Positions 1-64,000 of a stretch of 64,000 nt of DNA are shown in pieces. The notes under the pieces are model-generated. The model saw only the letters and a list, made by a program, of their open reading frames with translations, ran no database searches and was not told the origin of the DNA. Source of the stretch: an uncultured Colwellia sp. (GTDB lineage Bacteria; Pseudomonadota; Gammaproteobacteria; Enterobacterales; Alteromonadaceae); contig CAJXUN010000014.1 in NCBI GenBank assembly GCA_913061475.1, positions 23,169 through 87,168 of the forward strand, written 5' to 3'. How positions within the stretch are numbered: the stretch's first letter is position 1; each line of letters opens with the position of its first letter. Made by a program: the position numbers and the translations under genes.

Positions 1-12
1 AAAAGGTACTGG

Positions 13-387
13 TTAAAAGGCATTTTTAAGCCAAGTAATTTCTGGGTTATTAATATCGCCTTGCATGGCGATAACATCGAATCGGCAAGGGGTATTATAT
101 TCATTTAATCCTGATTGTTGCAGATAAAATGCTGCACATTGCTTAATTTTTTGCTGTTTTTTAACTGAAACTGCAGATACAGCGCCACCGAAGTGTGTAT
201 TTTTGCGATATTTCACTTCAACAAACACCCAAACGTCATTTTCAGTCATGATTAAATCAATTTCGCCACGGCGGTTGTGAAAATTACATGTCTGTAATAC
301 TAAACCTTGTTGAGTTAAATAGCGGGCAGCTAGTTGCTCACTGTTTTTGCCCGTGGTAACGGTGTTGTCTTTTTTAGTCCATGGCAA
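13..387 (-). CDS. yraN: YraN family protein (UPF0102), endonuclease-like
   Basis: This 124-residue protein has the usual length and layout of the YraN/UPF0102 family. The family has a restriction-endonuclease-like fold and no firmly assigned role. The signature is visible: a GEIDLI motif near residue 41, then VFVEVKYR, which supplies the D...E-x-K type metal site. It starts inside the end of lpoA (14 nt overlap on the minus strand), so the two are probably translated together. The lpoA-yraN order is conserved in gammaproteobacteria and supports the call. The biochemical function stays unknown. Confidence 0.93.
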   Translation of the reverse strand: MPWTKKDNTVTTGKNSEQLAARYLTQQGLVLQTCNFHNRRGEIDLIMTENDVWVFVEVKYRKNTHFGGAVSAVSVKKQQKIKQCAAFYLQQSGLNEYNTPCRFDVIAMQGDINNPEITWLKNAF

Positions 388-2239
388 TTTCTTGTACCTT
401 GCTACGACTATACTTACCCCAAATTAAACTACGCTTCAAAATATTGTCACTGCTAAGTTGCAATATGCCAGTTTGACCATAATGACGAACATAAGTTTTA
501 TTTTGCATGGCAGAAATTTTGTCCACAAGGGCTAGGCTATCAAAGCCCATGGCAAATATGGTTTGTAAACTATCACTGCGGTTAGGCCAAAGTTTTTTTG
601 CTTGTGCAACTAAAGCTTTATTCTGTTGCTTACTCTTTAATTGCCACGGCATTTCGGTAAAGATTAAGCCAGATAAATCACGGTTATCACTTTCATCACT
701 TTTTGTACTGTGGCTGCGTGAACTTGCATATACTGGGATGATGTCGGCAAACGGACTAATATTAACATCAATATAGGGTTTCAATAGTTTGGTCTCTAAT
801 GGCAAGCCCACTACGTAGATCATATCAATATCGCGACGGTTGCGTAATTCACTCTTAATGGAGTACTTAATTCGGTTGTTAAGCTCTTTTGTTCGTTGTT
901 GGCTTAAATCAACGCCAAGGCTTGCTTTAAGTTGGTTTTGCATTTTGGCGTCATTATTGAAAAAGACCGTTTCAGGTGCTTTGCCTGTTATATGTTGCCA
1001 TTGTTGACTGAATGTTTGGGCAATACGACGACTAGCGTTGTCTTGATGACTTAAAATAATAGGGTACTGATAATGTTGGCGACTAAGGGTTGTCGCTGCT
1101 TGAATTGCTTCGTCTTCTGGTCGCATCGATAACGCAACCTGTTGCGGCATTAAGCTTCTGGTGGCTGGAAGGTTCAGCAGTAATGTTGGTAAGGTTATTT
1201 CTGTTTGGGCTAAATAACTTTCAACATTTTCTTTTAGTAATGGACCAATAACATAGTCGATATTGAGTTCGGTTAGTGTTGCGTTTAACGTGGTCATATC
1301 GAGTGTGGCTGAATCGATAAAATGCAAGGTTTTACCGCTGTTGATATTGTACGCAGCAAGTATACCTTGCTGAGCTACTTTACCTGCTCGTTCTTGTTTG
1401 CCCGAAAGTGGAATGATAACCGCTATATTGTCATATGAACTGGCTAATGTGGCTGTATCTTGACTTAAATTATTCGTGATATACTGCGCAGGATGGGTGA
1501 CAAATTCTCGTTGCCACTGGCTTAAATAGCGTTTAAACCTTGTATCGTCATCGCCAAATTTATTAGCAAATTTCAGCAGCTTACTCCAACCGTTAATTTT
1601 TGGTGGCGACATTTTTAATAGCTGTTGATGTTGCCAAGGTGATAACTGGCAAAGTTGTTGCCAAATAGCCTCAATGTCACTGTCTGTTGCCATGGTGTTT
1701 TGGGCGAATGCTCGTAAATTTGCATCTAGTGCTGCAATCGGTAAGTTTCGTTGGCTTTGTACACTTGCTAAAGTTTGATAGTAGTCCACCCCATGAGCGA
1801 GTTGCGCTTTTTCTATCATGTTATTAGCATTTTCAAGCGCTTGATATGCTTGTTGATGTTTTTCTAAGGCTAATAAACTTTTCGCTTCAATAATAGCTAT
1901 GTGATATTGCTGTTGTGGTGATTGCGTTAACACCGCGAGTTGTTTCGCTAACCAGTTTGCTTTATTTGGGCTAGTTTCTGTTAAATATAACTCACTGGCG
2001 GTTAATAGCGATGTAATAGCTTCATCATTATTTTGTAATTTCGCTTGGGCAACAAGTTGCTCTGCCGTTAACACTGTTTCAAGCGCTTGGGTAACTTCAG
2101 CTTTTTCTACTGGTGACTTTGTTGCTTTACTTCGCTCAGTTGTTGAGCAACTAGCTAAAATAGCCACTGCAGCAAACGCACATAAGCCACTTTTATGAGA
2201 TGAAAACCATTTAGTGAGTGTCAAAGTTAATAAATCCAT
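374..2239 (-). CDS. lpoA: LpoA/LppC, penicillin-binding protein activator lipoprotein
   Basis: LpoA is an outer-membrane lipoprotein that reaches into the periplasm and activates the peptidoglycan synthase PBP1A. The start is followed by a hydrophobic signal and a lipobox ending LASC, with Cys31 as the lipidated residue. Residues of about 45-250 look helical and TPR-like. Residues of about 270-610 form a periplasmic-binding-protein-like domain starting at IAVIIPLSGKQERAG, the family hallmark. The 621-residue length is normal. It is divergent from rsmI, with 62 bp between the two starts, the standard arrangement. Identification rests on architecture and synteny. Confidence 0.93.
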   Translation of the reverse strand: MDLLTLTLTKWFSSHKSGLCAFAAVAILASCSTTERSKATKSPVEKAEVTQALETVLTAEQLVAQAKLQNNDEAITSLLTASELYLTETSPNKANWLAKQLAVLTQSPQQQYHIAIIEAKSLLALEKHQQAYQALENANNMIEKAQLAHGVDYYQTLASVQSQRNLPIAALDANLRAFAQNTMATDSDIEAIWQQLCQLSPWQHQQLLKMSPPKINGWSKLLKFANKFGDDDTRFKRYLSQWQREFVTHPAQYITNNLSQDTATLASSYDNIAVIIPLSGKQERAGKVAQQGILAAYNINSGKTLHFIDSATLDMTTLNATLTELNIDYVIGPLLKENVESYLAQTEITLPTLLLNLPATRSLMPQQVALSMRPEDEAIQAATTLSRQHYQYPIILSHQDNASRRIAQTFSQQWQHITGKAPETVFFNNDAKMQNQLKASLGVDLSQQRTKELNNRIKYSIKSELRNRRDIDMIYVVGLPLETKLLKPYIDVNISPFADIIPVYASSRSHSTKSDESDNRDLSGLIFTEMPWQLKSKQQNKALVAQAKKLWPNRSDSLQTIFAMGFDSLALVDKISAMQNKTYVRHYGQTGILQLSSDNILKRSLIWGKYSRSKVQEIAMD

Positions 2240-2301
2240 ACTTTTTAATAGTGCTTTATAATAAACTTCATCCTCTTCAGTCTCAACACAAGTATTTTAT
2301 A

Positions 2302-3153
2302 ATGTCGGATTCTCAAATTCAGCCTAGCACCTTGTACATTGTTGCTACCCCTATCGGTAACTTGGGTGATATTAGTCAACGGGCGCGGGACATACTCGAG
2401 CAAGTGGATATTATTGCCTGTGAAGATACGCGACATACTCAACGTTTGTTATCCGCATTTGCCATTAAAAATAAAACCATGTCGATGCATGATCATAACG
2501 AGCGTCAACGCCAAGAACAAATTGCTACCTTGTTAAAAGAAGGTAAAAGCATTGCCCTCGTATCGGATGCCGGTACACCTTTGATCAGTGACCCTGGGTT
2601 TCATTTAGTACGCCACTGTCGTCAGCAAGGGCTTAACGTTTCGCCAATTCCAGGCGCTTGTGCTGCTATCGCTGCACTTTCTGTTGCCGGTTTACCGACG
2701 GATCGTTTTACTTTTGAAGGTTTCTTACCGTCAAAATCAGGTGCTAGGCAAGCTACGTTAACTGAACTGGCTAATGAATCACGCACGTTAGTATTTTATG
2801 ATGCGCCGCGCCGTGCTATTGATACGGTTGAAGATATTGTTAAAACTTTGGGGGGGGAGCGTTACGTGGTAATGGCACGTGAATTAACTAAAACCTTCGA
2901 AACTATTCATTCTGACACAGCGGATAATTTATTAACCTTTTTGCAGGCCGATCCTAACCAGTTAAAAGGTGAAATGGTACTTATTATTGAAGGAAAAAAA
3001 GTTGATCCTAATGATATTCCTGCACATGTCATAGCCACCTTGAAACTACTATTGACTGAAATGAAACCTAAAAGAGCGTGTGCTATAGCCGCTGAAATTC
3101 ATGGCGTGAAGAAAAACGCGCTCTATGATTACGCACTTGCCATGAAAGAATAA
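2302..3153 (+). CDS. rsmI: 16S rRNA 2'-O-methyltransferase RsmI
   Basis: RsmI uses S-adenosylmethionine to 2'-O-methylate C1402 of 16S rRNA. The protein has the tetrapyrrole-methylase fold signature: TLYIVATPIGNLGDI at the N-terminus, then CEDTRHTQRLL and SDAGTPLISDPG. The ORF track starts upstream at 2218, but family proteins begin right before the TPIGNLGD block, so I take the ATG at 2302 (MSDSQIQPS), giving 283 residues. An uninterrupted run of eight G lies inside the gene near 2850-2857. It converges with the GST gene, with 2 bp between the stop codons. Confidence 0.95.
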   Translation: MSDSQIQPSTLYIVATPIGNLGDISQRARDILEQVDIIACEDTRHTQRLLSAFAIKNKTMSMHDHNERQRQEQIATLLKEGKSIALVSDAGTPLISDPGFHLVRHCRQQGLNVSPIPGACAAIAALSVAGLPTDRFTFEGFLPSKSGARQATLTELANESRTLVFYDAPRRAIDTVEDIVKTLGGERYVVMARELTKTFETIHSDTADNLLTFLQADPNQLKGEMVLIIEGKKVDPNDIPAHVIATLKLLLTEMKPKRACAIAAEIHGVKKNALYDYALAMKE

Positions 3154-3155
3154 TC

Positions 3156-3809
3156 CTAGGTTATCGCTACCGGATTTATGGTGTAACTACTAATTTCGTT
3201 ACCAATATCTTTTATTGCCATAAAGCTTTTTCTACTTTTCAGTCGCTGTAAATAAGCTAACGTTTGTTGCGGATATTGCTTTGAAAATCCCAATAACTCA
3301 CCTAAAAAAAGTGCATAACCGATACTAATGTCGGCAATAGTGAATCTATTGTCGACTAAGTAGTAGTTGTTTTCTAAATGTAAATTTAAGCGCTTTAACC
3401 GTGCTAAGTACCAAATAGCGTAGTCTTTAACAACTTGTGGTTGTTGACGTGCCGGTTGTTCAAATTGGCTATAACGCAAAACTAAGGTTTGTGGAAATGT
3501 CAGAGTAGCATCACTGCTAAATAACCAATTCAAATAAGCTCCATATTCTGAGTGAGTTGAAGGTATGCTTAAATCATGGTTGAGATAGCGCTCCGCAAGG
3601 TATAGCAACATAGCGCTAGACTCAGTTAACGCAGTCTCACCATCTTTAAGGAAAGGTACCGTGCCTAAAGGGTTAATGGCTAAATACGATTTTTCTAAAA
3701 AACGCGGTGGAAAGGGCAATGAGTGTAGCTTATATTCAAGCTGCATTTCTTCCAACGCCCATAAGACGCGCAGTGAACGGGTGTTATGACAATGCCAGAG
3801 TTCAATCAT
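3156..3809 (-). CDS. Glutathione S-transferase family protein
   Basis: The protein (217 residues) has a thioredoxin-like N-terminal half, MIELWHCHNTRSLRVLWALEE, with the NPLGTVPFLKDGE and TESSAMLLYLAERY segments that bind the glutathione gamma-glutamyl group. An all-helical C-terminal half includes the N-capping-box region FTIADISIGYAL. This is the layout of cytosolic GSTs, which conjugate or reduce electrophiles with glutathione. The substrate cannot be told from sequence. The ribosome-binding site is weak. It ends 2 bp from the rsmI stop on the opposite strand. Confidence 0.88.
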   Translation of the reverse strand: MIELWHCHNTRSLRVLWALEEMQLEYKLHSLPFPPRFLEKSYLAINPLGTVPFLKDGETALTESSAMLLYLAERYLNHDLSIPSTHSEYGAYLNWLFSSDATLTFPQTLVLRYSQFEQPARQQPQVVKDYAIWYLARLKRLNLHLENNYYLVDNRFTIADISIGYALFLGELLGFSKQYPQQTLAYLQRLKSRKSFMAIKDIGNEISSYTINPVAIT

Positions 3810-3897
3810 AAATAAGCTCGATTTTATTTTTTGAAAATACTATATCAGCAGACACCTAGCAGCGATATTTAATTTAGATCTTCTCGGAAAATTAGGG

Positions 3898-3903
3898 TAG
3901 AAT
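3898..3903 (+). promoter_or_regulatory. Probable -10 box of the rnpB promoter
   Basis: A TAGAAT hexamer lies about 8 nt before the likely 5' end of the RNase P RNA, followed by a GC-rich stretch (GCGCGCC) resembling a stringent discriminator. No good -35 box is visible, so the call rests on position. Confidence 0.5.
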
Positions 3904-3910
3904 GCGCGCC

Positions 3911-4342
3911 GAGTTGACGAGACAATCGCTGCTTTATCGTTGTGCTACTTATTTTTAATAAGTGGTAGACAGATAGGGGGGAGGAAAGTCCGGGCTCCAA
4001 TGAACAGGGTGCCAGGTAACGCCTGGGGGGCGCGAGCCCACGACAAGTGCAGCAGAGAGAAGACCGCCGATGGTTACTTTTTCGAAAGTTTCACAGGTAA
4101 GGCTGAAAGGGTGCGGTAAGAGCGCACCGGATTGCTGGTAACAGTAATTGCAGGGTAAACTCCACCCGGAGCAAGACCAAATAGGGTTTCATGACTACGT
4201 TAACGCAAGTTTTCATAGTATAAGCGTGGTTCGCGTGGAAACCGGGTAGGTTGCTTGAGCTATAGAGCGATTTATAGCCTAGACGAATGATTGTCACTTT
4301 TCGCAAGAAGAGATACAAAACCCGGCTTATGCGTCATCTCAC
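3911..4342 (+). ncRNA. rnpB: RNase P RNA, bacterial class A (M1 RNA)
   Basis: RNase P RNA is the catalytic subunit that trims the 5' leader of pre-tRNAs. The conserved core blocks are present in order: GAGGAAAGTCCGGGCTCC, CAGGGTGCCAGGTAACGCC, CCACGACAAGTGCA, AGAGAAGACCGCCGATGG, GGTGAAAGGGTGCGGTAAGAGCG-type sequence, AAACTCCACCCGGAGCAAG, CCAAATAGGG and AACCCGGCTTAT. Ends were set by comparison with the remembered E. coli M1 layout and are good to a few bases. The minus-strand ORF at 4091-4318 is only its complement. Confidence 0.97.
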
Positions 4343-4350
4343 TAATTTTA

Positions 4351-4397
4351 GATGCCGCTTGATTATCTAATAGGTAGTTAAGCGGCTTTCTAAAATC
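4351..4397 (+). repeat. Imperfect palindromic repeat downstream of rnpB (copy 1)
   Basis: The arms TTTTAGATGCCGCTT and AAGCGGCTTTCTAAAA pair with few mismatches around an 18-nt centre containing TTATCTAATA. It could act as the rnpB terminator. A related sequence sits at 11723-11758 (TTATCTAATA, then TTAAGCGGTTTTCTAAAA), so it is probably a dispersed element. Confidence 0.55.
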
Positions 4398-4774
4398 CTG
4401 TCATATTATTCGTTATATGCAAAATATGGTACACGGATAGGTGTATGTCCTTTAATTTACCACCTTCATGTTTAAATAACTTTCTCCATCCTTCAACCTT
4501 GCTAAAACGCAAACAAAAGTAATGCTTGCTTGGTGGTCTTTTGCAATATTTAACACCTAAAAAAGCCGCTTCTGAATTATCGTTTGGCTCTACTACACAT
4601 CATATATTGTAACATTTTTCATCGAATATCCCCGTAAAAACGTAACGTTACAAACTTGACTGAAAATTAAGTGCTCAGACATAAATGCCGATGTGTAACT
4701 TTAGGTGAAACAGACTTTGTTTCGACAACTGAACATGTTATTTGAAAATACGACTAGCTAAACACTTATGATGA
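4398..4774. other. Intergenic, no gene recognised
   Basis: About 380 bp between the rnpB hairpin and the uspE-like stop. The minus strand has an open frame from about 4600 to 4391 (around 60 codons, basic and aromatic-rich) with no ATG and a stop immediately upstream. It could be a gene remnant, but I recognise nothing in it. Confidence 0.5.
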
Positions 4775-5713
4775 CTATTCAACCGGAGAAATAAAGCCCT
4801 CAGGTTTCAGCGTTAATACGGAGCATGATACTTCACTTAAAATTGACTCTGCAGTATTACCGATAAAATAACCAGGAATACCCGTGCGGCAAACAGTACC
4901 CATAACAATTAGGTCAATATCGTTTTCTTTAACATATTGTGGTATTTTTTCTTGCGCTGATCCTTCCAAAAGTTTAGTGATTGGTGGTTTTTGAATAAAT
5001 AATGTTTTTGCGATAATTTTATCCATATGTTTTTCTCGGTCTTGTTGTTTTTTCATCACAATTTCAAGGCGCTCAATTTCAGAGCTATAACCCCAACCCT
5101 TCAAGTAATCGTCACCAGGAAGTTGCCATGCGTGTATAATATGTAATTCAGCATTCTCTAGCTCTGCCAAATTAGCTGCACGATTCAGAATGCTCTCGTT
5201 AAGCTTATGTCCTGCCGCTGTTGGCGCGTAAACGTCGATAGCGGCTACTATACGCTTTATAGGTTTGTCATCATTTGCACCAATAGTTAATACCGGACAC
5301 GGACACTTCCTCATTAAATGCACTGTGGTACTGCCAAAAAATCTTTTTCTAGCATGGCTATTGGCCTTCGCTGCCAATATAACCAGATCGTAGTTTTCTT
5401 GCTGTACTTTTTTAATGACCTCGATGAAGGGTAAACCAATAGCATTAAATGCATCAACAGAAGGGAAGTCATCTTGAAACGACACAACAGACTTACTCAA
5501 TGAAGCTTGCTGTTCTTGAAATAGGTTAGCCATCAGCTCTTGTGGTGGTAAAAGAGTGATCCATGCTAATTGCTCTTTAGGAAGCTCTTCAGCAACGCTA
5601 AAAAATGTCACATGCGATTGTTGCTCTTTAGCTATTCTGACTGATTGAGCAACAACAGAAGCTTGAATTGCATTTGCGGGTGTTACGACTAATATTTTTT
5701 TGAAGTAAACCAT
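4775..5713 (-). CDS. Tandem universal stress protein, UspE-like
   Basis: Two Usp domains are fused in 312 residues (about 1-145 and 155-305), as in UspE. The first ends in CPCPVLTIG. The second carries DLIVMGTVCRTGIP followed by GNTAESIL, which is the UspE-type closing segment. Usp proteins are cytoplasmic and bind nucleotide or lipid-type ligands during stress. The start has a good AGGAAA ribosome-binding site. About 140 bp upstream lies a copy of the composite NhaR-site sequence found between nhaR and the nhaA remnant, so NhaR control is plausible. Usp proteins commonly neighbour SulP transporters, as here. Confidence 0.88.
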   Translation of the reverse strand: MVYFKKILVVTPANAIQASVVAQSVRIAKEQQSHVTFFSVAEELPKEQLAWITLLPPQELMANLFQEQQASLSKSVVSFQDDFPSVDAFNAIGLPFIEVIKKVQQENYDLVILAAKANSHARKRFFGSTTVHLMRKCPCPVLTIGANDDKPIKRIVAAIDVYAPTAAGHKLNESILNRAANLAELENAELHIIHAWQLPGDDYLKGWGYSSEIERLEIVMKKQQDREKHMDKIIAKTLFIQKPPITKLLEGSAQEKIPQYVKENDIDLIVMGTVCRTGIPGYFIGNTAESILSEVSCSVLTLKPEGFISPVE

Positions 5714-6202
5714 TATTATTTCCTATTAATTAAAAACGATTTGATGCAATTCCTACTGCCTCTACAAAGACAAAAGTGTGAATAAGAAATAGATATTTCA
5801 TCAAAAAAATTTGCATTTAAATCATGAAATGAAGTTATACCGAACCTAAATTGACAATAAAAGTCGTATATAGCTTTCTAATCGTCAGCTTTAAGTTGAT
5901 AAGGGGGCTTGTGAGGTGCAATAAATTAAGTTCTCACGATATTGGGCTTTATGTGCCGAACAACGCCAGGGAAATTTATTATTGAGTTCGTTAATGGAAT
6001 ATAAAACTGCAGATGGTTAAAGGTAAGCAATTATAAATTTGGGATTAGCGTTGTGATATGAAATTATACTTAAGGCCTACTTGCCTAAATTATTGGCTGA
6101 ACGCAGTCGGCTAACATAACAAAAAGTGCATGAAAGCCAACTTATAGAGATTTATTTGATTGTTTTCAAAGCTATTTCACAAGCTGTTTTTTCAAGGTAA
6201 GT
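5714..6202. other. 489-bp intergenic region with NhaR-like site
   Basis: It holds the leader and probable promoter of the uspE-like gene, including the composite site annotated separately. From about 5905 to 6202 I see no open frame with a ribosome-binding site and no repeat. Confidence 0.6.
5854..5902 (-). promoter_or_regulatory. Second copy of NhaR-type composite site, upstream of uspE-like gene
   Basis: On the plus strand ACAATAAAAGTCGTATATA (5854-5872) is followed by a half-palindrome AGCTTTAAGTTGATAA centred on 5892. The same 19-mer and palindrome occur in reverse orientation at 9702-9752. The distance from the end of the 19-mer to the palindrome centre is 20 nt in both copies. In each case the order is palindrome, 19-mer, then the downstream gene (uspE-like here, nhaA remnant there). 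Here the left arm is degraded (GTCAGCTT instead of ATCAACTT). Confidence 0.7.
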
Positions 6203-6646
6203 CTACAGTGTTTTTTTTCCTAGTAAGTAATAAGTAATGCCTAGGGCTAAGACAACAAAACCAACGGCAAATATATGCATAGGTATAACTTCATTGAAGT
6301 CGATAATGATAATTTTTCTTGCCATGGCCATTAAGGCTGTTGCAACAACGAGCTTTAAAGGAATTACATCTGTTCGTAAATACAAAACGATATTTTGAAA
6401 TATTTCTATTGCAATTAAAACGGCTAAAAACGCGGCAAATGTTTTGAAAATATCTGATAGCATTAACAGCATAAATGGCGGCTCTAAGAGCTGTCGATAG
6501 AATACATAAATAACATCAGCCACTCCCCAAAAGATAACTGCTACCATGAGCACCGCTAATATTCGTATGGCGATTTTTATAGCTTTATGTAAAAAAGAAA
6601 TCAAAGGGTCATTGTGTTGTGATGGTAGTTCATCATGTTGATTCAT
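6203..6646 (-). CDS. PsiE-family membrane protein
   Basis: The 147-residue protein has four hydrophobic segments (about 24-48, 63-85, 95-112, 120-142) and the family-like stretch IEIFQNIVLYLRTDVIPLKL followed by MARKIIIID. This fits the phosphate-starvation-inducible PsiE family of inner-membrane proteins, whose function is not established. A good AAGGA ribosome-binding site precedes the ATG. It lies between the uspE-like and bicA-like genes on the same strand, but gaps of 489 and 279 bp suggest separate promoters. Confidence 0.8.
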   Translation of the reverse strand: MNQHDELPSQHNDPLISFLHKAIKIAIRILAVLMVAVIFWGVADVIYVFYRQLLEPPFMLLMLSDIFKTFAAFLAVLIAIEIFQNIVLYLRTDVIPLKLVVATALMAMARKIIIIDFNEVIPMHIFAVGFVVLALGITYYLLGKKTL

Positions 6647-6925
6647 TTAAGTCCTTAAGGTATGCGTAGTTAATGTTATATAATGGCAAATATGAATAGA
6701 TTTCAGTAATGTTAGATTTCAAATGCTTGATTAGCAATATTCCCCCACAACTGGCAAACACTAGACACATGTAATTTTTATGAGCACTTATGCTCTTTGA
6801 TAGCTGTTCGTCTCCTGCAATTATTAGAATGAATCACGGCTTTAAACTCAGCTGATGTTTGCTAGCTGATTATTCACCTAGCCCTGATGTTATTATCTAT
6901 AAATGCGCCGAGCCACTGTGCCGTA

Positions 6926-8575
6926 TTACTTTGCTAAAACGTAATCAAGCGCTGCTTGCAGGGCTTCTTCTCTTGATGCGTAATTTTTATCATTGGCTAA
7001 TGAAGCTAAAATACTGAACTTTTCTAATTGTTGTCGAGTTTTGGTATTTGGGCATAATAATAACACTTCACAATCGGCATCGAGTGCATCTTTTATCGCA
7101 TTTTCTAATGCAAGACCTACGGTAACATCGAGCATAGGAACATCAGTTAAATCTAAAATCATCACTTGATAATCACAAATACTAGTGTGCTGGCGTGAAA
7201 TTGCTTTTGAGACGCTAAAAATCATTGGGCCAGACAAGTAGAAAAATAAAACTTTGCCATTTGCTTGGTCTAATATGGCTCGTTCACTGTCAGTCAGAGG
7301 AACATCATTTTCATCGGCGTCACTAATGGCTTTAACTTTACGTGCCTGCTCGCGGCTAAGTTGCTCAATGATGATGATATTAGAAATAAACACCCCCAAA
7401 CCAACCGCAACAATTAAGTCAACAAAGACAGTAAGCAGCATAACGCCATACATGATGACCATACCTTGAACACTGACTTTGTGAGCGCGCTGTATAAAAC
7501 TCCAATCTAAAATGTTAAAGCCAACGTAGACCGCTATACCTGCTAATACTGCCATTGGAATGGGCTCTGTTAGCCCACCCGCAACCAATACGACTAGTGC
7601 AAGAACAAGTGCACGTACAATACCTGAAACCGGTGACCTTGCTCCGACTTGTATATTTGTCACGGTTCCCATGGTGGCACCAGCGCCCGGTAAAGCGCCA
7701 AAAAATCCAGAAATCATATTCGCAATACCCTGACCACGTAACTCTTTATCTGAGTCATGCTCTTTACGTGTTAGGGAATCGCCAATAACAGCGGTGAGTA
7801 AGGTGTCTATACAACCCAGTGTACCCAGTACTAATGCGTCAATGACCATAGTAGTAAACATTTCAGTGTTAAAATGGGGTATGACTAAAGAGGGCAGCCC
7901 TGCGGGAATCTCTCCGATACGACGTATGCTGTCAGTATCAAATAAAATGACGGATAATAATGTTATTGCGACTAATGCAACTAATTGCGCAGGAACATAT
8001 TTACGATATTGTTTCGGGAAATAAAATAGTACGGCTAAAGTGAGTAAACCTAAAAATAACTCACCAAGCTCTACATTTGCTAGGATACTTGGCAGTTCTG
8101 ATAATGTTCCCACAACGCCTCCCGGTGGCGCTGAGTGTCCCAATAACGGAGATAATTGTAATATAATTAGAATAACGCCAATACCAGACATAAAGCCTGA
8201 AATGACACTATATGGCATTAGCGTGATATATTTTCCTAGTTTGAGTGTACCTAACACTATTTGAAAGGCGCCTGCCATTATCACTACAGTAAATGACATT
8301 GCCATGCCCGTTTCGGGGTATTTTGCCATCATGCTGGTTAATATAGCCGTCATAATCACGGTCATTGGGCCGGTTGGTTCTGAGATCAGGGTGGTTGAGC
8401 CGCCAAATATTGCGGCAAAAAAGCCAACCATGATTGCGCCCCAAAGACCCGCTTCAGCACCAGCGCCAGATGCAACACCAAAAGCAAGCGCTAAGGGTAA
8501 TGAAATAATAGCGGTGGTAACACCGCCAAAGATATCACCTTTTAAATTAATATTTTCAAAACGATTTAAAAACAT
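6926..8575 (-). CDS. SulP-family anion transporter, BicA-like Na+/HCO3- symporter
   Basis: This 549-residue inner-membrane protein has the SulP core (10 or more hydrophobic segments, residues of about 10-405) and a C-terminal cytoplasmic STAS domain (about 435-545). It matches my memory of cyanobacterial BicA closely: KGDIFGGVTTAI, ALAFGVASGAGAEAGLWGA, LISEPTGPMTVIMTA, LGCIDTLLTAV and GAGATMGTV. BicA takes up bicarbonate with sodium, so that substrate is more likely than sulfate. The neighbouring nhaR and former nhaA genes also point to sodium physiology. The start has no strong ribosome-binding site. Substrate assignment is inference; the family call is secure. Confidence 0.85.
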   Translation of the reverse strand: MFLNRFENINLKGDIFGGVTTAIISLPLALAFGVASGAGAEAGLWGAIMVGFFAAIFGGSTTLISEPTGPMTVIMTAILTSMMAKYPETGMAMSFTVVIMAGAFQIVLGTLKLGKYITLMPYSVISGFMSGIGVILIILQLSPLLGHSAPPGGVVGTLSELPSILANVELGELFLGLLTLAVLFYFPKQYRKYVPAQLVALVAITLLSVILFDTDSIRRIGEIPAGLPSLVIPHFNTEMFTTMVIDALVLGTLGCIDTLLTAVIGDSLTRKEHDSDKELRGQGIANMISGFFGALPGAGATMGTVTNIQVGARSPVSGIVRALVLALVVLVAGGLTEPIPMAVLAGIAVYVGFNILDWSFIQRAHKVSVQGMVIMYGVMLLTVFVDLIVAVGLGVFISNIIIIEQLSREQARKVKAISDADENDVPLTDSERAILDQANGKVLFFYLSGPMIFSVSKAISRQHTSICDYQVMILDLTDVPMLDVTVGLALENAIKDALDADCEVLLLCPNTKTRQQLEKFSILASLANDKNYASREEALQAALDYVLAK

Positions 8576-8747
8576 AAATTAAACCAGCCAGCAAAAAAAG
8601 TAGCGCAATGTTAACAAATGTTTTCTTAAAAGAGTACATCCATAGCGTTAAGTAAGTGAGGTTTACCTTTTTTAAACTATATCATTACAAGGCAAGAAGT
8701 TTTTTCTGCATATAAATATTCGAGCATTGCAGATCTAGGGCTTACAT

Positions 8748-9650
8748 TTATACCTGCTCAAAAAGCTTTTTACCTGCATCTAATAGGTGATGTACCGCAG
8801 GATGTTTTACTTTTCGTTCAGGTGAAATTAAATAAAAATGTTCAGTAATATCTGTCGTTCTGCCAATTAACTCAACACCAAACTGTTCAATGACATGTGT
8901 GTCTATTATGGTGGGAGCACAGAATACGCCATAACCCGCTTGACCAAAATATTTAGCTAACACTGAGTCGTCGAACTCGCCAATGATAATAGGTGAAATA
9001 CCCAGCTGATCGAACCATGAATTAACACTTAAATGTTGATTTGAACCTTCACCTGCCGTAAAAAAAGGTCTGTTATCTAAAGATTTAGGGAAATCGTCCT
9101 GCAGTTTTATCGCTAAGTCTTTATGGGCAAAAAAACTCAACCCACATTTACCTACTATGTGACTATAAGCTTTTAACGGCGACCCTATAGGCAGCGGTGT
9201 ATCACTTAGCACAGCGTCTAACTTATTTGTCGCTAGCTCGCCTAGTAAAATGTCTAAGCTGGTTTCTTTACAGACCAATTTAATTGAGTCATCCATAGTA
9301 TAAATTGCTTTTAGAAAGTTAAATGAAAACACCTTCGCGATGACATCAGTGACACCAATTGAAAAACGAAAGGCAAAATCCGTTGAATGATTTTTAAGAG
9401 AGTGCAGCAACTCATCTCCCAAGCTAAATATTTCTTGGGCATAACTTAGCGTTATATGCCCCATATCATTTAAGACTAAGCGCTTACCTTTTCTTTCAAA
9501 GAGACTGTAACCTAATTGATCCTCTAACAAGCTTAATTGAGCACTTAATGTTTGCGGTGTTATATGCATAACGTTTGATGCTTTAGCAATGCTGCCATGT
9601 GTCGCAATGGCGTGAAAGTACTGTAAATGATGGTAGTTAAGCTTTGCCAT
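8748..9650 (-). CDS. nhaR: NhaR, LysR-family transcriptional activator
   Basis: The 300-residue protein has an N-terminal winged helix-turn-helix (LNYHHLQYFHAIATHGSIAKA, TPQTLSAQLSLLE) and a two-lobed effector domain. It follows E. coli NhaR far past the HTH: VGVTD/VGVAD-type strand, LDAVLSDTPLP, KCGLSFFA, GEFDDSVLAKYFG, CAPTI and RTTDITEHFYLISPER..HPAV. NhaR activates the Na+/H+ antiporter gene nhaA in response to sodium. Here nhaA upstream in the divergent orientation is destroyed, so the regulator has lost its classical neighbour target but remains intact. TAGGA ribosome-binding site. Confidence 0.92.
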   Translation of the reverse strand: MAKLNYHHLQYFHAIATHGSIAKASNVMHITPQTLSAQLSLLEDQLGYSLFERKGKRLVLNDMGHITLSYAQEIFSLGDELLHSLKNHSTDFAFRFSIGVTDVIAKVFSFNFLKAIYTMDDSIKLVCKETSLDILLGELATNKLDAVLSDTPLPIGSPLKAYSHIVGKCGLSFFAHKDLAIKLQDDFPKSLDNRPFFTAGEGSNQHLSVNSWFDQLGISPIIIGEFDDSVLAKYFGQAGYGVFCAPTIIDTHVIEQFGVELIGRTTDITEHFYLISPERKVKHPAVHHLLDAGKKLFEQV

Positions 9651-9701
9651 AGTTATGTCCTAACGTAATTTTTTAACATTATTTTATCTCAGTAGAATAA
9701 T

Positions 9702-9752
9702 TATTATCAACTTTAAGTTGATAATATTGCAAGTATATACGACTTTTATTGT
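9702..9752 (+). promoter_or_regulatory. NhaR-type operator and composite site between nhaR and the nhaA remnant
   Basis: A 25-bp palindrome occupies 9702-9726: arms TATTATCAACTT and AAGTTGATAATA around a single T. It has the T-N11-A character of LysR-family sites. Downstream, 9734-9752 is the reverse complement of the 19-mer found at 5854-5872. A possible promoter for the old nhaA gene is TTGCAA (9727-9732), 17 bp, TGTTAT (9750-9755). The location in a regulator/target divergent gap is typical for autoregulation and activation. Confidence 0.75.
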
Positions 9753-9800
9753 TATTGTCGTTTGGCTATAAATAGGTTAACTTATTTAAAGAATACAGCT

Positions 9801-9987
9801 ATGGCAGAAAAAAAATTTGCAAGAATGGAAGCGATTTATTCAAACAGATGCTAGCTCAGGTATTTTTGAAGAGTAAGGACTTGCCTATCAAAAGCAAGTC
9901 TAATTTGGCGTATTAGTTGGCTCGTTAGTTTCAGCGATAGTAGGTGCCTATTTACTTCGAAAACCATCAAATAAATTAATCACTAAC
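9801..9987 (+). pseudogene. nhaA: Remnant of Na+/H+ antiporter gene nhaA (large internal deletion)
   Basis: The stub starts at an ATG giving MAEKKFARMEA. After a +1 shift it continues as FIQTDASSGIF, the N-terminal pattern of NhaA. It then jumps, in the same frame but through stops at 9874 and 9901, to FGVLVGSLVSAIVGAYLLRK, which is the C-terminal helix of NhaA. A normal nhaA is about 1.15-1.2 kb, so about 1 kb is missing. Position, divergent from nhaR across a shared operator, supports the identity. Confidence 0.85.
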
Positions 9988-10000
9988 CAAGGAAAAAACA

Positions 10001-10462
10001 ATGAAAAAATTATTGCGTCAAATGCTTAAGTTAACCGTTGTCGGTCTAATACTAACACCAGCAGTAGTACTGGCAGACTTTAAGTCAGACATCATTGCCT
10101 CTTGCACGGCATATCAGCAAGGTTATGACAAAAAAGAGATAAATGCCTGTAAGCTATATATTGATGGATTTATTGACTCATCTTTACTAACAGAAGATGC
10201 CGCAATACAAACCCAAGCAATGATAGCGAGCAAGCCACGAGAACAAAGTGCCTTCTTAATGCGTGCCTATAGAACCCGTGTTAATGACCCCGCTTTTTTA
10301 AGTAACCATAAAGAATATCAATTTTGTATTCCTCGTGAATACGACCGAAAAGTTGTTGCATCCGGTATTGCTAAGTCGATGAATATAAAACTATTAGCAG
10401 ATAAGCCACTAAAAGAAGTGCTGCTTGAAACCTTGATCGCAGACTACCCTTGTTCACAGTGA
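10001..10462 (+). CDS. Secreted small protein, Rap1a/Tai-like
   Basis: This 153-residue protein has a clear signal peptide (cleavage probably after VVLA at about residue 25). The mature part contains SCTAYQQGYD, CKLYIDGFIDS and YQFCIPREYD. Paired cysteines and a CxxY...G.xDG then FC.P pattern resemble Rap1a/Tai periplasmic immunity proteins. No type VI effector is nearby, so an immunity role is not supported by context. It begins 14 bp after the nhaA remnant, with a good AGGAA ribosome-binding site. Could simply be a Rap1a-fold protein of other function. Confidence 0.5.
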   Translation: MKKLLRQMLKLTVVGLILTPAVVLADFKSDIIASCTAYQQGYDKKEINACKLYIDGFIDSSLLTEDAAIQTQAMIASKPREQSAFLMRAYRTRVNDPAFLSNHKEYQFCIPREYDRKVVASGIAKSMNIKLLADKPLKEVLLETLIADYPCSQ

Positions 10463-10496
10463 AGATAAATTTTAATTTTTATGTTTTTAATAATTA

Positions 10497-10535
10497 ATAC
10501 CAAACGGATTAGCTAATCGTTCGATTGGTATAAGA
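10497..10535. repeat. Palindromic element with ATACCAA/TTGGTAT arms
   Basis: ATACCAA and TTGGTAT enclose a self-complementary GATTAGCTAATC centre. The same outer arms enclose a different GC-rich hairpin at 57629-57672. It sits just before the ribosome-binding site of the HPF-like gene and could be a terminator for the preceding gene. Confidence 0.45.
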
Positions 10536-10542
10536 GGTGTTT

Positions 10543-10908
10543 ATGGAATTAACTATTACTGATTTAAATACAGGTCTTTCTAATGAAAACTTATTGCGTA
10601 TCCAACAAAAAACACGTCGCATGTTCGATAAGCTTTGTCATAGAGTTAATAGAATTAAAGTTACAATAGATGATATTAATGGACCCAAGGGTGGTAAAGA
10701 TAAGCACTGCCGTGTTGTAATTCATGCTATAGGTATGCCTGACGTTGTTATTACTGATAATCAAACCTCAGTGATGTCGGCGGTAAATACATCGTTATCA
10801 AGAGCAAAAATAACACTACTTAGAAAAGTTAAGCGTAAGCAGAAAAACACGCCTGTTTGGGCAGAAAAGCCTCTGGATGCAGAACTACAAAAGTATATGG
10901 ATTTATAA
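10543..10908 (+). CDS. HPF/RaiA-like ribosome-associated protein
   Basis: The 121-residue product resembles the sigma-54 modulation/ribosome hibernation family. It has the beta-strand VNRIKVTIDDINGPKGGKDKHCRVVIH followed by a helix (SVMSAVNTSLSRAKITLLRKV). Related short proteins bind the 30S subunit and stall translation in stationary phase or stress. The ORF track begins at GTG 10537, but AAGAGG sits at 10532-10537, so ATG 10543 is better placed. Whether it is a true hibernation factor or a paralogue is not clear. Confidence 0.75.
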   Translation: MELTITDLNTGLSNENLLRIQQKTRRMFDKLCHRVNRIKVTIDDINGPKGGKDKHCRVVIHAIGMPDVVITDNQTSVMSAVNTSLSRAKITLLRKVKRKQKNTPVWAEKPLDAELQKYMDL

Positions 10909-10920
10909 CCCACTAAGTTT

Positions 10921-10959
10921 TTAATTCTGCGCGCTAACAGCTTGTTACTGCGCAGTTAA
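10921..10959 (+). terminator. Hairpin between the HPF-like and CBS genes
   Basis: CTGCGC and GCGCAG arms enclose a second stem TAACA/TGTTA with a GCT loop, separated by 2x2 unpaired bases. It begins 12 bp after the stop. There is no long T-run, so it may be a weak terminator or an attenuator of the CBS gene. Confidence 0.45.
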
Positions 10960-10987
10960 TGTATACTATATTTTGGAGTGTTCAGTT

Positions 10988-11623
10988 ATGTTTGCTATCT
11001 ATACACCTAATGGAAGGACATTTTCGGGAACACTTGAAGGACTTCGACAAATAGAAAAGTCGAATAGGGTGAATGTAGCTAATAAACATCAATTTCTAGA
11101 TGACCTCCAAGAAGCCACCGGGAAAAAGTATCAGGTCACAACTACCTCGGTAAATGCTTATAAAAAAGCGATTAAAAAACAAGATGAAATAGCTCCTATT
11201 CATCATGCCTATCAAATAATGACATCTCCTGTGGAAGTGCTTCGAGGTGATAATGTTTTAGCAGTCGCTATCGATAAATTGAAAAACTTCTCCTACCAAG
11301 TATTCCCTGTTGTCGACAGCAGGGGGCAACTCATGGGTACACTATCAAGACAACATATTTATGAGTATATTTTAAGAAACAAAACTGTTTACCATGAAAA
11401 AAATAAACACAAAACTCTGGCTGAGCTATTTTTAAATGAAAAGTCAAAAGCATATTCAGCTGAGCCCGTTACCGACATTAGACGTATTGCCGCATTATTT
11501 ATCGAAAATAAACTTAACAGTATTTGTATTATTGAAAGTACCGGTAAAATCGTTGGAATTGTTTCAAGAACTGACATCGTGAATGCTACCATTAAAGAGC
11601 CGCCATTATCTTTATGGTGCTAA
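10988..11623 (+). CDS. Protein with two CBS domains
   Basis: I place the start at ATG 10988 because a GGAG motif lies about 9 nt before it; the ORF-track TTG start would swallow this site. The product has 211 residues. The N-terminal 75 residues are of unknown type. Two CBS modules follow (about 80-130, IMTSPVEVLRGDNVLAVAI...FPVVDSRGQLMGTLSRQHI, and about 150-205, ...SICIIESTGKIVGIVSRTDI). CBS pairs bind adenine nucleotides and sense energy state. No catalytic domain is attached, so it is probably a regulator of unknown partners. Confidence 0.8.
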   Translation: MFAIYTPNGRTFSGTLEGLRQIEKSNRVNVANKHQFLDDLQEATGKKYQVTTTSVNAYKKAIKKQDEIAPIHHAYQIMTSPVEVLRGDNVLAVAIDKLKNFSYQVFPVVDSRGQLMGTLSRQHIYEYILRNKTVYHEKNKHKTLAELFLNEKSKAYSAEPVTDIRRIAALFIENKLNSICIIESTGKIVGIVSRTDIVNATIKEPPLSLWC

Positions 11624-11942
11624 TTTGCGAATGACTCAATAGTTAACTCGTTGAAGTAAAGGTTTTTTGATAGGACTTTATTACGGTAACTTACGTCATT
11701 TCAGCAATTTTATATGCTACTTGGTTATCTAATAAAGATTTAAGCGGTTTTCTAAAACACCACACAGTAAAATTTATAACACTTCCCCTCGTAAAATATC
11801 CATTAGTCATTCGACACAGATTCAATAATAAAACTTACAATTTTATCTTTAAATTTCAATGCCTTTAGCTAAATATATTAACGCTTGGAAAACCTTGTTT
11901 AAACATTCACTTCATACGTAGTACATGTTGTCTTTTCGTAAA
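11624..11942. other. Intergenic with a degenerate dispersed-repeat copy
   Basis: At 11723-11758 GGTTATCTAATA, then TTTAAGCGGTTTTCTAAAA, matches the right two-thirds of the palindromic element at 4351-4397. The left arm (TTTTATATGCTACTT) is decayed. I see no coding sequence with a ribosome-binding site here. Confidence 0.5.
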
Positions 11943-12006
11943 AACTAATTAATTAGTTGATAGATAAAAAATTGCACGCTATAGTATTTAAAACTAATTC
12001 ATTAGT
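11943..12006 (+). promoter_or_regulatory. blaI promoter with two BlaI-type operators
   Basis: Operator 1 is the perfect palindrome AACTAATTAATTAGTT (11943-11958). Operator 2 is ACTAATTCATTAGT (11993-12006). Between them lies a good promoter: TTGATA (11957-11962), 17 bp, TATAGT (11980-11985). Operator 1 overlaps the -35 and operator 2 covers the likely start point, a standard way for a BlaI dimer to repress its own operon. Confidence 0.8.
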
Positions 12007-12029
12007 AGATAAATAAAAAGGTGTAAATA

Positions 12030-12425
12030 ATGGCTCGAAGTAAATCTAATCAATTAACCGATGGTGAACAAAGTATTATGGAAGTGCTGTGGAAAAATGG
12101 TCAAGCGTCAGTGCGCGAGATCACCGACGCCTTATCAATTGAAAAACAAACCGCATACACCACAGTGCAAACCTTATGTAAAATTTTAGCTGAGAAAGGC
12201 TATGCTGACTTTCGAAAAGAGGGAAAAGCGTTTATTTATGTGCCCAAAATAACCCAAAAAGAAGCGCGTCAAAGCGCGCTAACCTCAATGCTCAATAAAT
12301 TTTTTGGCGGTTCTCCTAAAGTATTAGCGCAGCACTTAATGCAAGAAACCGATATTGATATTGATGATTTAGAAGCGTTGCAACGTCAAATTGACGAAAG
12401 CCAGATTGATGAAAGTAAAGACTAA
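12030..12425 (+). CDS. BlaI/MecI-family transcriptional repressor
   Basis: This 131-residue protein has the BlaI winged helix: LTDGEQSIMEVLWKNGQASVREI, KQTAYTTVQTLCKILAEKGY, then RKEGKAFIYVPKITQKEA. The C-terminal dimer helix is present but followed by an unusual acidic tail. BlaI repressors bind twofold operators and are cleaved after a membrane M56 protease is activated. That protease is encoded 22 bp downstream. Two operators and a promoter are visible just upstream. No beta-lactamase is nearby. Confidence 0.9.
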   Translation: MARSKSNQLTDGEQSIMEVLWKNGQASVREITDALSIEKQTAYTTVQTLCKILAEKGYADFRKEGKAFIYVPKITQKEARQSALTSMLNKFFGGSPKVLAQHLMQETDIDIDDLEALQRQIDESQIDESKD

Positions 12426-12447
12426 GCAATAATTCGGGGGCAAGGCT

Positions 12448-13989
12448 ATGATGATTGAATATACCTTATTAACCACTTTAGCTTTTCACCATCTGGTGAT
12501 TGGCGGCATATTATTTACCGTGTTGGCATTGTTAAACAAGCTAGTAGCATCCAGTGCAGAATTACGCAGTTGGTTGTGGATGACCGCGTTTATTATTTCA
12601 ACCTTAGTACCGTTTACTCTAATTACCGATGGCAATGAGCAAAACCTGCTATCAGTTGCCGCTGAAACTAAGCTTGTTGAGGCTAATGCTGATGATAAAA
12701 CTGCCTGGCTGAATAATCAACAGGTCACTTTGCCAGACGCGAGTTGGCATTTACCTAGCGAAGTTGTCTTTAATTTTTCCTTTCTCTTAACCTTAGCGGT
12801 TGCGCTTTGGCTGCTAGGTAGCCTTTGGCGAACGATTATGGTTGCCTCATCATACCTGAGAACAAGGCAGTTAATTAACGTGACTATCGAACATGCACCA
12901 GCATTATCACAGCATATTTCGGTCGCTGTTTTTACCTCAACTAAGGTTTCTTCACCGTTAGTGGTGGGTTTAATTAAGCCCAAGATAATTATTCCTAATA
13001 GCATTACTGAGCAATTGCCGCATGAGCAATTAAGCGCAATTGTCTTGCATGAATATGCGCACATCAAACGTAAAGACAATTGGTTTGGTTTGTTTCAAGA
13101 GCTGATCGCCATTTTATTTTGGTGGAGCCCGGTTATTCGCGTGTTAAACAAGCAAATCCATGTTGAACGTGAAATAGCCTGTGATTTACGTGCAGTAGCG
13201 CAGATGAAGAATAGTAAACAATACGCACAATCTTTAATTGATTGCGCAAAACTAATGGTAATAGAGCAACGGAGTGTTTTAGCGATGGGCTTATTCAGTA
13301 AGAAAAAAGAACTTAATTATCGTGTTGGCGCCATATTAAAAAGTAACGGCATTAAACGACCTAAAATCACTATGGTTGCTGCGCTTTGTGTTGCCTTGAT
13401 TGCGACAACTATTCAGGCAACGCAAGTTTTTTCACCAAAAATCAGCATCAAACACACCATTGCTGATGCGCGACATTATTCGCTATTGCCTGAACGTGAA
13501 AGCCTTTTGTTAATTAATGCTGTGGCTCGTAATGACATCGATACCATTAAAGCCTTGCAGCAAAGTGGCGTTGATATTAATGTTCCAGCACTTGGCGATG
13601 GCACCGCACTTATTATCGCGGTAAAGCGAGATAACAAAGCTATGGTACAAGCGCTGATCGACTTAGGCGCCGATGTTGATCAATCATCAAGTGGAGACGG
13701 TAATCCATTAATCACTGCGGCCATGAATAACAACCTTGAACTTGCCGAGCTACTGCTAGATAACGGTGCTGACGTTAATGCGATTGTGCCAAGAGATGAA
13801 ACCCCACTGATTAACGCTAGTTACTTTGGCTATTATCAGATGACTGAATTACTGATTAATCGCGGTGCTGATGTGAATTTAGCAGTTACCACGGGCATGT
13901 CAGATCGTTATCAAGTTCGATCGCCGCTCAACCGCGCTCGCAACCCACAAATTAAAGCCTTATTAGTTGCTAATGGCGCTGCAGAATAA
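12448..13989 (+). CDS. BlaR1-type M56 metallopeptidase with C-terminal ankyrin repeats
   Basis: The first 345 residues are a BlaR1/MecR1-like membrane protease: hydrophobic segments near 10-30, 40-60 and 110-130, the zinc motif HEYAH at residues 201-205 followed by IKRKDNW, an ERE-type helix (HVEREIACDL), and a last membrane segment near 305-325. Instead of a penicillin-binding sensor domain, residues of about 345-513 form four to five ankyrin repeats (NDIDTIKALQQSGVDINV, NKAMVQALIDLGADVD, NNLELAELLLDNGADVNA, YYQMTELLINRGADVNL). By BlaR1 topology these face the periplasm, implying a protein or peptide ligand rather than a beta-lactam. Confidence 0.88.
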   Translation: MMIEYTLLTTLAFHHLVIGGILFTVLALLNKLVASSAELRSWLWMTAFIISTLVPFTLITDGNEQNLLSVAAETKLVEANADDKTAWLNNQQVTLPDASWHLPSEVVFNFSFLLTLAVALWLLGSLWRTIMVASSYLRTRQLINVTIEHAPALSQHISVAVFTSTKVSSPLVVGLIKPKIIIPNSITEQLPHEQLSAIVLHEYAHIKRKDNWFGLFQELIAILFWWSPVIRVLNKQIHVEREIACDLRAVAQMKNSKQYAQSLIDCAKLMVIEQRSVLAMGLFSKKKELNYRVGAILKSNGIKRPKITMVAALCVALIATTIQATQVFSPKISIKHTIADARHYSLLPERESLLLINAVARNDIDTIKALQQSGVDINVPALGDGTALIIAVKRDNKAMVQALIDLGADVDQSSSGDGNPLITAAMNNNLELAELLLDNGADVNAIVPRDETPLINASYFGYYQMTELLINRGADVNLAVTTGMSDRYQVRSPLNRARNPQIKALLVANGAAE

Positions 13990-14112
13990 TGCACTTTCAA
14001 TGTCTAGCCTATCAACAGCAAGCGCCCTGATTAGCAAAACGCTATAAGCCTAAGTGCTGGTTAAGCCATTAAGCTAAATCACTAACACCATTTAAACACT
14101 ATTGACGAAATT

Positions 14113-14146
14113 CTAAGCTAATTAATCCTATGGGCTCTTAGCTTAG
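14113..14146. repeat. Inverted repeat upstream of the MBOAT gene
   Basis: CTAAGCTAA and TTAGCTTAG form 9-bp arms with a 16-nt loop. The left arm runs into CTAATTAAT, which matches part of the BlaI operator AACTAATTAATTAGTT. It may be the blaR terminator or a weak BlaI half-site. Confidence 0.4.
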
Positions 14147-14226
14147 CCAAACTCGTGCTAAAGAAAGGAAAATCATTATGTTTTGTAGAAAACTTATCAC
14201 AAACATTAATCAGCAAGGAGGCCGAG

Positions 14227-15639
14227 ATGATATTTAATACACCGATATTTTTCTGGTTTTTTACCATCTTTATTCTGTTTTATGGTTTTGTTTTTTTAAA
14301 GCAAAAACCTAAAGTTTATTTAATTTTAGTTGGCAGTTTAATTTTTTATGGCGCATGGAATTATAGTTTTATTCCGCTGTTAGTCGGTAGTGGTATTGCT
14401 GACTACTTTATTGCTCAAGCTATATACAACGCCTCATGCCAGGTTAAGAAAAAGCAATGGTTAAGCTTGTCGATTATTTTAAATTTAGGGCTGTTGGCCA
14501 TTTTTAAGTATGCTGACTTTGCTATCAATTCTGTCTCTGCGCTACTGACCACAATAGGTTACAACGCGTCCTTGGAAACCTTGGGCTGGGTGCTGCCTGT
14601 GGGTATTTCGTTTTATACCTTTCAAAGTTTAAGTTACACCATTGATGTTTATCGTGGTGACATGAAGCCGCGTAAAGGTTTAGTCGAATTTATTGCTGCA
14701 CTGTCATTTTTTCCACAACTTGTTGCGGGTCCTATTCTACGTGCAAGTCATATTTTACCGCAAATGCATGCTATCGCCTTGCCAAAATGGCAAGCGGTGA
14801 AACACGGTTTTTTATTGATCACTGTTGGTCTTATTAAAAAAACCGGTGCTGATTTATTGGCGATACCGGCGCAAAAAGCTTTTGAGGCGAAAGAAGCGAT
14901 AAGTACCTTGGAGCTTTGGACTGGTGTATTGGCTTTTGCCGGACAAATATACGGTGACTTTTCAGGTTATACCGATATGGCCATTGGTATTGCGCTGATA
15001 TTAGGTTTTAGTATTCCGTTAAACTTTAGAGTGCCTTATTTTGCTAAGTCACCGGTTGATTTTTGGCGTCGCTGGCATATTTCCTTATCTTCATGGTTGC
15101 GTGACTACCTATACATTTCATTAGGCGGTAATCGGCATAATCAGCGTACGCGTAATGTATTTCTGACTATGTTGCTAGGTGGTTTGTGGCATGGCGCCGC
15201 ATGGACGTTTGTCGCTTGGGGGGCTTTTCATGGCGCTATTATCACCGCGACACATTATTTAGCTAATTTGAAAATATTTGCTCGCTTTAATCAATCAAAC
15301 ACCTTACTGGTTGGTTTCATTAAATGGGCCATAACCTTCTACTTAGTGCTGATTGGTTGGGTGTTTTTTGCCGCCAATGACTTAACTTCAGCGCTGAGCA
15401 TCATTGTTAACTTACACGTACTCAACTCATCTATTGCCTCAGGCAGTAACGCTGTAACTATTTTTGTTATCACCAGTGTTTGGGTGTTACTTGTGCATGT
15501 CATGGATTTCTACGTGATAAAAGGCGCAGATAAACTCGAAAGTAAACCTTGGTTATTCTGGTTGCTAATGATGTTGGGACAGGGCATCTGTTTATTTATC
15601 GGGGAGCCAAGTAATGAGTTCATCTATTTCCAATTTTAA
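14227..15639 (+). CDS. MBOAT-family membrane O-acyltransferase (AlgI/DltB-like)
   Basis: The start is set at ATG 14227 because a strong AAGGAGG sits 6-12 nt before it; the ORF-track start is 24 codons too long. The 470-residue product has about ten hydrophobic segments and the MBOAT landmarks: YTFQSLSYTIDVYRG, LVAGPILRA, DFWRRWHISLSSWLRDYLYI and GGLWHGAAWTFVAWG with the catalytic His. AlgI-type proteins carry acyl groups across the inner membrane for O-acetylation of polysaccharide or wall polymers. An SGNH-like partner overlaps its 3' end. No polysaccharide synthase genes are in the window, so the acceptor is unknown. Confidence 0.9.
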   Translation: MIFNTPIFFWFFTIFILFYGFVFLKQKPKVYLILVGSLIFYGAWNYSFIPLLVGSGIADYFIAQAIYNASCQVKKKQWLSLSIILNLGLLAIFKYADFAINSVSALLTTIGYNASLETLGWVLPVGISFYTFQSLSYTIDVYRGDMKPRKGLVEFIAALSFFPQLVAGPILRASHILPQMHAIALPKWQAVKHGFLLITVGLIKKTGADLLAIPAQKAFEAKEAISTLELWTGVLAFAGQIYGDFSGYTDMAIGIALILGFSIPLNFRVPYFAKSPVDFWRRWHISLSSWLRDYLYISLGGNRHNQRTRNVFLTMLLGGLWHGAAWTFVAWGAFHGAIITATHYLANLKIFARFNQSNTLLVGFIKWAITFYLVLIGWVFFAANDLTSALSIIVNLHVLNSSIASGSNAVTIFVITSVWVLLVHVMDFYVIKGADKLESKPWLFWLLMMLGQGICLFIGEPSNEFIYFQF

Positions 15640-16837
15640 CACGTCAGGAATACCGACTATGACATCAAGAAAAATATACCGAAAAACTTTGCTGGCCATT
15701 GGCCTGTGTATGCTATGTGCGCTGGGTATTATTCAGTTAATTTTAAACGCTATGGGCGCGAATTCTCAAGGTGTGCTTGGCCGTGTAACTGAGGCCAGAG
15801 CAGCACTGCCGGCGATCGTAAAAGAGCCGAAAGACTTAGTGATGTTTTTTGGCTCATCGATGACACGAGCAGGCTTTTCGCCGCGTCAATTTGATCGAGA
15901 TGCAGCGGCAGTGGGCAAGTCAGTTACGTCATATAACTATGGCTTTGGTGGTTTAAACCCTTATTTTCAAGATTTTCTCTCACGTCGCATTAGCGAAGAG
16001 TTTATCGCGAGTGATCGTAAGTTGAAGTTAACCATGATCGAATTCAATCCGTTTCAAACGACAAAAACCCGTTGGCAGCGGGCGCAGCCAGTTTTAGATT
16101 CGTTTTTGACCTTGCTAGCGACAGATCACGAATTACTTGAAATAGGTAAGAATGATTTAACCCGCGGTATTCGCTTATTTAATATTAAATACTTACGTGG
16201 CAATATTTCAGCTGAAATGATCACCAGTTTTTTTGGCCGCGGCATGTTTCCACCGCAAGCTCATCAAACTTATAAAGATGATCAACAAACCATTGATGAA
16301 CGTCGTCGCTTAGGCCAATTACTTAGTGCCAAATTTGATGAAGAATATCCTAATCATAAAAATGCAGCCTGGAGTTCGCCTTGGCAAGGTGGCGGCACTA
16401 TACCTGAAGAGCGTTCAGCAGAAACCTTAGCGATATTTAATGACTATTATGCGGTAACGCAAACGGACAATGCGATGAAAAACGATCGTTTAAGTCGCAT
16501 TCGCAGTGCTGATATTGAAGAGCTCAATTTTGAGCCATTACTGGTGGAGCATTTCATTAATATTATTAAGAACTTTCAAAAAATATCTCAGCATGTGGAA
16601 GTGATGATGTTACCGAAAAACTCGAGATGGATTCATACCACCCCAGCAGCGGAAGCACGCCTTGCTAAAGTAGTTAAACAGATAGAACTAGCGACAGGCC
16701 TTAAAATGAAAAACCATCAAAATATCGATGAAATCACCTCAGACATGTATCGTGATACCACTCATTTGTCGCGTTACCGAGGTGATGTTGCCTATACAAA
16801 TTATTTACTGAAAGCCTATGCGCCGTTGTTAGAATGA
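15614..16837 (+). CDS. SGNH-hydrolase-like periplasmic partner of the MBOAT protein
   Basis: The start overlaps the MBOAT gene by 26 bp; GGGGAG precedes ATG 15614, though ATG 15659 is also possible. A signal anchor (LLAIGLCMLCALGIIQLIL) is followed by the block-I serine motif LVMFFGSSMTRAGFSP, a GFGGLNP oxyanion-type segment and the C-terminal D-x-x-H motif DTTHLS. This SGNH layout and gene pairing match AlgJ/AlgX or DltD-like enzymes, which pass acyl groups from the MBOAT protein to the final acceptor in the periplasm. Length is 407 residues. Confidence 0.75.
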   Translation: MSSSISNFNTSGIPTMTSRKIYRKTLLAIGLCMLCALGIIQLILNAMGANSQGVLGRVTEARAALPAIVKEPKDLVMFFGSSMTRAGFSPRQFDRDAAAVGKSVTSYNYGFGGLNPYFQDFLSRRISEEFIASDRKLKLTMIEFNPFQTTKTRWQRAQPVLDSFLTLLATDHELLEIGKNDLTRGIRLFNIKYLRGNISAEMITSFFGRGMFPPQAHQTYKDDQQTIDERRRLGQLLSAKFDEEYPNHKNAAWSSPWQGGGTIPEERSAETLAIFNDYYAVTQTDNAMKNDRLSRIRSADIEELNFEPLLVEHFINIIKNFQKISQHVEVMMLPKNSRWIHTTPAAEARLAKVVKQIELATGLKMKNHQNIDEITSDMYRDTTHLSRYRGDVAYTNYLLKAYAPLLE

Positions 16838-16867
16838 TCGAACAGAAAAATCGCTCCTGACTTTGTT

Positions 16868-16887
16868 AACTCTGTTGAGTTTTTTTG
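16868..16887 (+). terminator. Possible terminator after the MBOAT/SGNH operon
   Basis: Short stem AACTC/GAGTT with a TGTT loop directly followed by a run of T. The stem is weak but the T-tract and its place 31 bp after the stop fit. Confidence 0.45.
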
Positions 16888-16976
16888 CTTAGGTTGAAAA
16901 AATAAAACGACCAGAACTATAGTTATTATTCATACGACTATCAAAGTCTCATTTTTAGCTGTTGGCCAAGCTAACG

Positions 16977-17019
16977 TAACACTTAACAATCATTTACTTT
17001 TAGTCATTGTTAAGTGTTA
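16977..17019. repeat. Perfect 14-bp inverted repeat
   Basis: TAACACTTAACAAT (16977-16990) and ATTGTTAAGTGTTA (17006-17019) are exact complements around a 15-nt loop. No T-run follows, so a simple terminator is unlikely. The ends carry GTTRRRY-like sequence, but the element is too short and too perfect for an integron attC site. Confidence 0.8.
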
Positions 17020-17339
17020 AGCAAAGTGGGTGTTACTCCTTGGAATCTAAAGTAAATCACCTGCTCGGTATTTTTAATAAAATGGGTGAGTTAGCAATTC
17101 ATGCTCATTATGATGAGTTGCTGCATAGTGTTCTTAAGGTTTCTATTTATCAGGGTAAAAGGCCATGGCGATATTAGATGTGACCTAGGTCAATAGGTAA
17201 ATTTACAGTTGAAGACATCGAAAATAGAGTTAAAAAGCAGCGAGTCTTTAACTTCGCTAGGTGTAATTGAAATGCGCTCTCGTACCAATAAAAACTGAAT
17301 CTCACATCGCGCTAATGAACTCTCGCCAATTGCTTTTAA
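17020..17339. other. Intergenic with a small unrecognised open frame
   Basis: An open frame ending at 17177 can be read from TTG 17040 or ATG 17082 (31 codons from the ATG, ending QGKRPWRY). No ribosome-binding site is clear and I recognise no family. The rest to 17339 has no obvious feature. A decayed gene is possible. Confidence 0.35.
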
Positions 17340-17783
17340 TTATTGAGTCGGCTCGTTCAAGTCTTTGATAACTAAATCAAGCGATGCCAACAATTGCAGT
17401 GCTTTTTCTGAGTCAATACTTTCAAACTTACAGTGTATTTGCTTCGGAATATCAGCGGCATTGAGCTTTAGTGCTTGGCCGCTTGTTGATAGTTGAATAA
17501 GCCGTTTGCGCTGGTCTTGTTTATCTTTGACGACGGAGAGTAATTTTTTTTCCGTCATTTTTTTCAAAATTTGTGTCAATGCGCCACCATCAATGGCGGT
17601 TTTTTCGATGAGCTTGGCAATGGTTATTTGATCTTGCTCCCACAGTGCCATCATCACGATATATTGTGGATAGGTTAAATTAATCTTGGCTAATGGCTCG
17701 CGATAGGCGCGAGTAATACTGTTGGATGCCATGTACAAACGGTGGCACAGCTGATTTTCTAATTTTAATTGTTCAAATGGCAT
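17340..17783 (-). CDS. ohrR: OhrR, MarR-family organic peroxide sensor
   Basis: The start is ATG 17783 (MPFEQLKLENQLC), preceded by AGGAG; the ORF-track start is 16 codons too long. The 147-residue product has the MarR winged helix (IAKLIEKTAIDGGALTQILKKM then DQRKRLIQLS) and the N-terminal redox cysteine of OhrR in LENQLCHRLY (Cys13). OhrR represses ohr until organic hydroperoxides oxidise that cysteine. It is divergent from ohr, with two matching operators in the 110-bp gap. Confidence 0.93.
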   Translation of the reverse strand: MPFEQLKLENQLCHRLYMASNSITRAYREPLAKINLTYPQYIVMMALWEQDQITIAKLIEKTAIDGGALTQILKKMTEKKLLSVVKDKQDQRKRLIQLSTSGQALKLNAADIPKQIHCKFESIDSEKALQLLASLDLVIKDLNEPTQ

Positions 17784-17809
17784 AAGTAACTCCTGAAACT
17801 GTATTTTAA

Positions 17810-17869
17810 TTTGCACGCAAAGTATTTGCAATTAATATTTATCTTGGTTATTATTTTGCGTGCAAAATA
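17810..17869. promoter_or_regulatory. Paired OhrR operators in the ohrR-ohr gap
   Basis: Two related palindromes lie 45 bp apart centre to centre: TTTGCACGCAAA (17810-17821) and TATTTTGCGTGCAAAATA (17852-17869). Each has TTTGC/GCAAA arms with a 2-bp centre. One is near the ohrR start and one near ohr, so OhrR probably controls both genes. The sequence differs from the TACAATT-type box known for other OhrR proteins. Confidence 0.75.
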
Positions 17870-17893
17870 TAAATTTAAACTGTGGAGTTTACT

Positions 17894-18322
17894 ATGAATG
17901 AATTGAAGAATGTTGCCTATACCGCTAAAGCTACAGCAACGGGTGGCCGTGAAGGCGTTGCCAAATCTGACGACGGCCGTTTAACGGTTGATTTATCGAC
18001 ACCTAAAGGTTTAGGTGGCGATGATGGACAAGGTACGAATCCGGAGCAATTATTTGCTGCTGGCTATGCCGCGTGTTTTATCGGTGCCCTTAAAGTTGTT
18101 GCTGGAGCAGATAAAATAGCGCTGCCAGCTGACACACACATTAACGCTGAAGTATCTATTGGCGCGATAGAAGTTGGTTTTGGTATTGCGGTTAAACTAG
18201 CCGTGTCATTGGGTGATATGGATAAAGCAAAAGCTGAAACATTAGTTGAAAAAGCCCACCAAATTTGCCCGTACTCAAATGCAACACGTGGCAATATTGC
18301 CGTTGAACTTTCGGTTATTTAA
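17894..18322 (+). CDS. ohr: Organic hydroperoxide reductase Ohr (OsmC family)
   Basis: The start is ATG 17894 (MNELKNVAYTAKATATGGREG), with TGGAG upstream; the track start at GTG 17882 lies on the ribosome-binding site. The 142-residue product has both Ohr catalytic cysteines in their contexts, GYAACFIGAL and CPYSNATRGN. Ohr is a cytoplasmic thiol peroxidase that reduces organic and fatty-acid hydroperoxides using lipoylated proteins. A strong terminator follows. Confidence 0.96.
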   Translation: MNELKNVAYTAKATATGGREGVAKSDDGRLTVDLSTPKGLGGDDGQGTNPEQLFAAGYAACFIGALKVVAGADKIALPADTHINAEVSIGAIEVGFGIAVKLAVSLGDMDKAKAETLVEKAHQICPYSNATRGNIAVELSVI

Positions 18323-18361
18323 GTATTCTATAATTTAAACTGATGAAATCGCTTAGCTTTA

Positions 18362-18391
18362 AAAAACGGACATCTAATGATGTCCGTTTTT
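18362..18391 (+). terminator. Rho-independent terminator after ohr
   Basis: A 13-bp perfect stem, AAAAACGGACATC and GATGTCCGTTTTT with a TAAT loop, ends in a T-run. The stem and loop are nearly identical to the terminator at 26154-26183. Confidence 0.9.
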
Positions 18392-18581
18392 GGTTTTTTA
18401 AATTATATTACCGGTGAATAAATCATCCGCGATAAACAAGATGTTTTTCTGCGTTGCTAACAAACACTAAATCATAATGATGATACTAAAGTGTTGAATA
18501 AAATTAGATTTTAGGCTTAAAATTGCTTAGTGCTTAGACCATTTAGCTACAAGCTTGATGTTTGAATGATTTTTAATCAAG

Positions 18582-19913
18582 ATGTTCGGCAGAACAATAG
18601 GAGCAATAGCATCAGTATCTCACGATACATTAATTGCATTTTTTGCTGTTCAATGGCTGTTAGTATTTTATTTGATCAAATGGAGTAAGCGTAAATTGAG
18701 TGAAGAAATTTTTTCTGGAAATGTTTACATCCTTATTCCAGCATATCTTAAAAAAGGTTTTTCTTTTACAAAAGTTTTACCATGTGAAGCAAAACATAAA
18801 AACTTTATTGACGATATTAGTCAAAGGTTTAACGACGAGATCTCAAGTGGCGTTCATAAGTCTCAAATGAGGTCTTATTTAGGTACTTTTCCTCTTGCGT
18901 GTTTTGATGATGCTGAGTGTCCTGTAGATCAGCAATTTTATCAAGACGCTGAATTGTTTTTATCGCTTCATAGTAAAACCGGTTTAGCGGTGTTAACGAT
19001 TAGGCTATTTGAAAAGCAACTCCCCGCTTCTCAGCTACTTGACCGATTATCGAAAGGCGCTTTGTTATTTAAAAATGACAGTGGTGTATGTGTGAGCATA
19101 GATGATCTGGTTTCCCAATGGGGAATTTCAGTCTTGTCTACTTCGGCTAAGGCTTGCCTTTCAACCCGACAAGAAATTCCTGCAGACGTACTGCCTTATT
19201 ACTTTGCCAATGAAACTTACGCTTCTAAAAATATGTCGGCTCAAATTACTTCTAAAGAATTCAAACAGCAAATGTCGACAAATGTTGCCCAATACGATAG
19301 CAGTGATATTTTTGTTGGTAAACAAAGCGTTATACGAATAGATCGCAGAGATAGTCAGCATGACTATCCAAAACTGACATCCGATAGCGCTTTTTTATTC
19401 GTACTTGAGGCCTTGCTATACAAAGAAGCCGCTGTTTTACGTACTAACAAACAAGTGCTTATTGCCATTGAAAAAAATGACTTACTCGCCCTCGATGTAC
19501 TTAACAAATTAACTGCTGAATTTTCGGCAACTATTCCATTTTGGGACATTAATATTTTTAATTACCTGACTGCTCAGCAATTGGCTAATAATCTCGATGA
19601 GCGGTTTGGTATCAATCAATATTTTGAATTGTATGAAAAAAATCAGCAACTATTACAATACCGGATAAATCTGAAAGAGGGTATTGAGCAAGAAAAGAAA
19701 AATAAAATCTTATATATTATCGCCGTGATCTTGTTCATTTTTGAATTAGCACCACACTGCTATGTATTATTTACCCGAATATTAAGCGGTAAATGGCTGA
19801 GTTCAGCAGAATCTTTATCTTTAGTTGGCGCTGGTATCTCTACGGCACTACTTGCCAGTATCCTAGTTTTAGTTATCCGCAAAAAGAAGAGAAAGCACGA
19901 TGCAAGCTTATGA
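18582..19913 (+). CDS. Unrecognised membrane-anchored protein
   Basis: I do not recognise this 443-residue protein. It has one N-terminal hydrophobic segment (about 17-33), a large soluble region of about 340 residues with no motif I can name, a charged stretch (EGIEQEKKNKI), and two C-terminal hydrophobic segments (about 378-398 and 412-432) ending in a basic tail RKKKRKHD. It overlaps the next gene by 14 bp, so the two form an operon. The ribosome-binding site of ATG 18582 is poor. The AT content is somewhat higher than its neighbours. Confidence 0.7.
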   Translation: MFGRTIGAIASVSHDTLIAFFAVQWLLVFYLIKWSKRKLSEEIFSGNVYILIPAYLKKGFSFTKVLPCEAKHKNFIDDISQRFNDEISSGVHKSQMRSYLGTFPLACFDDAECPVDQQFYQDAELFLSLHSKTGLAVLTIRLFEKQLPASQLLDRLSKGALLFKNDSGVCVSIDDLVSQWGISVLSTSAKACLSTRQEIPADVLPYYFANETYASKNMSAQITSKEFKQQMSTNVAQYDSSDIFVGKQSVIRIDRRDSQHDYPKLTSDSAFLFVLEALLYKEAAVLRTNKQVLIAIEKNDLLALDVLNKLTAEFSATIPFWDINIFNYLTAQQLANNLDERFGINQYFELYEKNQQLLQYRINLKEGIEQEKKNKILYIIAVILFIFELAPHCYVLFTRILSGKWLSSAESLSLVGAGISTALLASILVLVIRKKKRKHDASL

Positions 19914-20751
19914 CTTAGCGGATATTTTTGAATCAATAGAGAAATTCAACAACAAGGGCTTTGCTGTTCAAGAAAAAAGACTTTTGTCTGAGTATTTGTT
20001 AAATAATGCAACGTTTAAAAAACGTAGGATGTTGCAGCTGTTATCCGTTGATGTTCACTGTGATGATATGGCTTGGTTAGAATGGTTTAATTGGTATTAT
20101 CAAGGGGTAAGCTTCAGCGAGTGTCCTGCATGGTTACAAAACGAAAAAGGCAAGCTTAGCCTTAATGACATTAAGCTGATGAGCTATCCAAACTTGACTG
20201 ATTTAGGCTGGGAAATAAAAGATGTTGTAAAATCGTCAATTGATATTTCGGCTGCAGGGATAGGTAATTATATTCCCACTGAACATGAACTCGAGCATTG
20301 GGTAAAACTTCGTCGTCAGAACATGGATCTTTTTACCGGCGCTGTATTAGCTGGAGAATTAGTGGCACAAGTTGGTTTTATTAAAATTACCGCTGCAGAA
20401 CATCAAAAAATGTCTGCCGGCAAGTTGTCGGAAAATAGTTTAAGTGGGCTTTGTGATGATAGTAGTGACGAGATATTTCTGTACATCCCGAGTGTGGTGA
20501 TAAAGCGTGAACTGCAGAAGAAAACGCTTTTAATGAAGATGCTTAAACACCTTTTTCAACAATTCAATAACAGCGCTATTGGACCAAAAGTGAAAGGTTT
20601 TATAGCAGTCGCTTACACAAAAGATGGAGAAAAACTTTGTCAGCAATTCAACCTTAGCTATAAAACTTCACACCTAAAAGATCAAAAGGTTTGCAGCGGC
20701 ACGATCGATGACCTACTTCAGTCGAAGCTATGTAAGAAAATTTGTCGTTAG
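19900..20751 (+). CDS. Unrecognised protein with a GNAT-like C-terminal half
   Basis: This 283-residue protein has an N-terminal helical region with a Trp-rich segment (MAWLEWFNWYY, about residues 60-70). Residues of about 140-280 look like a divergent GNAT acetyltransferase core: a strand pair LFTGAVLAGELVAQVGFIKI, a strand IFLYIPSVVIKRE running into helix LQKKTLLMKMLKHLF, then GFIAVAYTKDGEKLCQQFNLSYKTSH, the usual last helix and strand. The acetyl-CoA loop (Q/RxxGxG/A) is not clear, so it may be inactive or bind something else. It is translationally coupled to the membrane protein upstream. Confidence 0.65.
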   Translation: MQAYDLADIFESIEKFNNKGFAVQEKRLLSEYLLNNATFKKRRMLQLLSVDVHCDDMAWLEWFNWYYQGVSFSECPAWLQNEKGKLSLNDIKLMSYPNLTDLGWEIKDVVKSSIDISAAGIGNYIPTEHELEHWVKLRRQNMDLFTGAVLAGELVAQVGFIKITAAEHQKMSAGKLSENSLSGLCDDSSDEIFLYIPSVVIKRELQKKTLLMKMLKHLFQQFNNSAIGPKVKGFIAVAYTKDGEKLCQQFNLSYKTSHLKDQKVCSGTIDDLLQSKLCKKICR

Positions 20752-20784
20752 ACCTATGATTAAAGCTTAAATTGCCGATGGTAA

Positions 20785-20857
20785 TTTTTATTTACAACTT
20801 GCTACTTAATACACCATGTTTGGCAAACTAATCTTCTCCAAGCAAATGTTGGCGAGT
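20785..20857. repeat. Direct repeat A: partial copy of the putA 3' end
   Basis: TTTTTATTTACAACTTGC, CTACTTAAT and AACTAATCTTCT are shared with 26179-26249 in the same order, with about 85% identity by eye over about 70 bp. In copy B the sequence includes the putA stop and last codons; here it follows an unrelated gene. The two copies bracket the photolyase cluster. Confidence 0.75.
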
Positions 20858-21035
20858 AATTTTAAAAGATAGATAAGCTTGAAAGTATGAGAGTCTCTGG
20901 TATTAAGGTTAAAAACTATGCTCGTTGTATCGATTATGCTTTAGCGTTTAGCACCTGTAATAATAATATAAGCTAATGGTGATCTGCTGCTGGGTTTTAT
21001 TCGTATGAAAGTTTTTATTGATTAGAATATTACCC

Positions 21036-22391
21036 ATGAAACGCACACTCTATTGGCTAACGCATGATTTGCGGATTAATGATAATTTGGCTCTACATGC
21101 TGCCAGTAAAAGTGAGCATTTACTATGTGTTTATGTCGTTGATAAACAGTGGTTTCAAACGAATAATTATCAGTCAAAAGCGCTAGGGGTAAAACGCTGG
21201 CATTTTTTGCAAAGCTGTTTAAACGACTTTAACCAAGCGCTTTTGGCGCTTGGGCAGCAGCTCTATATCGTTTATGGTGACACCTTAAGCACTTTAGCTA
21301 AGCTATGTGATAACTATCAAATTAGTGACCTGATTACGACAAAATTGCCAGGCACTTATGAGCAAAGGCTAATAAAAAGTTTAAGCGATTTGAAGCCTGA
21401 ATTAGCCATTAATACCGTTGAGCAATATACCTTATATGAACAAGCAGCATTACCCTTTGAGCTTGAGCAACTGCCGATAAGTTACTCCAAGTTTCGAAAA
21501 GCCATGACGGGTTTAAAACCGCCCACATTAGCACCAGTGATCACCTCGCTCCCCCCATTGTTCGATACTATGCCTTCACCTACCGTTTTCAGGCCCCAGT
21601 GGCTGCCAAACAGCGGCTATCAGGAAGTTAAACATGGCTGCTACTTTAGCGGTGGCGAGCAATATGGTTTGAGGCAGCTTAGCCATTATTTTTCCACCAG
21701 TGCTGCTGCAAGTTATAAACAATTAAGAAATAATTTAGATGGTTGGCAAAATAGCAGTAAGTTGTCTGCTTGGCTGAGCTATGGCTGTATTTCCGCCCGA
21801 CAAGTATTTCATGCTATTGCAAAATTTGAACAGCAATACGGTAAAAATAGCTCTACTGAATGTTTGTATTTAGAATTATTATGGCGTGAGTACTTTCAAT
21901 GGCTACACTTCAGTGTTGGTGCAAAAATCTATCACTTTAAAGGTTTGGCAAAGACTGCTCCGCTGACAAGCTTCTATAACGAGCGTTTTAGCAAATGGTG
22001 TTTAGGAAATACGCCATACCCGCTAGTGAATGCTTGCATGAATGAACTCAGGTTGACCGGATATTTGAGTAACCGTGGTCGACAAATTGTTGCCAGCTGC
22101 TTGGTGAATGAACTTAGTGTTGATTGGCGGTACGGTGCAGCATGGTTTCAAGAACATTTAGTCGACTATGACGCCGCGGTAAATTGGGGGAATTGGCAGT
22201 ACATTGCTGGTGTTGGAGTAGACCCAAGAGGTGGTAGACATTTTAACCTAGAGAAGCAAACTACACTTTACGACCCTGACGGTTTGTATCAAGAAAAGTG
22301 GACGAAAAACACCTCAGCAAGAATGGTTGCTCTTGATTCAGTTGATGCTTCAGACTGGCCGATAATAGCAGAGATACATCATGACTCTTAG
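21036..22391 (+). CDS. Cryptochrome DASH (CRY-DASH) photolyase
   Basis: The product starts at ATG 21036 (MKRTLYWLTHDLRINDN), 451 residues. It has the N-terminal antenna domain and a C-terminal FAD domain. CRY-DASH features are clear: LYLELLWREYFQW, YPLVNACMNELRLTGYLSNRGRQIVASCLV, DWRYGAAWFQEHLVDYDAAVNWGNWQY and GVGVDPRGGRHFN. DASH proteins repair cyclobutane dimers mainly in single-stranded DNA and may also signal in light. It opens a run of five genes in one direction devoted to photolyase-type proteins. Confidence 0.92.
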   Translation: MKRTLYWLTHDLRINDNLALHAASKSEHLLCVYVVDKQWFQTNNYQSKALGVKRWHFLQSCLNDFNQALLALGQQLYIVYGDTLSTLAKLCDNYQISDLITTKLPGTYEQRLIKSLSDLKPELAINTVEQYTLYEQAALPFELEQLPISYSKFRKAMTGLKPPTLAPVITSLPPLFDTMPSPTVFRPQWLPNSGYQEVKHGCYFSGGEQYGLRQLSHYFSTSAAASYKQLRNNLDGWQNSSKLSAWLSYGCISARQVFHAIAKFEQQYGKNSSTECLYLELLWREYFQWLHFSVGAKIYHFKGLAKTAPLTSFYNERFSKWCLGNTPYPLVNACMNELRLTGYLSNRGRQIVASCLVNELSVDWRYGAAWFQEHLVDYDAAVNWGNWQYIAGVGVDPRGGRHFNLEKQTTLYDPDGLYQEKWTKNTSARMVALDSVDASDWPIIAEIHHDS

Positions 22392-22424
22392 CATGCGAGT
22401 GCTAGGTATTGCGGACTTATTACA

Positions 22425-23915
22425 GTGACTGTCAACCCAGTCAATGTCGTCTGGCTTAAGCGTGATTTGCGACTTAGTGATCACCTGCCTTTACGACAAG
22501 CAATTCAATCAGGTTTAACACTGCTTTACTATGTTTTTGAACCACTATTGCTCGACGATCCTCATTATGATCAACGGCACTGGCGCTTTGTTTGGCAATC
22601 AATTGAAGATCTTAATCAGCAGTTAGCAGCCTTTAATAGTCAAGTGTATGTTTATGTGGGAGACGCTGTCGATGGTCTGAACGAAATTAACCGTTATTTT
22701 GGTATCAACGGCTTATTTAGCCATGAGGAAACCGGTTTACTGTCGACCTTTGAGCGAGATAAAACGGTAAAAAAGTGGAGTGTTGAACACCATGTTCATT
22801 GGCATGAAACAGCAACCGGAGCGGTTGTTCGAGGTAAAAAAAATAGAAAAAATTGGGATAGCCATTGGCGCGATGTCATGCAAGCGCCAGTAGTTGAAGT
22901 TCCCTTGTCTGCCAATGCTTTATTGGCTAAGCAAAGCATAGATAAATTACCGAGTTCGACGATAGCGCCATCATGGCTAACCCCTAATGCATATATGCTG
23001 AAAGGTGGTGAAAATTGGGCGAAAAAAACTTTGCAGTCGTTTTTATATGTCCGAGGGAAAAGTTATCACTTTGATATTTCTAAACCGATGGCAAGCCGCA
23101 AAAGCTGTTCACGATTATCGCCTTATTTGGCATGGGGTAATATCAGTTTAAGACAGTTTTATCAGGCCCTGTTATTAAAACAAGCGGAAAGTGCTTGGAA
23201 AAAATCTATTGCTGCTCTGGCTTCAAGGCTGCATTGGCATTGTCATTTCATTCAAAAATTTGAAAGTGAACACCATATGCAGTGGCGGCCGGTTAACAAA
23301 GCCTATAATGACTTATGCTATCCAAAGATACACATGGGTTTGAGTGTTGATGAGCGGATAAGTCAATGGGAAAATGCACAAACGGGATATCCATTAGTCG
23401 ATGCCTGCATGCTTTGTTTAGTGAAAACTGGTTATATAAACTTCCGTATGCGGGCAATGCTAGTCAGTTTCTTATGCCATCATCTCCTCGTTGATTGGCG
23501 TTTAGGGGTAACGCACTTAGCGGCTCTGTTTCTAGATTTTGAGCCAGGGATTCATTATCCGCAATTTCAAATGCAAGCCGGGGTCACGGGTACGAATATC
23601 ATTCGAGTTTACAATCCGGTGAAGCAGTCACAAGAGAAAGATCCCGATGGCGAGTTTATTATTAAATGGTTACCACAATTAGCACAGTTACCCAAAGAGC
23701 TGGTCCATACGCCATGGCAACTATCACCCATGGAACAACAGCTTTACCAATGTCAGTTAGGTGAAAATTACCCCTTGCCCATGGTGGATATTGCACAAAC
23801 AGGTAAAATTTCCCGCGATCTACTTTGGGGCTTTCGGCAACGACTCGATAGCAAAAAAGAAGCTCAGCGTATCGTAGCTAAACATGTAAGAGCAAAGGCT
23901 AAAAAACACGCATAA
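22425..23915 (+). CDS. Cryptochrome/photolyase-family FAD protein (second paralogue)
   Basis: The 496-residue protein starts at GTG 22425. It has an antenna domain ([17 protein letters not shown]) and a FAD-binding domain ([55 protein letters not shown]). The FAD domain is distinct from the DASH gene upstream, with [19 protein letters not shown] near the end. Members of this subgroup are annotated as FAD-binding cryptochrome/photolyase proteins with little experimental work. Whether it repairs DNA or senses light cannot be told. It follows the DASH gene after 33 bp. Confidence 0.85.
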
Positions 23916-23995
23916 TCACAAGCAAATCGCAGACCGTAAGCGGGAGTATAAGCGATGAATCAATGTTGTTAATTGGCCAGTAATGGGTGAATTAG

Positions 23996-24151
23996 ATGCA
24001 TAAAAAATTAACTTTGGCTGAAAAAAATTGCCAAACTTGCGGTAAGGGCTTTGTTTGGCGGAAAAAATGGCATCGCTGTTGGGAACAAGTACTTTATTGT
24101 TCTGAGCGTTGTCGGCGAAATAAAAGCAGTGCTGAACGTTCAGTACGTTGA
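23996..24151 (+). CDS. DUF2256 small zinc-ribbon-like protein
   Basis: This 51-residue gene is missing from the ORF track because of its length. The product begins [19 protein letters not shown]. It has CxxC near residues 12-15 and CSERC at 35-39, with the [19 protein letters not shown] core typical of DUF2256. DUF2256 genes are often found beside cryptochrome/photolyase genes, which is the case here. Four cysteines suggest a small zinc-binding fold; the function is unknown. Confidence 0.88.
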
Positions 24152-24197
24152 GATAGGTAGAGCGCAAAATTTTGCGTTGTTATGATAAGGAAAATAA

Positions 24198-25748
24198 ATG
24201 CCAGCAAAACATCTTAGGTTAATTTTAGGCGATCAGCTCAACCCAACACATAGTTGGTTTGAGCATATTGATACTGAGGTTGTTTATGTTATTGCAGAGC
24301 TTCATCAAGAGGCTATCTACACTAAACATCATGTACAAAAAATCACCGCGTTTTTTGCTGCTATGGCTGACTTTGCTCAGCAACTTGTCGCGCAAGGTCA
24401 TCAAGTTTGTTATTTAACCCTAGATGATAGTCAACACTATCAAAATTTAACCGCACTTATCACTGCACTGGTAGAACGCTATAGCGCCGAGCACTTCAGT
24501 TTTCAACGACCTGATGAATATCGTCTACGCGAGCAGTTATCGGCACTACAAGGCCAGCTTAGTGCAACCGTAACTGAAGTTGATTCTGAGCACTTTCTTC
24601 TGCCCTTTAATGAATTGCCTGAGCACTTTCAAGCGCAAAGCCATGTCAGAATGGAGCACTTTTATCGCTATATGCGTAAACGTTTTGCCATTTTAATGAA
24701 CGGTGAGAAACCGCTTGGTGACGCATGGAACTTTGACAGTAATAATCGCCAGTCATTTAAACAAAGCGATCTTAAATCCATTCCTAAACCGCTGATCTTT
24801 GAAAATACTGCAGAGCCTTATCTACAGCGGATTAAAAAGCATAATATCCGAACAATTGGCCAAGAATCTAACGAGGTGAGTTATCCAATTAATCGCGAGC
24901 AATCAAAAACCTTATTAGATTTTTTTTGTCGATACCAGTTAATTAACTTTGGTAACTTTCAAGATGCCATGACCATGGCATCACCCTATGCATGGAGCTT
25001 ATACCACTCACGTTTAAGCTTTTCGCTGAACTGTAAAATGCTACATCCGATGGAGGTTATTAGCGCAGCATTAAGTGCCTATGAAGATAGTGATGGCAAC
25101 ATTACCTTGTCGCAAGTGGAAGGTTTTATTCGACAAATTTTAGGCTGGCGCGAATATGTCAGAGGCATGTATTGGGTAAACATGCCTAATTACAGCGAGC
25201 AAAATTTTTTAACAGCAAAGCGTAACTTACCTGAATTTTTTTGGCACGCTAATACCCATATGCAATGCTTAAAAAGTGCTATATCGCAATCTCTAGATCA
25301 CGCCTATGCCCACCATATTCAGCGCTTAATGATCACGGGTAACTTTGCCTTATTAGCAGGTATTGCTCCTAAGCAGGTCGATGAGTGGTACTTAGGCATC
25401 TATATTGATGCGATTGAGTGGGTGGAATTACCCAATACTCGCAGCATGGCACTGTTTGCCGATGGCGGGTGGATCGCTACTAAACCTTATGCGGCCAGTG
25501 GTAACTATGTTAATAAAATGAGTGATTACTGCCGAGGCTGTCGTTATAACGTTAAAGAGAAAGTGACGGAAAACGCCTGTCCACTAAACAGCTTGTATTG
25601 GAACTTTATTGCCAAGAACTATGACAAATTAGCGTCAAATCCCCGTATGGCTTTCCCCGTACGTAATTGGGAAAAAATGCCGTCCGAGCAAAAAAGTGCT
25701 ATTAGCGCGCATGCTGAAAAGTTATTAAATAATCTAGACGCCTTGTAG
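24198..25748 (+). CDS. FeS-type bacterial cryptochrome/(6-4) photolyase (PhrB/CryB-like)
   Basis: The 516-residue protein begins after a good AAGGAAA site. It lacks the classic photolyase N-terminus and instead starts LRLILGDQLNPTHSWF, the PhrB/CryB-type domain also called the photolyase-related protein family. Family motifs include LGWREYVRGMYW, HIQRLMITGNFALLAGI and GNYVNKMSDYCRGCRY. Cysteines in HMQCLKSA, YCRGC and ENACPLN match the four that hold the 4Fe-4S cluster. Characterised relatives repair (6-4) photoproducts in DNA. The location in a photolyase cluster supports that role. Confidence 0.92.
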   Translation: MPAKHLRLILGDQLNPTHSWFEHIDTEVVYVIAELHQEAIYTKHHVQKITAFFAAMADFAQQLVAQGHQVCYLTLDDSQHYQNLTALITALVERYSAEHFSFQRPDEYRLREQLSALQGQLSATVTEVDSEHFLLPFNELPEHFQAQSHVRMEHFYRYMRKRFAILMNGEKPLGDAWNFDSNNRQSFKQSDLKSIPKPLIFENTAEPYLQRIKKHNIRTIGQESNEVSYPINREQSKTLLDFFCRYQLINFGNFQDAMTMASPYAWSLYHSRLSFSLNCKMLHPMEVISAALSAYEDSDGNITLSQVEGFIRQILGWREYVRGMYWVNMPNYSEQNFLTAKRNLPEFFWHANTHMQCLKSAISQSLDHAYAHHIQRLMITGNFALLAGIAPKQVDEWYLGIYIDAIEWVELPNTRSMALFADGGWIATKPYAASGNYVNKMSDYCRGCRYNVKEKVTENACPLNSLYWNFIAKNYDKLASNPRMAFPVRNWEKMPSEQKSAISAHAEKLLNNLDAL

Positions 25749-25871
25749 GTAGTGATAAGTAAATCCTGCCATCTGTCGCAGCTTAAAGATAAATTAGCCG
25801 TACTAAATTGGTCTTTATTACCTTTTGATTCGTAACCTAAACTTGGAAATATCAATATTAAGGTTGACTAT

Positions 25872-26123
25872 ATGACACTGTCTTTGGATGAAGAATCAAG
25901 AATTATCGAAATGGCTTGGGAAGATCGCACGCCCTTTGAAGCCATAGCGCATCAATTCAATATGGGGGAAACGGCAGTGATCAAGTTTATGCGTCGTAAC
26001 CTAAAACCAAAAAGCTTTAAATTATGGCGCGCACGGGTCAGTGGCCGAACAACTAAACATAGTCAACTGAGATCGCCTGAGGTGAGCAGGGGCTATTGCC
26101 CAACGCAGTATAAGCCTCGCTAG
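25872..26123 (+). CDS. DUF2805 (TIGR03643) family protein
   Basis: The 83-residue product reads MTLSLDEESRIIEMAWEDRTPFEAI, then QFNMGETAVIKFMRRNLKPKSFKLWRARV. This is the TIGR03643/DUF2805 signature. The first half looks like a helix-turn-helix, and the family is commonly linked to photolyase genes. It is the last gene in the cluster and is followed by a bidirectional terminator. The function is not established. Confidence 0.85.
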   Translation: MTLSLDEESRIIEMAWEDRTPFEAIAHQFNMGETAVIKFMRRNLKPKSFKLWRARVSGRTTKHSQLRSPEVSRGYCPTQYKPR

Positions 26124-26153
26124 TTGGATATGCATTGTCGAAGAACTAAACAA

Positions 26154-26183
26154 AAAAACGGGCATCTAATGATGCCCGTTTTT
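26154..26183. terminator. Bidirectional terminator between DUF2805 gene and putA
   Basis: A perfect 13-bp stem, AAAAACGGGCATC and GATGCCCGTTTTT with a TAAT loop, has A- and T-runs on both sides. It can end transcription from both convergent genes. Confidence 0.9.
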
Positions 26184-26249
26184 ATTTACAACTTGCTACT
26201 TAATGCACAATTTTTGGTGAACTAATCTTCTTCAACCAATGTCATGAGT
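26179..26249. repeat. Direct repeat B: putA 3' end and downstream sequence
   Basis: This is the parent-looking copy of the repeat at 20785-20857. It covers the right side of the terminator, the putA stop (26222-26224) and about eight C-terminal putA codons. Confidence 0.75.
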
Positions 26250-29200
26250 GAAGTGTTACCACCTGAAGCCGTTGTATCAATGCTAATGGTTTTTTCGGTT
26301 AACAAACGTTGGATCAGATTATCAAAATATTCAGAACTGATCACTGGCAATATTGCCCCTTGACGCTCTGCCAATTTTTCACTGATATAATGTTTACGGT
26401 CACAATTACTGTCGACTACCACGCCTGATAACGAAGTGTGCGTTAACATCGTTGATAAGTGACGTAAGCGAGCAACTTGGAAAACACCAGTATCAGCCCC
26501 AGTCGAGAGAAATTTATCTCTAAAAGCGATGGCTTCATCATAATACAAGTCAGATACTACGCTAACAACAGTATTGCCAGTAGCTAATGCCGTTACAATC
26601 GACAGTACCCAAAAGTGAAAGCTAACCGTTGAATCAGCAAAACAGATAATATTGCCGCGATTTTCCAAATAAAGCACGTTAGACTCACCCGTTGGTCCAG
26701 GTAAGAATGTTGGCTTTTTCATGCGCTTTTCGATATCAATTAATTGCGAACGCGCCGATTTTAACGTACGGTTTAAATCGTCGGCTAAATCATCAACGAT
26801 ATCAACATGGGCAATTTTTGCTAACAATTGTCGCACACATGAAATACGGGTATTTAACTCGGTTAAGCGCCACGCTTTTTCTGCCGCATTGGCCTTATCC
26901 ATAAATAGAATGGCTTCTTTATCAGACTGTTCATCACCGTCTAAAGCTTCTACTTGTGAAGGTAATAAGTTAAATTGCTCGGCATCTGGCGTTGCTTTTT
27001 CTATCACTAAACGGCTTAGATAATTTGGTCCACCTGCTTTTGGTCCAGTACCTGAAAGGCCGCGACCACCAAAAGGTTGTACACCAACAATAGCGCCGAT
27101 CATATTACGGTTGATATAAACATTACCGGCACGTGAAAGCTTAGCTAAATCAAAAGCGCGGTGTTCAATACGCGTATGAATACCCATAGTTAAACCAAAA
27201 CCAGTGCCATTAATTCTATCAATAACCGCTTCTATTTCATTGCCTTTAAAGCGTACAACATGCACACAAGGACCAAATACTTCCTGCTTAAGTACGCTAA
27301 TATCGCTGATTTCATAGAGGCGTGGCGCGAAAAAGAAATGCTCATTATTATTAACTTCATCAGCAATAGGGCACTGATACAATAATTGACCATGGTCTTT
27401 CATGTAGTCACTGTGGGCATTAAGGGCATCTAAGGCTTTTTGATCAATGACCGGACCAATATCCGTACTGAGTTTTGCTGGGTTACCCACATGTAATTCT
27501 GCTAAGGCGCCTTTAAGCATGGTGATCACATCATCAGCAATATCTTCTTGTAAAAATAGTACTCGCAATGCTGAACAACGTTGACCTGCCGATTGAAAAC
27601 CTGAAGAAATTACATCGTCAACCACCTGTTCAGGTAAAGCCGTTGAATCCACGATCATGCAATTTTGGCCGCCAGTTTCCGCAATTAATGGCACTTGATC
27701 GCCACCACGGTCAGCTAAGGTTTGTGAAATAACGGTGCCAGTTTGTGTTGAACCCGTAAACATAACCGTTTGAATACGAGGGTCTGGAATAATAACCTTA
27801 CCCACTTCACTACCACGGGCAATAACCGCTTGCACGACACCTTCAGGTAAACCGACTGATTTCATTAATTCAATGGTGCGTAACGCAATTAAACTGGTTT
27901 GTTCTGCTGGTTTTGCTAATACCGTATTACCGGTTGCAATAGCAGCGGCAACTTGTCCTAAAAATATCGCTAGCGGGAAGTTCCACGGGCTAATACATAA
28001 GATGACACCACGGGCTTCTAAACGCTCATCGGCGGCAACTTCAACGGCTTGTTGTGCGTAATAGCGACAAAAGTCAACCGCTTCTCTTACTTCGTCTATA
28101 CCGTCTTGTGCTATTTTACCGGCTTCTTTAATACACAAAGCAATCAATTCATCGCTATGGCGCTCAAGAATATCGGCAACACGGCACAGTAAGGCTGCTC
28201 GCTCAACAACTGGGGTAGCTGACCATGAAGCGAAGGCTGTTTCGGCCATATCAATCATGGCTAACATGTCAGCTTTGTTATGGTGCTGATGAAAGCCAAT
28301 AATTTCGCTATGATTTGCCGGATTTTTTACCGCAACCGCATCTGAAGGAACATCATTTTTATTAAGCAGATGATCAACAAACCAATTATCTAATGCTGAT
28401 TTTAATGGCGTAATCACATTGATGTTGGTTAAATCTAAGCCTTTAGAGTTATCACGACCCAAACCTTTAGCGTCATGATATAACGCAATCGGTTTAATAA
28501 TTTGGTGATTGTATTTATCTTTTAAGCGTTGAGTTTTTTCAACCGGATCACCAAGTAACGATTCTACCGGTTGAGACTCGTCAACAATGGCATTAACAAA
28601 AGAAGAGTTAGCGCCATTTTCTAATAAACGACGCACCAAATACGCTAATAGGTCTTCATGATGACCCACTGGTGCGTATATACGACATTGAATTTGTTCA
28701 CCCGCTACAATTTGATCATATAAAGAGTCGCCCATTCCATGTAAGCATTGAAACTCAAAACCTTCTTTATCATTACCCGCCAGTTCAACAATAGTGGCTG
28801 CAGTATAGGCATTATGAGTAGCAAACTGTGGGTAAATGGTATCTCTATATTCTAATAGCTTGTTAGCACAGGCATGGTAAGAAACGTCAGTTGAAGACTT
28901 ACGGGTGAAAACAGGGAAATGAGCATGACCATCTTTCTGGGCATTTTTTATTTCGGTATCCCAATAAGCGCCTTTCACCAAGCGCACCATCATTTTGCGA
29001 TCAACACGAACAGTTAACTCACGTAACCAATCAACCACGAAAATAGCACGTTTTTGATAAGATTGCAGTGCAATACCAAAGCCATCCCAATCACCTAATT
29101 CATGATCACTAAATACCGCTTCAATAATATCAAGCGATATATCTAAACGCTCCGACTCTTCTGCATCAACGGTTAAGCCGATATTGTAGTTTTTTGCTTG

Positions 29201-30046
29201 CAGGCAAAGCGCCTTAAGTTTAGGCACTATTTCAGCCATTACACGTGCTTTATGGCTAAACTCATAACGCGGATGAATAGCAGAAAGCTTGACGGAAATA
29301 CCCGGTACTTTACGTGGGTCATTTTTACCAGAGGCAAGCGCAACTTTACCAATAACTTCTATCGCATCTTGATAAGCTTTTAAATAACGCTCAGCATCGC
29401 GCATGGTCCGTGCGCCTTCACCCAACATGTCGTAAGAATAAACATAACCTTGTTGCTCTTTCGTTGCTGCGCGTTCAGTTGCTGCGGTAATGGTTTCGCC
29501 CATAACAAACTGCTTGCCCATAATTTTCATGGCATAGTTCATCGATTTACGAATCACCGGTTCGCCCAAGCGGCCAATGGTTTTTTTCAATAAACCAAAA
29601 CTTTCTTGTTTACGTTTATCGGCATAATTAACCATAGTGCCGGTAATGAGTAAGCCCCAAGAAGACGCATTAACGAACAATGAATCACTGCTGCCCAGAT
29701 GGCTGCTCCATTGTCCTTGTGATATTTTGTCGCGAATTAACGCGTCTTGCGTATGTTTATCTGGTACACGCAGTAAGGCTTCGGCCAAACACATTAATAC
29801 CACACCTTCTTCACTTGACAGTGAATACTCATTTAATAGGGCGTCTATTGCACCATTACCCGATTGATCTTGACGAATTTTCAAGACCATTTTACGTGCT
29901 CTTTCCCAAGCTCTGCTGCGCGCGCTAACGTTTACTTCAGCTAAAGGAAGAATATGATCTACCGCTATATTTTCATCAATACGATAAAATTCACGAATTT
30001 TCTGACGAATTGGACAGTCTGTGATAAACGAACCCGTAAAAAGCAT
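26222..30046 (-). CDS. putA: Bifunctional proline dehydrogenase / P5C dehydrogenase PutA
   Basis: The protein (1274 residues) converts proline to glutamate in two steps at the inner membrane. An FAD proline dehydrogenase domain covers about residues 90-500 (YSYDMLGEGARTM, GISVKLSAIHPRY, LVKGAYWDTEIK, ATHNAYT). A P5C/aldehyde dehydrogenase domain covers about 590-1050 (CISPWNFPLAIF, ETGGQNCMIVDS with the general base, SAGQRCSALRVLF with the catalytic Cys). A degenerate ALDH-like C-terminal domain follows, as in long PutAs. The N-terminus starts MLFTGSFITDCPIRQ and has no ribbon-helix-helix domain, so it does not repress its own gene. GAGGAAAA ribosome-binding site. Confidence 0.97.
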   Translation of the reverse strand: MLFTGSFITDCPIRQKIREFYRIDENIAVDHILPLAEVNVSARSRAWERARKMVLKIRQDQSGNGAIDALLNEYSLSSEEGVVLMCLAEALLRVPDKHTQDALIRDKISQGQWSSHLGSSDSLFVNASSWGLLITGTMVNYADKRKQESFGLLKKTIGRLGEPVIRKSMNYAMKIMGKQFVMGETITAATERAATKEQQGYVYSYDMLGEGARTMRDAERYLKAYQDAIEVIGKVALASGKNDPRKVPGISVKLSAIHPRYEFSHKARVMAEIVPKLKALCLQAKNYNIGLTVDAEESERLDISLDIIEAVFSDHELGDWDGFGIALQSYQKRAIFVVDWLRELTVRVDRKMMVRLVKGAYWDTEIKNAQKDGHAHFPVFTRKSSTDVSYHACANKLLEYRDTIYPQFATHNAYTAATIVELAGNDKEGFEFQCLHGMGDSLYDQIVAGEQIQCRIYAPVGHHEDLLAYLVRRLLENGANSSFVNAIVDESQPVESLLGDPVEKTQRLKDKYNHQIIKPIALYHDAKGLGRDNSKGLDLTNINVITPLKSALDNWFVDHLLNKNDVPSDAVAVKNPANHSEIIGFHQHHNKADMLAMIDMAETAFASWSATPVVERAALLCRVADILERHSDELIALCIKEAGKIAQDGIDEVREAVDFCRYYAQQAVEVAADERLEARGVILCISPWNFPLAIFLGQVAAAIATGNTVLAKPAEQTSLIALRTIELMKSVGLPEGVVQAVIARGSEVGKVIIPDPRIQTVMFTGSTQTGTVISQTLADRGGDQVPLIAETGGQNCMIVDSTALPEQVVDDVISSGFQSAGQRCSALRVLFLQEDIADDVITMLKGALAELHVGNPAKLSTDIGPVIDQKALDALNAHSDYMKDHGQLLYQCPIADEVNNNEHFFFAPRLYEISDISVLKQEVFGPCVHVVRFKGNEIEAVIDRINGTGFGLTMGIHTRIEHRAFDLAKLSRAGNVYINRNMIGAIVGVQPFGGRGLSGTGPKAGGPNYLSRLVIEKATPDAEQFNLLPSQVEALDGDEQSDKEAILFMDKANAAEKAWRLTELNTRISCVRQLLAKIAHVDIVDDLADDLNRTLKSARSQLIDIEKRMKKPTFLPGPTGESNVLYLENRGNIICFADSTVSFHFWVLSIVTALATGNTVVSVVSDLYYDEAIAFRDKFLSTGADTGVFQVARLRHLSTMLTHTSLSGVVVDSNCDRKHYISEKLAERQGAILPVISSEYFDNLIQRLLTEKTISIDTTASGGNTSLMTLVEED

Positions 30047-30705
30047 GTGCTTTTCCTCAAAATGACTAAATAGTAGGCTGTTACTAATTAGCGATAGTTA
30101 CAATAGAATAATTCGTGCATTCTAAATAAAACATAACCGTATGTGCTAGCAAAATTTACGTTTTAAACCATTTAAAATTCTGTAAAAGTTTAATCACACA
30201 GTAGAATGTATTTTCTGTCAGATATTTACTTGTTAAATGTTCATTTTTTGGCGCAGGGCGATGTCAGTATTAATAAAAAATATAACCGTAATTTAACGCA
30301 TTTTCACTGTTGATAAACAAAAGCTAGAAAACAGAAGTGAAGGCCATAGCGTCAGTAGGAAATATTAGTTTACAGCAGCGCTGAAAAAGCGCATCTATGA
30401 TAAAATTAGGTTACTTACGGATAGCATTTACTGAGCCATGGCGCGGTGTAATATGCTGTAATGTTAAATTTTAGCGTTGTGCATACACTCATGATGTTAG
30501 AGTTGTGAATGCTATGAAGATAAAATTATATTGGCAGGCAATATATTGTTATTCAATGGCAGCTGTTAATTTATATAATTAGCTTAATGTAATGGGTATT
30601 AATATCGCCAGTGTTTTCGACTTTAGACATCGAAGTAACTATATTATCAGTGGTAACACTATTTAATCATTGCTAGCTCAAATTAACTAAACTTAAGGGA
30701 AAGTT
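30047..30705. other. 659-bp AT-rich intergenic region
   Basis: This gap lies between divergent putA and FHA genes and should hold both promoters, though I cannot fix either. The segment CTGTTACTAATTAGCGAT (30078-30095) recurs with two differences at 31729-31746, on the far side of the FHA gene. I see no coding frame with a ribosome-binding site. Confidence 0.5.
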
Positions 30706-31725
30706 ATGGCCATTTTAATCAATACTCAAACTCAGCAGCACTGTCTACTGCAATCACATCATAGCTTTGGCCGATTCAAAAGTTCAGTTAATACCTTTGT
30801 TTCAGAGGCGGTTATTTCTAAAGTGCATGCTTTTATTGAGTGGCATGGCGAATATTGGTTGTTGCGCGATGTCAGTAGTAACGGTACTTGGTTAAATGAT
30901 AAGAAATTGGCGGGCGATAAAGTAGCGCAACTTAATGTTGGCGATACGATTGCTTTTGCCAGTAAATCTGGTTATTCGTTTGAGGTGCAAGATCTCAAGC
31001 CACCTTGCGATTGTCTTATTCCCGTTGAGCATAATAGCGAGGCCATTGAGCTAGAATATTTTCATTTATTGCCCAGTAAAAAATCACACAACCGAGTGTT
31101 AAGTTACAACAATAAAACCACCTCTTGGTGGCAGGAAATCCTTGATGACAACTTAAGTGAGGCAACCGTTTCATCTGAATTAAATGATCAAGAATGTTTA
31201 GATATTGATGGTTTAATCTGGCAATTAAAAATTAATCGCACACTTGATGATACTCAACTACTTCGACCTAGTGTAACCTCGCTCGACCAATTAACCTTTT
31301 TGTTTCAAACCAGTTTAGATGAAGAAAGTACCCATGTTGTGATGCAAAGTGGCGAACAACATATTGATCTACTGACCCGCAGTCATCACTATTTGACGCT
31401 ATGCTTAGCGCGCCAACGCGCGAAAGACATGCAAGCAGGGCTTGATGACAGCGAGCAAGGTTGGGTTTATGCGGAACTGTTGGCGAAAGATTTAGGCTTT
31501 GATGCTAGTCACTTAAATATTCAAATTTATCGTATGCGCAAACAATTTGTTGATGCCCTAAACAACACTTGTGAATCGAGTAATATTATTGAGCGCAACG
31601 CGGGGAAATTACGTTTGGCGAGTAAGTTGTTCCGTATCACTAAAGGCGATACCGTTGAATGTGATACTCGCCAATTTAGCCATCAAAAATCCAATGTAAA
31701 CGCTAATCAGTACGCGAATCATTAG
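30706..31725 (+). CDS. FHA-domain protein with a C-terminal winged-helix-like region
   Basis: The first 100 residues are an FHA domain that binds phosphothreonine: FGRFKSS (Gly-Arg), AVISKVHAFIE (Ser-x-x-His) and RDVSSNGTWLND (Asn). Residues of about 225-325 resemble an OmpR-type winged helix: LTLCLARQRA, VYAELLAKDLGFDASHLNIQIYRMRKQF, then SNIIERNAGKLRLA. That would make it a phospho-peptide-dependent regulator. A Ser/Thr kinase gene follows 267 bp downstream and is its probable partner. Start is ATG 30706 with AAGGGA upstream. Confidence 0.82.
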   Translation: MAILINTQTQQHCLLQSHHSFGRFKSSVNTFVSEAVISKVHAFIEWHGEYWLLRDVSSNGTWLNDKKLAGDKVAQLNVGDTIAFASKSGYSFEVQDLKPPCDCLIPVEHNSEAIELEYFHLLPSKKSHNRVLSYNNKTTSWWQEILDDNLSEATVSSELNDQECLDIDGLIWQLKINRTLDDTQLLRPSVTSLDQLTFLFQTSLDEESTHVVMQSGEQHIDLLTRSHHYLTLCLARQRAKDMQAGLDDSEQGWVYAELLAKDLGFDASHLNIQIYRMRKQFVDALNNTCESSNIIERNAGKLRLASKLFRITKGDTVECDTRQFSHQKSNVNANQYANH

Positions 31726-31753
31726 GGACTGTTGTTAATTAGCGATTGCAATA

Positions 31754-31818
31754 CTAGGGGCTGTTGAACTTTGTTTATCTCTCAGCTGAATTATTAAACA
31801 AAGATCAACAACCCCTAG
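31754..31818. repeat. Long hairpin with 24-bp arms
   Basis: CTAGGGGCTGTTGAACTTTG... (31754-31777) pairs with ...CAAAGATCAACAACCCCTAG (31795-31818), 22 of 24 positions matching, 17-nt loop containing CAGCTG. It lies 29 bp after the FHA stop. It may serve as a terminator, but no T-run follows, so a REP- or MITE-type element is equally possible. Confidence 0.8.
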
Positions 31819-31992
31819 TCAACAACAAAGTTTTATTGGTTATTTTCTCGCATTTTTTAGTGCAGTACTTCTAAGTTATTTCCCATCAAATAAGTGTTTG
31901 CAAGTAACGGTCGACATCTCAACATTGCCATGTGATTATTAGTTTTATAATAAAGCACAGTAAATATGGCATTGCCTTGAAATGGTCAGACA

Positions 31993-34809
31993 GTGAAACA
32001 AGCAAACCAAGATAACGATACCATTGCTATCTCAACAGCAGACACCCAGTGTAGCCAACAGCCGCTGCTTTCTGAACAGGAGCAAGCGGCACAAGCACAG
32101 CAAGTTAACCACAGCAGCATGGCGCACTTTAAAATTGTCGATATTCTCGGTAAGGGCGGCATGGGCGCGGTTTATAAAGCTAAAGACTTGGCTTTAGAGC
32201 GCTTTGTTGCGATTAAAATGCTGCGTATTAGCGCTGCTCAACAGGCATTAATACTGGCAGAAGCGAAAACCATTTCTAAACTTAATCACCCAAATATTGT
32301 CACTATTTATGATATTGCTCGTGACGAAGATAACAATTTTATTGTTATGGAGTGGGTTAATGGCCGGCCATTAAATGCTGTTATTCCGCAACAAGGTTTG
32401 GCGCTAAATATCGTTATCGATTATGCCAAACAGATGGTGGCGGCACTTGCTTGTGCCCATCAACAACATATTATTCATCGCGATATTAAACCGCAAAATA
32501 TTATGGTCGATATAAATGACCAGATTAAAATACTCGATTTTGGCATTGCTGCCTTGTTAGAGCCAAATGGCAGTGTCGAGCTAGAGAAAACGTCAGAGTC
32601 AGCACTAAAAACCGCGTCAACACCAGCGAAAATACCGTTAGTAGCGACTATTGCTGGCGATGAAAATCTTGAGTCACAAGCACAGATATTAGCAATAACA
32701 GGCTCTGCGCAGTATATGGCACCGGAGCAAATTCAAGGCGCCATAGGTGACGCGCGCTCAGACTTGTTTTCTTTCGGCATTGTTTTGTATGAAATGTTGG
32801 CCGGTGTTAAACCTTTTTTAGGTTTTAATTTAGCGCAAATCACTGATGCTATAACACAGGGAAAGTACACCCCGTTAGCTGAACTTATCGCTGAACGTGA
32901 GGCCGAACGCAAACTTGTTGATAAAAAATCGGCGAACACTGGCGGTAAACCGCCTCAGCTTAACGTACCTGCTGAACTCATTGCCGTGGTTGACAAGTTA
33001 CTACAAACACAGCCGGCAAACCGTTATCAAAGTGCAAATGCCTTAGCACAAGATCTCGGCGCCATAGACCAGCAGTTAAGAACAAAAAAAAATTGGTGGC
33101 AACAGCAACATTGGCTGACTCAAAGTTTATTCATTTTACCGCTAATCGCGGTGTTAGCTTGGAGTGTGCGCAGCGTTTTATTCCCGCCCAGCACGCAAGA
33201 GTTGATTGCTCGGCAACTGGTGGAAGCAAAGAAAATTGCCTTTTTACCGTTCGATAATATTAGTGGCGATCCGGTGTTACAAATTTTTAGTGACGGTATC
33301 GCCACTATGCTCAGTAGCGATTTAGCCGAAGTGGGTTATCAGCAGGGGGATGGTAGTACCTGGGTATTACCGGCCAGTGAAATTAGACAACTTGATGACC
33401 CCAGTGTTACCGGTATTTATAATAAGTACGGTGTTGATAGCATAGTCACCGGCAGTATTCAGCATATGGGATCTACGCGCAGTTTGCATTTAAGCTTAGT
33501 TAATGGCGCAGATGGTCGGCAGTTAAAGTCTATCCAGCTGACCTTAGATGCAAATAATTTATTTGCCGCGCAAAGCGACATTCGCCACCAGGTAATGAAC
33601 TTGCTTGGTTGGCAAATACCTGCGGAGTTAACCGCTCGATTTGCTGCGCAAAAACCGGCCTTTGACGGTGCTTATAAACACTACTTAGCTGGCCGAGGCT
33701 ACCTATACCGCTTTGATCACGAAGATAATATTGCTAAGGCATTGGCGACTTTTAATGCGGCGATCAGTCTCGACCCTAACTATGGTGATGCTTATGTCGG
33801 GCTAGCAGAGGCACAGTTACGTCATTTTATTGAATCAAATGATGCGACTCAACTGCTGCCAATGGCGGCAACGGTTGAGCAGTTGAAAAAAGTCGATGGC
33901 CAGCATAATTTGCTCAGTTATTTACAAGCTGAGCTGAGCCTTAACCAAGGTGATTATGCCCAAGCGGTAGAATTATTCAAAAAAAGTATAGGGTTACAAC
34001 CACGATTTTTAAAAGCCTATGCTGGCCTTTCTGATGCCTATATAGAGTTAAATGAAATTAAAATGGCTGAAGAAATTTTATTGCAAGCGTTTAAGTTGAT
34101 GCCAAATAATACGACCGTTATAGCAAACGTGGGAGCTCTTTATTATAATAATGGTGAGTATAATCGAGCAATAAACTATTTTGAATTATTAGCACAACAA
34201 GTACCCAATAACTATATTGCTCACCTTAATATCAGTGCTTGCCATTACCTTTTAGGTGATACTGAACAGGCTATTATAGCTGCAGAGAAGTCCATATCAA
34301 TTCAACCAAATGCCGATGGTTTTGCTAACCTTGGTACCTACTACTTTATGTTAAAAGATTTTAATAAAGCAGTAGAAGCGTATGAGCAGATGATCGCTTT
34401 AAATGATAGTGACTATATTAATTGGGGTAATTTAGCCGATGCTTATCGCTTTGCAAATAATTCTAAATATATAGGAGCTTTTCGGCAAGCAATAATCCTT
34501 AGTGAACAAGCTGTTGTGTTAAATCCCAATAACAAAAATGCTATAGCCTCATCAGCATACTATTATGCTAATTTAGATAATGTTGATAAAACAAAGTTTT
34601 ACGCCAAAGAGATCGATAATAAAGATACCGGTGCTGATAATTTCCTCATTGCTGCCGCCTATGTTCGCTTAAATATGAAAAAAGCGGCGATTAAGCATAT
34701 AAAATCTGCTATGAATAAGAATTATTCACTAGCTGAGGTTGCTAATTCACCGCTTTTTGATGATTTAAAAGAGGATCCTGAGTACCTAAAAATGTTGATA
34801 ATAAATTAA
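31993..34809 (+). CDS. Transmembrane Ser/Thr protein kinase with FlgO/TolB-like domain and TPRs
   Basis: The 938-residue protein (GTG start; MAHFKIVD at codon 43 is an alternative) has a Hanks-type kinase domain at about 45-355: GKGGMGAVYKAKD (glycine loop), VAIKML (Lys75), IIHRDIKPQNIM (catalytic loop), DFGIA (metal site) and MAPEQ. A membrane segment lies at about 374-398. The outer part begins with a FlgO/TolB-like domain (KIAFLPFDNISGD, VDSIVTGSIQ) and continues into seven or more TPRs (about 560-938). It is a signalling kinase with a large periplasmic sensor. A putative FHA substrate reader is encoded upstream. Confidence 0.9.
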   Translation: MKQANQDNDTIAISTADTQCSQQPLLSEQEQAAQAQQVNHSSMAHFKIVDILGKGGMGAVYKAKDLALERFVAIKMLRISAAQQALILAEAKTISKLNHPNIVTIYDIARDEDNNFIVMEWVNGRPLNAVIPQQGLALNIVIDYAKQMVAALACAHQQHIIHRDIKPQNIMVDINDQIKILDFGIAALLEPNGSVELEKTSESALKTASTPAKIPLVATIAGDENLESQAQILAITGSAQYMAPEQIQGAIGDARSDLFSFGIVLYEMLAGVKPFLGFNLAQITDAITQGKYTPLAELIAEREAERKLVDKKSANTGGKPPQLNVPAELIAVVDKLLQTQPANRYQSANALAQDLGAIDQQLRTKKNWWQQQHWLTQSLFILPLIAVLAWSVRSVLFPPSTQELIARQLVEAKKIAFLPFDNISGDPVLQIFSDGIATMLSSDLAEVGYQQGDGSTWVLPASEIRQLDDPSVTGIYNKYGVDSIVTGSIQHMGSTRSLHLSLVNGADGRQLKSIQLTLDANNLFAAQSDIRHQVMNLLGWQIPAELTARFAAQKPAFDGAYKHYLAGRGYLYRFDHEDNIAKALATFNAAISLDPNYGDAYVGLAEAQLRHFIESNDATQLLPMAATVEQLKKVDGQHNLLSYLQAELSLNQGDYAQAVELFKKSIGLQPRFLKAYAGLSDAYIELNEIKMAEEILLQAFKLMPNNTTVIANVGALYYNNGEYNRAINYFELLAQQVPNNYIAHLNISACHYLLGDTEQAIIAAEKSISIQPNADGFANLGTYYFMLKDFNKAVEAYEQMIALNDSDYINWGNLADAYRFANNSKYIGAFRQAIILSEQAVVLNPNNKNAIASSAYYYANLDNVDKTKFYAKEIDNKDTGADNFLIAAAYVRLNMKKAAIKHIKSAMNKNYSLAEVANSPLFDDLKEDPEYLKMLIIN

Positions 34810-34815
34810 AAGTAT

Positions 34816-35313
34816 CTATTTTTTTATTTTCACTTGAGGATCCCAAGCAATTGAGAACTTATCACCATTAAGCTTAAAGTGAATATTAATAATCACATTG
34901 TCAGTTTCAGTTACGCCTTCGGTGATTACTGCCTTATAAGTCACTTGCGCCTTATTTTCTGTTGATACCTGATGTAAATCAAAACGATTTTGCAGAATGT
35001 TTTTCCATTTGAACTTCGCTTTGTTGCTTTCACTGTCACCATTGTTCCATGGTTGTAGCGAACAGGTCACAGTATCACCGTCGCTCATTTCAAAAGGCGG
35101 GGTTATTTTATCTTCACCGGCGCTGTCTGACGAGTAGTAAAAATAAGTTAACTCTTGTTCTTCAGTTAGATAAGTTACTTTTCGGCCTTTGCCATTAAAT
35201 TGGTGGGCAACATCACCATTATTAATGTCGTTAGCCAGTTTGCTAAAATCCATATTGACAAAAAAGGTGTGATTTTCTGATGGTGCTTGGGTGGCTGTCT
35301 GCTCAGTGCTCAT
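34816..35313 (-). CDS. Unrecognised acidic soluble protein
   Basis: I do not recognise this 165-residue protein. It has no signal peptide or membrane segment. It reads as mostly beta-strand: THTFFVNMD-like start, then VTYLTEEQELTYFYYSS, FKWKNILQNRFDLHQV and VIINIHFKLNGDKFSIAWDPQVKI. It converges on the kinase gene with 6 bp between stops. AAGGA precedes the ATG at 8 nt. It may belong to the kinase locus, but nothing in the sequence shows a role. Confidence 0.65.
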   Translation of the reverse strand: MSTEQTATQAPSENHTFFVNMDFSKLANDINNGDVAHQFNGKGRKVTYLTEEQELTYFYYSSDSAGEDKITPPFEMSDGDTVTCSLQPWNNGDSESNKAKFKWKNILQNRFDLHQVSTENKAQVTYKAVITEGVTETDNVIINIHFKLNGDKFSIAWDPQVKIKK

Positions 35314-35682
35314 GTTGTTGATCCTTGGCTTTTTATTAGTTATTAGCTTTTAGTTATTAAATCTCAATTATCAGTGCTCAGTTATTTATTGAAACTTATT
35401 GGCTCTTAGAACTTTACGCCTAAAAAAGATCGTCTGCTATGGAAAATGTTTTACCTAAGCTGAGGCAATAAGTCGATATTTTCTGAGTTAAGTGTTGAAT
35501 GACGCAATTTATCGGCAACACTATTGCTTAATAACTTAACAATCAACAAGATATAAAGCAATAGCGCGTAGATACTAGTCATTACTGTTACTTAAGTTGC
35601 AGCATAAAGTCTTGTAAGCTACTCGCGTGTTCAGCATTCAGTTAACCTACTGTGATGAATATTATCCTGAATAACTGTAAAG
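35314..35682. other. 369-bp intergenic region, nothing recognised
   Basis: The stretch is AT-rich with simple TTAGTTATTAGC-like repeats just upstream of the 34816-35313 gene. I see no ORF with a ribosome-binding site, strong hairpin or known motif. Confidence 0.5.
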
Positions 35683-36075
35683 CTATTGAGATACTTTACT
35701 GAAAGAACTGAGTATTTTTGAAAAAAAGTTATTGATTGATTCGGTAAAATGAAAAAGTGGGTTTTGCTGCCTTGAGGGGGCGGAAGCCATAATATCTAAC
35801 CAATGATTTTGTTCCAATAAAGCAATAGTAATAATTTTTGTCGGCATGATTTTTTTTTGCTGATTAGGCTTAGTGTTTACGGTTGTTTGCTTTGTTTTTT
35901 TTCCTGTCGATTGTTCACTTTTTTCATCAGTATGTTTGGTGGTAAAATCGTATGAACAGGCGTCAATTTCTTCGAAGTTAAAATCCATTGGCAGTGGGTT
36001 AGGGCGAGTGGCGCCAGATTTATAATATTCACGCATAATCTTCATATAACGTATAAATGACTTTGGTACGCTCAT
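35683..36075 (-). CDS. Unrecognised small basic protein
   Basis: The best start is the ATG at 36075 (MSVPKSFIRYMKIMREYYKSG), because GGAGAG lies 5 nt upstream; the track start is 33 codons longer. The 130-residue product has an N-terminal helix, a Lys/Thr/Gln-rich low-complexity middle (GKKTKQTTVNTKPNQQKK) and a C-terminal part ending FTESINNFFSKILSSF. No family is apparent. The linker-like middle suggests two short interaction segments joined by a flexible region. Confidence 0.5.
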   Translation of the reverse strand: MSVPKSFIRYMKIMREYYKSGATRPNPLPMDFNFEEIDACSYDFTTKHTDEKSEQSTGKKTKQTTVNTKPNQQKKIMPTKIITIALLEQNHWLDIMASAPSRQQNPLFHFTESINNFFSKILSSFSKVSQ

Positions 36076-36174
36076 ACATCTCTCCGGTCTATAGCTGTTC
36101 ACAATTATTATTTGCTTATGTTGATATTTTATTGCTAATAACAGGCTGTAACTTGTGCTTTGATTTTGTCGCAA

Positions 36175-36586
36175 TGGATTCGATAAACTTGCTCGGTTGA
36201 CAAAATATGCTGGCTACATGAGTCATGAAAAGTAAGCAAAGCTTGATTCAGCGATTGTTATTATATCTTTGCCATATCATAGCTATAGGGCAGATATCAT
36301 GGCCATTACACGATATTACACGGCCGGTGAAACATTGTGCACTTGTAGTGGTTTTGTAGAAAATGGCTAGAGGAATAAGTGCTGAGCTAGCTTTGTCTAA
36401 CAGCGGGTGATGACTTAACGCCGTTTATTACTTTATTGATTTTCTGACCGAAACAGAGAAAAGTTTTACAATAACTCAATCACATGATGAGCATAAAATA
36501 ATGCGGTGTTATTGCCGATACTAAAAAGAATAGCCATTGTATAATTCAATAACTGCTGTATTATTAAGATAATTGAAAAAAATGGC
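36175..36586. other. 412-bp intergenic region upstream of the copper cluster
   Basis: It should hold the promoter of the CopL-like gene. A small direct repeat ATTACACGATATTACACG is present near 36305-36325. I find no MerR-type 19-bp-spaced promoter here like the one at 47415. Confidence 0.5.
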
Positions 36587-36970
36587 TTGCTTGTGTCTTT
36601 TAATTTCCTCAAAACATTAATGGTATTACTGCTATGTTTGACCTTTGTTGGTCAATCGATGGCGAGTGCTGCTATGTCTTGTCATATGATGAGTATGTCG
36701 GGAATGAAGATGCAAAACCAAGGCAATGCTGTGATGGATCATAGTACACATAACATGGCGAATAGTTCAGTAGTTGATGCTGAAGAATCGTCAGAAGATT
36801 GTTGTGTTAAATCATGTGATTGCTTTACTGGTGGCTGCTCAAATGTTGCGGCGTTAATGAAAAGCGCTGGTAATTACGCGGTTTTTTCCTCAGCTAAAAT
36901 ATTTACTTCTTCTCGTTTGATACCAAGTCAAAAACCTTCATCACTCTATCGCCCGCCAATATTAAGCTAA
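36587..36970 (+). CDS. CopL-like His/Met/Cys-rich exported protein
   Basis: The 127-residue protein has a signal peptide (LMVLLLCLTFVGQSMASA) and a metal-ligand-rich mature part: SCHMMSMSGMKMQ, MDHSTHNM and EDCCVKSCDCFTGGC. This resembles CopL-type small proteins of copper-resistance loci. The start is uncertain: TTG 36587, GTG 36593 or a later codon just before the signal peptide. It is the first gene of the copper cluster and probably binds copper in the periplasm or outer membrane. Confidence 0.7.
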   Translation: MLVSFNFLKTLMVLLLCLTFVGQSMASAAMSCHMMSMSGMKMQNQGNAVMDHSTHNMANSSVVDAEESSEDCCVKSCDCFTGGCSNVAALMKSAGNYAVFSSAKIFTSSRLIPSQKPSSLYRPPILS

Positions 36971-37123
36971 ATACAGCATAGTTGTGTCCAAAATTTGGCA
37001 CATTTTTATAAAATTATCTGTATTAGGCTTTTTTTGGTTGCTGAGTTTAACGAACATATGCTCAAGTGCTATCAAAATAACCTAATTAATTAAAGTCGTT
37101 AATTAATCCCTATTGGGGCGGTT

Positions 37124-37648
37124 ATGTATTCAAATAAATTTACCTTAAAGTTTGTCGCTATTTTAGCCTTAGTGTTTGTTATTGCCAGTTGTTCAGATAA
37201 AACTACCGCAGAAAATAGTGCTAAAACGTCGAGTGTTCAGCCTGAAACCATTCATTTTGACGTCTATAAAAGTCCCACTTGTGGCTGCTGTGAAAAGTGG
37301 CTTAATCACCTCCATGACAGTGGTTTCGAATCAAAAATTCATAACTTTGAAGATTTTTCAGGGCTTAAAGCAGAGCAAGGTATTGCGCCTCGATATCGTT
37401 CTTGCCACACCGCTATTTCACAAAATGGCTATGTTTTTGAAGGTCATGTGCCAGCCAAGTATATTCAGCAATTTTTAGCAGAAAAACATGCTAATAATAT
37501 TATCGGTTTGTCAGTTCCCGCTATGCCTGTTGGTACGCCAGGTATGGAAGTTGATGACAAGTTTCAGCCCTATAGAATTTTACTGTTGAAAGCTGATGGC
37601 AGCTATGAAATTTATGCCAGTATCCAGTCGTATCAGGAACAATTCTAA
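37124..37648 (+). CDS. DUF411 metal-binding lipoprotein
   Basis: A signal peptide ends in a lipobox VIASC (Cys23), so the 174-residue product is probably a lipoprotein. The mature part has the DUF411 thioredoxin-like signature FDVYKSPTCGCCEKW, followed by SCHTA and VPAKYIQQFL...GLSVPAMPVGTPGME. DUF411 proteins accompany copper and silver efflux systems. The stop codon shares one base with the start of the next gene (TAATG), so it opens the efflux operon. Confidence 0.85.
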   Translation: MYSNKFTLKFVAILALVFVIASCSDKTTAENSAKTSSVQPETIHFDVYKSPTCGCCEKWLNHLHDSGFESKIHNFEDFSGLKAEQGIAPRYRSCHTAISQNGYVFEGHVPAKYIQQFLAEKHANNIIGLSVPAMPVGTPGMEVDDKFQPYRILLLKADGSYEIYASIQSYQEQF

Positions 37649-39123
37649 TGACTACCCTTAACAAAATTACTCAGTTTGGCATCAAGGTTAATGTCGGCAT
37701 CATTGCCTTGACTATTTTTTCGGCCAGCGCTGCACAAACTATGATGGCTAGCGCTGATACCGCTTTATCTTTTAAGCAGGCGATTAATCTAGCGCAAAAA
37801 AATGACCCATGGTTAACGGGTAATATTCATCAACAAAAAGCACTTGAGTCAATGAGTGTGGCTGTTGGTACATTACCAGATCCTACCGTTTCTATCGGCT
37901 TAGCTAATTTACCCACCAACGGATTTGATTTTGGTCAAGAAGGCATGACCCAAGCCAAGGTCGGAATAACACAAATGTTTCCGCGTGGAGAAACGCTGAA
38001 ATTCAAAAGCCAACAACTTAAATTGCAAAGTGAAATGTTTCCGCAACAACGATTGGATCGAGAGTCGAAGGTGGCGGTTACGGTAGGAAGCTTATGGTTA
38101 GATGCTTATCAAGTTCAGCAAAGCATTGCTTTAATTGAAAGAAATAAAGCGTTATTTGAACAGTTAGCCGATATTGCAAAAGCTAGCTACTCATCAGCGG
38201 TTGGGAAAACTCGGCAACAAGATATTGTGAGAGCACAATTGGAGCTTACCCGTTTGGAAGAACGGTTAGACAAGCTAGGTCAACAAAAAAATCGTTTTGA
38301 AGGCATGTTATTACAGTGGTTAACGCAGATCTCTGACGATAATGGTGCAACAGAAGATGTATCATTGGCGGCAAAATTTTCTTTGCATAATATTTTATTA
38401 AGTGAAGAGTTACCGAAAATAGCACTGATTAATCATCAGCTGGTATATCAAGAGAATTGGTTACAGTCTAATGACCTTGTGCCCTACTTTGCTAAGCACC
38501 CAGCGGTTGTGGCAATAGATAAGAAGGTAAAGGCAACTAAAACGGGTATTACCTTGGCTAAGCAAAAATACCAACCACAATGGGGGGTTAATGCCAGTTA
38601 TGGTTATCGCGCCGATGATCCTATGGGCAATAGTCGAGCCGACTTGTTTTCGGTTGGCGTATCATTCGATCTGCCTATATTTACTGAAAATCGACAAGAT
38701 AAAGAAGTGCAATCAGCGATATCGACTACCGAAGCGGTAAAAACAGAAAAGTTACTTTTACTGAGAAAATTTATCAGTGCTTACGCCAGTTCTAAAGGTC
38801 GCTTACAGCGCTTAAAAAGTCGACAACAACTCTACAAGTCAAAATTATTGCCTCAAATGTACGATCATGTCGACGCTGCGTTAACCGGATATACCCATGA
38901 TGATGGAGATTTTACCGAGGTGGTGCGTTCACGTATTGCAGTGTTAAATGCTGAAATAGATGATTTAGCTTTGAACGTTGAAGAACAAAAAATATTGTTA
39001 GAGCTTAACTATTTACTCATTGGCAGTATTGATACGCCAATAAGTAAAAATAAGATAGATGTGATCAATAACGGTGAATATGTCACGACTTTTGATGCCG
39101 TTAATTTTGGAGAAGAAAAATGA
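37648..39123 (+). CDS. TolC-family outer-membrane efflux protein (CusC-like)
   Basis: The 491-residue protein has a signal peptide and the repeated helical layout of outer-membrane efflux channels: ALSFKQAINLAQKNDPWLTGN at the start of the mature part, LPDPTVSIGLANLP, then VGVSFDLPIF. It forms the exit duct for the RND pump encoded next. It overlaps the adaptor gene by 4 bp (ATGA). The context makes CusC the closest functional match. Confidence 0.88.
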   Translation: MTTLNKITQFGIKVNVGIIALTIFSASAAQTMMASADTALSFKQAINLAQKNDPWLTGNIHQQKALESMSVAVGTLPDPTVSIGLANLPTNGFDFGQEGMTQAKVGITQMFPRGETLKFKSQQLKLQSEMFPQQRLDRESKVAVTVGSLWLDAYQVQQSIALIERNKALFEQLADIAKASYSSAVGKTRQQDIVRAQLELTRLEERLDKLGQQKNRFEGMLLQWLTQISDDNGATEDVSLAAKFSLHNILLSEELPKIALINHQLVYQENWLQSNDLVPYFAKHPAVVAIDKKVKATKTGITLAKQKYQPQWGVNASYGYRADDPMGNSRADLFSVGVSFDLPIFTENRQDKEVQSAISTTEAVKTEKLLLLRKFISAYASSKGRLQRLKSRQQLYKSKLLPQMYDHVDAALTGYTHDDGDFTEVVRSRIAVLNAEIDDLALNVEEQKILLELNYLLIGSIDTPISKNKIDVINNGEYVTTFDAVNFGEEK

Positions 39124-40973
39124 GCGCCGGTAGTTTAAAGAGTAATACTAAAGCCATTATCGCAGGTGTGATCATCGGGGGTATGCTGACCTTTGGCGCT
39201 TACATTTGGTTAATACCATCTGGAAATGAACAGATGGCAAGCGCAACATCTACAGAGAAACAGCCTTTGTATTGGGTTGCACCTATGGACGCTAATTACC
39301 AACGCGATAAGCCCGGAAAATCACCTATGGGCATGGATTTGGTGCCGGTATATGAGGATGATGGTAACGGCCCTGATGAAGGTCCTGGTACTATTCGAAT
39401 TTCATCTAATGTGATCAATAATTTGGGCGTTCGTACCACCAAAGTGAGTTATAAATCACTACATACTGAAATTAATACCGTTGGCTATGTCGCTTACAAC
39501 GAAGATAAATTAGTTCATATCCATCCAAGGGTGCAAGGCTGGATTGAAAAACTATATATTAAATCTGTTGGCGACCCAGTCGAAAAAGGTCAGCCGTTAT
39601 ACGATATTTATTCGCCGGAGTTAGTGAATGCTCAAGAAGAGTTATTGCTCGCATTAGCGCGTAACAACAAACAATTAATCAGTGCTGCTGAAAATCGATT
39701 AATGGCACTACAACTACCTAAATCGGCAGTTGAAAAGTTAAAGAAAACGAGAAAGTCTCAGTCAAACATTACCTTTTATGCACCGCAAAAGGGTGTCGTT
39801 GAAAACCTAAACATACGTGAAGGTTTCTTTGTTAAGCCCGGTTCAACGCTTATGTCGATTGGCGACTTATCTGAAGTTTGGGTTGAAGCTGAAGTATTTG
39901 AACGACAAGCAGGACAAGTAAAAACCGATACCCCCGTCACTATGACGCTTGATTATTTACCGGGTAAAACGTGGACAGGGCAAGTTGATTATATTTATCC
40001 AACACTTGATGCTAAAACCCGTACTGTCAAAGTTCGCCTACGTTTCAATAATGATAATGGCGATTTTAAACCGAATATGTTTGCACAAATTGCCATTCAT
40101 ACTACGGGTAATGAAAGTGCCTTACTTATTCCTAAAGAAGCGCTGATTAGAACGGGTAGCCAAGACCGGGTTGTGCTCGCACTTGGGCAAGGAAATTTTA
40201 AATCGGTGGCGGTAACCGTCGGACGCTACGATAGTGAAAGTGTTGAAATAGTTGCAGGCCTGAGTGAAGGAGAAGAGGTTGTTAGCTCCGCGCAGTTTTT
40301 ACTGGATTCAGAATCAAGCAAATCATCAGATTTTAAACGTATGAATCATGATGATGTTAGACAAAATGATGCCGTACCAACGTCGGTGTGGGTCGCCGCT
40401 AAAATTCAAAGTTTAATGGAAGGTCATAAAATGTTAACGCTAGTGCATGATGCTATTCCTGAATGGGATTGGCCTGAAATGACCATGGATTTTACGGTCA
40501 GCGATTCAGTCGATTTTTCTTTACTTAATCAAGGTCTTAGTTTGCACGTTGAAGTAACAAAAACTGCGGCAGGCGACTACCAAGTCAGTAATATTCATAT
40601 CCCTGATACGTTAACAGATGATTCTAGCCCTATGGTCGGCATGGATATGAGCAAAGGCAGTAAAACAAGTGCCGTTATACCTTCTGCAACCGTAACCGGC
40701 ACCATCAACTCCTTAATGATTGATCACGGTATGATCAACATCAGTCGCTCCGCCATTGAAAAATGGCATCGAGAGGCGGCAACCGTTGATTTTATTGCCG
40801 GTGACGGCGTGAGTTTATCAAAGCTTAGCCAAGGTATGTTGGTGAAATTTACCTTCGAAATTCGCGATGACAACTTTGTTATTGTTGAAATTTCTCCACT
40901 AGCCAATGATGGAACATCAATAGGCGCTTCAAGCGATGAAGTGCCTGTTGTTGATCACTCAAGCCACCAATAA
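39120..40973 (+). CDS. CusB-like RND adaptor fused to two CusF-like domains
   Basis: The 617-residue adaptor starts with an inner-membrane anchor and a heavy-metal-binding motif (YWVAPMDANYQRDKPGKSPMGMDLVPVY). The membrane-fusion core follows (HIHPRVQGWIEKLYIKSVGDPVEKGQPLYDIYSPEL, PKEALIRTG). At the C-terminus are two CusF-like domains. The first (about 420-490) keeps the Cu(I) ligands His, Trp, Met and Met in VHDAIPEWDWPEMTMDF. The second (about 520-590) has lost them: SRSAIEKWHREAATVDF. Free CusF is thus built into the adaptor, with one active and one degenerate copy. Confidence 0.9.
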   Translation: MSAGSLKSNTKAIIAGVIIGGMLTFGAYIWLIPSGNEQMASATSTEKQPLYWVAPMDANYQRDKPGKSPMGMDLVPVYEDDGNGPDEGPGTIRISSNVINNLGVRTTKVSYKSLHTEINTVGYVAYNEDKLVHIHPRVQGWIEKLYIKSVGDPVEKGQPLYDIYSPELVNAQEELLLALARNNKQLISAAENRLMALQLPKSAVEKLKKTRKSQSNITFYAPQKGVVENLNIREGFFVKPGSTLMSIGDLSEVWVEAEVFERQAGQVKTDTPVTMTLDYLPGKTWTGQVDYIYPTLDAKTRTVKVRLRFNNDNGDFKPNMFAQIAIHTTGNESALLIPKEALIRTGSQDRVVLALGQGNFKSVAVTVGRYDSESVEIVAGLSEGEEVVSSAQFLLDSESSKSSDFKRMNHDDVRQNDAVPTSVWVAAKIQSLMEGHKMLTLVHDAIPEWDWPEMTMDFTVSDSVDFSLLNQGLSLHVEVTKTAAGDYQVSNIHIPDTLTDDSSPMVGMDMSKGSKTSAVIPSATVTGTINSLMIDHGMINISRSAIEKWHREAATVDFIAGDGVSLSKLSQGMLVKFTFEIRDDNFVIVEISPLANDGTSIGASSDEVPVVDHSSHQ

Positions 40974-40988
40974 AGGAGCTAAATACTT

Positions 40989-43900
40989 ATGATTGCTTCT
41001 ATTATTCGTTGGTCGGTCGGTAATCGATTTTTTGTCTTACTGGCAACGTTTTTACTGGTCGCAGCCGGTTTATATTCGGTTAATAAAACCCCGATTGATG
41101 CTTTGCCTGATTTGTCTGATGTGCAAGTGATAATAAAAACCAGTTATCCAGGGCAAGCACCACAAGTGGTTGAAGATCAAGTAACGTATCCAATGACCAC
41201 GGCGATGTTGTCTGTACCCGGTGCGGTGACTGTGCGTGGTTACTCTTTTTTCGGTGATTCCTATGTTTATGTGATTTTTGATGAAGACACTGATTTATAT
41301 TGGGCACGTTCACGGGTACTTGAATATTTAAGTCAAGTCGCCCCTAATTTACCCAGTGATGCTAAGCCGCAATTGGGTCCTGATGCAACGGGTGTCGGTT
41401 GGGTCTATTTATATGCCTTGGTCGATAAAACCGGTCAGCATGATTTAAGTCAGTTACGTAGTATCCAAGATTGGTTTTTAAAGTTTGAACTGCAAACTGT
41501 GCCAGGGGTTTCTGAAGTTACCGTGCTTGGCGGTATGGTTAAGCAATATCAAGTCAGGGTCAATCCAGATAAGTTAAGAGCTTTTGGTATTCCTTTATCG
41601 CTCATTCAAACCGCGATTAAACAAGGCAACCAAGAAATAGGCGCCTCGGTCATTGAAATGGCAGAAGCAGAATATATGGTTCGAGCTACGGGTTATATCA
41701 AAGGTGTTGAGGATCTTGAGCATATTCCACTAGGGGTTAACCAAAATGGTACGCCATTATTGTTAAAAGATGTCGCTGATATTGGCATTGGTCCTCAAAT
41801 GCGTCGTGGTATTGCCGAGCTGAATGGTGAAGGGGAAACCGTTGGCGGTATTGTGGTGATGCGTTTTGGCGAAAATGCCCAACAAGTCATCAAGCGTGTG
41901 AAAGCAAAGCTTGAAAAACTTAAGGCTGGACTGCCTGACGGTGTTGAAATTGTGCCTGTCTATGATCGTTCTGCCTTGATAGAGCGTGCTGTCGATAACT
42001 TGGCTTATAAGCTATTAGAAGAATTTGGCGTTGTCGCTTTGGTTTGCATTATTTTCCTGTTCCATGTTCGCTCGTCTTTAGTCGCGATCGTGAGTTTGCC
42101 AGTCGGCATTTTAACCGCATTTATTGTCATGCATATGCAAGGGCTCAATGCCAATATTATGTCATTGGGCGGTATTGCTATTGCCATTGGAGCGATGATT
42201 GATGGTGCTATCGTGATGATAGAAAATATGCATAAGCATATGGAACGCCTCACTGCTCAAGGCAAAACCCTTACTAATGAAAACCGTTGGCAAGTGGTGA
42301 TTGAATCGGCCAGTGAAGTCGGGCCAGCGTTATTTTTTAGCTTGTTAATCATTACGGTGAGTTTTATTCCGGTATTTACCCTAGAAGCACAAGAAGGGCG
42401 TATGTTTGCGCCGCTGGCTTTTACTAAAACTTATGCCATGGCGGCATCAGCGGCATTGGCAGTTACTTTAGTGCCGGTGCTTATGGGCTATTTTATTCGC
42501 GGTAAAGTGTTACCAGAACACAAAAATCCGGTTAATCGATTTTTGACCTTCATTTATATTCCGGCCTTAAAAACGGTATTACGTTTTCCTAAAGCCACTT
42601 TACTTGCAGCATTAGGTGTACTGGCTATTGGACTCTATCCGCTAGATAAAATGGGCAGTGAGTTTATTCCGCCACTCGATGAAGGTGATTTAATGTATAT
42701 GCCGACCACCTATCCTGGCATCTCGATAGGGCAAGCACGGCAGCTGCTACAACAAACCGATAAGTTAATCAAAACCGTGCCGGAAGTTAAAACCGTATTT
42801 GGTAAAGTTGGTCGCGCAGAAACCGCAACGGATCCAGCGCCATTAACTATGATTGAAAGCTTTATTCAGTTTAAACCACAAGATCAATGGCGTGAGGGAG
42901 TAACGACAGAAAGCTTGAAAAAAGAATTAGATGCACTGGTAAAACTTCCGGGCGTTACTAATGCTTGGGTGATGCCGATTAAAACGAGAATAGATATGTT
43001 AGCAACGGGCATAAAAACCCCTGTTGGAATAAAAATATCGGGTCCTAAGCTGGATGTTATTCAAGATATAGGTAAGCAAATTGAAGAAGTTTTAGTTAAT
43101 GTGCCTGGCACCGCTTCAGTGTACTCAGAGCGTGTGGCAGGTGGTCGTTATGTCAAAGTTGATATCCAACGTGCTAAAGCGGCACGTTATGGGCTAAATA
43201 TTGCTGAAATACAGCAAGTTGTAGCGACAGCTATCGGTGGCATGAATGTTACTCAAACGGTTGAAGGTTTGGAACGTTATCCGGTCAGTTTACGCTATCC
43301 ACAAGATTATCGTGACTCTCCTGAACAGTTATCATTATTGCCCATTGTTACGCCTAATGGTCAACGAATTTCACTCGGTGACGTTGCTGATGTCTTTATT
43401 GAGGATGGTCCTCCGGGTATAAAGTCTGAAAATGCTCGCTTAAATGGCTGGGCATTTGTCGACATTGATGGTGTAGATATTGGTAGTTATGTGATTGACG
43501 CACAAAAAATTGTCGCTGATAAACTGAAATTACCGGCGGGTTATTCCATTACTTGGGCAGGCCAGTACGAATATATGGAACGCGCTAAAGCTAAATTGGC
43601 TTATGTGGTGCCACTAACGTTATTTATCATCATAGTGTTACTGTATTTAAACTTTAGAAATATGGTTGAAGTCGCGATGATCATGGGCACGTTACCACTG
43701 GCTATGGTAGGCAGCATCTGGTTAATGTACTTAGAAGGCTTTAACTTTTCGGTGGCGGTTGGTGTCGGCTTTATTGCGCTGGCGGGGGTTGCGGTTGAGA
43801 TCGGCGTTATTATGTTGGTTTATTTAAACCAAGCCTATCAAGCAATGCTTAACGACCATCATGAGCAAGGTCTTACAACCACTAAGGCTGATGTACTGCA

Positions 43901-44141
43901 GGCAGTATTAGAGGGGGCAGGTATGCGTGTTCGTCCCGTTATGATGACCGCAGCCGCGATTATTGTCGGCTTATTACCTATTTTATATGGTACAGGCACA
44001 GGTTCAGAAGTGATGAGTCGTATTGCCGCGCCTATGGTTGGCGGTATGTTGAGTGCGGTAATATTGACCTTACTTGTTTTGCCTGCGCTGTTCTATCTAT
44101 GGCGTTGCTCAGCAATAAAAAACACAATGTCACGGGCCTAA
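40989..44141 (+). CDS. CusA/CzcA-type heavy-metal RND efflux pump
   Basis: The 1050-residue protein is a heavy-metal RND transporter of standard length: [28 protein letters not shown] near the N-terminus, [17 protein letters not shown] (proton-relay segment), [20 protein letters not shown] and [18 protein letters not shown], where the methionines match the CusA copper path. GGAG lies 10 nt before the ATG. With the adaptor and duct upstream it forms a three-part pump that moves Cu(I) or Ag(I) from periplasm to outside by proton antiport. Confidence 0.95.
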
Positions 44142-44145
44142 GTGG

Positions 44146-44883
44146 ATGAAAGTATTAAAAATAAGTCGCAAATTTCATCGCTGGTTAATGTTGTTTTTAG
44201 GGATACAATTTTTGATTTGGTCAATATCAGGCGCCTATATGGTGATATTTGATATTGACTATATTCATGGTGATAGCTTGGTGGTAAATCACCAAAACAG
44301 CATTGATGTCGCTAAAATTTCTTATCCTCTGTCGGCATTACGTCAACAGTATCCTGATGCAAAACATATAGCGGTAGAAAATTTTATTGACCAGGTGGTA
44401 TATCGTTTTACTGCCTTTGATAAAAAGTACCTTGTTGATGCGTTTAACGGCGAGCAGCTTTCGCCGTTAAACGCCAAGGATGCCAAGCGCGCAGCAAAAT
44501 ATTATTACAGTGGCACCGGCGAGATTGTGGAAATTGAGCTGATCAGTGAAAATCCACCATTTGAGCTGAGCCCTCGCACTTTACCGGCTTGGCGAATTAA
44601 TTTTGATGATTTTGGCAGCCCATCACTTTACGTTTCAGCGCAAACCGGTAAGTTGGTCGGTAAACGTCATGAGTTTTGGCGTACGTTTGATTTGATGTTT
44701 AGTTTGCATGTGATGGACTATGAAGATGAAGACCCAAGCAACCAATTGTTGTTTTGGTTTGCCATATTTGCCTTGCTTGCCGCCATTTTCGGCGCGGTGC
44801 TGAGTTATTTGGTTATTTTTAAAAGTAACAAAGCCGATGTTGCTAAACAAAGTATCGGGGGCGGATTTAATGTTGCTGATTAA
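44146..44883 (+). CDS. PepSY-domain membrane protein
   Basis: The 245-residue protein has an N-terminal membrane segment (WLMLFLGIQFLIWSISGAYM), a periplasmic region with a PepSY-type module (YLVDAFNGEQLSPLNAKDAKRAA) and a C-terminal segment (LLFWFAIFALLAAIFGAVLSYLVIF). HRWL and SLHVMDYEDED histidines could ligate haem or metal, as in PepSY_TM reductases. It starts 4 bp after the RND gene and overlaps the next by 14 bp. It resembles the N-terminal half of that next protein, so the two may form a heteromer. Confidence 0.82.
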   Translation: MKVLKISRKFHRWLMLFLGIQFLIWSISGAYMVIFDIDYIHGDSLVVNHQNSIDVAKISYPLSALRQQYPDAKHIAVENFIDQVVYRFTAFDKKYLVDAFNGEQLSPLNAKDAKRAAKYYYSGTGEIVEIELISENPPFELSPRTLPAWRINFDDFGSPSLYVSAQTGKLVGKRHEFWRTFDLMFSLHVMDYEDEDPSNQLLFWFAIFALLAAIFGAVLSYLVIFKSNKADVAKQSIGGGFNVAD

Positions 44884-46723
44884 AAAATTACATAAGTGGC
44901 TGTCATTATTAGTTGGCATACAATTATTACTTTGGCTTGGCACGGGCTTGTTTTTTAATTTGATGGATCATCAAAAGGCATCAGGTAATCAATATCGTCA
45001 AAAAACTGTGCCAGTACATGTTGATATGGCTCGCCTTATTGAGCCTCAGCTTGTGCTGTCAAAATCTAAGCCAGTGGTGTCTTTAAAGCAAATATCATTA
45101 TTAGCACAACCCTATTATTTACTCACGCATCAAAATACGCTTTATCGTCATTTAAAAAACAACTATTCCTTGGTGCATGCTTATAGCGGTGAACCGACAG
45201 TGATTAATGACGTTATGGCGGGAAAACTGGCGCAGTCCTCATATAAAGGTCAGGGCGTAATCAAAAACATCATCAAGTTATCACCGCCATACGATGATAT
45301 ACCGCGTGAAAAAAATGACGTTTGGCAAATCAATTATAACGATGAGGTTAACACCAGTGTTTATGTTGATGTCGGCTCAGGTCGCATTATTAAACACAGT
45401 AATGATGATAAGCGCTTCGCCGATATTTTCTTTATGCTGCACTTTATGGATTACGGCAGCGAAGGAAGTTTCAATAATGTCCAAATCATTGTTTTTGCTA
45501 TTTTCACTTTATTCTTTAGCTTTACTGGCTTTATTTGGGCCATTGAGTTGGGCTTAAATGGCCAATATAAGCTTAGCTTTACGCGTAAGAAGCGTAAGTT
45601 AGCGTTGTTTGATAAAGATAACCAAGCGATTGGCAGCTTTGAAGTGACAACTAACAGTAACTTGCTCGATGGTTTAGCTGCACATGACATTGCTTTGTCT
45701 TCAACGTGTGGCGGCGTTGGTACTTGTGGGCAATGTAAAGTACAGCTTAACCATAACACTAAAATCACTTCGGCGGATCATAGCCACTTTAACGATGAAC
45801 AACTCAAGCAAGGTTTTCGCTTGGCTTGCCAACATAATGTAAGTGAAGTTGGGCAGCTAACATTGCTTGATGTTACGCAAGCAAAAAAGCACTTATTGGA
45901 ACTAACCCATAGCGAATTTATCAGCCCATTTATCAAAGAGCTGAGGTTCAAAGTTGTTGGTGACTATCGTTTAAGGTTTCGCGCGGGAGCTCATATGCGC
46001 TTTTTTATTCCTGCAGCTAGAGGGGTATCTATTCCTCAGCGTTTACCTGAAGAGTTAAAGCCACATTGGCATCATATTGAGCATTTGGAATATCAACATA
46101 ACGCCTGTAGTCGAAGTTATTCATTAGCGAACGGTGATGGTCAAAGCGCGGATGGTGCTGAAGAGTTAGTGTTTACTATTAAAATACAAAATGCCGCAAA
46201 TAATAGTGTATTACCCGGGGTGGGCTCAAGTTATCTCTGTAATTTGGCTCAAGGCCAAACAATAGAAGCTGTTGGCCCGTTTGAAGATTTTTATGCAAAA
46301 TCGAACAGTAATAAAACCATGGTACTCATTGGGGCAGGTTCAGGTATTGCTCCGCTTAAATCGATACTCGAGGAACAGTTGTTAAATACTGATAAAGACC
46401 CCTTGGCTAAAAGGTCTATTTATTTCTTTTATGGCGCGAGAGCAGAACAAGACTTGTTATATTGCCATGAGTTTTTTCAACTATCAAAACAGTACCCACA
46501 ATTCAAATATTTTCCAGTGCTATCTCAACCCTCTGGAGATTGGACGGGAGCTAGGGGCTATACGCAAGAATTGTTGAATAGCCACTTGGAAGCTATTAAT
46601 CAACTTAATCGTTTGGAATTTTATCTTTGCGGCCCAGCAAAAATGATGACAGACACCATGAAGTTATTACAAGAAAAACATGTCGATGCGAGCAATATCG
46701 CCTTTGACCAATTTACCCAGTAA
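44870..46723 (+). CDS. PepSY membrane domain fused to NqrF-like 2Fe-2S/FAD/NAD reductase
   Basis: The start is ATG 44870, inside the end of the previous gene, after GGGGGCGG. The 617-residue product has a PepSY-type membrane part (segments near 10-30 and 205-230, HKWLSL, MLHFMDYGSEG). It is followed by a 2Fe-2S ferredoxin domain (STCGGVGTCGQCK...ACQ), an FAD domain (CSRSYSLANGDGQ) and an NAD domain (LIGAGSGIAPLKSI, FYFFYGARAEQDLLY-like, YLCGPAKMM). The last three match NqrF in order. Electrons from NADH would cross the membrane, possibly to reduce Cu(II) or Fe(III) in the periplasm. That role is inferred from the operon. Confidence 0.85.
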   Translation: MLLIKKLHKWLSLLVGIQLLLWLGTGLFFNLMDHQKASGNQYRQKTVPVHVDMARLIEPQLVLSKSKPVVSLKQISLLAQPYYLLTHQNTLYRHLKNNYSLVHAYSGEPTVINDVMAGKLAQSSYKGQGVIKNIIKLSPPYDDIPREKNDVWQINYNDEVNTSVYVDVGSGRIIKHSNDDKRFADIFFMLHFMDYGSEGSFNNVQIIVFAIFTLFFSFTGFIWAIELGLNGQYKLSFTRKKRKLALFDKDNQAIGSFEVTTNSNLLDGLAAHDIALSSTCGGVGTCGQCKVQLNHNTKITSADHSHFNDEQLKQGFRLACQHNVSEVGQLTLLDVTQAKKHLLELTHSEFISPFIKELRFKVVGDYRLRFRAGAHMRFFIPAARGVSIPQRLPEELKPHWHHIEHLEYQHNACSRSYSLANGDGQSADGAEELVFTIKIQNAANNSVLPGVGSSYLCNLAQGQTIEAVGPFEDFYAKSNSNKTMVLIGAGSGIAPLKSILEEQLLNTDKDPLAKRSIYFFYGARAEQDLLYCHEFFQLSKQYPQFKYFPVLSQPSGDWTGARGYTQELLNSHLEAINQLNRLEFYLCGPAKMMTDTMKLLQEKHVDASNIAFDQFTQ

Positions 46724-46833
46724 ACCATTAATTTTATTAACTTAGGAATAAAGTACGAAAACGGTAATAACATTAGATTTAGTGCCAGTGTTGATTGATT
46801 AAATATATTGGACAAATAACAACAGGAAGAATC

Positions 46834-47319
46834 ATGATAAAAGTTAAATTAGCTATAATATTTGTATATGTCATTAGTGTTTTTTTCACTAGCTTTAGTA
46901 TTGCGCATGAGACTAAATCTAGTTCAGTAGAGCAACCGTCAAGGTTTATCGGTATTCAGTCTGCGCCTGGGCAGGTGGTTAGACAATTTCATCAGGCATT
47001 GAAAGCCGGAGATAAAATAACAGCGAGAAAATTATTAGCAGATGACGTGTTGATTTTTGAAGGTGGTGGCGTTGAGCGCTCAGCCGATGAATATGCCCAT
47101 CACCATATGTTATCAGATATGAAATATCTAGCTGCCATAGACAGCGAGTTACTAGAGCATAATGTTAAAGTTATGGCTAATAGTGCGGTTTCAATGTCGC
47201 GTAGTAAAACGACCGGCACATACAAAAACAAAGCGCTAAATTATCAAGCTATGGAAACTATAGTGCTAGAAAAGCAACTCGATGAATGGAAAATAGTACG
47301 TATTCATTGGTCAAACTAA
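46834..47319 (+). CDS. Exported NTF2/SnoaL-like protein
   Basis: The start is ATG 46834 (MIKVKLAIIFVYVISVFFTSF), preceded by AGGAAGA; the track start is a TTG 13 codons earlier. After the signal peptide the 162-residue product shows an NTF2-like fold: VRQFHQALKAGDKITARKLLADDVLIFEGGGVERSADEY and a final DEWKIVRIHWSN. Ligand or activity is unknown. It follows the reductase by 110 bp and often appears in metal-resistance loci, so a periplasmic accessory role is plausible. Confidence 0.75.
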   Translation: MIKVKLAIIFVYVISVFFTSFSIAHETKSSSVEQPSRFIGIQSAPGQVVRQFHQALKAGDKITARKLLADDVLIFEGGGVERSADEYAHHHMLSDMKYLAAIDSELLEHNVKVMANSAVSMSRSKTTGTYKNKALNYQAMETIVLEKQLDEWKIVRIHWSN

Positions 47320-47414
47320 ACAATAAGTCATTAACTTCCCTTTGTTGTTGGTTAACGTTTATTGCTAAAAATCATCATTAAAACACGGCTTAAAATTCAA
47401 TTTACGATAATCAC

Positions 47415-47445
47415 TTGACCTGTGTCTAGCACACAGGTGTAAGCT
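47415..47445 (+). promoter_or_regulatory. MerR-type promoter and operator for merR-copA
   Basis: TTGACC (47415-47420) and TAAGCT (47440-47445) are separated by 19 bp, the over-long spacer that MerR-family activators remodel. The spacer holds a perfect dyad ACCTGTGT-CTAGC-ACACAGGT (47418-47438). The ACC...GGT ends match CueR-type operators. Confidence 0.9.
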
Positions 47446-47494
47446 AGTTGTAGATTGTTTAATAACCTTTTTTTTGTGAGTGAGGACTTATGTC

Positions 47495-47932
47495 ATGAGA
47501 GTAACCGAATTAGCTAATACGATGAATACCACGCCTGATACGGTGCGTTATTACACCCGTATTGGACTTATTTCGCCAATGAAAAATCTTGACAATGGCT
47601 ACAAAACTTATAACAAAGCAGTACAGCAAAGGCTTAAATTTATTTTAAGTGCGCGGCAACTGGGCTTTGCGGTGGATGAAATTAAAGAGATCTTATCCGA
47701 AGCGGATAAAGGCCATACGGCATGTCCTTTAGTCAGGGAGATTGTCGAACATCGTTTGGCTGAAACAGAAAAGCAATTTCAGGCGGCGTTGCTATTAAGA
47801 GAGAAACTAAGAAAAGCGGTCAGTGATTGGCAGCGTAAACCTGATAAGGCTCCGTCTGGTCATATGATATGCCACCTTATTGAAGGGGAAGTCGTTGATG
47901 TTATTGACACTGCAGGAGAGCGAGATGAGTAA
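47495..47932 (+). CDS. MerR-family metal-responsive regulator (CueR/ZntR group)
   Basis: The start is taken at ATG 47495 ([10 protein letters not shown]), with GTGAGG upstream. The 145-residue product has a MerR winged helix ([16 protein letters not shown]), a dimer helix and possible metal ligands at Cys77 (GHTACPLV) and Cys126-His127 (GHMICHLIE). That pattern is not the CxxxxxxxC loop of E. coli CueR and looks between ZntR and PbrR types. Gene order with copA and the CueR-like operator still favour copper. It overlaps copA by 8 bp. Confidence 0.87.
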
Positions 47933-50201
47933 ATTATCAGAAAATACTATTCAGACTGCTAGCCAAGAGTTGATTATTGACGGTGCAAGTTGTGCAAGCT
48001 GTGTTGGCAAAATTGAAAAAGCGTTACGGGCAGTCGCCGGCGTTGAAAGTGCCGCAATGAATTTTGCTTTAAGAACGGCACAGGTAACTGGTGATGTTGA
48101 GGCCGATAGCCTTATTAAGGCGGTTGAATCTATTGGTTACAATGCAAAAAGCACCAATGAAGCCAGTGATGATGAGCTGTTAGATGAGAAAGAAATCGCC
48201 GATGAAAAATACTACTCATCACTATTAAAGCAAATGTGGCTTGCGCTAGGTCTTGGTATCCCGCTGATGATTTATAGTTTGGCCGGTGGCCCGATGACCG
48301 TTGACACCACGTTAGAGCGAATAGTTTGGTTATTTATTGGCATGCTGTGCCTTGGTATTATGTACTTTGCCGGTAAACATTTTTACCTCGGTGCTTGGAA
48401 ATCTTTTATCAATCATAGCGCCAATATGGATACCTTAATTGCCTTAGGAACTGGCACTGCTTGGATTTATTCAATGATTGTAGTGCTCTTTCCGCTAGCG
48501 TTACCTGAAATGGCACGGCATGTATATTTTGAAGCCACAGCAATGATTATCGGCCTGATTAATTTAGGCTTAGCGTTAGAAGTGAAAGCGAGAGGGCGAA
48601 CCAGTGAAGCGATTAAACGCTTACTTGGATTGCAAGCAAAAACAGCGCGGGTCGTTCGTGTTATTGACGGCAAAGAACAAGAAATTGATATCGCGATTGC
48701 CGACGTGAGCCTTAACGATATCGTTCGCGTTCGCCCGGGTGAAAAAATCTCGGTAGATGGCATTGTTGTGCAGGGGTGCACCTCGATTGATGAGTCGATG
48801 TTGACCGGTGAACCTATGCCGGTGGAAAAAAGTGCAAACGACGAAGTCGTGGCTGGCACATTAAATAAGTCAGGTTCAATTTTATTTAAAGCAACGCGTG
48901 TTGGCAAAGACACCGCTTTAGCACACATTATCAATATGGTGAAAAGAGCGCAAAACTCTAAGCCACCGATAGGTCGTTTAGCTGATGTTATCTCCGGCTA
49001 TTTTGTTCCGGTTATCATGATTACTGCTATTGTCAGTGCACTCGCTTGGCTCAATTTTGGTCCTGATCCCGCACTTGCATTTGCCGTGGTTTCTGCCACC
49101 ACAGTGTTGATTATTGCTTGCCCTTGTGCCTTGGGTTTAGCAACACCAATGTCAGTGATGGTGGGGGTTGGTAAAGCAGCTGAAGCTGGGGTGTTAATTC
49201 GCAATGGTGAAGCACTACAAAGTGCATCGAAAATTACCGCCATGGTCTTGGATAAAACCGGCACCATCACAGCGGGGGCACCAAGTATCACTGATATAAT
49301 TATTACCGATAAAGCTTATAGCGAAAATGATCTTTTAACGCTAGCCGCTAGTATTGAAAGTGGCTCAGAACATCCGTTGGCAGAGGCCATTGTTGATTCT
49401 GCTCTTGAGCAAGGTATAGCGCTTGAAAGCGTGAGTGATTTTCATGCCATTACCGGACAAGGTGTGCAAGCTACTATCAAGGGGCAGCAATTGCTTTTTG
49501 GTAATCAAAAATTAATGTTGAGTAACAAGGTTGCACTCAATGATTCGGTTGCCAAGGCACAACAACTAGCTGATGAAGCCAAAACGCCAATGTATCTGGC
49601 AATTGATAAGAAATTAGCTGCCATTATCGCGGTCTCAGATGCTATCAAAGAAGACTCGGTTTCAGCCATCAAAAGATTGCAAGCCAACGGTATTCGCGTG
49701 GTTATGTTGACCGGTGATAATAGTGCAACAGCACATGCAGTGGCTAAAAAAGTTGGCATTAATGAGGTATTTGCTGATGTTATGCCCCAAGACAAAGCGA
49801 ATAAAGTGGCTGAATTGCAAGCACAAGGAGAAATTGTTGGCATGACCGGAGATGGCATCAATGATGCGCCAGCACTGGCTTTAGCGAATGTCGGTTTTGC
49901 GATTGGCACAGGAACCGATGTCGCGATTGAAAGTGCTGATATTACCCTGATGCGAGGTTCATTGCATGGGCTGGCTGATGCGATTGCAATTAGTAAAGCG
50001 ACGTTACGCAATATTAAACAAAACCTCTTTGGTGCTTTTATTTATAACGTGGCCGGAGTGCCGTTCGCTGCCGGTGTACTTTATCCATTTTTTGGACTCT
50101 TGCTAAACCCGGTAATTGCCGGAGCGGCAATGGCATTTTCGTCATTAACCGTCGTGAGTAATGCCAATCGCTTAAGATTATTCAAGCCGAAAGAGCATTA
50201 G
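47925..50201 (+). CDS. copA: Copper-translocating P1B-type ATPase CopA
   Basis: The start is ATG 47925, within the end of merR, with CAGGAGAGCG just before it. The 758-residue ATPase has one N-terminal HMA domain ([15 protein letters not shown]), eight expected membrane segments, the metal-path motif [12 protein letters not shown], the phosphorylation loop DKTGTIT, TGE in the actuator domain ([11 protein letters not shown]) and [16 protein letters not shown] with HMA marks Cu(I) export from the cytoplasm. It passes copper to the periplasm, where the Cus-like pump can take over. Confidence 0.95.
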
Positions 50202-50238
50202 CATTACGTTTAAGTAATAGCAAAGAGGAGAATTTGAA

Positions 50239-50595
50239 ATGATGATAATTAATTTAATGGGTTTGCTACTTATCGCACTCATTGTCTGGTGGTTCTGGTT
50301 ATATAAACCGAGCAATGTGGTTGATGCTAGCGCAGAAAACATCACCATTGTTGTGAATAATGGTGTCTACCAACCATCAAGAATAAAAGTAGCGCTAGGC
50401 AAGAAAACGACATTACAGTTTTTGCGTAAAGATGCGAGTTCTTGTGCCGCTACCGTATTGTTTCCTGATTTTGACATTAGCGAAGAGCTGCCGCTAGAGG
50501 CCACTAAATCAGTATTGCTGCCAGCTATGTCAGCGGGAGAATACCTATTTCATTGTCCAATGAAAATGTATACTGGTACCTTAGTTGTTGAATAA
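50239..50595 (+). CDS. Membrane-anchored cupredoxin-like protein
   Basis: The 118-residue product has one N-terminal membrane anchor (LMGLLLIALIVWWFWLY) and a cupredoxin_1-type domain: ENITIVVNNGVYQPSRIKV, TLQFLRKDASSCAATVLFPDF and EYLFHCPMKMYTGTLVV. Cys, His, Cys and Met residues in the last segments could form a copper site. It follows copA by 37 bp in the same direction and may accept copper from it in the periplasm. Confidence 0.85.
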   Translation: MMIINLMGLLLIALIVWWFWLYKPSNVVDASAENITIVVNNGVYQPSRIKVALGKKTTLQFLRKDASSCAATVLFPDFDISEELPLEATKSVLLPAMSAGEYLFHCPMKMYTGTLVVE

Positions 50596-50902
50596 AATGT
50601 TTAGTTTGGCGTTGAACTACACCTGTTTCTAACATTTTTACTGCGGTGGTGTCATGGCAAGAGCAGAAAACTGCTCGTAATTAACAGAGAAATAAATCGG
50701 CTTTATGGCGCCTAATTGACAATAAAGAGTAAAATAACGAGTAAAGCCTAATGATGTGATAAATCGAATAATTATCACAAACTAAGTTTACTCATTCTTA
50801 CCAACATCCCCTAGTGTTTGCTATTTATCGCTGCCTAGCATATTTTAGCAAATAATTATCGACCGTATTAAACGGACAGTACTTTTCTTCAGGACAATTA
50901 TT
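50596..50902. other. 307-bp intergenic region
   Basis: AAAATGTT (50594-50601) and AACATTTT (50631-50638) form a loose hairpin followed by TA, a possible weak terminator for the copA operon. Nothing else is visible. Confidence 0.4.
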
Positions 50903-51187
50903 ATGAATTTAGATAAATCGACCAAGCGTATCGCAAAGAAAGTGAAAAATGGTTTTCAGGGCTATCCGCAAATTACCTTAGCTTATTTCGGTAAATCGGA
51001 AAGCTGTGCGACCGAGGTAGTGGTGAGTTTTATTTTCGAAGAGGGGGCGAGTGTCCAAGAAGAAAAATTTTCCAGTAGCAGCGATGTCAGAAAAGATGAA
51101 ACCATTCAAACCACATTAGTAAAAATTATTGAGCGGGCAGATGCTAAAACCGTAGTAGAAATTGCCGGTGTTAGCGTTATTAAATAA
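50903..51187 (+). CDS. Unrecognised small soluble protein
   Basis: The 94-residue protein has no signal or membrane segment. It reads as two strands and a helix (PQITLAYFGKSESCATEVVVSFIFEEGA, then IQTTLVKIIERADAKTVVEI). TTCAGGA provides a ribosome-binding site before ATG 50903. I recognise no family. It stands between the copper cluster and a VOC gene. Confidence 0.6.
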   Translation: MNLDKSTKRIAKKVKNGFQGYPQITLAYFGKSESCATEVVVSFIFEEGASVQEEKFSSSSDVRKDETIQTTLVKIIERADAKTVVEIAGVSVIK

Positions 51188-51292
51188 TACTATAGGTAAA
51201 AAGGGCAACGCTGACTATGTTGTTCGGTCAAAATTACGTTGGTTTTAATAATCATTTGTTGTGCGTTCACCGTGCTTATAAAAGGACTTATT

Positions 51293-51673
51293 TTGAATAA
51301 GCCATTTCATTTATCTTTTGTTGTGCCTGACTTACGTTTGACTCAAGCATTTTATATTAATATTTTAGACTGTAAAAAAGGTCGCGATACTGGGCAATGG
51401 CTAGACATAATTTTCTTTGGCCATCAGCTCACATTACATCAAGAAAGTACAACCATGGCGGCACAAGCGATTGACCATTTCGGTGTCATCCTAAATCAAA
51501 GAGAATGGTTATCACTCATAACAAAGCTCAAGACTGCCAATATAGCGTTTGAACTGGAGCCAAGTGAAAAGCTTAACGACGATAATAGCCAAGCGGGTAA
51601 GTTTGCGGTAAAAGATCCTGCTAATAATTTACTTGAGTTTAAATTCTATCAACCCGCATCGATAAATAGCTGA
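51293..51673 (+). CDS. VOC/glyoxalase-superfamily protein
   Basis: I place the start at TTG 51293 (reading LNKPFHLSFVVPDLRLTQAFY), because AAAGGA lies 7 nt before it and VOC proteins begin right at this strand. The 126-residue product has the two beta-alpha-beta-beta-beta units: SFVVPDLRLTQAFYINILDCKKGRD and HFGVILNQREWLSLI...AVKDPANNLLEFKFY. The last motif is typical of dioxygenase/glyoxalase-like VOC proteins. The substrate is not predictable. Confidence 0.8.
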   Translation: MNKPFHLSFVVPDLRLTQAFYINILDCKKGRDTGQWLDIIFFGHQLTLHQESTTMAAQAIDHFGVILNQREWLSLITKLKTANIAFELEPSEKLNDDNSQAGKFAVKDPANNLLEFKFYQPASINS

Positions 51674-51785
51674 TATTATCTAAGCTGAACTTGGTTTTAG
51701 CAGCAGTGACGCTGCTAGGCAATTCGAAAATATCTCTAATTAAATTATTAACACGATAATATTAGATAACCTGAGTTCAGACTAT

Positions 51786-53666
51786 CTAAACAATAAACTT
51801 TTCAAGCAGTAATTGCTGTTGGTTAACTTCATCAACAAGCGTTTCGTTGTTGCGTACTTGTTCGAGAGAAAAATCACCCACTTGCAGACTAATATCATTA
51901 ATATGAGTGGTGTTTTTGTTAATTTCTTCGATCACCACGCTTTGTTCTTCGATGGCAGCGGCAATTTGGATGTTCCGGTCCATAATGTCTTTCACGGCAC
52001 TAGAAATATCTTCTAACGCTTGATTGGCTATTTGTGTATTGCCGACACAAGCGTCCGCTTTATCACGGCTTGCGTTCATCGATACTTGCACTTGACTGGA
52101 GGATTGCTGAATTTGCTCAATCATGGTCTTAATTTCTGTCGTTGATTGCTGTGTGCGCGAAGCTAAAGTACGAACTTCATCAGCGACCACGGCGAAACCT
52201 CGCCCTTGTTCACCCGCTCTGGCGGCTTCAATCGCGGCATTTAGTGCCAGTAAGTTGGTTTGTTCGGCGACACTATTAATAACCGACAGGACTTGTTCAA
52301 TGTTATTGCTATACTCTGCCAGTTGATTCGATAACTCTTGCGAGGACGAGATAGCTTGTGAAAGTCCAACGACATCACTACTGGTTTTGTTAAATAGTGC
52401 TTTACCTTCTTCAGTACGTTCATTGACTGAGGAGATCGAGGTCGCAGCGTCTTGCGCACTCGAGGCGATATCCATTGACGTTTGGCTCATTTCATTCATT
52501 GCTGTGGCTAACCCCTCGACTAGCACGCCCTGTTCTTGTAACTGGACGCTTGATTCACTGGCAAGTTGTTTTGCGCTATTACTGTTATTAACCACGATAT
52601 CGGCTTTGTGTTTTATGTCTTTTATCAGTTGTTGCATACTGACTAAAAATTCGTTGAAATTTTCTGCTACTGCACCACATTCATCTTTATTGCTAATAGT
52701 TAAGCGTTGGGTTAAGTCACCACCACCTGAAGCAATTTCAGCTATGGCAGACTCTAGAGCACCCAATGGCAATAGTAACCTTTTCGCTAGTAGCCTTAAC
52801 AGAAATATACACAGTGCAATACCGATAAGAGAAAATAAAATATTTTGCTTGGTGAGATAAGTTAATGATTGATAAACCTTATCTTTTTCTAATAATACAC
52901 CTAGATACCAATCCATGCCAAACTCTTGCTTCATCGGATAAAAGTAGATGAGTTTATTGATACCTTCATGCTCTATTTCAAGCAGTTTAGTAGCGTTTTT
53001 TGGTGGTGTATTGTAAATAGCACCAGTGTTTTTTCCGTTTAATTGTGCGTTAGGGTGAGTAATGATATTGCCACTTTCGTCGGCGATAAAGGCAAGACCA
53101 GTATTATTAAAATTAATGGTGTTGACACTTTTAGCTATATTGTTCAGGCTGAGATCGCCCCCTAAAACCCCTTGAAAATTTCCATCACTATAAATAGGAC
53201 TTACCACGGATAGCAATAACTCGTTGGTGGCTGCATCGATGTAGGGTTTAGTAAATACAATATCCTTGCTTTTCTGCGCTAATTTGTACCAAGGGCGCTC
53301 TCGAAAGTCGACATTGGCCGGATTTACTCTATTTACATCATTGGATCGTAATTGACGTTCATTGGCTAACGTACCAAACATTAGAGAAAATTCTTGCTTT
53401 AAGGATGACAGCTCAATAGCGTTTTGAAAGCTCGCTGCTGAATAATTATTTTCAATAATATCTTTTACCACGTGTATTTGAGAGGCTTTGTTATTTAACC
53501 AATTACTGATGCTCTGAGTTAGCAAGGATGAGTTATCTTCGACATAAGCCTTAGTTTCTTTTTCTAGTGAATTACTGACCAATATATAACTGGATAGTGA
53601 AAGTAGAGAGAGGATGATAAATACGATGAGACCAGAAGCGACGGAAAATTTAGTTCTTATATTCAT
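51786..53666 (-). CDS. Methyl-accepting chemotaxis protein with dCache sensor
   Basis: The 626-residue receptor has an N-terminal membrane segment (9-31), a periplasmic dCache_1-type domain (about 35-275, with [13 protein letters not shown] and [13 protein letters not shown]), a second membrane segment (about 280-300), a HAMP linker and the cytoplasmic signalling hairpin with [32 protein letters not shown]. dCache receptors commonly bind amino acids or carboxylates. It is divergent from a porin/binding-protein pair, hinting at sensing and uptake of the same nutrient. Confidence 0.93.
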
Positions 53667-53749
53667 ATTCTTGCCCGTACAATAAAATTTATATAACTAT
53701 ATTATATAGTCTACACTGAATAAAAAGTGTATGTTTAAAGTGATTTTTT

Positions 53750-54904
53750 ATGATAAAAATTAACGGTTTTACTTGTTCTTTTATATTATGTTTATCCATT
53801 GCTAGCTCTGCCTGCTGGGGGCAGGAAGAGATAACACTGGAAAAATTAAAATTACAGCTTGAGATTTTGCAAAAGAAAATTGTGCAACTTGAAAAGCAGC
53901 AAATGATGGCCACCGATTCCTTAGAACAGGCAACACAAATTCGAGAGGAAAAAGTCAGTAAAATAACCAGCCAAAAAATAGAAAACTCCCAAACGACTAA
54001 AATATACGGCACTGTTCGTCCAACATTTGGTTATATTGATGAATCAGAAAATTCTAAGGCTGATGTTAGAGATGCGCTTTCGCATGCAGGTGTTAAAGTC
54101 ACTAGTGAATTTGCTAAAAACTGGCGTGCGACGTTACATGGAGAATGGGGCATTGACCTCTCCAATAACGGTGATTTTGGTAAAGCTCGACAAGTCTATG
54201 TAGCGTTAGACAGTCCACTTGGACGTGTAGGTATCGGTAAGCAAAGGCCTGCACAATACCTTTTTATTGCTGAATATGTCGATATTTTTAACCATAGTAG
54301 CAGTCCTTTTGCCTATGACCCCGAAAGCTTGTTCTTTGTCGACAATTTACTGACTTATCAGGTTGAAAGCAATGGTTATACTTGGATAGCCGCAGCACAG
54401 TTTGACGGCGATAATGGCGATAATTATCGTGATTTACTTAATCTTGGTGTCAGTTATGATCACCAAGGTCTGCATGCTGCTTTTACTTATTTAACTCAGG
54501 ATGCTAACACCAATGGCAGCACTATTGGTGAGGATGAGACGTATGCGGCGGCATTCGCTTATGACTTTGAGAGTGGCTTGTATTTAGCACTAGGCTATCA
54601 AGATAAAGCATATCAAAGGATAAATGGCGACCGTGATCGAAATGGTCACACGCTAGACTTATCAGCGGCTTATTGGTTAAGTAAATCCTATCGTTTAAAA
54701 TTAGGTTATTTCGATTTTTCTGATGGTTTTGATGCTAGTAATAGTTATGATTTTAGTGGTTTTAACACCACACTAGAATGGCTACCCACACCATATTTAA
54801 GATTTCACCTCGAATATTTACAACGTGACTTTCAATATCTCACTGATTTCTCATCGATATCGATTGGCTTTCGTTATGATTTCTCTACGCAATGGGACTA
54901 TTAA
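53750..54904 (+). CDS. Gram-negative porin with N-terminal coiled coil
   Basis: The 384-residue protein has a signal peptide (cleavage near SSACWGQ), a coiled coil (LEKLKLQLEILQKKIVQLEKQQ, about 30-55) and a beta-barrel region starting KIYGTVRPTFGYID and closing with an aromatic C-terminal strand (RYDFSTQWDY). FGKARQVYVALDSPLGRVGIGKQ is a typical porin loop-3 region. The coiled coil is like that of DcaP-type trimeric porins. It overlaps the binding-protein gene by 13 bp. Confidence 0.85.
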   Translation: MIKINGFTCSFILCLSIASSACWGQEEITLEKLKLQLEILQKKIVQLEKQQMMATDSLEQATQIREEKVSKITSQKIENSQTTKIYGTVRPTFGYIDESENSKADVRDALSHAGVKVTSEFAKNWRATLHGEWGIDLSNNGDFGKARQVYVALDSPLGRVGIGKQRPAQYLFIAEYVDIFNHSSSPFAYDPESLFFVDNLLTYQVESNGYTWIAAAQFDGDNGDNYRDLLNLGVSYDHQGLHAAFTYLTQDANTNGSTIGEDETYAAAFAYDFESGLYLALGYQDKAYQRINGDRDRNGHTLDLSAAYWLSKSYRLKLGYFDFSDGFDASNSYDFSGFNTTLEWLPTPYLRFHLEYLQRDFQYLTDFSSISIGFRYDFSTQWDY

Positions 54905-55746
54905 CCGTGTTAGCTAACGTTATTTCATCCTGTCGTATTATAGGATTACTCGCGTGGTCATTGCTTTATTGTCAGGCGCTAAAAGCTAATGAAATCCATG
55001 AAGTGACCATACTAACCGATGATAGCTACCCGCCTTATTCCTATGTTGAAAATAGTCGTTTAAAAGGCATTTATGTTGATATGGTGCTTGCTGCCGCTGA
55101 CTTGATGAAAAATAAATATAAAATTAAGTTAATTGCGGTGCCGTGGCAACGAGCGCTGATGGAGGTCAAAGACGGACATGTACTTGGAATATTACCGCCA
55201 TATCAGCATATAACAGAGCGTGATTATATTTGGCCTTATTCGTTACCGCTAATGAGTGAAACCGTGGTGGCTTATTGTCATCAAGATATTAATATCTATG
55301 ATTACTTTAGTGAATCAACTGTGCAAGTAACAAAGCCTCTAAATGTTGGGGTTAACGCTGGTTACATGATTTTGGGTGAAAAAATAGCTGCTGCGCTCGC
55401 GGATAATAAAATGGTTGTTTGGGAGAATAAAAGTACTCGTTCGAATTTATTAAAATTACATTTAAAGCGCATAGATTGTTATGTCAACGATAGGTTTTCA
55501 ATTCAATCTGAACTAACAAAGCTAGGAAAACTGCGGGACTTAAATTTTGACGGCGTAGCTGAGTCGCTTGTGATTATGCGGCAAACCGCCCATATTGGTT
55601 ATACGGATAGTGACGCTCATGACTTTGCATTTAAAAGTGACTTTATTTATCGTATGGATTCGGCGTTAGCTCAGATGAAAGCCTCTGCACAGTATCAGGG
55701 ATTTATTAGCAAGTACTTGCCGCAGGTAAAGCCAAAAGTTAAATAA
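54892..55746 (+). CDS. Periplasmic solute-binding protein, SBP_bac_3-like
   Basis: The 284-residue protein has a signal peptide (LLAWSLLYCQALKA) and the bilobed binding fold: VTILTDDSYPPYSYVENSRLKGIYVDMV, VPWQRALMEVKDGHVLGILPPY, then the hinge and second lobe. It resembles amino-acid-type family 3 binding proteins, often encoded without ABC permeases in Alteromonadales. ATG 54892 lies inside the porin gene end. A role in chemotaxis or uptake with the neighbouring MCP and porin is inference. Confidence 0.85.
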   Translation: MGLLTVLANVISSCRIIGLLAWSLLYCQALKANEIHEVTILTDDSYPPYSYVENSRLKGIYVDMVLAAADLMKNKYKIKLIAVPWQRALMEVKDGHVLGILPPYQHITERDYIWPYSLPLMSETVVAYCHQDINIYDYFSESTVQVTKPLNVGVNAGYMILGEKIAAALADNKMVVWENKSTRSNLLKLHLKRIDCYVNDRFSIQSELTKLGKLRDLNFDGVAESLVIMRQTAHIGYTDSDAHDFAFKSDFIYRMDSALAQMKASAQYQGFISKYLPQVKPKVK

Positions 55747-55951
55747 GCCATTACGTTAGAAAGAACGTTAATTGAGAAATACTATTTAACAGCATAGATA
55801 ATAAGTATGTTGTCATGAGAACACGGTTACGAGTTAGTTCCCAAAATTGTCAGCGTTAACAAGAGTCATATTTACCCTAGTCTGGAGCTATTTTGCTGAC
55901 AAGTATGATAAAATGTCAATATCTTAATCTTTGTAGCTTTAGCCATATTTT

Positions 55952-57613
55952 ATGTCACTGAATAGTCATTGTTTTAGTTTCTTTGAGCATGATACAAGTC
56001 ACCTTGACTTGCCTCGTAAATTTACCTTCCCATTTTATTATCAACCCCAACCACTCGCTGTATTGGCCGTGGAACAGTTGCAGCAACAGCTCGAAATGCA
56101 AGCTGATGTTATTGGCAATGAAGATAATACTGGCAAGATGTTTGGCGTACTGGTGGTTAAAAATAGTCAGCAACAATTAGGCTATTTGGCTGCTTATTCA
56201 GGGCAACTTGACGATCATATTAGCGATATTAACTTTGTGCCTTTCGTATCTGATATGCAATTGCAAGATACTATTTTTTTAGCTGAAAATCGTATTATTA
56301 ACAATATTAACGCAGAAATTGAGCAATTAGAAAATAGCGAGCAGTTAAGCGCTATGAACTTTAAATTCAATCAGGCGAGCGAAACTTATCAGCAAAAACT
56401 ATTAACGCAGCAGAGCTTGATGATAACAAGTCGTCAAGACAGAAAGCAGCAGCGCAGTGCGGCTATTGAACAGCTTTCTGATACTGAATTTGAACAGTTG
56501 AAAATAGTATTATCAGGGCAAAGCATTCAGGAAAAAAAGCAACTGCAAGCGTTAAAATTACATTGGCAAGAAAAGCTCGAATTATTACAGCAAGACTTGC
56601 AGCAAGTGAACAATGAAATTGCCAAATTAAGGAAACAGCGTAAATCACGCTCGAGAAACTTGCAGAAAAAACTGTTTGCCCAATATCAGTTTCTCAATGC
56701 GAACGGTGAAACTAAAGATCTCAATGCTATTTTTGCTGAACTACCCGAACATACGCCACCTGCTGGCGCAGGAGATTGTGCGGCGCCAAAATTATTACAA
56801 TATGCTTATCAGCATGATTTAATGCCGATTGCTATGGCTGAGTTTTGGTGGGGCGCAGCGCCAAAATCAGCTATCAGACAGCACAAAAACTACTATCCTT
56901 CTTGCTACAGTAAATGTCAGCCAATTTTAGGGCATATGCTCAAAGGCTTAGATATTGATGATAACCCGCTGTTGATCAACCCAGCATTAGGCAAAGACTT
57001 AGTAATAGTGTATCAAGACGCTGATTTATTGGTGGTAAATAAGCCAGCAGAGTTTTTATCTGTACCCGGTAAAAATATTGAAGACTCGGTTTATTTGCGG
57101 ATTAAAACGCAATTCCCACACGCTTCAGGGCCGTTGCTTGTGCATCGTTTAGATATGTCGACATCTGGGCTGTTACTTATTGCGCTGAATAAAAGGGCGC
57201 ATAAAGCGCTGCAAAAACAGTTTATTGAGCGCACGATAGAAAAACGCTATGTCGCTTTAGTTACTGGAGACGTAGCTGGTGATAGCGGAGTGATAGACTT
57301 GCCACTGCGTTTAGATTTTGATGATAAACCACGGCAAATGGTGTGCTACCAACAAGGTAAGCAAGCGCTAACTACTTGGCAGGTGCTTGAGCGAAAAAAT
57401 AACACCACGCGTTTGTATCTATACCCTAAAACGGGCCGAACGCATCAGTTGCGGGTGCACTGTGCGCATAAGTTGGGCTTAAATATGCCGATTGTTGGCG
57501 ATGATCATTACGGCTTAAAAGCTGATAGGTTGCATTTGCATGCAGAATATTTATCGTTTAATCATCCTATTAGCCATCAAATAATAGAACTTGAAGTGCC
57601 AGCACCATTTTAA
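55952..57613 (+). CDS. RluA-family pseudouridine synthase with long N-terminal extension
   Basis: The C-terminal 220 residues are an RluA-type synthase: LVVNKPAEFLSVPGK, LLVHRLDMSTSGLLL with the catalytic Asp, ERTIEKRYVALV and KTGRTHQLRVHC. The first 330 residues include a coiled coil (about 110-245, Gln/Lys/Leu-rich) and a conserved-looking block EHTPPAGAGDCAAPKLLQYAY with Cys residues (YYPSCYSKCQPIL). Such long RluA relatives are found in gammaproteobacteria; the target RNA is not known to me. Confidence 0.88.
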   Translation: MSLNSHCFSFFEHDTSHLDLPRKFTFPFYYQPQPLAVLAVEQLQQQLEMQADVIGNEDNTGKMFGVLVVKNSQQQLGYLAAYSGQLDDHISDINFVPFVSDMQLQDTIFLAENRIINNINAEIEQLENSEQLSAMNFKFNQASETYQQKLLTQQSLMITSRQDRKQQRSAAIEQLSDTEFEQLKIVLSGQSIQEKKQLQALKLHWQEKLELLQQDLQQVNNEIAKLRKQRKSRSRNLQKKLFAQYQFLNANGETKDLNAIFAELPEHTPPAGAGDCAAPKLLQYAYQHDLMPIAMAEFWWGAAPKSAIRQHKNYYPSCYSKCQPILGHMLKGLDIDDNPLLINPALGKDLVIVYQDADLLVVNKPAEFLSVPGKNIEDSVYLRIKTQFPHASGPLLVHRLDMSTSGLLLIALNKRAHKALQKQFIERTIEKRYVALVTGDVAGDSGVIDLPLRLDFDDKPRQMVCYQQGKQALTTWQVLERKNNTTRLYLYPKTGRTHQLRVHCAHKLGLNMPIVGDDHYGLKADRLHLHAEYLSFNHPISHQIIELEVPAPF

Positions 57614-57628
57614 TGTTAATCACTGTTA

Positions 57629-57672
57629 TTGGTATAATAACGGCGCTGTTTTCCAGCGCCAATAAATACCAA
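57629..57672. repeat. Cruciform-type palindrome with TTGGTAT/ATACCAA arms
   Basis: Outer arms TTGGTAT and ATACCAA enclose a GC-rich stem GGCGCTG/CAGCGCC with a 5-nt loop. It lies 16 bp after the rluA-like stop and may act as its terminator. Outer arms match those of the element at 10497. Confidence 0.6.
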
Positions 57673-57727
57673 GGTTAGTTGCTTTGGTTAATTAGTTTCT
57701 TATTTAATTCGTTATCTAGACAGGAAT

Positions 57728-58195
57728 TTAAAGTTTTTTCCCTAATCTTTTTTCTATTTGCCGCTTTTCCCAGTCTGCGCCAAAAAAGCTATAGACTTCA
57801 AAAACACTAAGACCGTGTGATATTACGCCAATGCCCCAGCCTAATGCTGCCCACCAAGCCCAATAATATCCGGGGCTAGTTAAAAAGTTAATAAGAAATA
57901 AACCTAATACCACCACGGCGTAATTAATCAGGTGGCTATAAAAGGCTTTAATATCTTGCACATGCTCTATAACTTTGTTCTCTTCGTCATTATATTTATC
58001 TGAGTTATTCATAGCTTTCTCCATTAGCAAATCGTCAACCTCAACTTCAAAAACAGCGGCAAGCGCTTTTAGCGATTCTAATCCAGCTTTTTGACCACGC
58101 TCAATGCGTTGAATGGTTCTGATATTCAAACCGCTAAACTGGGCTAATTGCTCCTGAGACCATGCTCGTTTAAGTCTCAATTTTCGAACCGTCAT
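57728..58195 (-). CDS. XRE-family HTH protein with 2TM domain
   Basis: Residues 1-60 form a Cro/CI-type helix-turn-helix (LRLKRAWSQEQLAQFSGLNIRTIQRIERGQKAGLESLKALA). After an acidic linker, a 2TM domain follows (about 80-150; AFYSHLINYAVVVLGLFLINF and WAWWAALGWGIGVISHGLSVF) ending WEKRQIEKRLGK. The architecture, 155 residues in all, is a membrane-tethered transcription factor. The signal is unknown. It is isolated between convergent and same-strand genes. Confidence 0.88.
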   Translation of the reverse strand: MTVRKLRLKRAWSQEQLAQFSGLNIRTIQRIERGQKAGLESLKALAAVFEVEVDDLLMEKAMNNSDKYNDEENKVIEHVQDIKAFYSHLINYAVVVLGLFLINFLTSPGYYWAWWAALGWGIGVISHGLSVFEVYSFFGADWEKRQIEKRLGKKL

Positions 58196-58299
58196 TTACT
58201 TCTCCTTGTTGCTGTTCGGATTGAATTATTCGTTACTCAATGTAATTTAGCTACGACTTTTACCTGACATTATCCTGACAGTACTTAAAATTCAATGGG

Positions 58300-61200
58300 T
58301 TACGATTTACTTTTAGGTGATAGTTCTATTTCTTTTAGTAATGTAGCGGCATCATCAAATTCATAAACCTCTACTTTTGCTAGTATATTATTGAGTTGTT
58401 GATTATATTTTTGCTCTTTAGTCATTGCAAGTAAGGCCCGAATGGTGTCGATAGCGGCTACATCGTAGTTATCGACATCAATAACTAATTGTTCAAATAG
58501 CACGCGACACGCCTGTTCATCGAAAGCAAGGTCGCTTTGTGCTAGCGGCGGCAGTTGTAGCAACGAGGATTGCAAACGATCCAGTTCGTTCTGGCATTGC
58601 GCTAGCATTGCCGAGCTTACCCCTTGTTCAACCGCATTGCTCTCTACTGTTTGGCAATAAGCGTAAAGTGCATTAGCACAAATGTTACCAGCAACACCTT
58701 TGAGGGTATGTGCTAAATGCTCAAGCGCATGAAAGTCGCCTTGTTCTAGTGCATCCACCATTGGGGTAATAGCATCTCGATAATTCTCTTTAAATTTATG
58801 CAACAAACGCAGGTAAAGCGTATTATTGTTTTGCGTTATCGCTAAACCGGCACTGATGTCGATGCCGTCTAAATTTGGCAGAGAAATATCTTGGCTCGAG
58901 CTTGTGGATGGCAGTGTTAAGCTTCTCTTGGGATTTCTTGGGGTTATCCAAAGAGCCATTTTGGTAAATAATTCTTGGGTGTTTATTGGCTTGCCAATAT
59001 GCTCATTCATGCCGGCGCGTAAAGCCTTTTCACGGTCACCAGCCATGACATTTGCGGTCATAGCGATAATAGGTAAGTCGGTAAATTGTGCATTTTGACG
59101 AATTTCACGTGTAGCAGTGTAACCGTCTTTAATCGGCATTTGACAATCCATTAATACACCGTCAACGCTTTCATTGTTAAGGAAGTCTATGGCTTCTTGA
59201 CCGTTATTTGCCACGATCACTTCAATACCATGATGGCTTAATAGCTCAGTGGCTAATTCTTGGTTTATTTCATTGTCTTCAACCAATAATATTTTTGCGC
59301 CTTGTAGTGCGTTTATTGCTGACCGTTCTTCAAGTGGCGCCGATTTATAGCTAATATTGCGCAGATTTTCTCGACCGAGAGCACGCAATAAACTATCGAG
59401 TAAATTTGACGAGGTGATTGGTTTACTGGTGACATAGTATTTTTCATCGTGATTAAGTGCTCTTGTTGGCAGCTCTTTTTGGCTCGGCAATATATGCAAT
59501 ATTGGCAAATTAATACAAGCATCTCGTATCGAGCGTATATCATTGCAATTGTCACTATCACTGCATTTTACCAGATCACATACTAAAGCATCATAGGCCG
59601 TAGCTTGGTCGCTCAGTTTAGGTAAAGCTTCGACGGTAGAGCAGTAAGTATCGACAACAAAGCCAAATGATTTCAAAATGCGCTGTAAAATAGCTTTGTA
59701 GCTTTCATTGTCAGTTATTAACGCCAGTTTTAAGCCTTGAATTGATGACAAATAAGGTCTATTAGACTTTATCTGCTCTGATGATTGCCTTTGATAGCTG
59801 ATAGTAAAGTGGAATTTGCTGCCTTGATTTTCTTCGCTTTCTAGCCATATTTCACCACCTAATAACTCGACCAGGTGTTTACATATGGCTAATCCTAAGC
59901 CTGTGCCTCCATATCGTCTTGTGGTTGAAGCATCAGCCTGACTAAACGATTGGAATAGTTTTTCTTGTTGCTCGGTACTCATACCAATGCCGGTATCGCA
60001 AATAGAAAACTGTAAAGTGACATCATTATCATGCTTTTTGACACATGATATGTGGACTTTGATTTCACCGTCTTCGGTAAACTTAGCAGCATTGCTACCT
60101 AGGTTAGTTAATATTTGACTTAGGCGTAATGGGTCGCCAATCAGATCGATAGGAACATCTTGTTCAACATCAAAAACCAGCTCAGTCTGTTTTTCGTTTA
60201 GTTTATCGACCAACATATTGCTGAGGTTGTCGAGAATATCATCCAAGCAAAAAGGAATACTTTCGATCTCGAGTTTATTGGCTTCAATTTTTGAAAAATC
60301 CAAAATGTCATTAACAATGCCGAGTAAGGATTCAGCAGCGCGATTTACCTTCGCAATATAATTTTGCTGTTGTGGCAATAAGTTGGTTTTTAGTGCTAAA
60401 GCTGACATACCGATAATTGCATTCATTGGGGTACGAATTTCATGTGACATATTGGCTAAAAAGTTAGATTTAGCTTTAACCGCATCTTCAGCTAACGACT
60501 TGGCATGAGCGAGTGTTTGCTCAGCCATTTTTTGCTCACTGATATCGACAAAGGTGCCGAGTAAACCTCCAATACTACCATCTGCTTTGGCAAAGCTTTT
60601 TACCCAGTACATGGTGGAGTGCTCTAAACCATCGGCGTAAACAAGAGTGATTTCTTTGCGCACCATGCCCATTGATGCCATCACTTGCGTATCTTCTGCT
60701 TGATAGGCTTCTCTGTCTGCCATCGGCAAATACTCTAGGTCGAGTACCGTTTTACCAATAATGTCCGCTCTTTTAACATTAAAGGTTTGCTCGTATGACT
60801 TATTAACGTTAATAAAGCGCGTGTCAGGACCTTTGACAAATATTGGGTAAGGAATAGTGTCAGCCAATGCTTGTTGGAAAAGCATTTGTTCGGCCAGCAT
60901 TAAATCATTCAATTTACGCTCTGTGATATCGCGAACAATGGCAACAATAAAGCGATCATTGTGAATATCAACTGAGTTTACCGTAACTTCAGCAGAAAAC
61001 TCATTGCCGTTTTTACGTTTGCCCATTAACTCTAATCTTTGCTTTTCAGGGCTAGGTTCGTCTAGCAAACGATCAAAGGCATGTAAGCTGTTTTCTTCGG
61101 GTAGTAATAATTCAATTTTTTCACCAATAAGTTCAGACTTCTCGTAGCCAAACATGGTCAGCACCTGTGAATTTACAATACTGTGCTCACGGTGCTTATC

Positions 61201-63924
61201 TATCATCAAAATCGCATCGGGTGCTGATTCTAATAATGCGGCAAATTGTGCTTTGGCGGCATTGCGTTGTGTCACATCAATTAAGGTTAAACGTACTTCG
61301 GTTAACACTTCTTCGTCATTATAAACCGGTAACGCTGATAGCATGGTATCTATGGTTTGACTGTCGCTGATTTTAACCTGAATTTCACATTCTAAAAGGT
61401 GATGTTTAGTCTGAAATATTTTATGAACATAATGTGCTGGAACGACAAAGTCTTGCCAGTTTAACGAGACAAAAACTTCTCGTGGCCGCTTGAACATTTG
61501 CGCGAATGCACAGTTATGTTTAATGAACTGTCCTTCGCAGTTTAAGGTTGCATAAGCCACTGGCGCATGTTCATACAACTCAAACATAGCACGTTCGCGC
61601 TGCTGTAACTCTGATGTTCGTTGTTCTACAATTTTTCTTAACTCTGCTTTCGAGCGACGCATGTACTTTGTTGAACGCTGACCAACCGTAACGGTAAATA
61701 TATTGGCGGTTAAGGTTAATAATAAGGTCACAAATGAAATTAACATTAGCTTATTGCGTAGCGAATTAGCGCCCAACATGGCTTCACTGGCGTCTATTTC
61801 TGTTGCAATACCAACGCCGTATTTAGCATCCCATAACCAAGCACCAAAGACGCTTATGCCGCGATAGTCGTTATAGCCTGTAACATTAGCGCTAATTTGT
61901 TTTTTGGTTATTAAGCTATGGTTATCTGAATGCGCACTGTTCATCAAGTGACTTGCCATAAAAGTAAATGGCAGCTGTTGCGCATTAAGCGTGCTATTGG
62001 GCATTTCGAGCAGGTTAACTTGTGGATCTTTAAGTGTTATCAGCTGGTTATTCTCATAATGCTCTTGAAAATAGTGTAATGATGATAAATCAGCCGCGAA
62101 GCGACTTTTAGACAGCATTTTTCCTACATCGCTGACTAAGTAACTTTCGCCAGAAGCGCCAATACGCCCTTGTTGCATAATGTCAGAGATTTGTCCGCTA
62201 GCTTGGATTCTTAACGCTAAGGCCGCAATAACCTCATTATTACTCGCTCTTATAGGGGTAACTATAAACATACTGTATTGGTCTATCGGATTACTGGTTT
62301 TGCTAAACATTAATTTAACATCTGATTTTATCGGCGAGACAAAACGTGTTTCGCCGGCAAAAACAGCGGGCAGCACATCAGGTGTTTGTTCAGCTATCAG
62401 GTTGATTTTTCCTAAGTTTTCATTGCGACTAGAGCCAATATTTATTTGGTCTTTATTGATAATGAAAAAGCCTTGGCCTTGAACGTTACTTTGACGAAAA
62501 TATTGCCGTATATCTTGCAATGGTAAGCTGGTAACGAGTTTGTCTTGCAGGGTAGATTGTTGGTTAAGCTTTTTGGTTAATTCAATCAGTTCATTATCTA
62601 CACTTATTTGTTTTAACAAACTTTCTTGGTCACTTATCCAGTTGTTCAACCGTGCTTTCGTTGCTTTAACAACAAACTCAAGGTTTTTTTGAATATTGCT
62701 TTGAGCGTTTTTTTCATTATTTTGTAGAGTTAAATAAATAACGCTAAAAATAATGCTTATGTTTAGTATCGAAATCGCATGTACGATTAATGGAAACTTC
62801 CTTGAAGCCATAAAATATGCAAGGCGCTGTGGTGTTATTAATTTTGGCAACAATAAAGTAATAAATATTAATAACAAGGATACTAATACCATAGATGTTA
62901 TTAACGCGGTGCTGCTATCGGTAGAAACAGGTTGGGGGGTAAAGTTATTTAAAGCATCTTCGAGCAAAATATTTTCAGGTAGAAAAGGTGAGTCGGTCAT
63001 GTCTAACTGATGATAAATTTCGCTGATCTTTTCCATGCGTGTACGAGCAATCGAACCAATGGGGATAAACTTTGCTAAAATTATTTTACTAATTTCGTCG
63101 GCTTCAAAGTTTAAATGTGCATGTGATTTACCTTGATCGTTATACTTGTCCTTAATGAGTTTAATCATCTCCTCTTTATGATTAAGCGCATATTGCCAAC
63201 CTTTGATTGTCGCTTGTCGAATAGCTTGTACTCGTTGAGGGTTATTTTTTACCTCAGATTCGCTGGTAAATAAATTATCACCATAAAAATCGACACCATA
63301 ATCCCTTGGATCGATAATAAATATATCAATGTCTTCTTGGTCAAATTTGAACGGCTCATCAGTGTTATAAATAACAATAGCGTCGGTATCACCTTTGGCT
63401 AATGCCGAAAGTTGGTAACTTTGCTCTTGCCAAGTAAATGCTGACATATGCTGTTCTGCTTGTGTCAACATCGCCATAATTGGTGCGTAGTTTTCAAACT
63501 TGCCATCGGCCATGATGCGTTTACCGATCAGATCAAAGGGGCTCGAAATACCTGATGATCGTAAGGTCGCGAGAGTGGCTGGCGAATGTTGAAATATTTG
63601 CGCAACAATGACCACAGCTTTGCCTTTGTTTTTGGCAATCAGCAAACTGGAGTTACTAATGCCGTAATCAGCTCGGCCATCGTTTACATAGTCAGCAATT
63701 ACGCCTTGACCATTGAATTCTCTTAATTCAACATCTAAGCCGAGTTCTTGATAGAAGCCTTGTTCTTTTGCTGCGTAATAGCCGGCAAATTGAAATTGGT
63801 GCAACCAATTGAGCTGAATGGAAACCTTATCGAGTTCTTGACCTAACCCTTGGCTACTGAAAACAAAAGTTAATGCACAAAATACGGTAATTAAACCACG
63901 TTTAATAAGGCAAAAATTCAACAT
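58300..63924 (-). CDS. Hybrid sensor kinase: NMT1 binding domain, Cache, three PAS, HisKA/HATPase, two REC, HPt
   Basis: This 1874-residue protein combines a signal peptide and an NMT1/THI5-type periplasmic binding domain (about 32-320; [24 protein letters not shown]) with a membrane segment (about 343-364). A second segment and a Cache-type domain follow (about 380-725), then a third segment (about 735-757) and three PAS domains (about 785-1145). The kinase core has [18 protein letters not shown] (His) and GTGLGLAI (ATP lid). A degenerate receiver (about 1400-1520) precedes a full receiver ([22 protein letters not shown]) and an HPt domain ([11 protein letters not shown]). It is a BarA-like phosphorelay whose NMT1 domain suggests sensing a pyrimidine- or taurine-like ligand. 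Confidence 0.93.
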
Positions 63925-63925
63925 G

Positions 63926-64000
63926 TTATCTACGCTCAGCCCATTGTTCGATGATTTCTGCTATTTGCTTAACGCCATCAGTCAATGCGGCAGGTCCAGG
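63926..64000 (-). CDS. C-terminal end of an unidentified protein (partial)
   Basis: The last 24 codons of a minus-strand gene run off the window edge, ending [24 protein letters not shown] before a TAA. The stop lies 1 bp before the start of the hybrid kinase, so they are one operon. Too little is visible to name it. Confidence 0.6.

Follow-up and report, generated by a model that had tools for sequence, protein, structure and literature searches.

A composite NhaR-type promoter element precedes a universal stress gene and a decayed nhaA gene in an uncultured Colwellia sp.

Why should the promoter of a universal stress gene carry the same composite element as the intergenic region beside nhaR, and would one regulator serve both? 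The reading we favor, with a probability of roughly 0.86 and on the strength of comparative sequence data, is that each site serves as an operator-promoter for the NhaR encoded at 8748-9650, which would govern usp from one and rap1a-hpf-cbs from the other. The window is the whole 64-kb stretch of DNA that was analysed; its relevant features are as follows.

4775-5713, minus strand: usp, a 312-aa tandem-domain universal stress protein, UspE-like (Pfam Usp, E 3.9e-36)
5834-5839, minus: -10 of the usp promoter, TATAAC, 17-nt spacer from TTTTAT
5855-5899, minus: site 1, the usp-promoter copy of the composite NhaR-type element, reading toward usp
5855-5867, minus: second half-site of site 1, ACGACTTTTATTG, at about -34, holding the -35 TTTTAT (5862-5857); near-invariant in 27 aligned sites
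5885-5899, minus: primary dyad of site 1, TCAACTTAAAGCTGA, centre at about -65 (from the sequence; kept in usp orthologues)
6203-6646, minus: psiE-family membrane protein (Pfam PsiE, E 4e-34)
6926-8575, minus: SulP transporter, BicA-like (831.8 bits to the BicA model, cut-off 880)
8748-9650, minus: nhaR, LysR-type regulator (NhaR equivalog NF008284, 221.9 bits, cut-off 219)
9681-9710, minus: putative nhaR promoter, TTGATA-18-TAAAAT (sigma-70 match of 10/12, bettered by no other in the region)
9707-9751, plus: site 2, the composite element that separates nhaR from the nhaA remnant (0 mismatches to the pattern)
9707-9721, plus: primary dyad of site 2, TCAACTTTAAGTTGA, centre at about -65 (from the sequence)
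9739-9751, plus: second half-site of site 2, ACGACTTTTATTG, at about -34, holding the -35 TTTTAT (9744-9749; from sequence and alignment)
9767-9772, plus: -10 of the site 2 promoter, TATAAA, 17-nt spacer
9801-9990, plus: nhaA remnant (by comparison with the nhaA of relatives)
10001-10462, plus: rap1a-domain protein, placed after nhaA in relatives (Pfam Rap1a, 27.8 bits, cut-off 27.7; synteny)
10537-10908, plus: ribosome-hibernation-like (S30AE/HPF) protein (weak Pfam match, E 0.025, below cut-off; synteny with nhaA/nhaR)
10973-11623, plus: CBS-domain protein (Pfam CBS, E 1.4e-16)

The composite element is present in two copies in the window, the 45-mers 5855-5899 (minus) and 9707-9751 (plus), with no third. 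The first-pass annotation had described an identical 19-mer accompanied by related palindromes, equally spaced and equally oriented at both places, and this description is accurate: ACAATAAAAGTCGTATATA occupies 5854-5872 and recurs in inverted form at 9734-9752, as the sole exact inverted 19-mer repeat within the 64 kb; the palindromes at 5885-5899 (TCAGCTTTAAGTTGA) and 9707-9721 (TCAACTTTAAGTTGA) have one mismatch between sites; in both copies 20 nt separate the palindrome centre from the closer end of the 19-mer; and both elements point the same way with respect to the gene that lies beyond the 19-mer, usp (minus) in one case, the nhaA remnant with rap1a (plus) in the other. Relative to nhaR itself the orientation is opposite, as nhaR reads away from site 2. 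What that annotation overlooked is that the nhaA gene downstream of site 2 is dead.

We scored the window with a matrix trained solely on the nhaR-adjacent sites of relatives: site 2 scores 59.8, site 1 44.6-45.1, and the third best place 8.0, the maximum in 60 simulated 64-kb sequences (first-order Markov) being 7.9. Since both sites lie far above the window background and the simulated maximum, chance is excluded as their origin. A genome-wide scan with the composite pattern, allowing up to 3 mismatches, returns site 2 (0), site 1 (1) and one further match with 2 mismatches that sits within a 601-aa coding frame; the only strong copies of the element are the two in the window (R1 model, site 1: 48.2 bits, E 3.4e-12 for the genome; site 2: 66 bits, E 9.4e-18). 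Beyond these matches, neither the pattern at up to 3 mismatches nor R1 above background yielded sites of a wider regulon in this genome. A repeat element or mobile DNA was considered and rejected, there being just two strong copies. A genome scan with the single dyad was uninformative (39 matches at up to 2 mismatches versus 30 in the reversed control).

The recognition dyad of LysR-type regulators is centred near -65. Each copy of the element has the dyad TCAACTTWAAGTTGA near that position and, 32 bp on, the half-site WCGACTTTTATTG, which overlaps a weak -35 and is followed by a well-spaced TATAAM -10; the consensus of the 27 aligned sites is TTATCAACTTWWARTTGAT, 16 nt, WCGACTTTTATTG, about 15 nt, TATAAM. 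The -65 and -34 centres are counted from a start deduced from the -10, near 5827 for site 1 and near 9779 for site 2. A spacing of 32 bp places dyad and half-site on one face of the helix, and the half-site itself resembles a degenerate dyad; the TTTTAT that it contains is a poor -35, at an ideal 17-nt spacing from the -10. Counted from the deduced start, this is the layout of a LysR-type operator-promoter, with a dyad near -65 and a second site near -35 on the same helical face (for the recognition/activation site scheme see PMC11739112). The T-N11-A core of LysR-type sites is lacking, the dyad being T-N13-A with C-N11-G inside, and the motif was for that reason assigned by linkage instead. 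As for the putative nhaR promoter, its -35 falls within the outer half of the dyad, which suggests autorepression; matches to the sigma-70 consensus in the region, this one included, are as frequent as expected by chance.

The LysR-type regulator passes the NhaR equivalog cut-off (219 bits) over its full length, by a small margin, as the sole protein of the genome to do so (the next best LysR scores 41 bits on that model), and shares 32% identity with E. coli NhaR across 291 aa. It is also linked to nhaA, as a remnant in the window and as an intact gene in most orthologous loci. The dN/dS of nhaR is about 0.05 against L136 and L007, the two relatives for which it is given (synonymous sites are saturated against three others), and it mostly reflects the time before nhaA was lost.

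The distribution of the element across relatives links it to nhaR. In 399 genomes, the window's own included, 36 matches of at least 27 bits were obtained: 28 upstream of nhaR, most of these facing a divergent nhaA operon, five at usp, one at nhaA, one at cbs and one unassigned. The counts by genome (G) are not independent of those by locus (L), because some appear to be the same records (e.g. G210 and L007). The cbs homologue of G070 carries its own copy (the L089 site, 57 bits). A 27.7-bit match in G156 was treated as chance, since its neighbours are unrelated genes and it is directed into a coding frame. Among the first 150 genomes, all 14 that encode an NhaR at least 69% identical have a strong site beside it, and at 13 loci with NhaR at 71-87% identity the element is directly upstream of nhaR. 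It stands between nhaR and an intact nhaA in L006, L008-L011, L018, L091-L094, L103 and others. Weaker forms precede NhaR-nhaA at 45-53% identity (L144, L146), and the element is absent at the more distant NhaR-like loci L019-L024, L096-L098 and L100-L102. No match was returned by R1 in the nhaA region of E. coli.

The motif is unlike the E. coli NhaR consensus, and one could imagine that another regulator binds these elements and that the nhaR neighbourhood is incidental. We regard this as highly improbable, since 28 of the 36 strong matches are immediately upstream of nhaR orthologues, whatever the divergent gene is (nhaA as a rule, psiE at L007, L012 and L013, rap1a at L017, hpf at L016 and L136), which makes nhaR the constant partner. 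The site also decays where nhaR is broken: in G132 (L099, G132:C1:4034000-4046000) nhaR is a pseudogene with stops, nhaA is missing, and the site is changed, with respect to its genus-mate G070, at otherwise nearly invariant bases. This may be regarded as a natural knock-out, although as a single case it is suggestive only. By linkage, then, the element belongs to NhaR, which would be the protein that binds it.

The first-pass annotation had proposed the uspE-like gene as an NhaR target, to be pursued by scanning the genome and its relatives with the motif, and had made the proposal depend on conservation of the site upstream of usp orthologues. The usp site is recovered by models whose training set held nhaR-adjacent sites and no usp sites, and conservation is found in five of five orthologues at 71% identity or more, own genome included (the others are in G386, G377, G077 and G210). 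These five, at 71-100% identity, are among seven usp matches with E 1e-60 or better in the 399 genomes; the remaining two, at 64% identity, are at other loci, behind another usp gene, and have no site, so that only the usp linked to nhaR shows the association. In the alignment of the five upstream regions, the element and the -10 form the best conserved block. Site conservation and linkage to nhaR thus support usp as a predicted NhaR target. The protein itself is UspE-like only, with 143.5 bits to the UspE equivalog NF008380, under the cut-off of 227.

The two sites are 70% alike over 87 nt, in addition to the identical 19-mer, as might be expected if the usp-side site were a relic, that is, a promoter recently copied from nhaA and no longer used. 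We give this explanation scarcely any weight. In several species the likeness of the usp promoters extends past the element (with GTATAACTTCAT following it), and they are conserved across genera, so the copy is old and has been kept. Divergence is seen in the bases that separate the half-sites but not in the half-sites themselves.

Site 2 faces the nhaA remnant, away from nhaR. The remnant keeps ~22 codons from the start of the gene, frameshifted, fused to ~45-50 codons from its end, and contains in-frame stops; relative to L137 the internal deletion amounts to 993 nt, with TTT at the joint. The frameshift is at a poly-A, and relatives have intact copies. A Pfam NhaA search of this genome (completeness 100%) found no intact NhaA and one more fragment, a 98-aa C-terminal piece on contig C33 (L056:1489-1782, G000). 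This piece adjoins MrpF-/MrpG-like frames, names that were read from the translations. With its nhaA dead and no intact NhaA found, NhaR in this strain probably governs usp and rap1a-hpf-cbs, the latter presumably by readthrough from the nhaA remnant into rap1a.

These losses bear on the nature of the signal. NhaR could bind both sites and sense pH, bicarbonate or an organic ligand instead of sodium, an alternative compatible with the operator assignment. A regulator without its sodium exporter would fit this idea, as no NhaA match was found in G377, G153 and G132 either, and a SulP/BicA-like gene is next door. We nonetheless judge it unlikely, if worth keeping in mind, because no target is commoner in the group than nhaA and an acidic residue is kept at the sensing position: the residue matching E134 of E. 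coli NhaR, a sodium-sensing position, is D or E in relatives with the site. Moreover, E. coli NhaR is the validated sodium-responsive regulator, and PMC9337991 presents it as the one sodium-selective protein regulator with experimental validation.

The following mechanism can be envisaged. A NhaR tetramer would hold the dyad at -65 with one dimer; in the presence of the signal, most likely sodium and/or alkaline pH, the second dimer would be placed onto the WCGACTTTTATTG half-site at the poor -35, and RNA polymerase would then be recruited to the good -10. At these promoters NhaR would activate rather than repress, and from site 2 it would probably repress itself. In relatives the element would serve nhaA-rap1a-hpf-cbs, which it faces, and separate copies would serve usp (and, in some species, psiE or cbs); with nhaA deleted in this strain, NhaR would control usp via site 1 and the surviving rap1a-hpf-cbs via site 2. 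We consider it rather probable that NhaR acts throughout the Colwellia group as a general regulator of the sodium/alkali stress response, with control over Usp, PsiE, CBS and a ribosome-hibernation-like factor, persisting where NhaA is lost.

These results can be compared with known systems. In E. coli, too, a LysR-type NhaR is encoded beside nhaA, whose promoter is NhaR-dependent, and has stress genes as further targets, namely osmC, pgaA and uvrY/csr (PMC6307784), and rmf and rsd (PMC10003395). Deletion of nhaR there raises the ribosome-hibernation factor RMF (PMC10003395), to which the HPF-like gene of the Colwellia cluster offers an interesting parallel. In E. coli, however, nhaR is downstream of nhaA, whereas here it is divergent; the targets here include usp, psiE and the CBS gene, with nhaA deleted in this strain; and the motif, TCAAC-N5-GTTGA plus WCGACTTTTATTG, looks different from that of E. 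coli, TCgaAAAAatCtA, which is itself not well characterized (PMC6307784). The predicted NhaR regulon of Shewanella (PMC3223726) is similar in being comparative-genomic, in a marine gammaproteobacterium, and, in the parts of that work consulted, its motif is also 3-4 mismatches from the known one and no usp link is mentioned. Divergent LysR-type promoters share the dyad near -65, the second site over the -35 and the divergent regulator gene, but not the second full copy before a stress gene 3.8 kb away, nor the T-N13-A dyad. In a literature search, NhaR and usp occurred together in seven papers, in none of them in the title or abstract. The novelty lies in a new target set and in a regulator that outlives its main client, not in a new kind of system. 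For the Colwellia group the analysis provides a sharp, conserved, two-part predicted NhaR motif, together with a target class that is both concrete and new, and an example from nature of a regulator and its switches that have outlived nhaA; a role of NhaR beyond sodium export becomes testable in culturable marine strains, among them Colwellia sp. 12G3 (L007), which carries both sites.

Some further observations concern the surroundings. An HPF/S30AE-like gene recurs beside NhaR-like regulators or nhaA, even at ~45% NhaR identity (L009, L016, L019, L021, L090, L094, L103, L136, L144, L145). The BicA-like SulP gene, BicA being a bicarbonate transporter model, stays near nhaR/usp in several relatives. 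Elsewhere in the window, an exact direct repeat of ~26 nt (TTTTTATTTACAACTTGCTACTTAAT) is present at 20785-20810 and 26179-26204.
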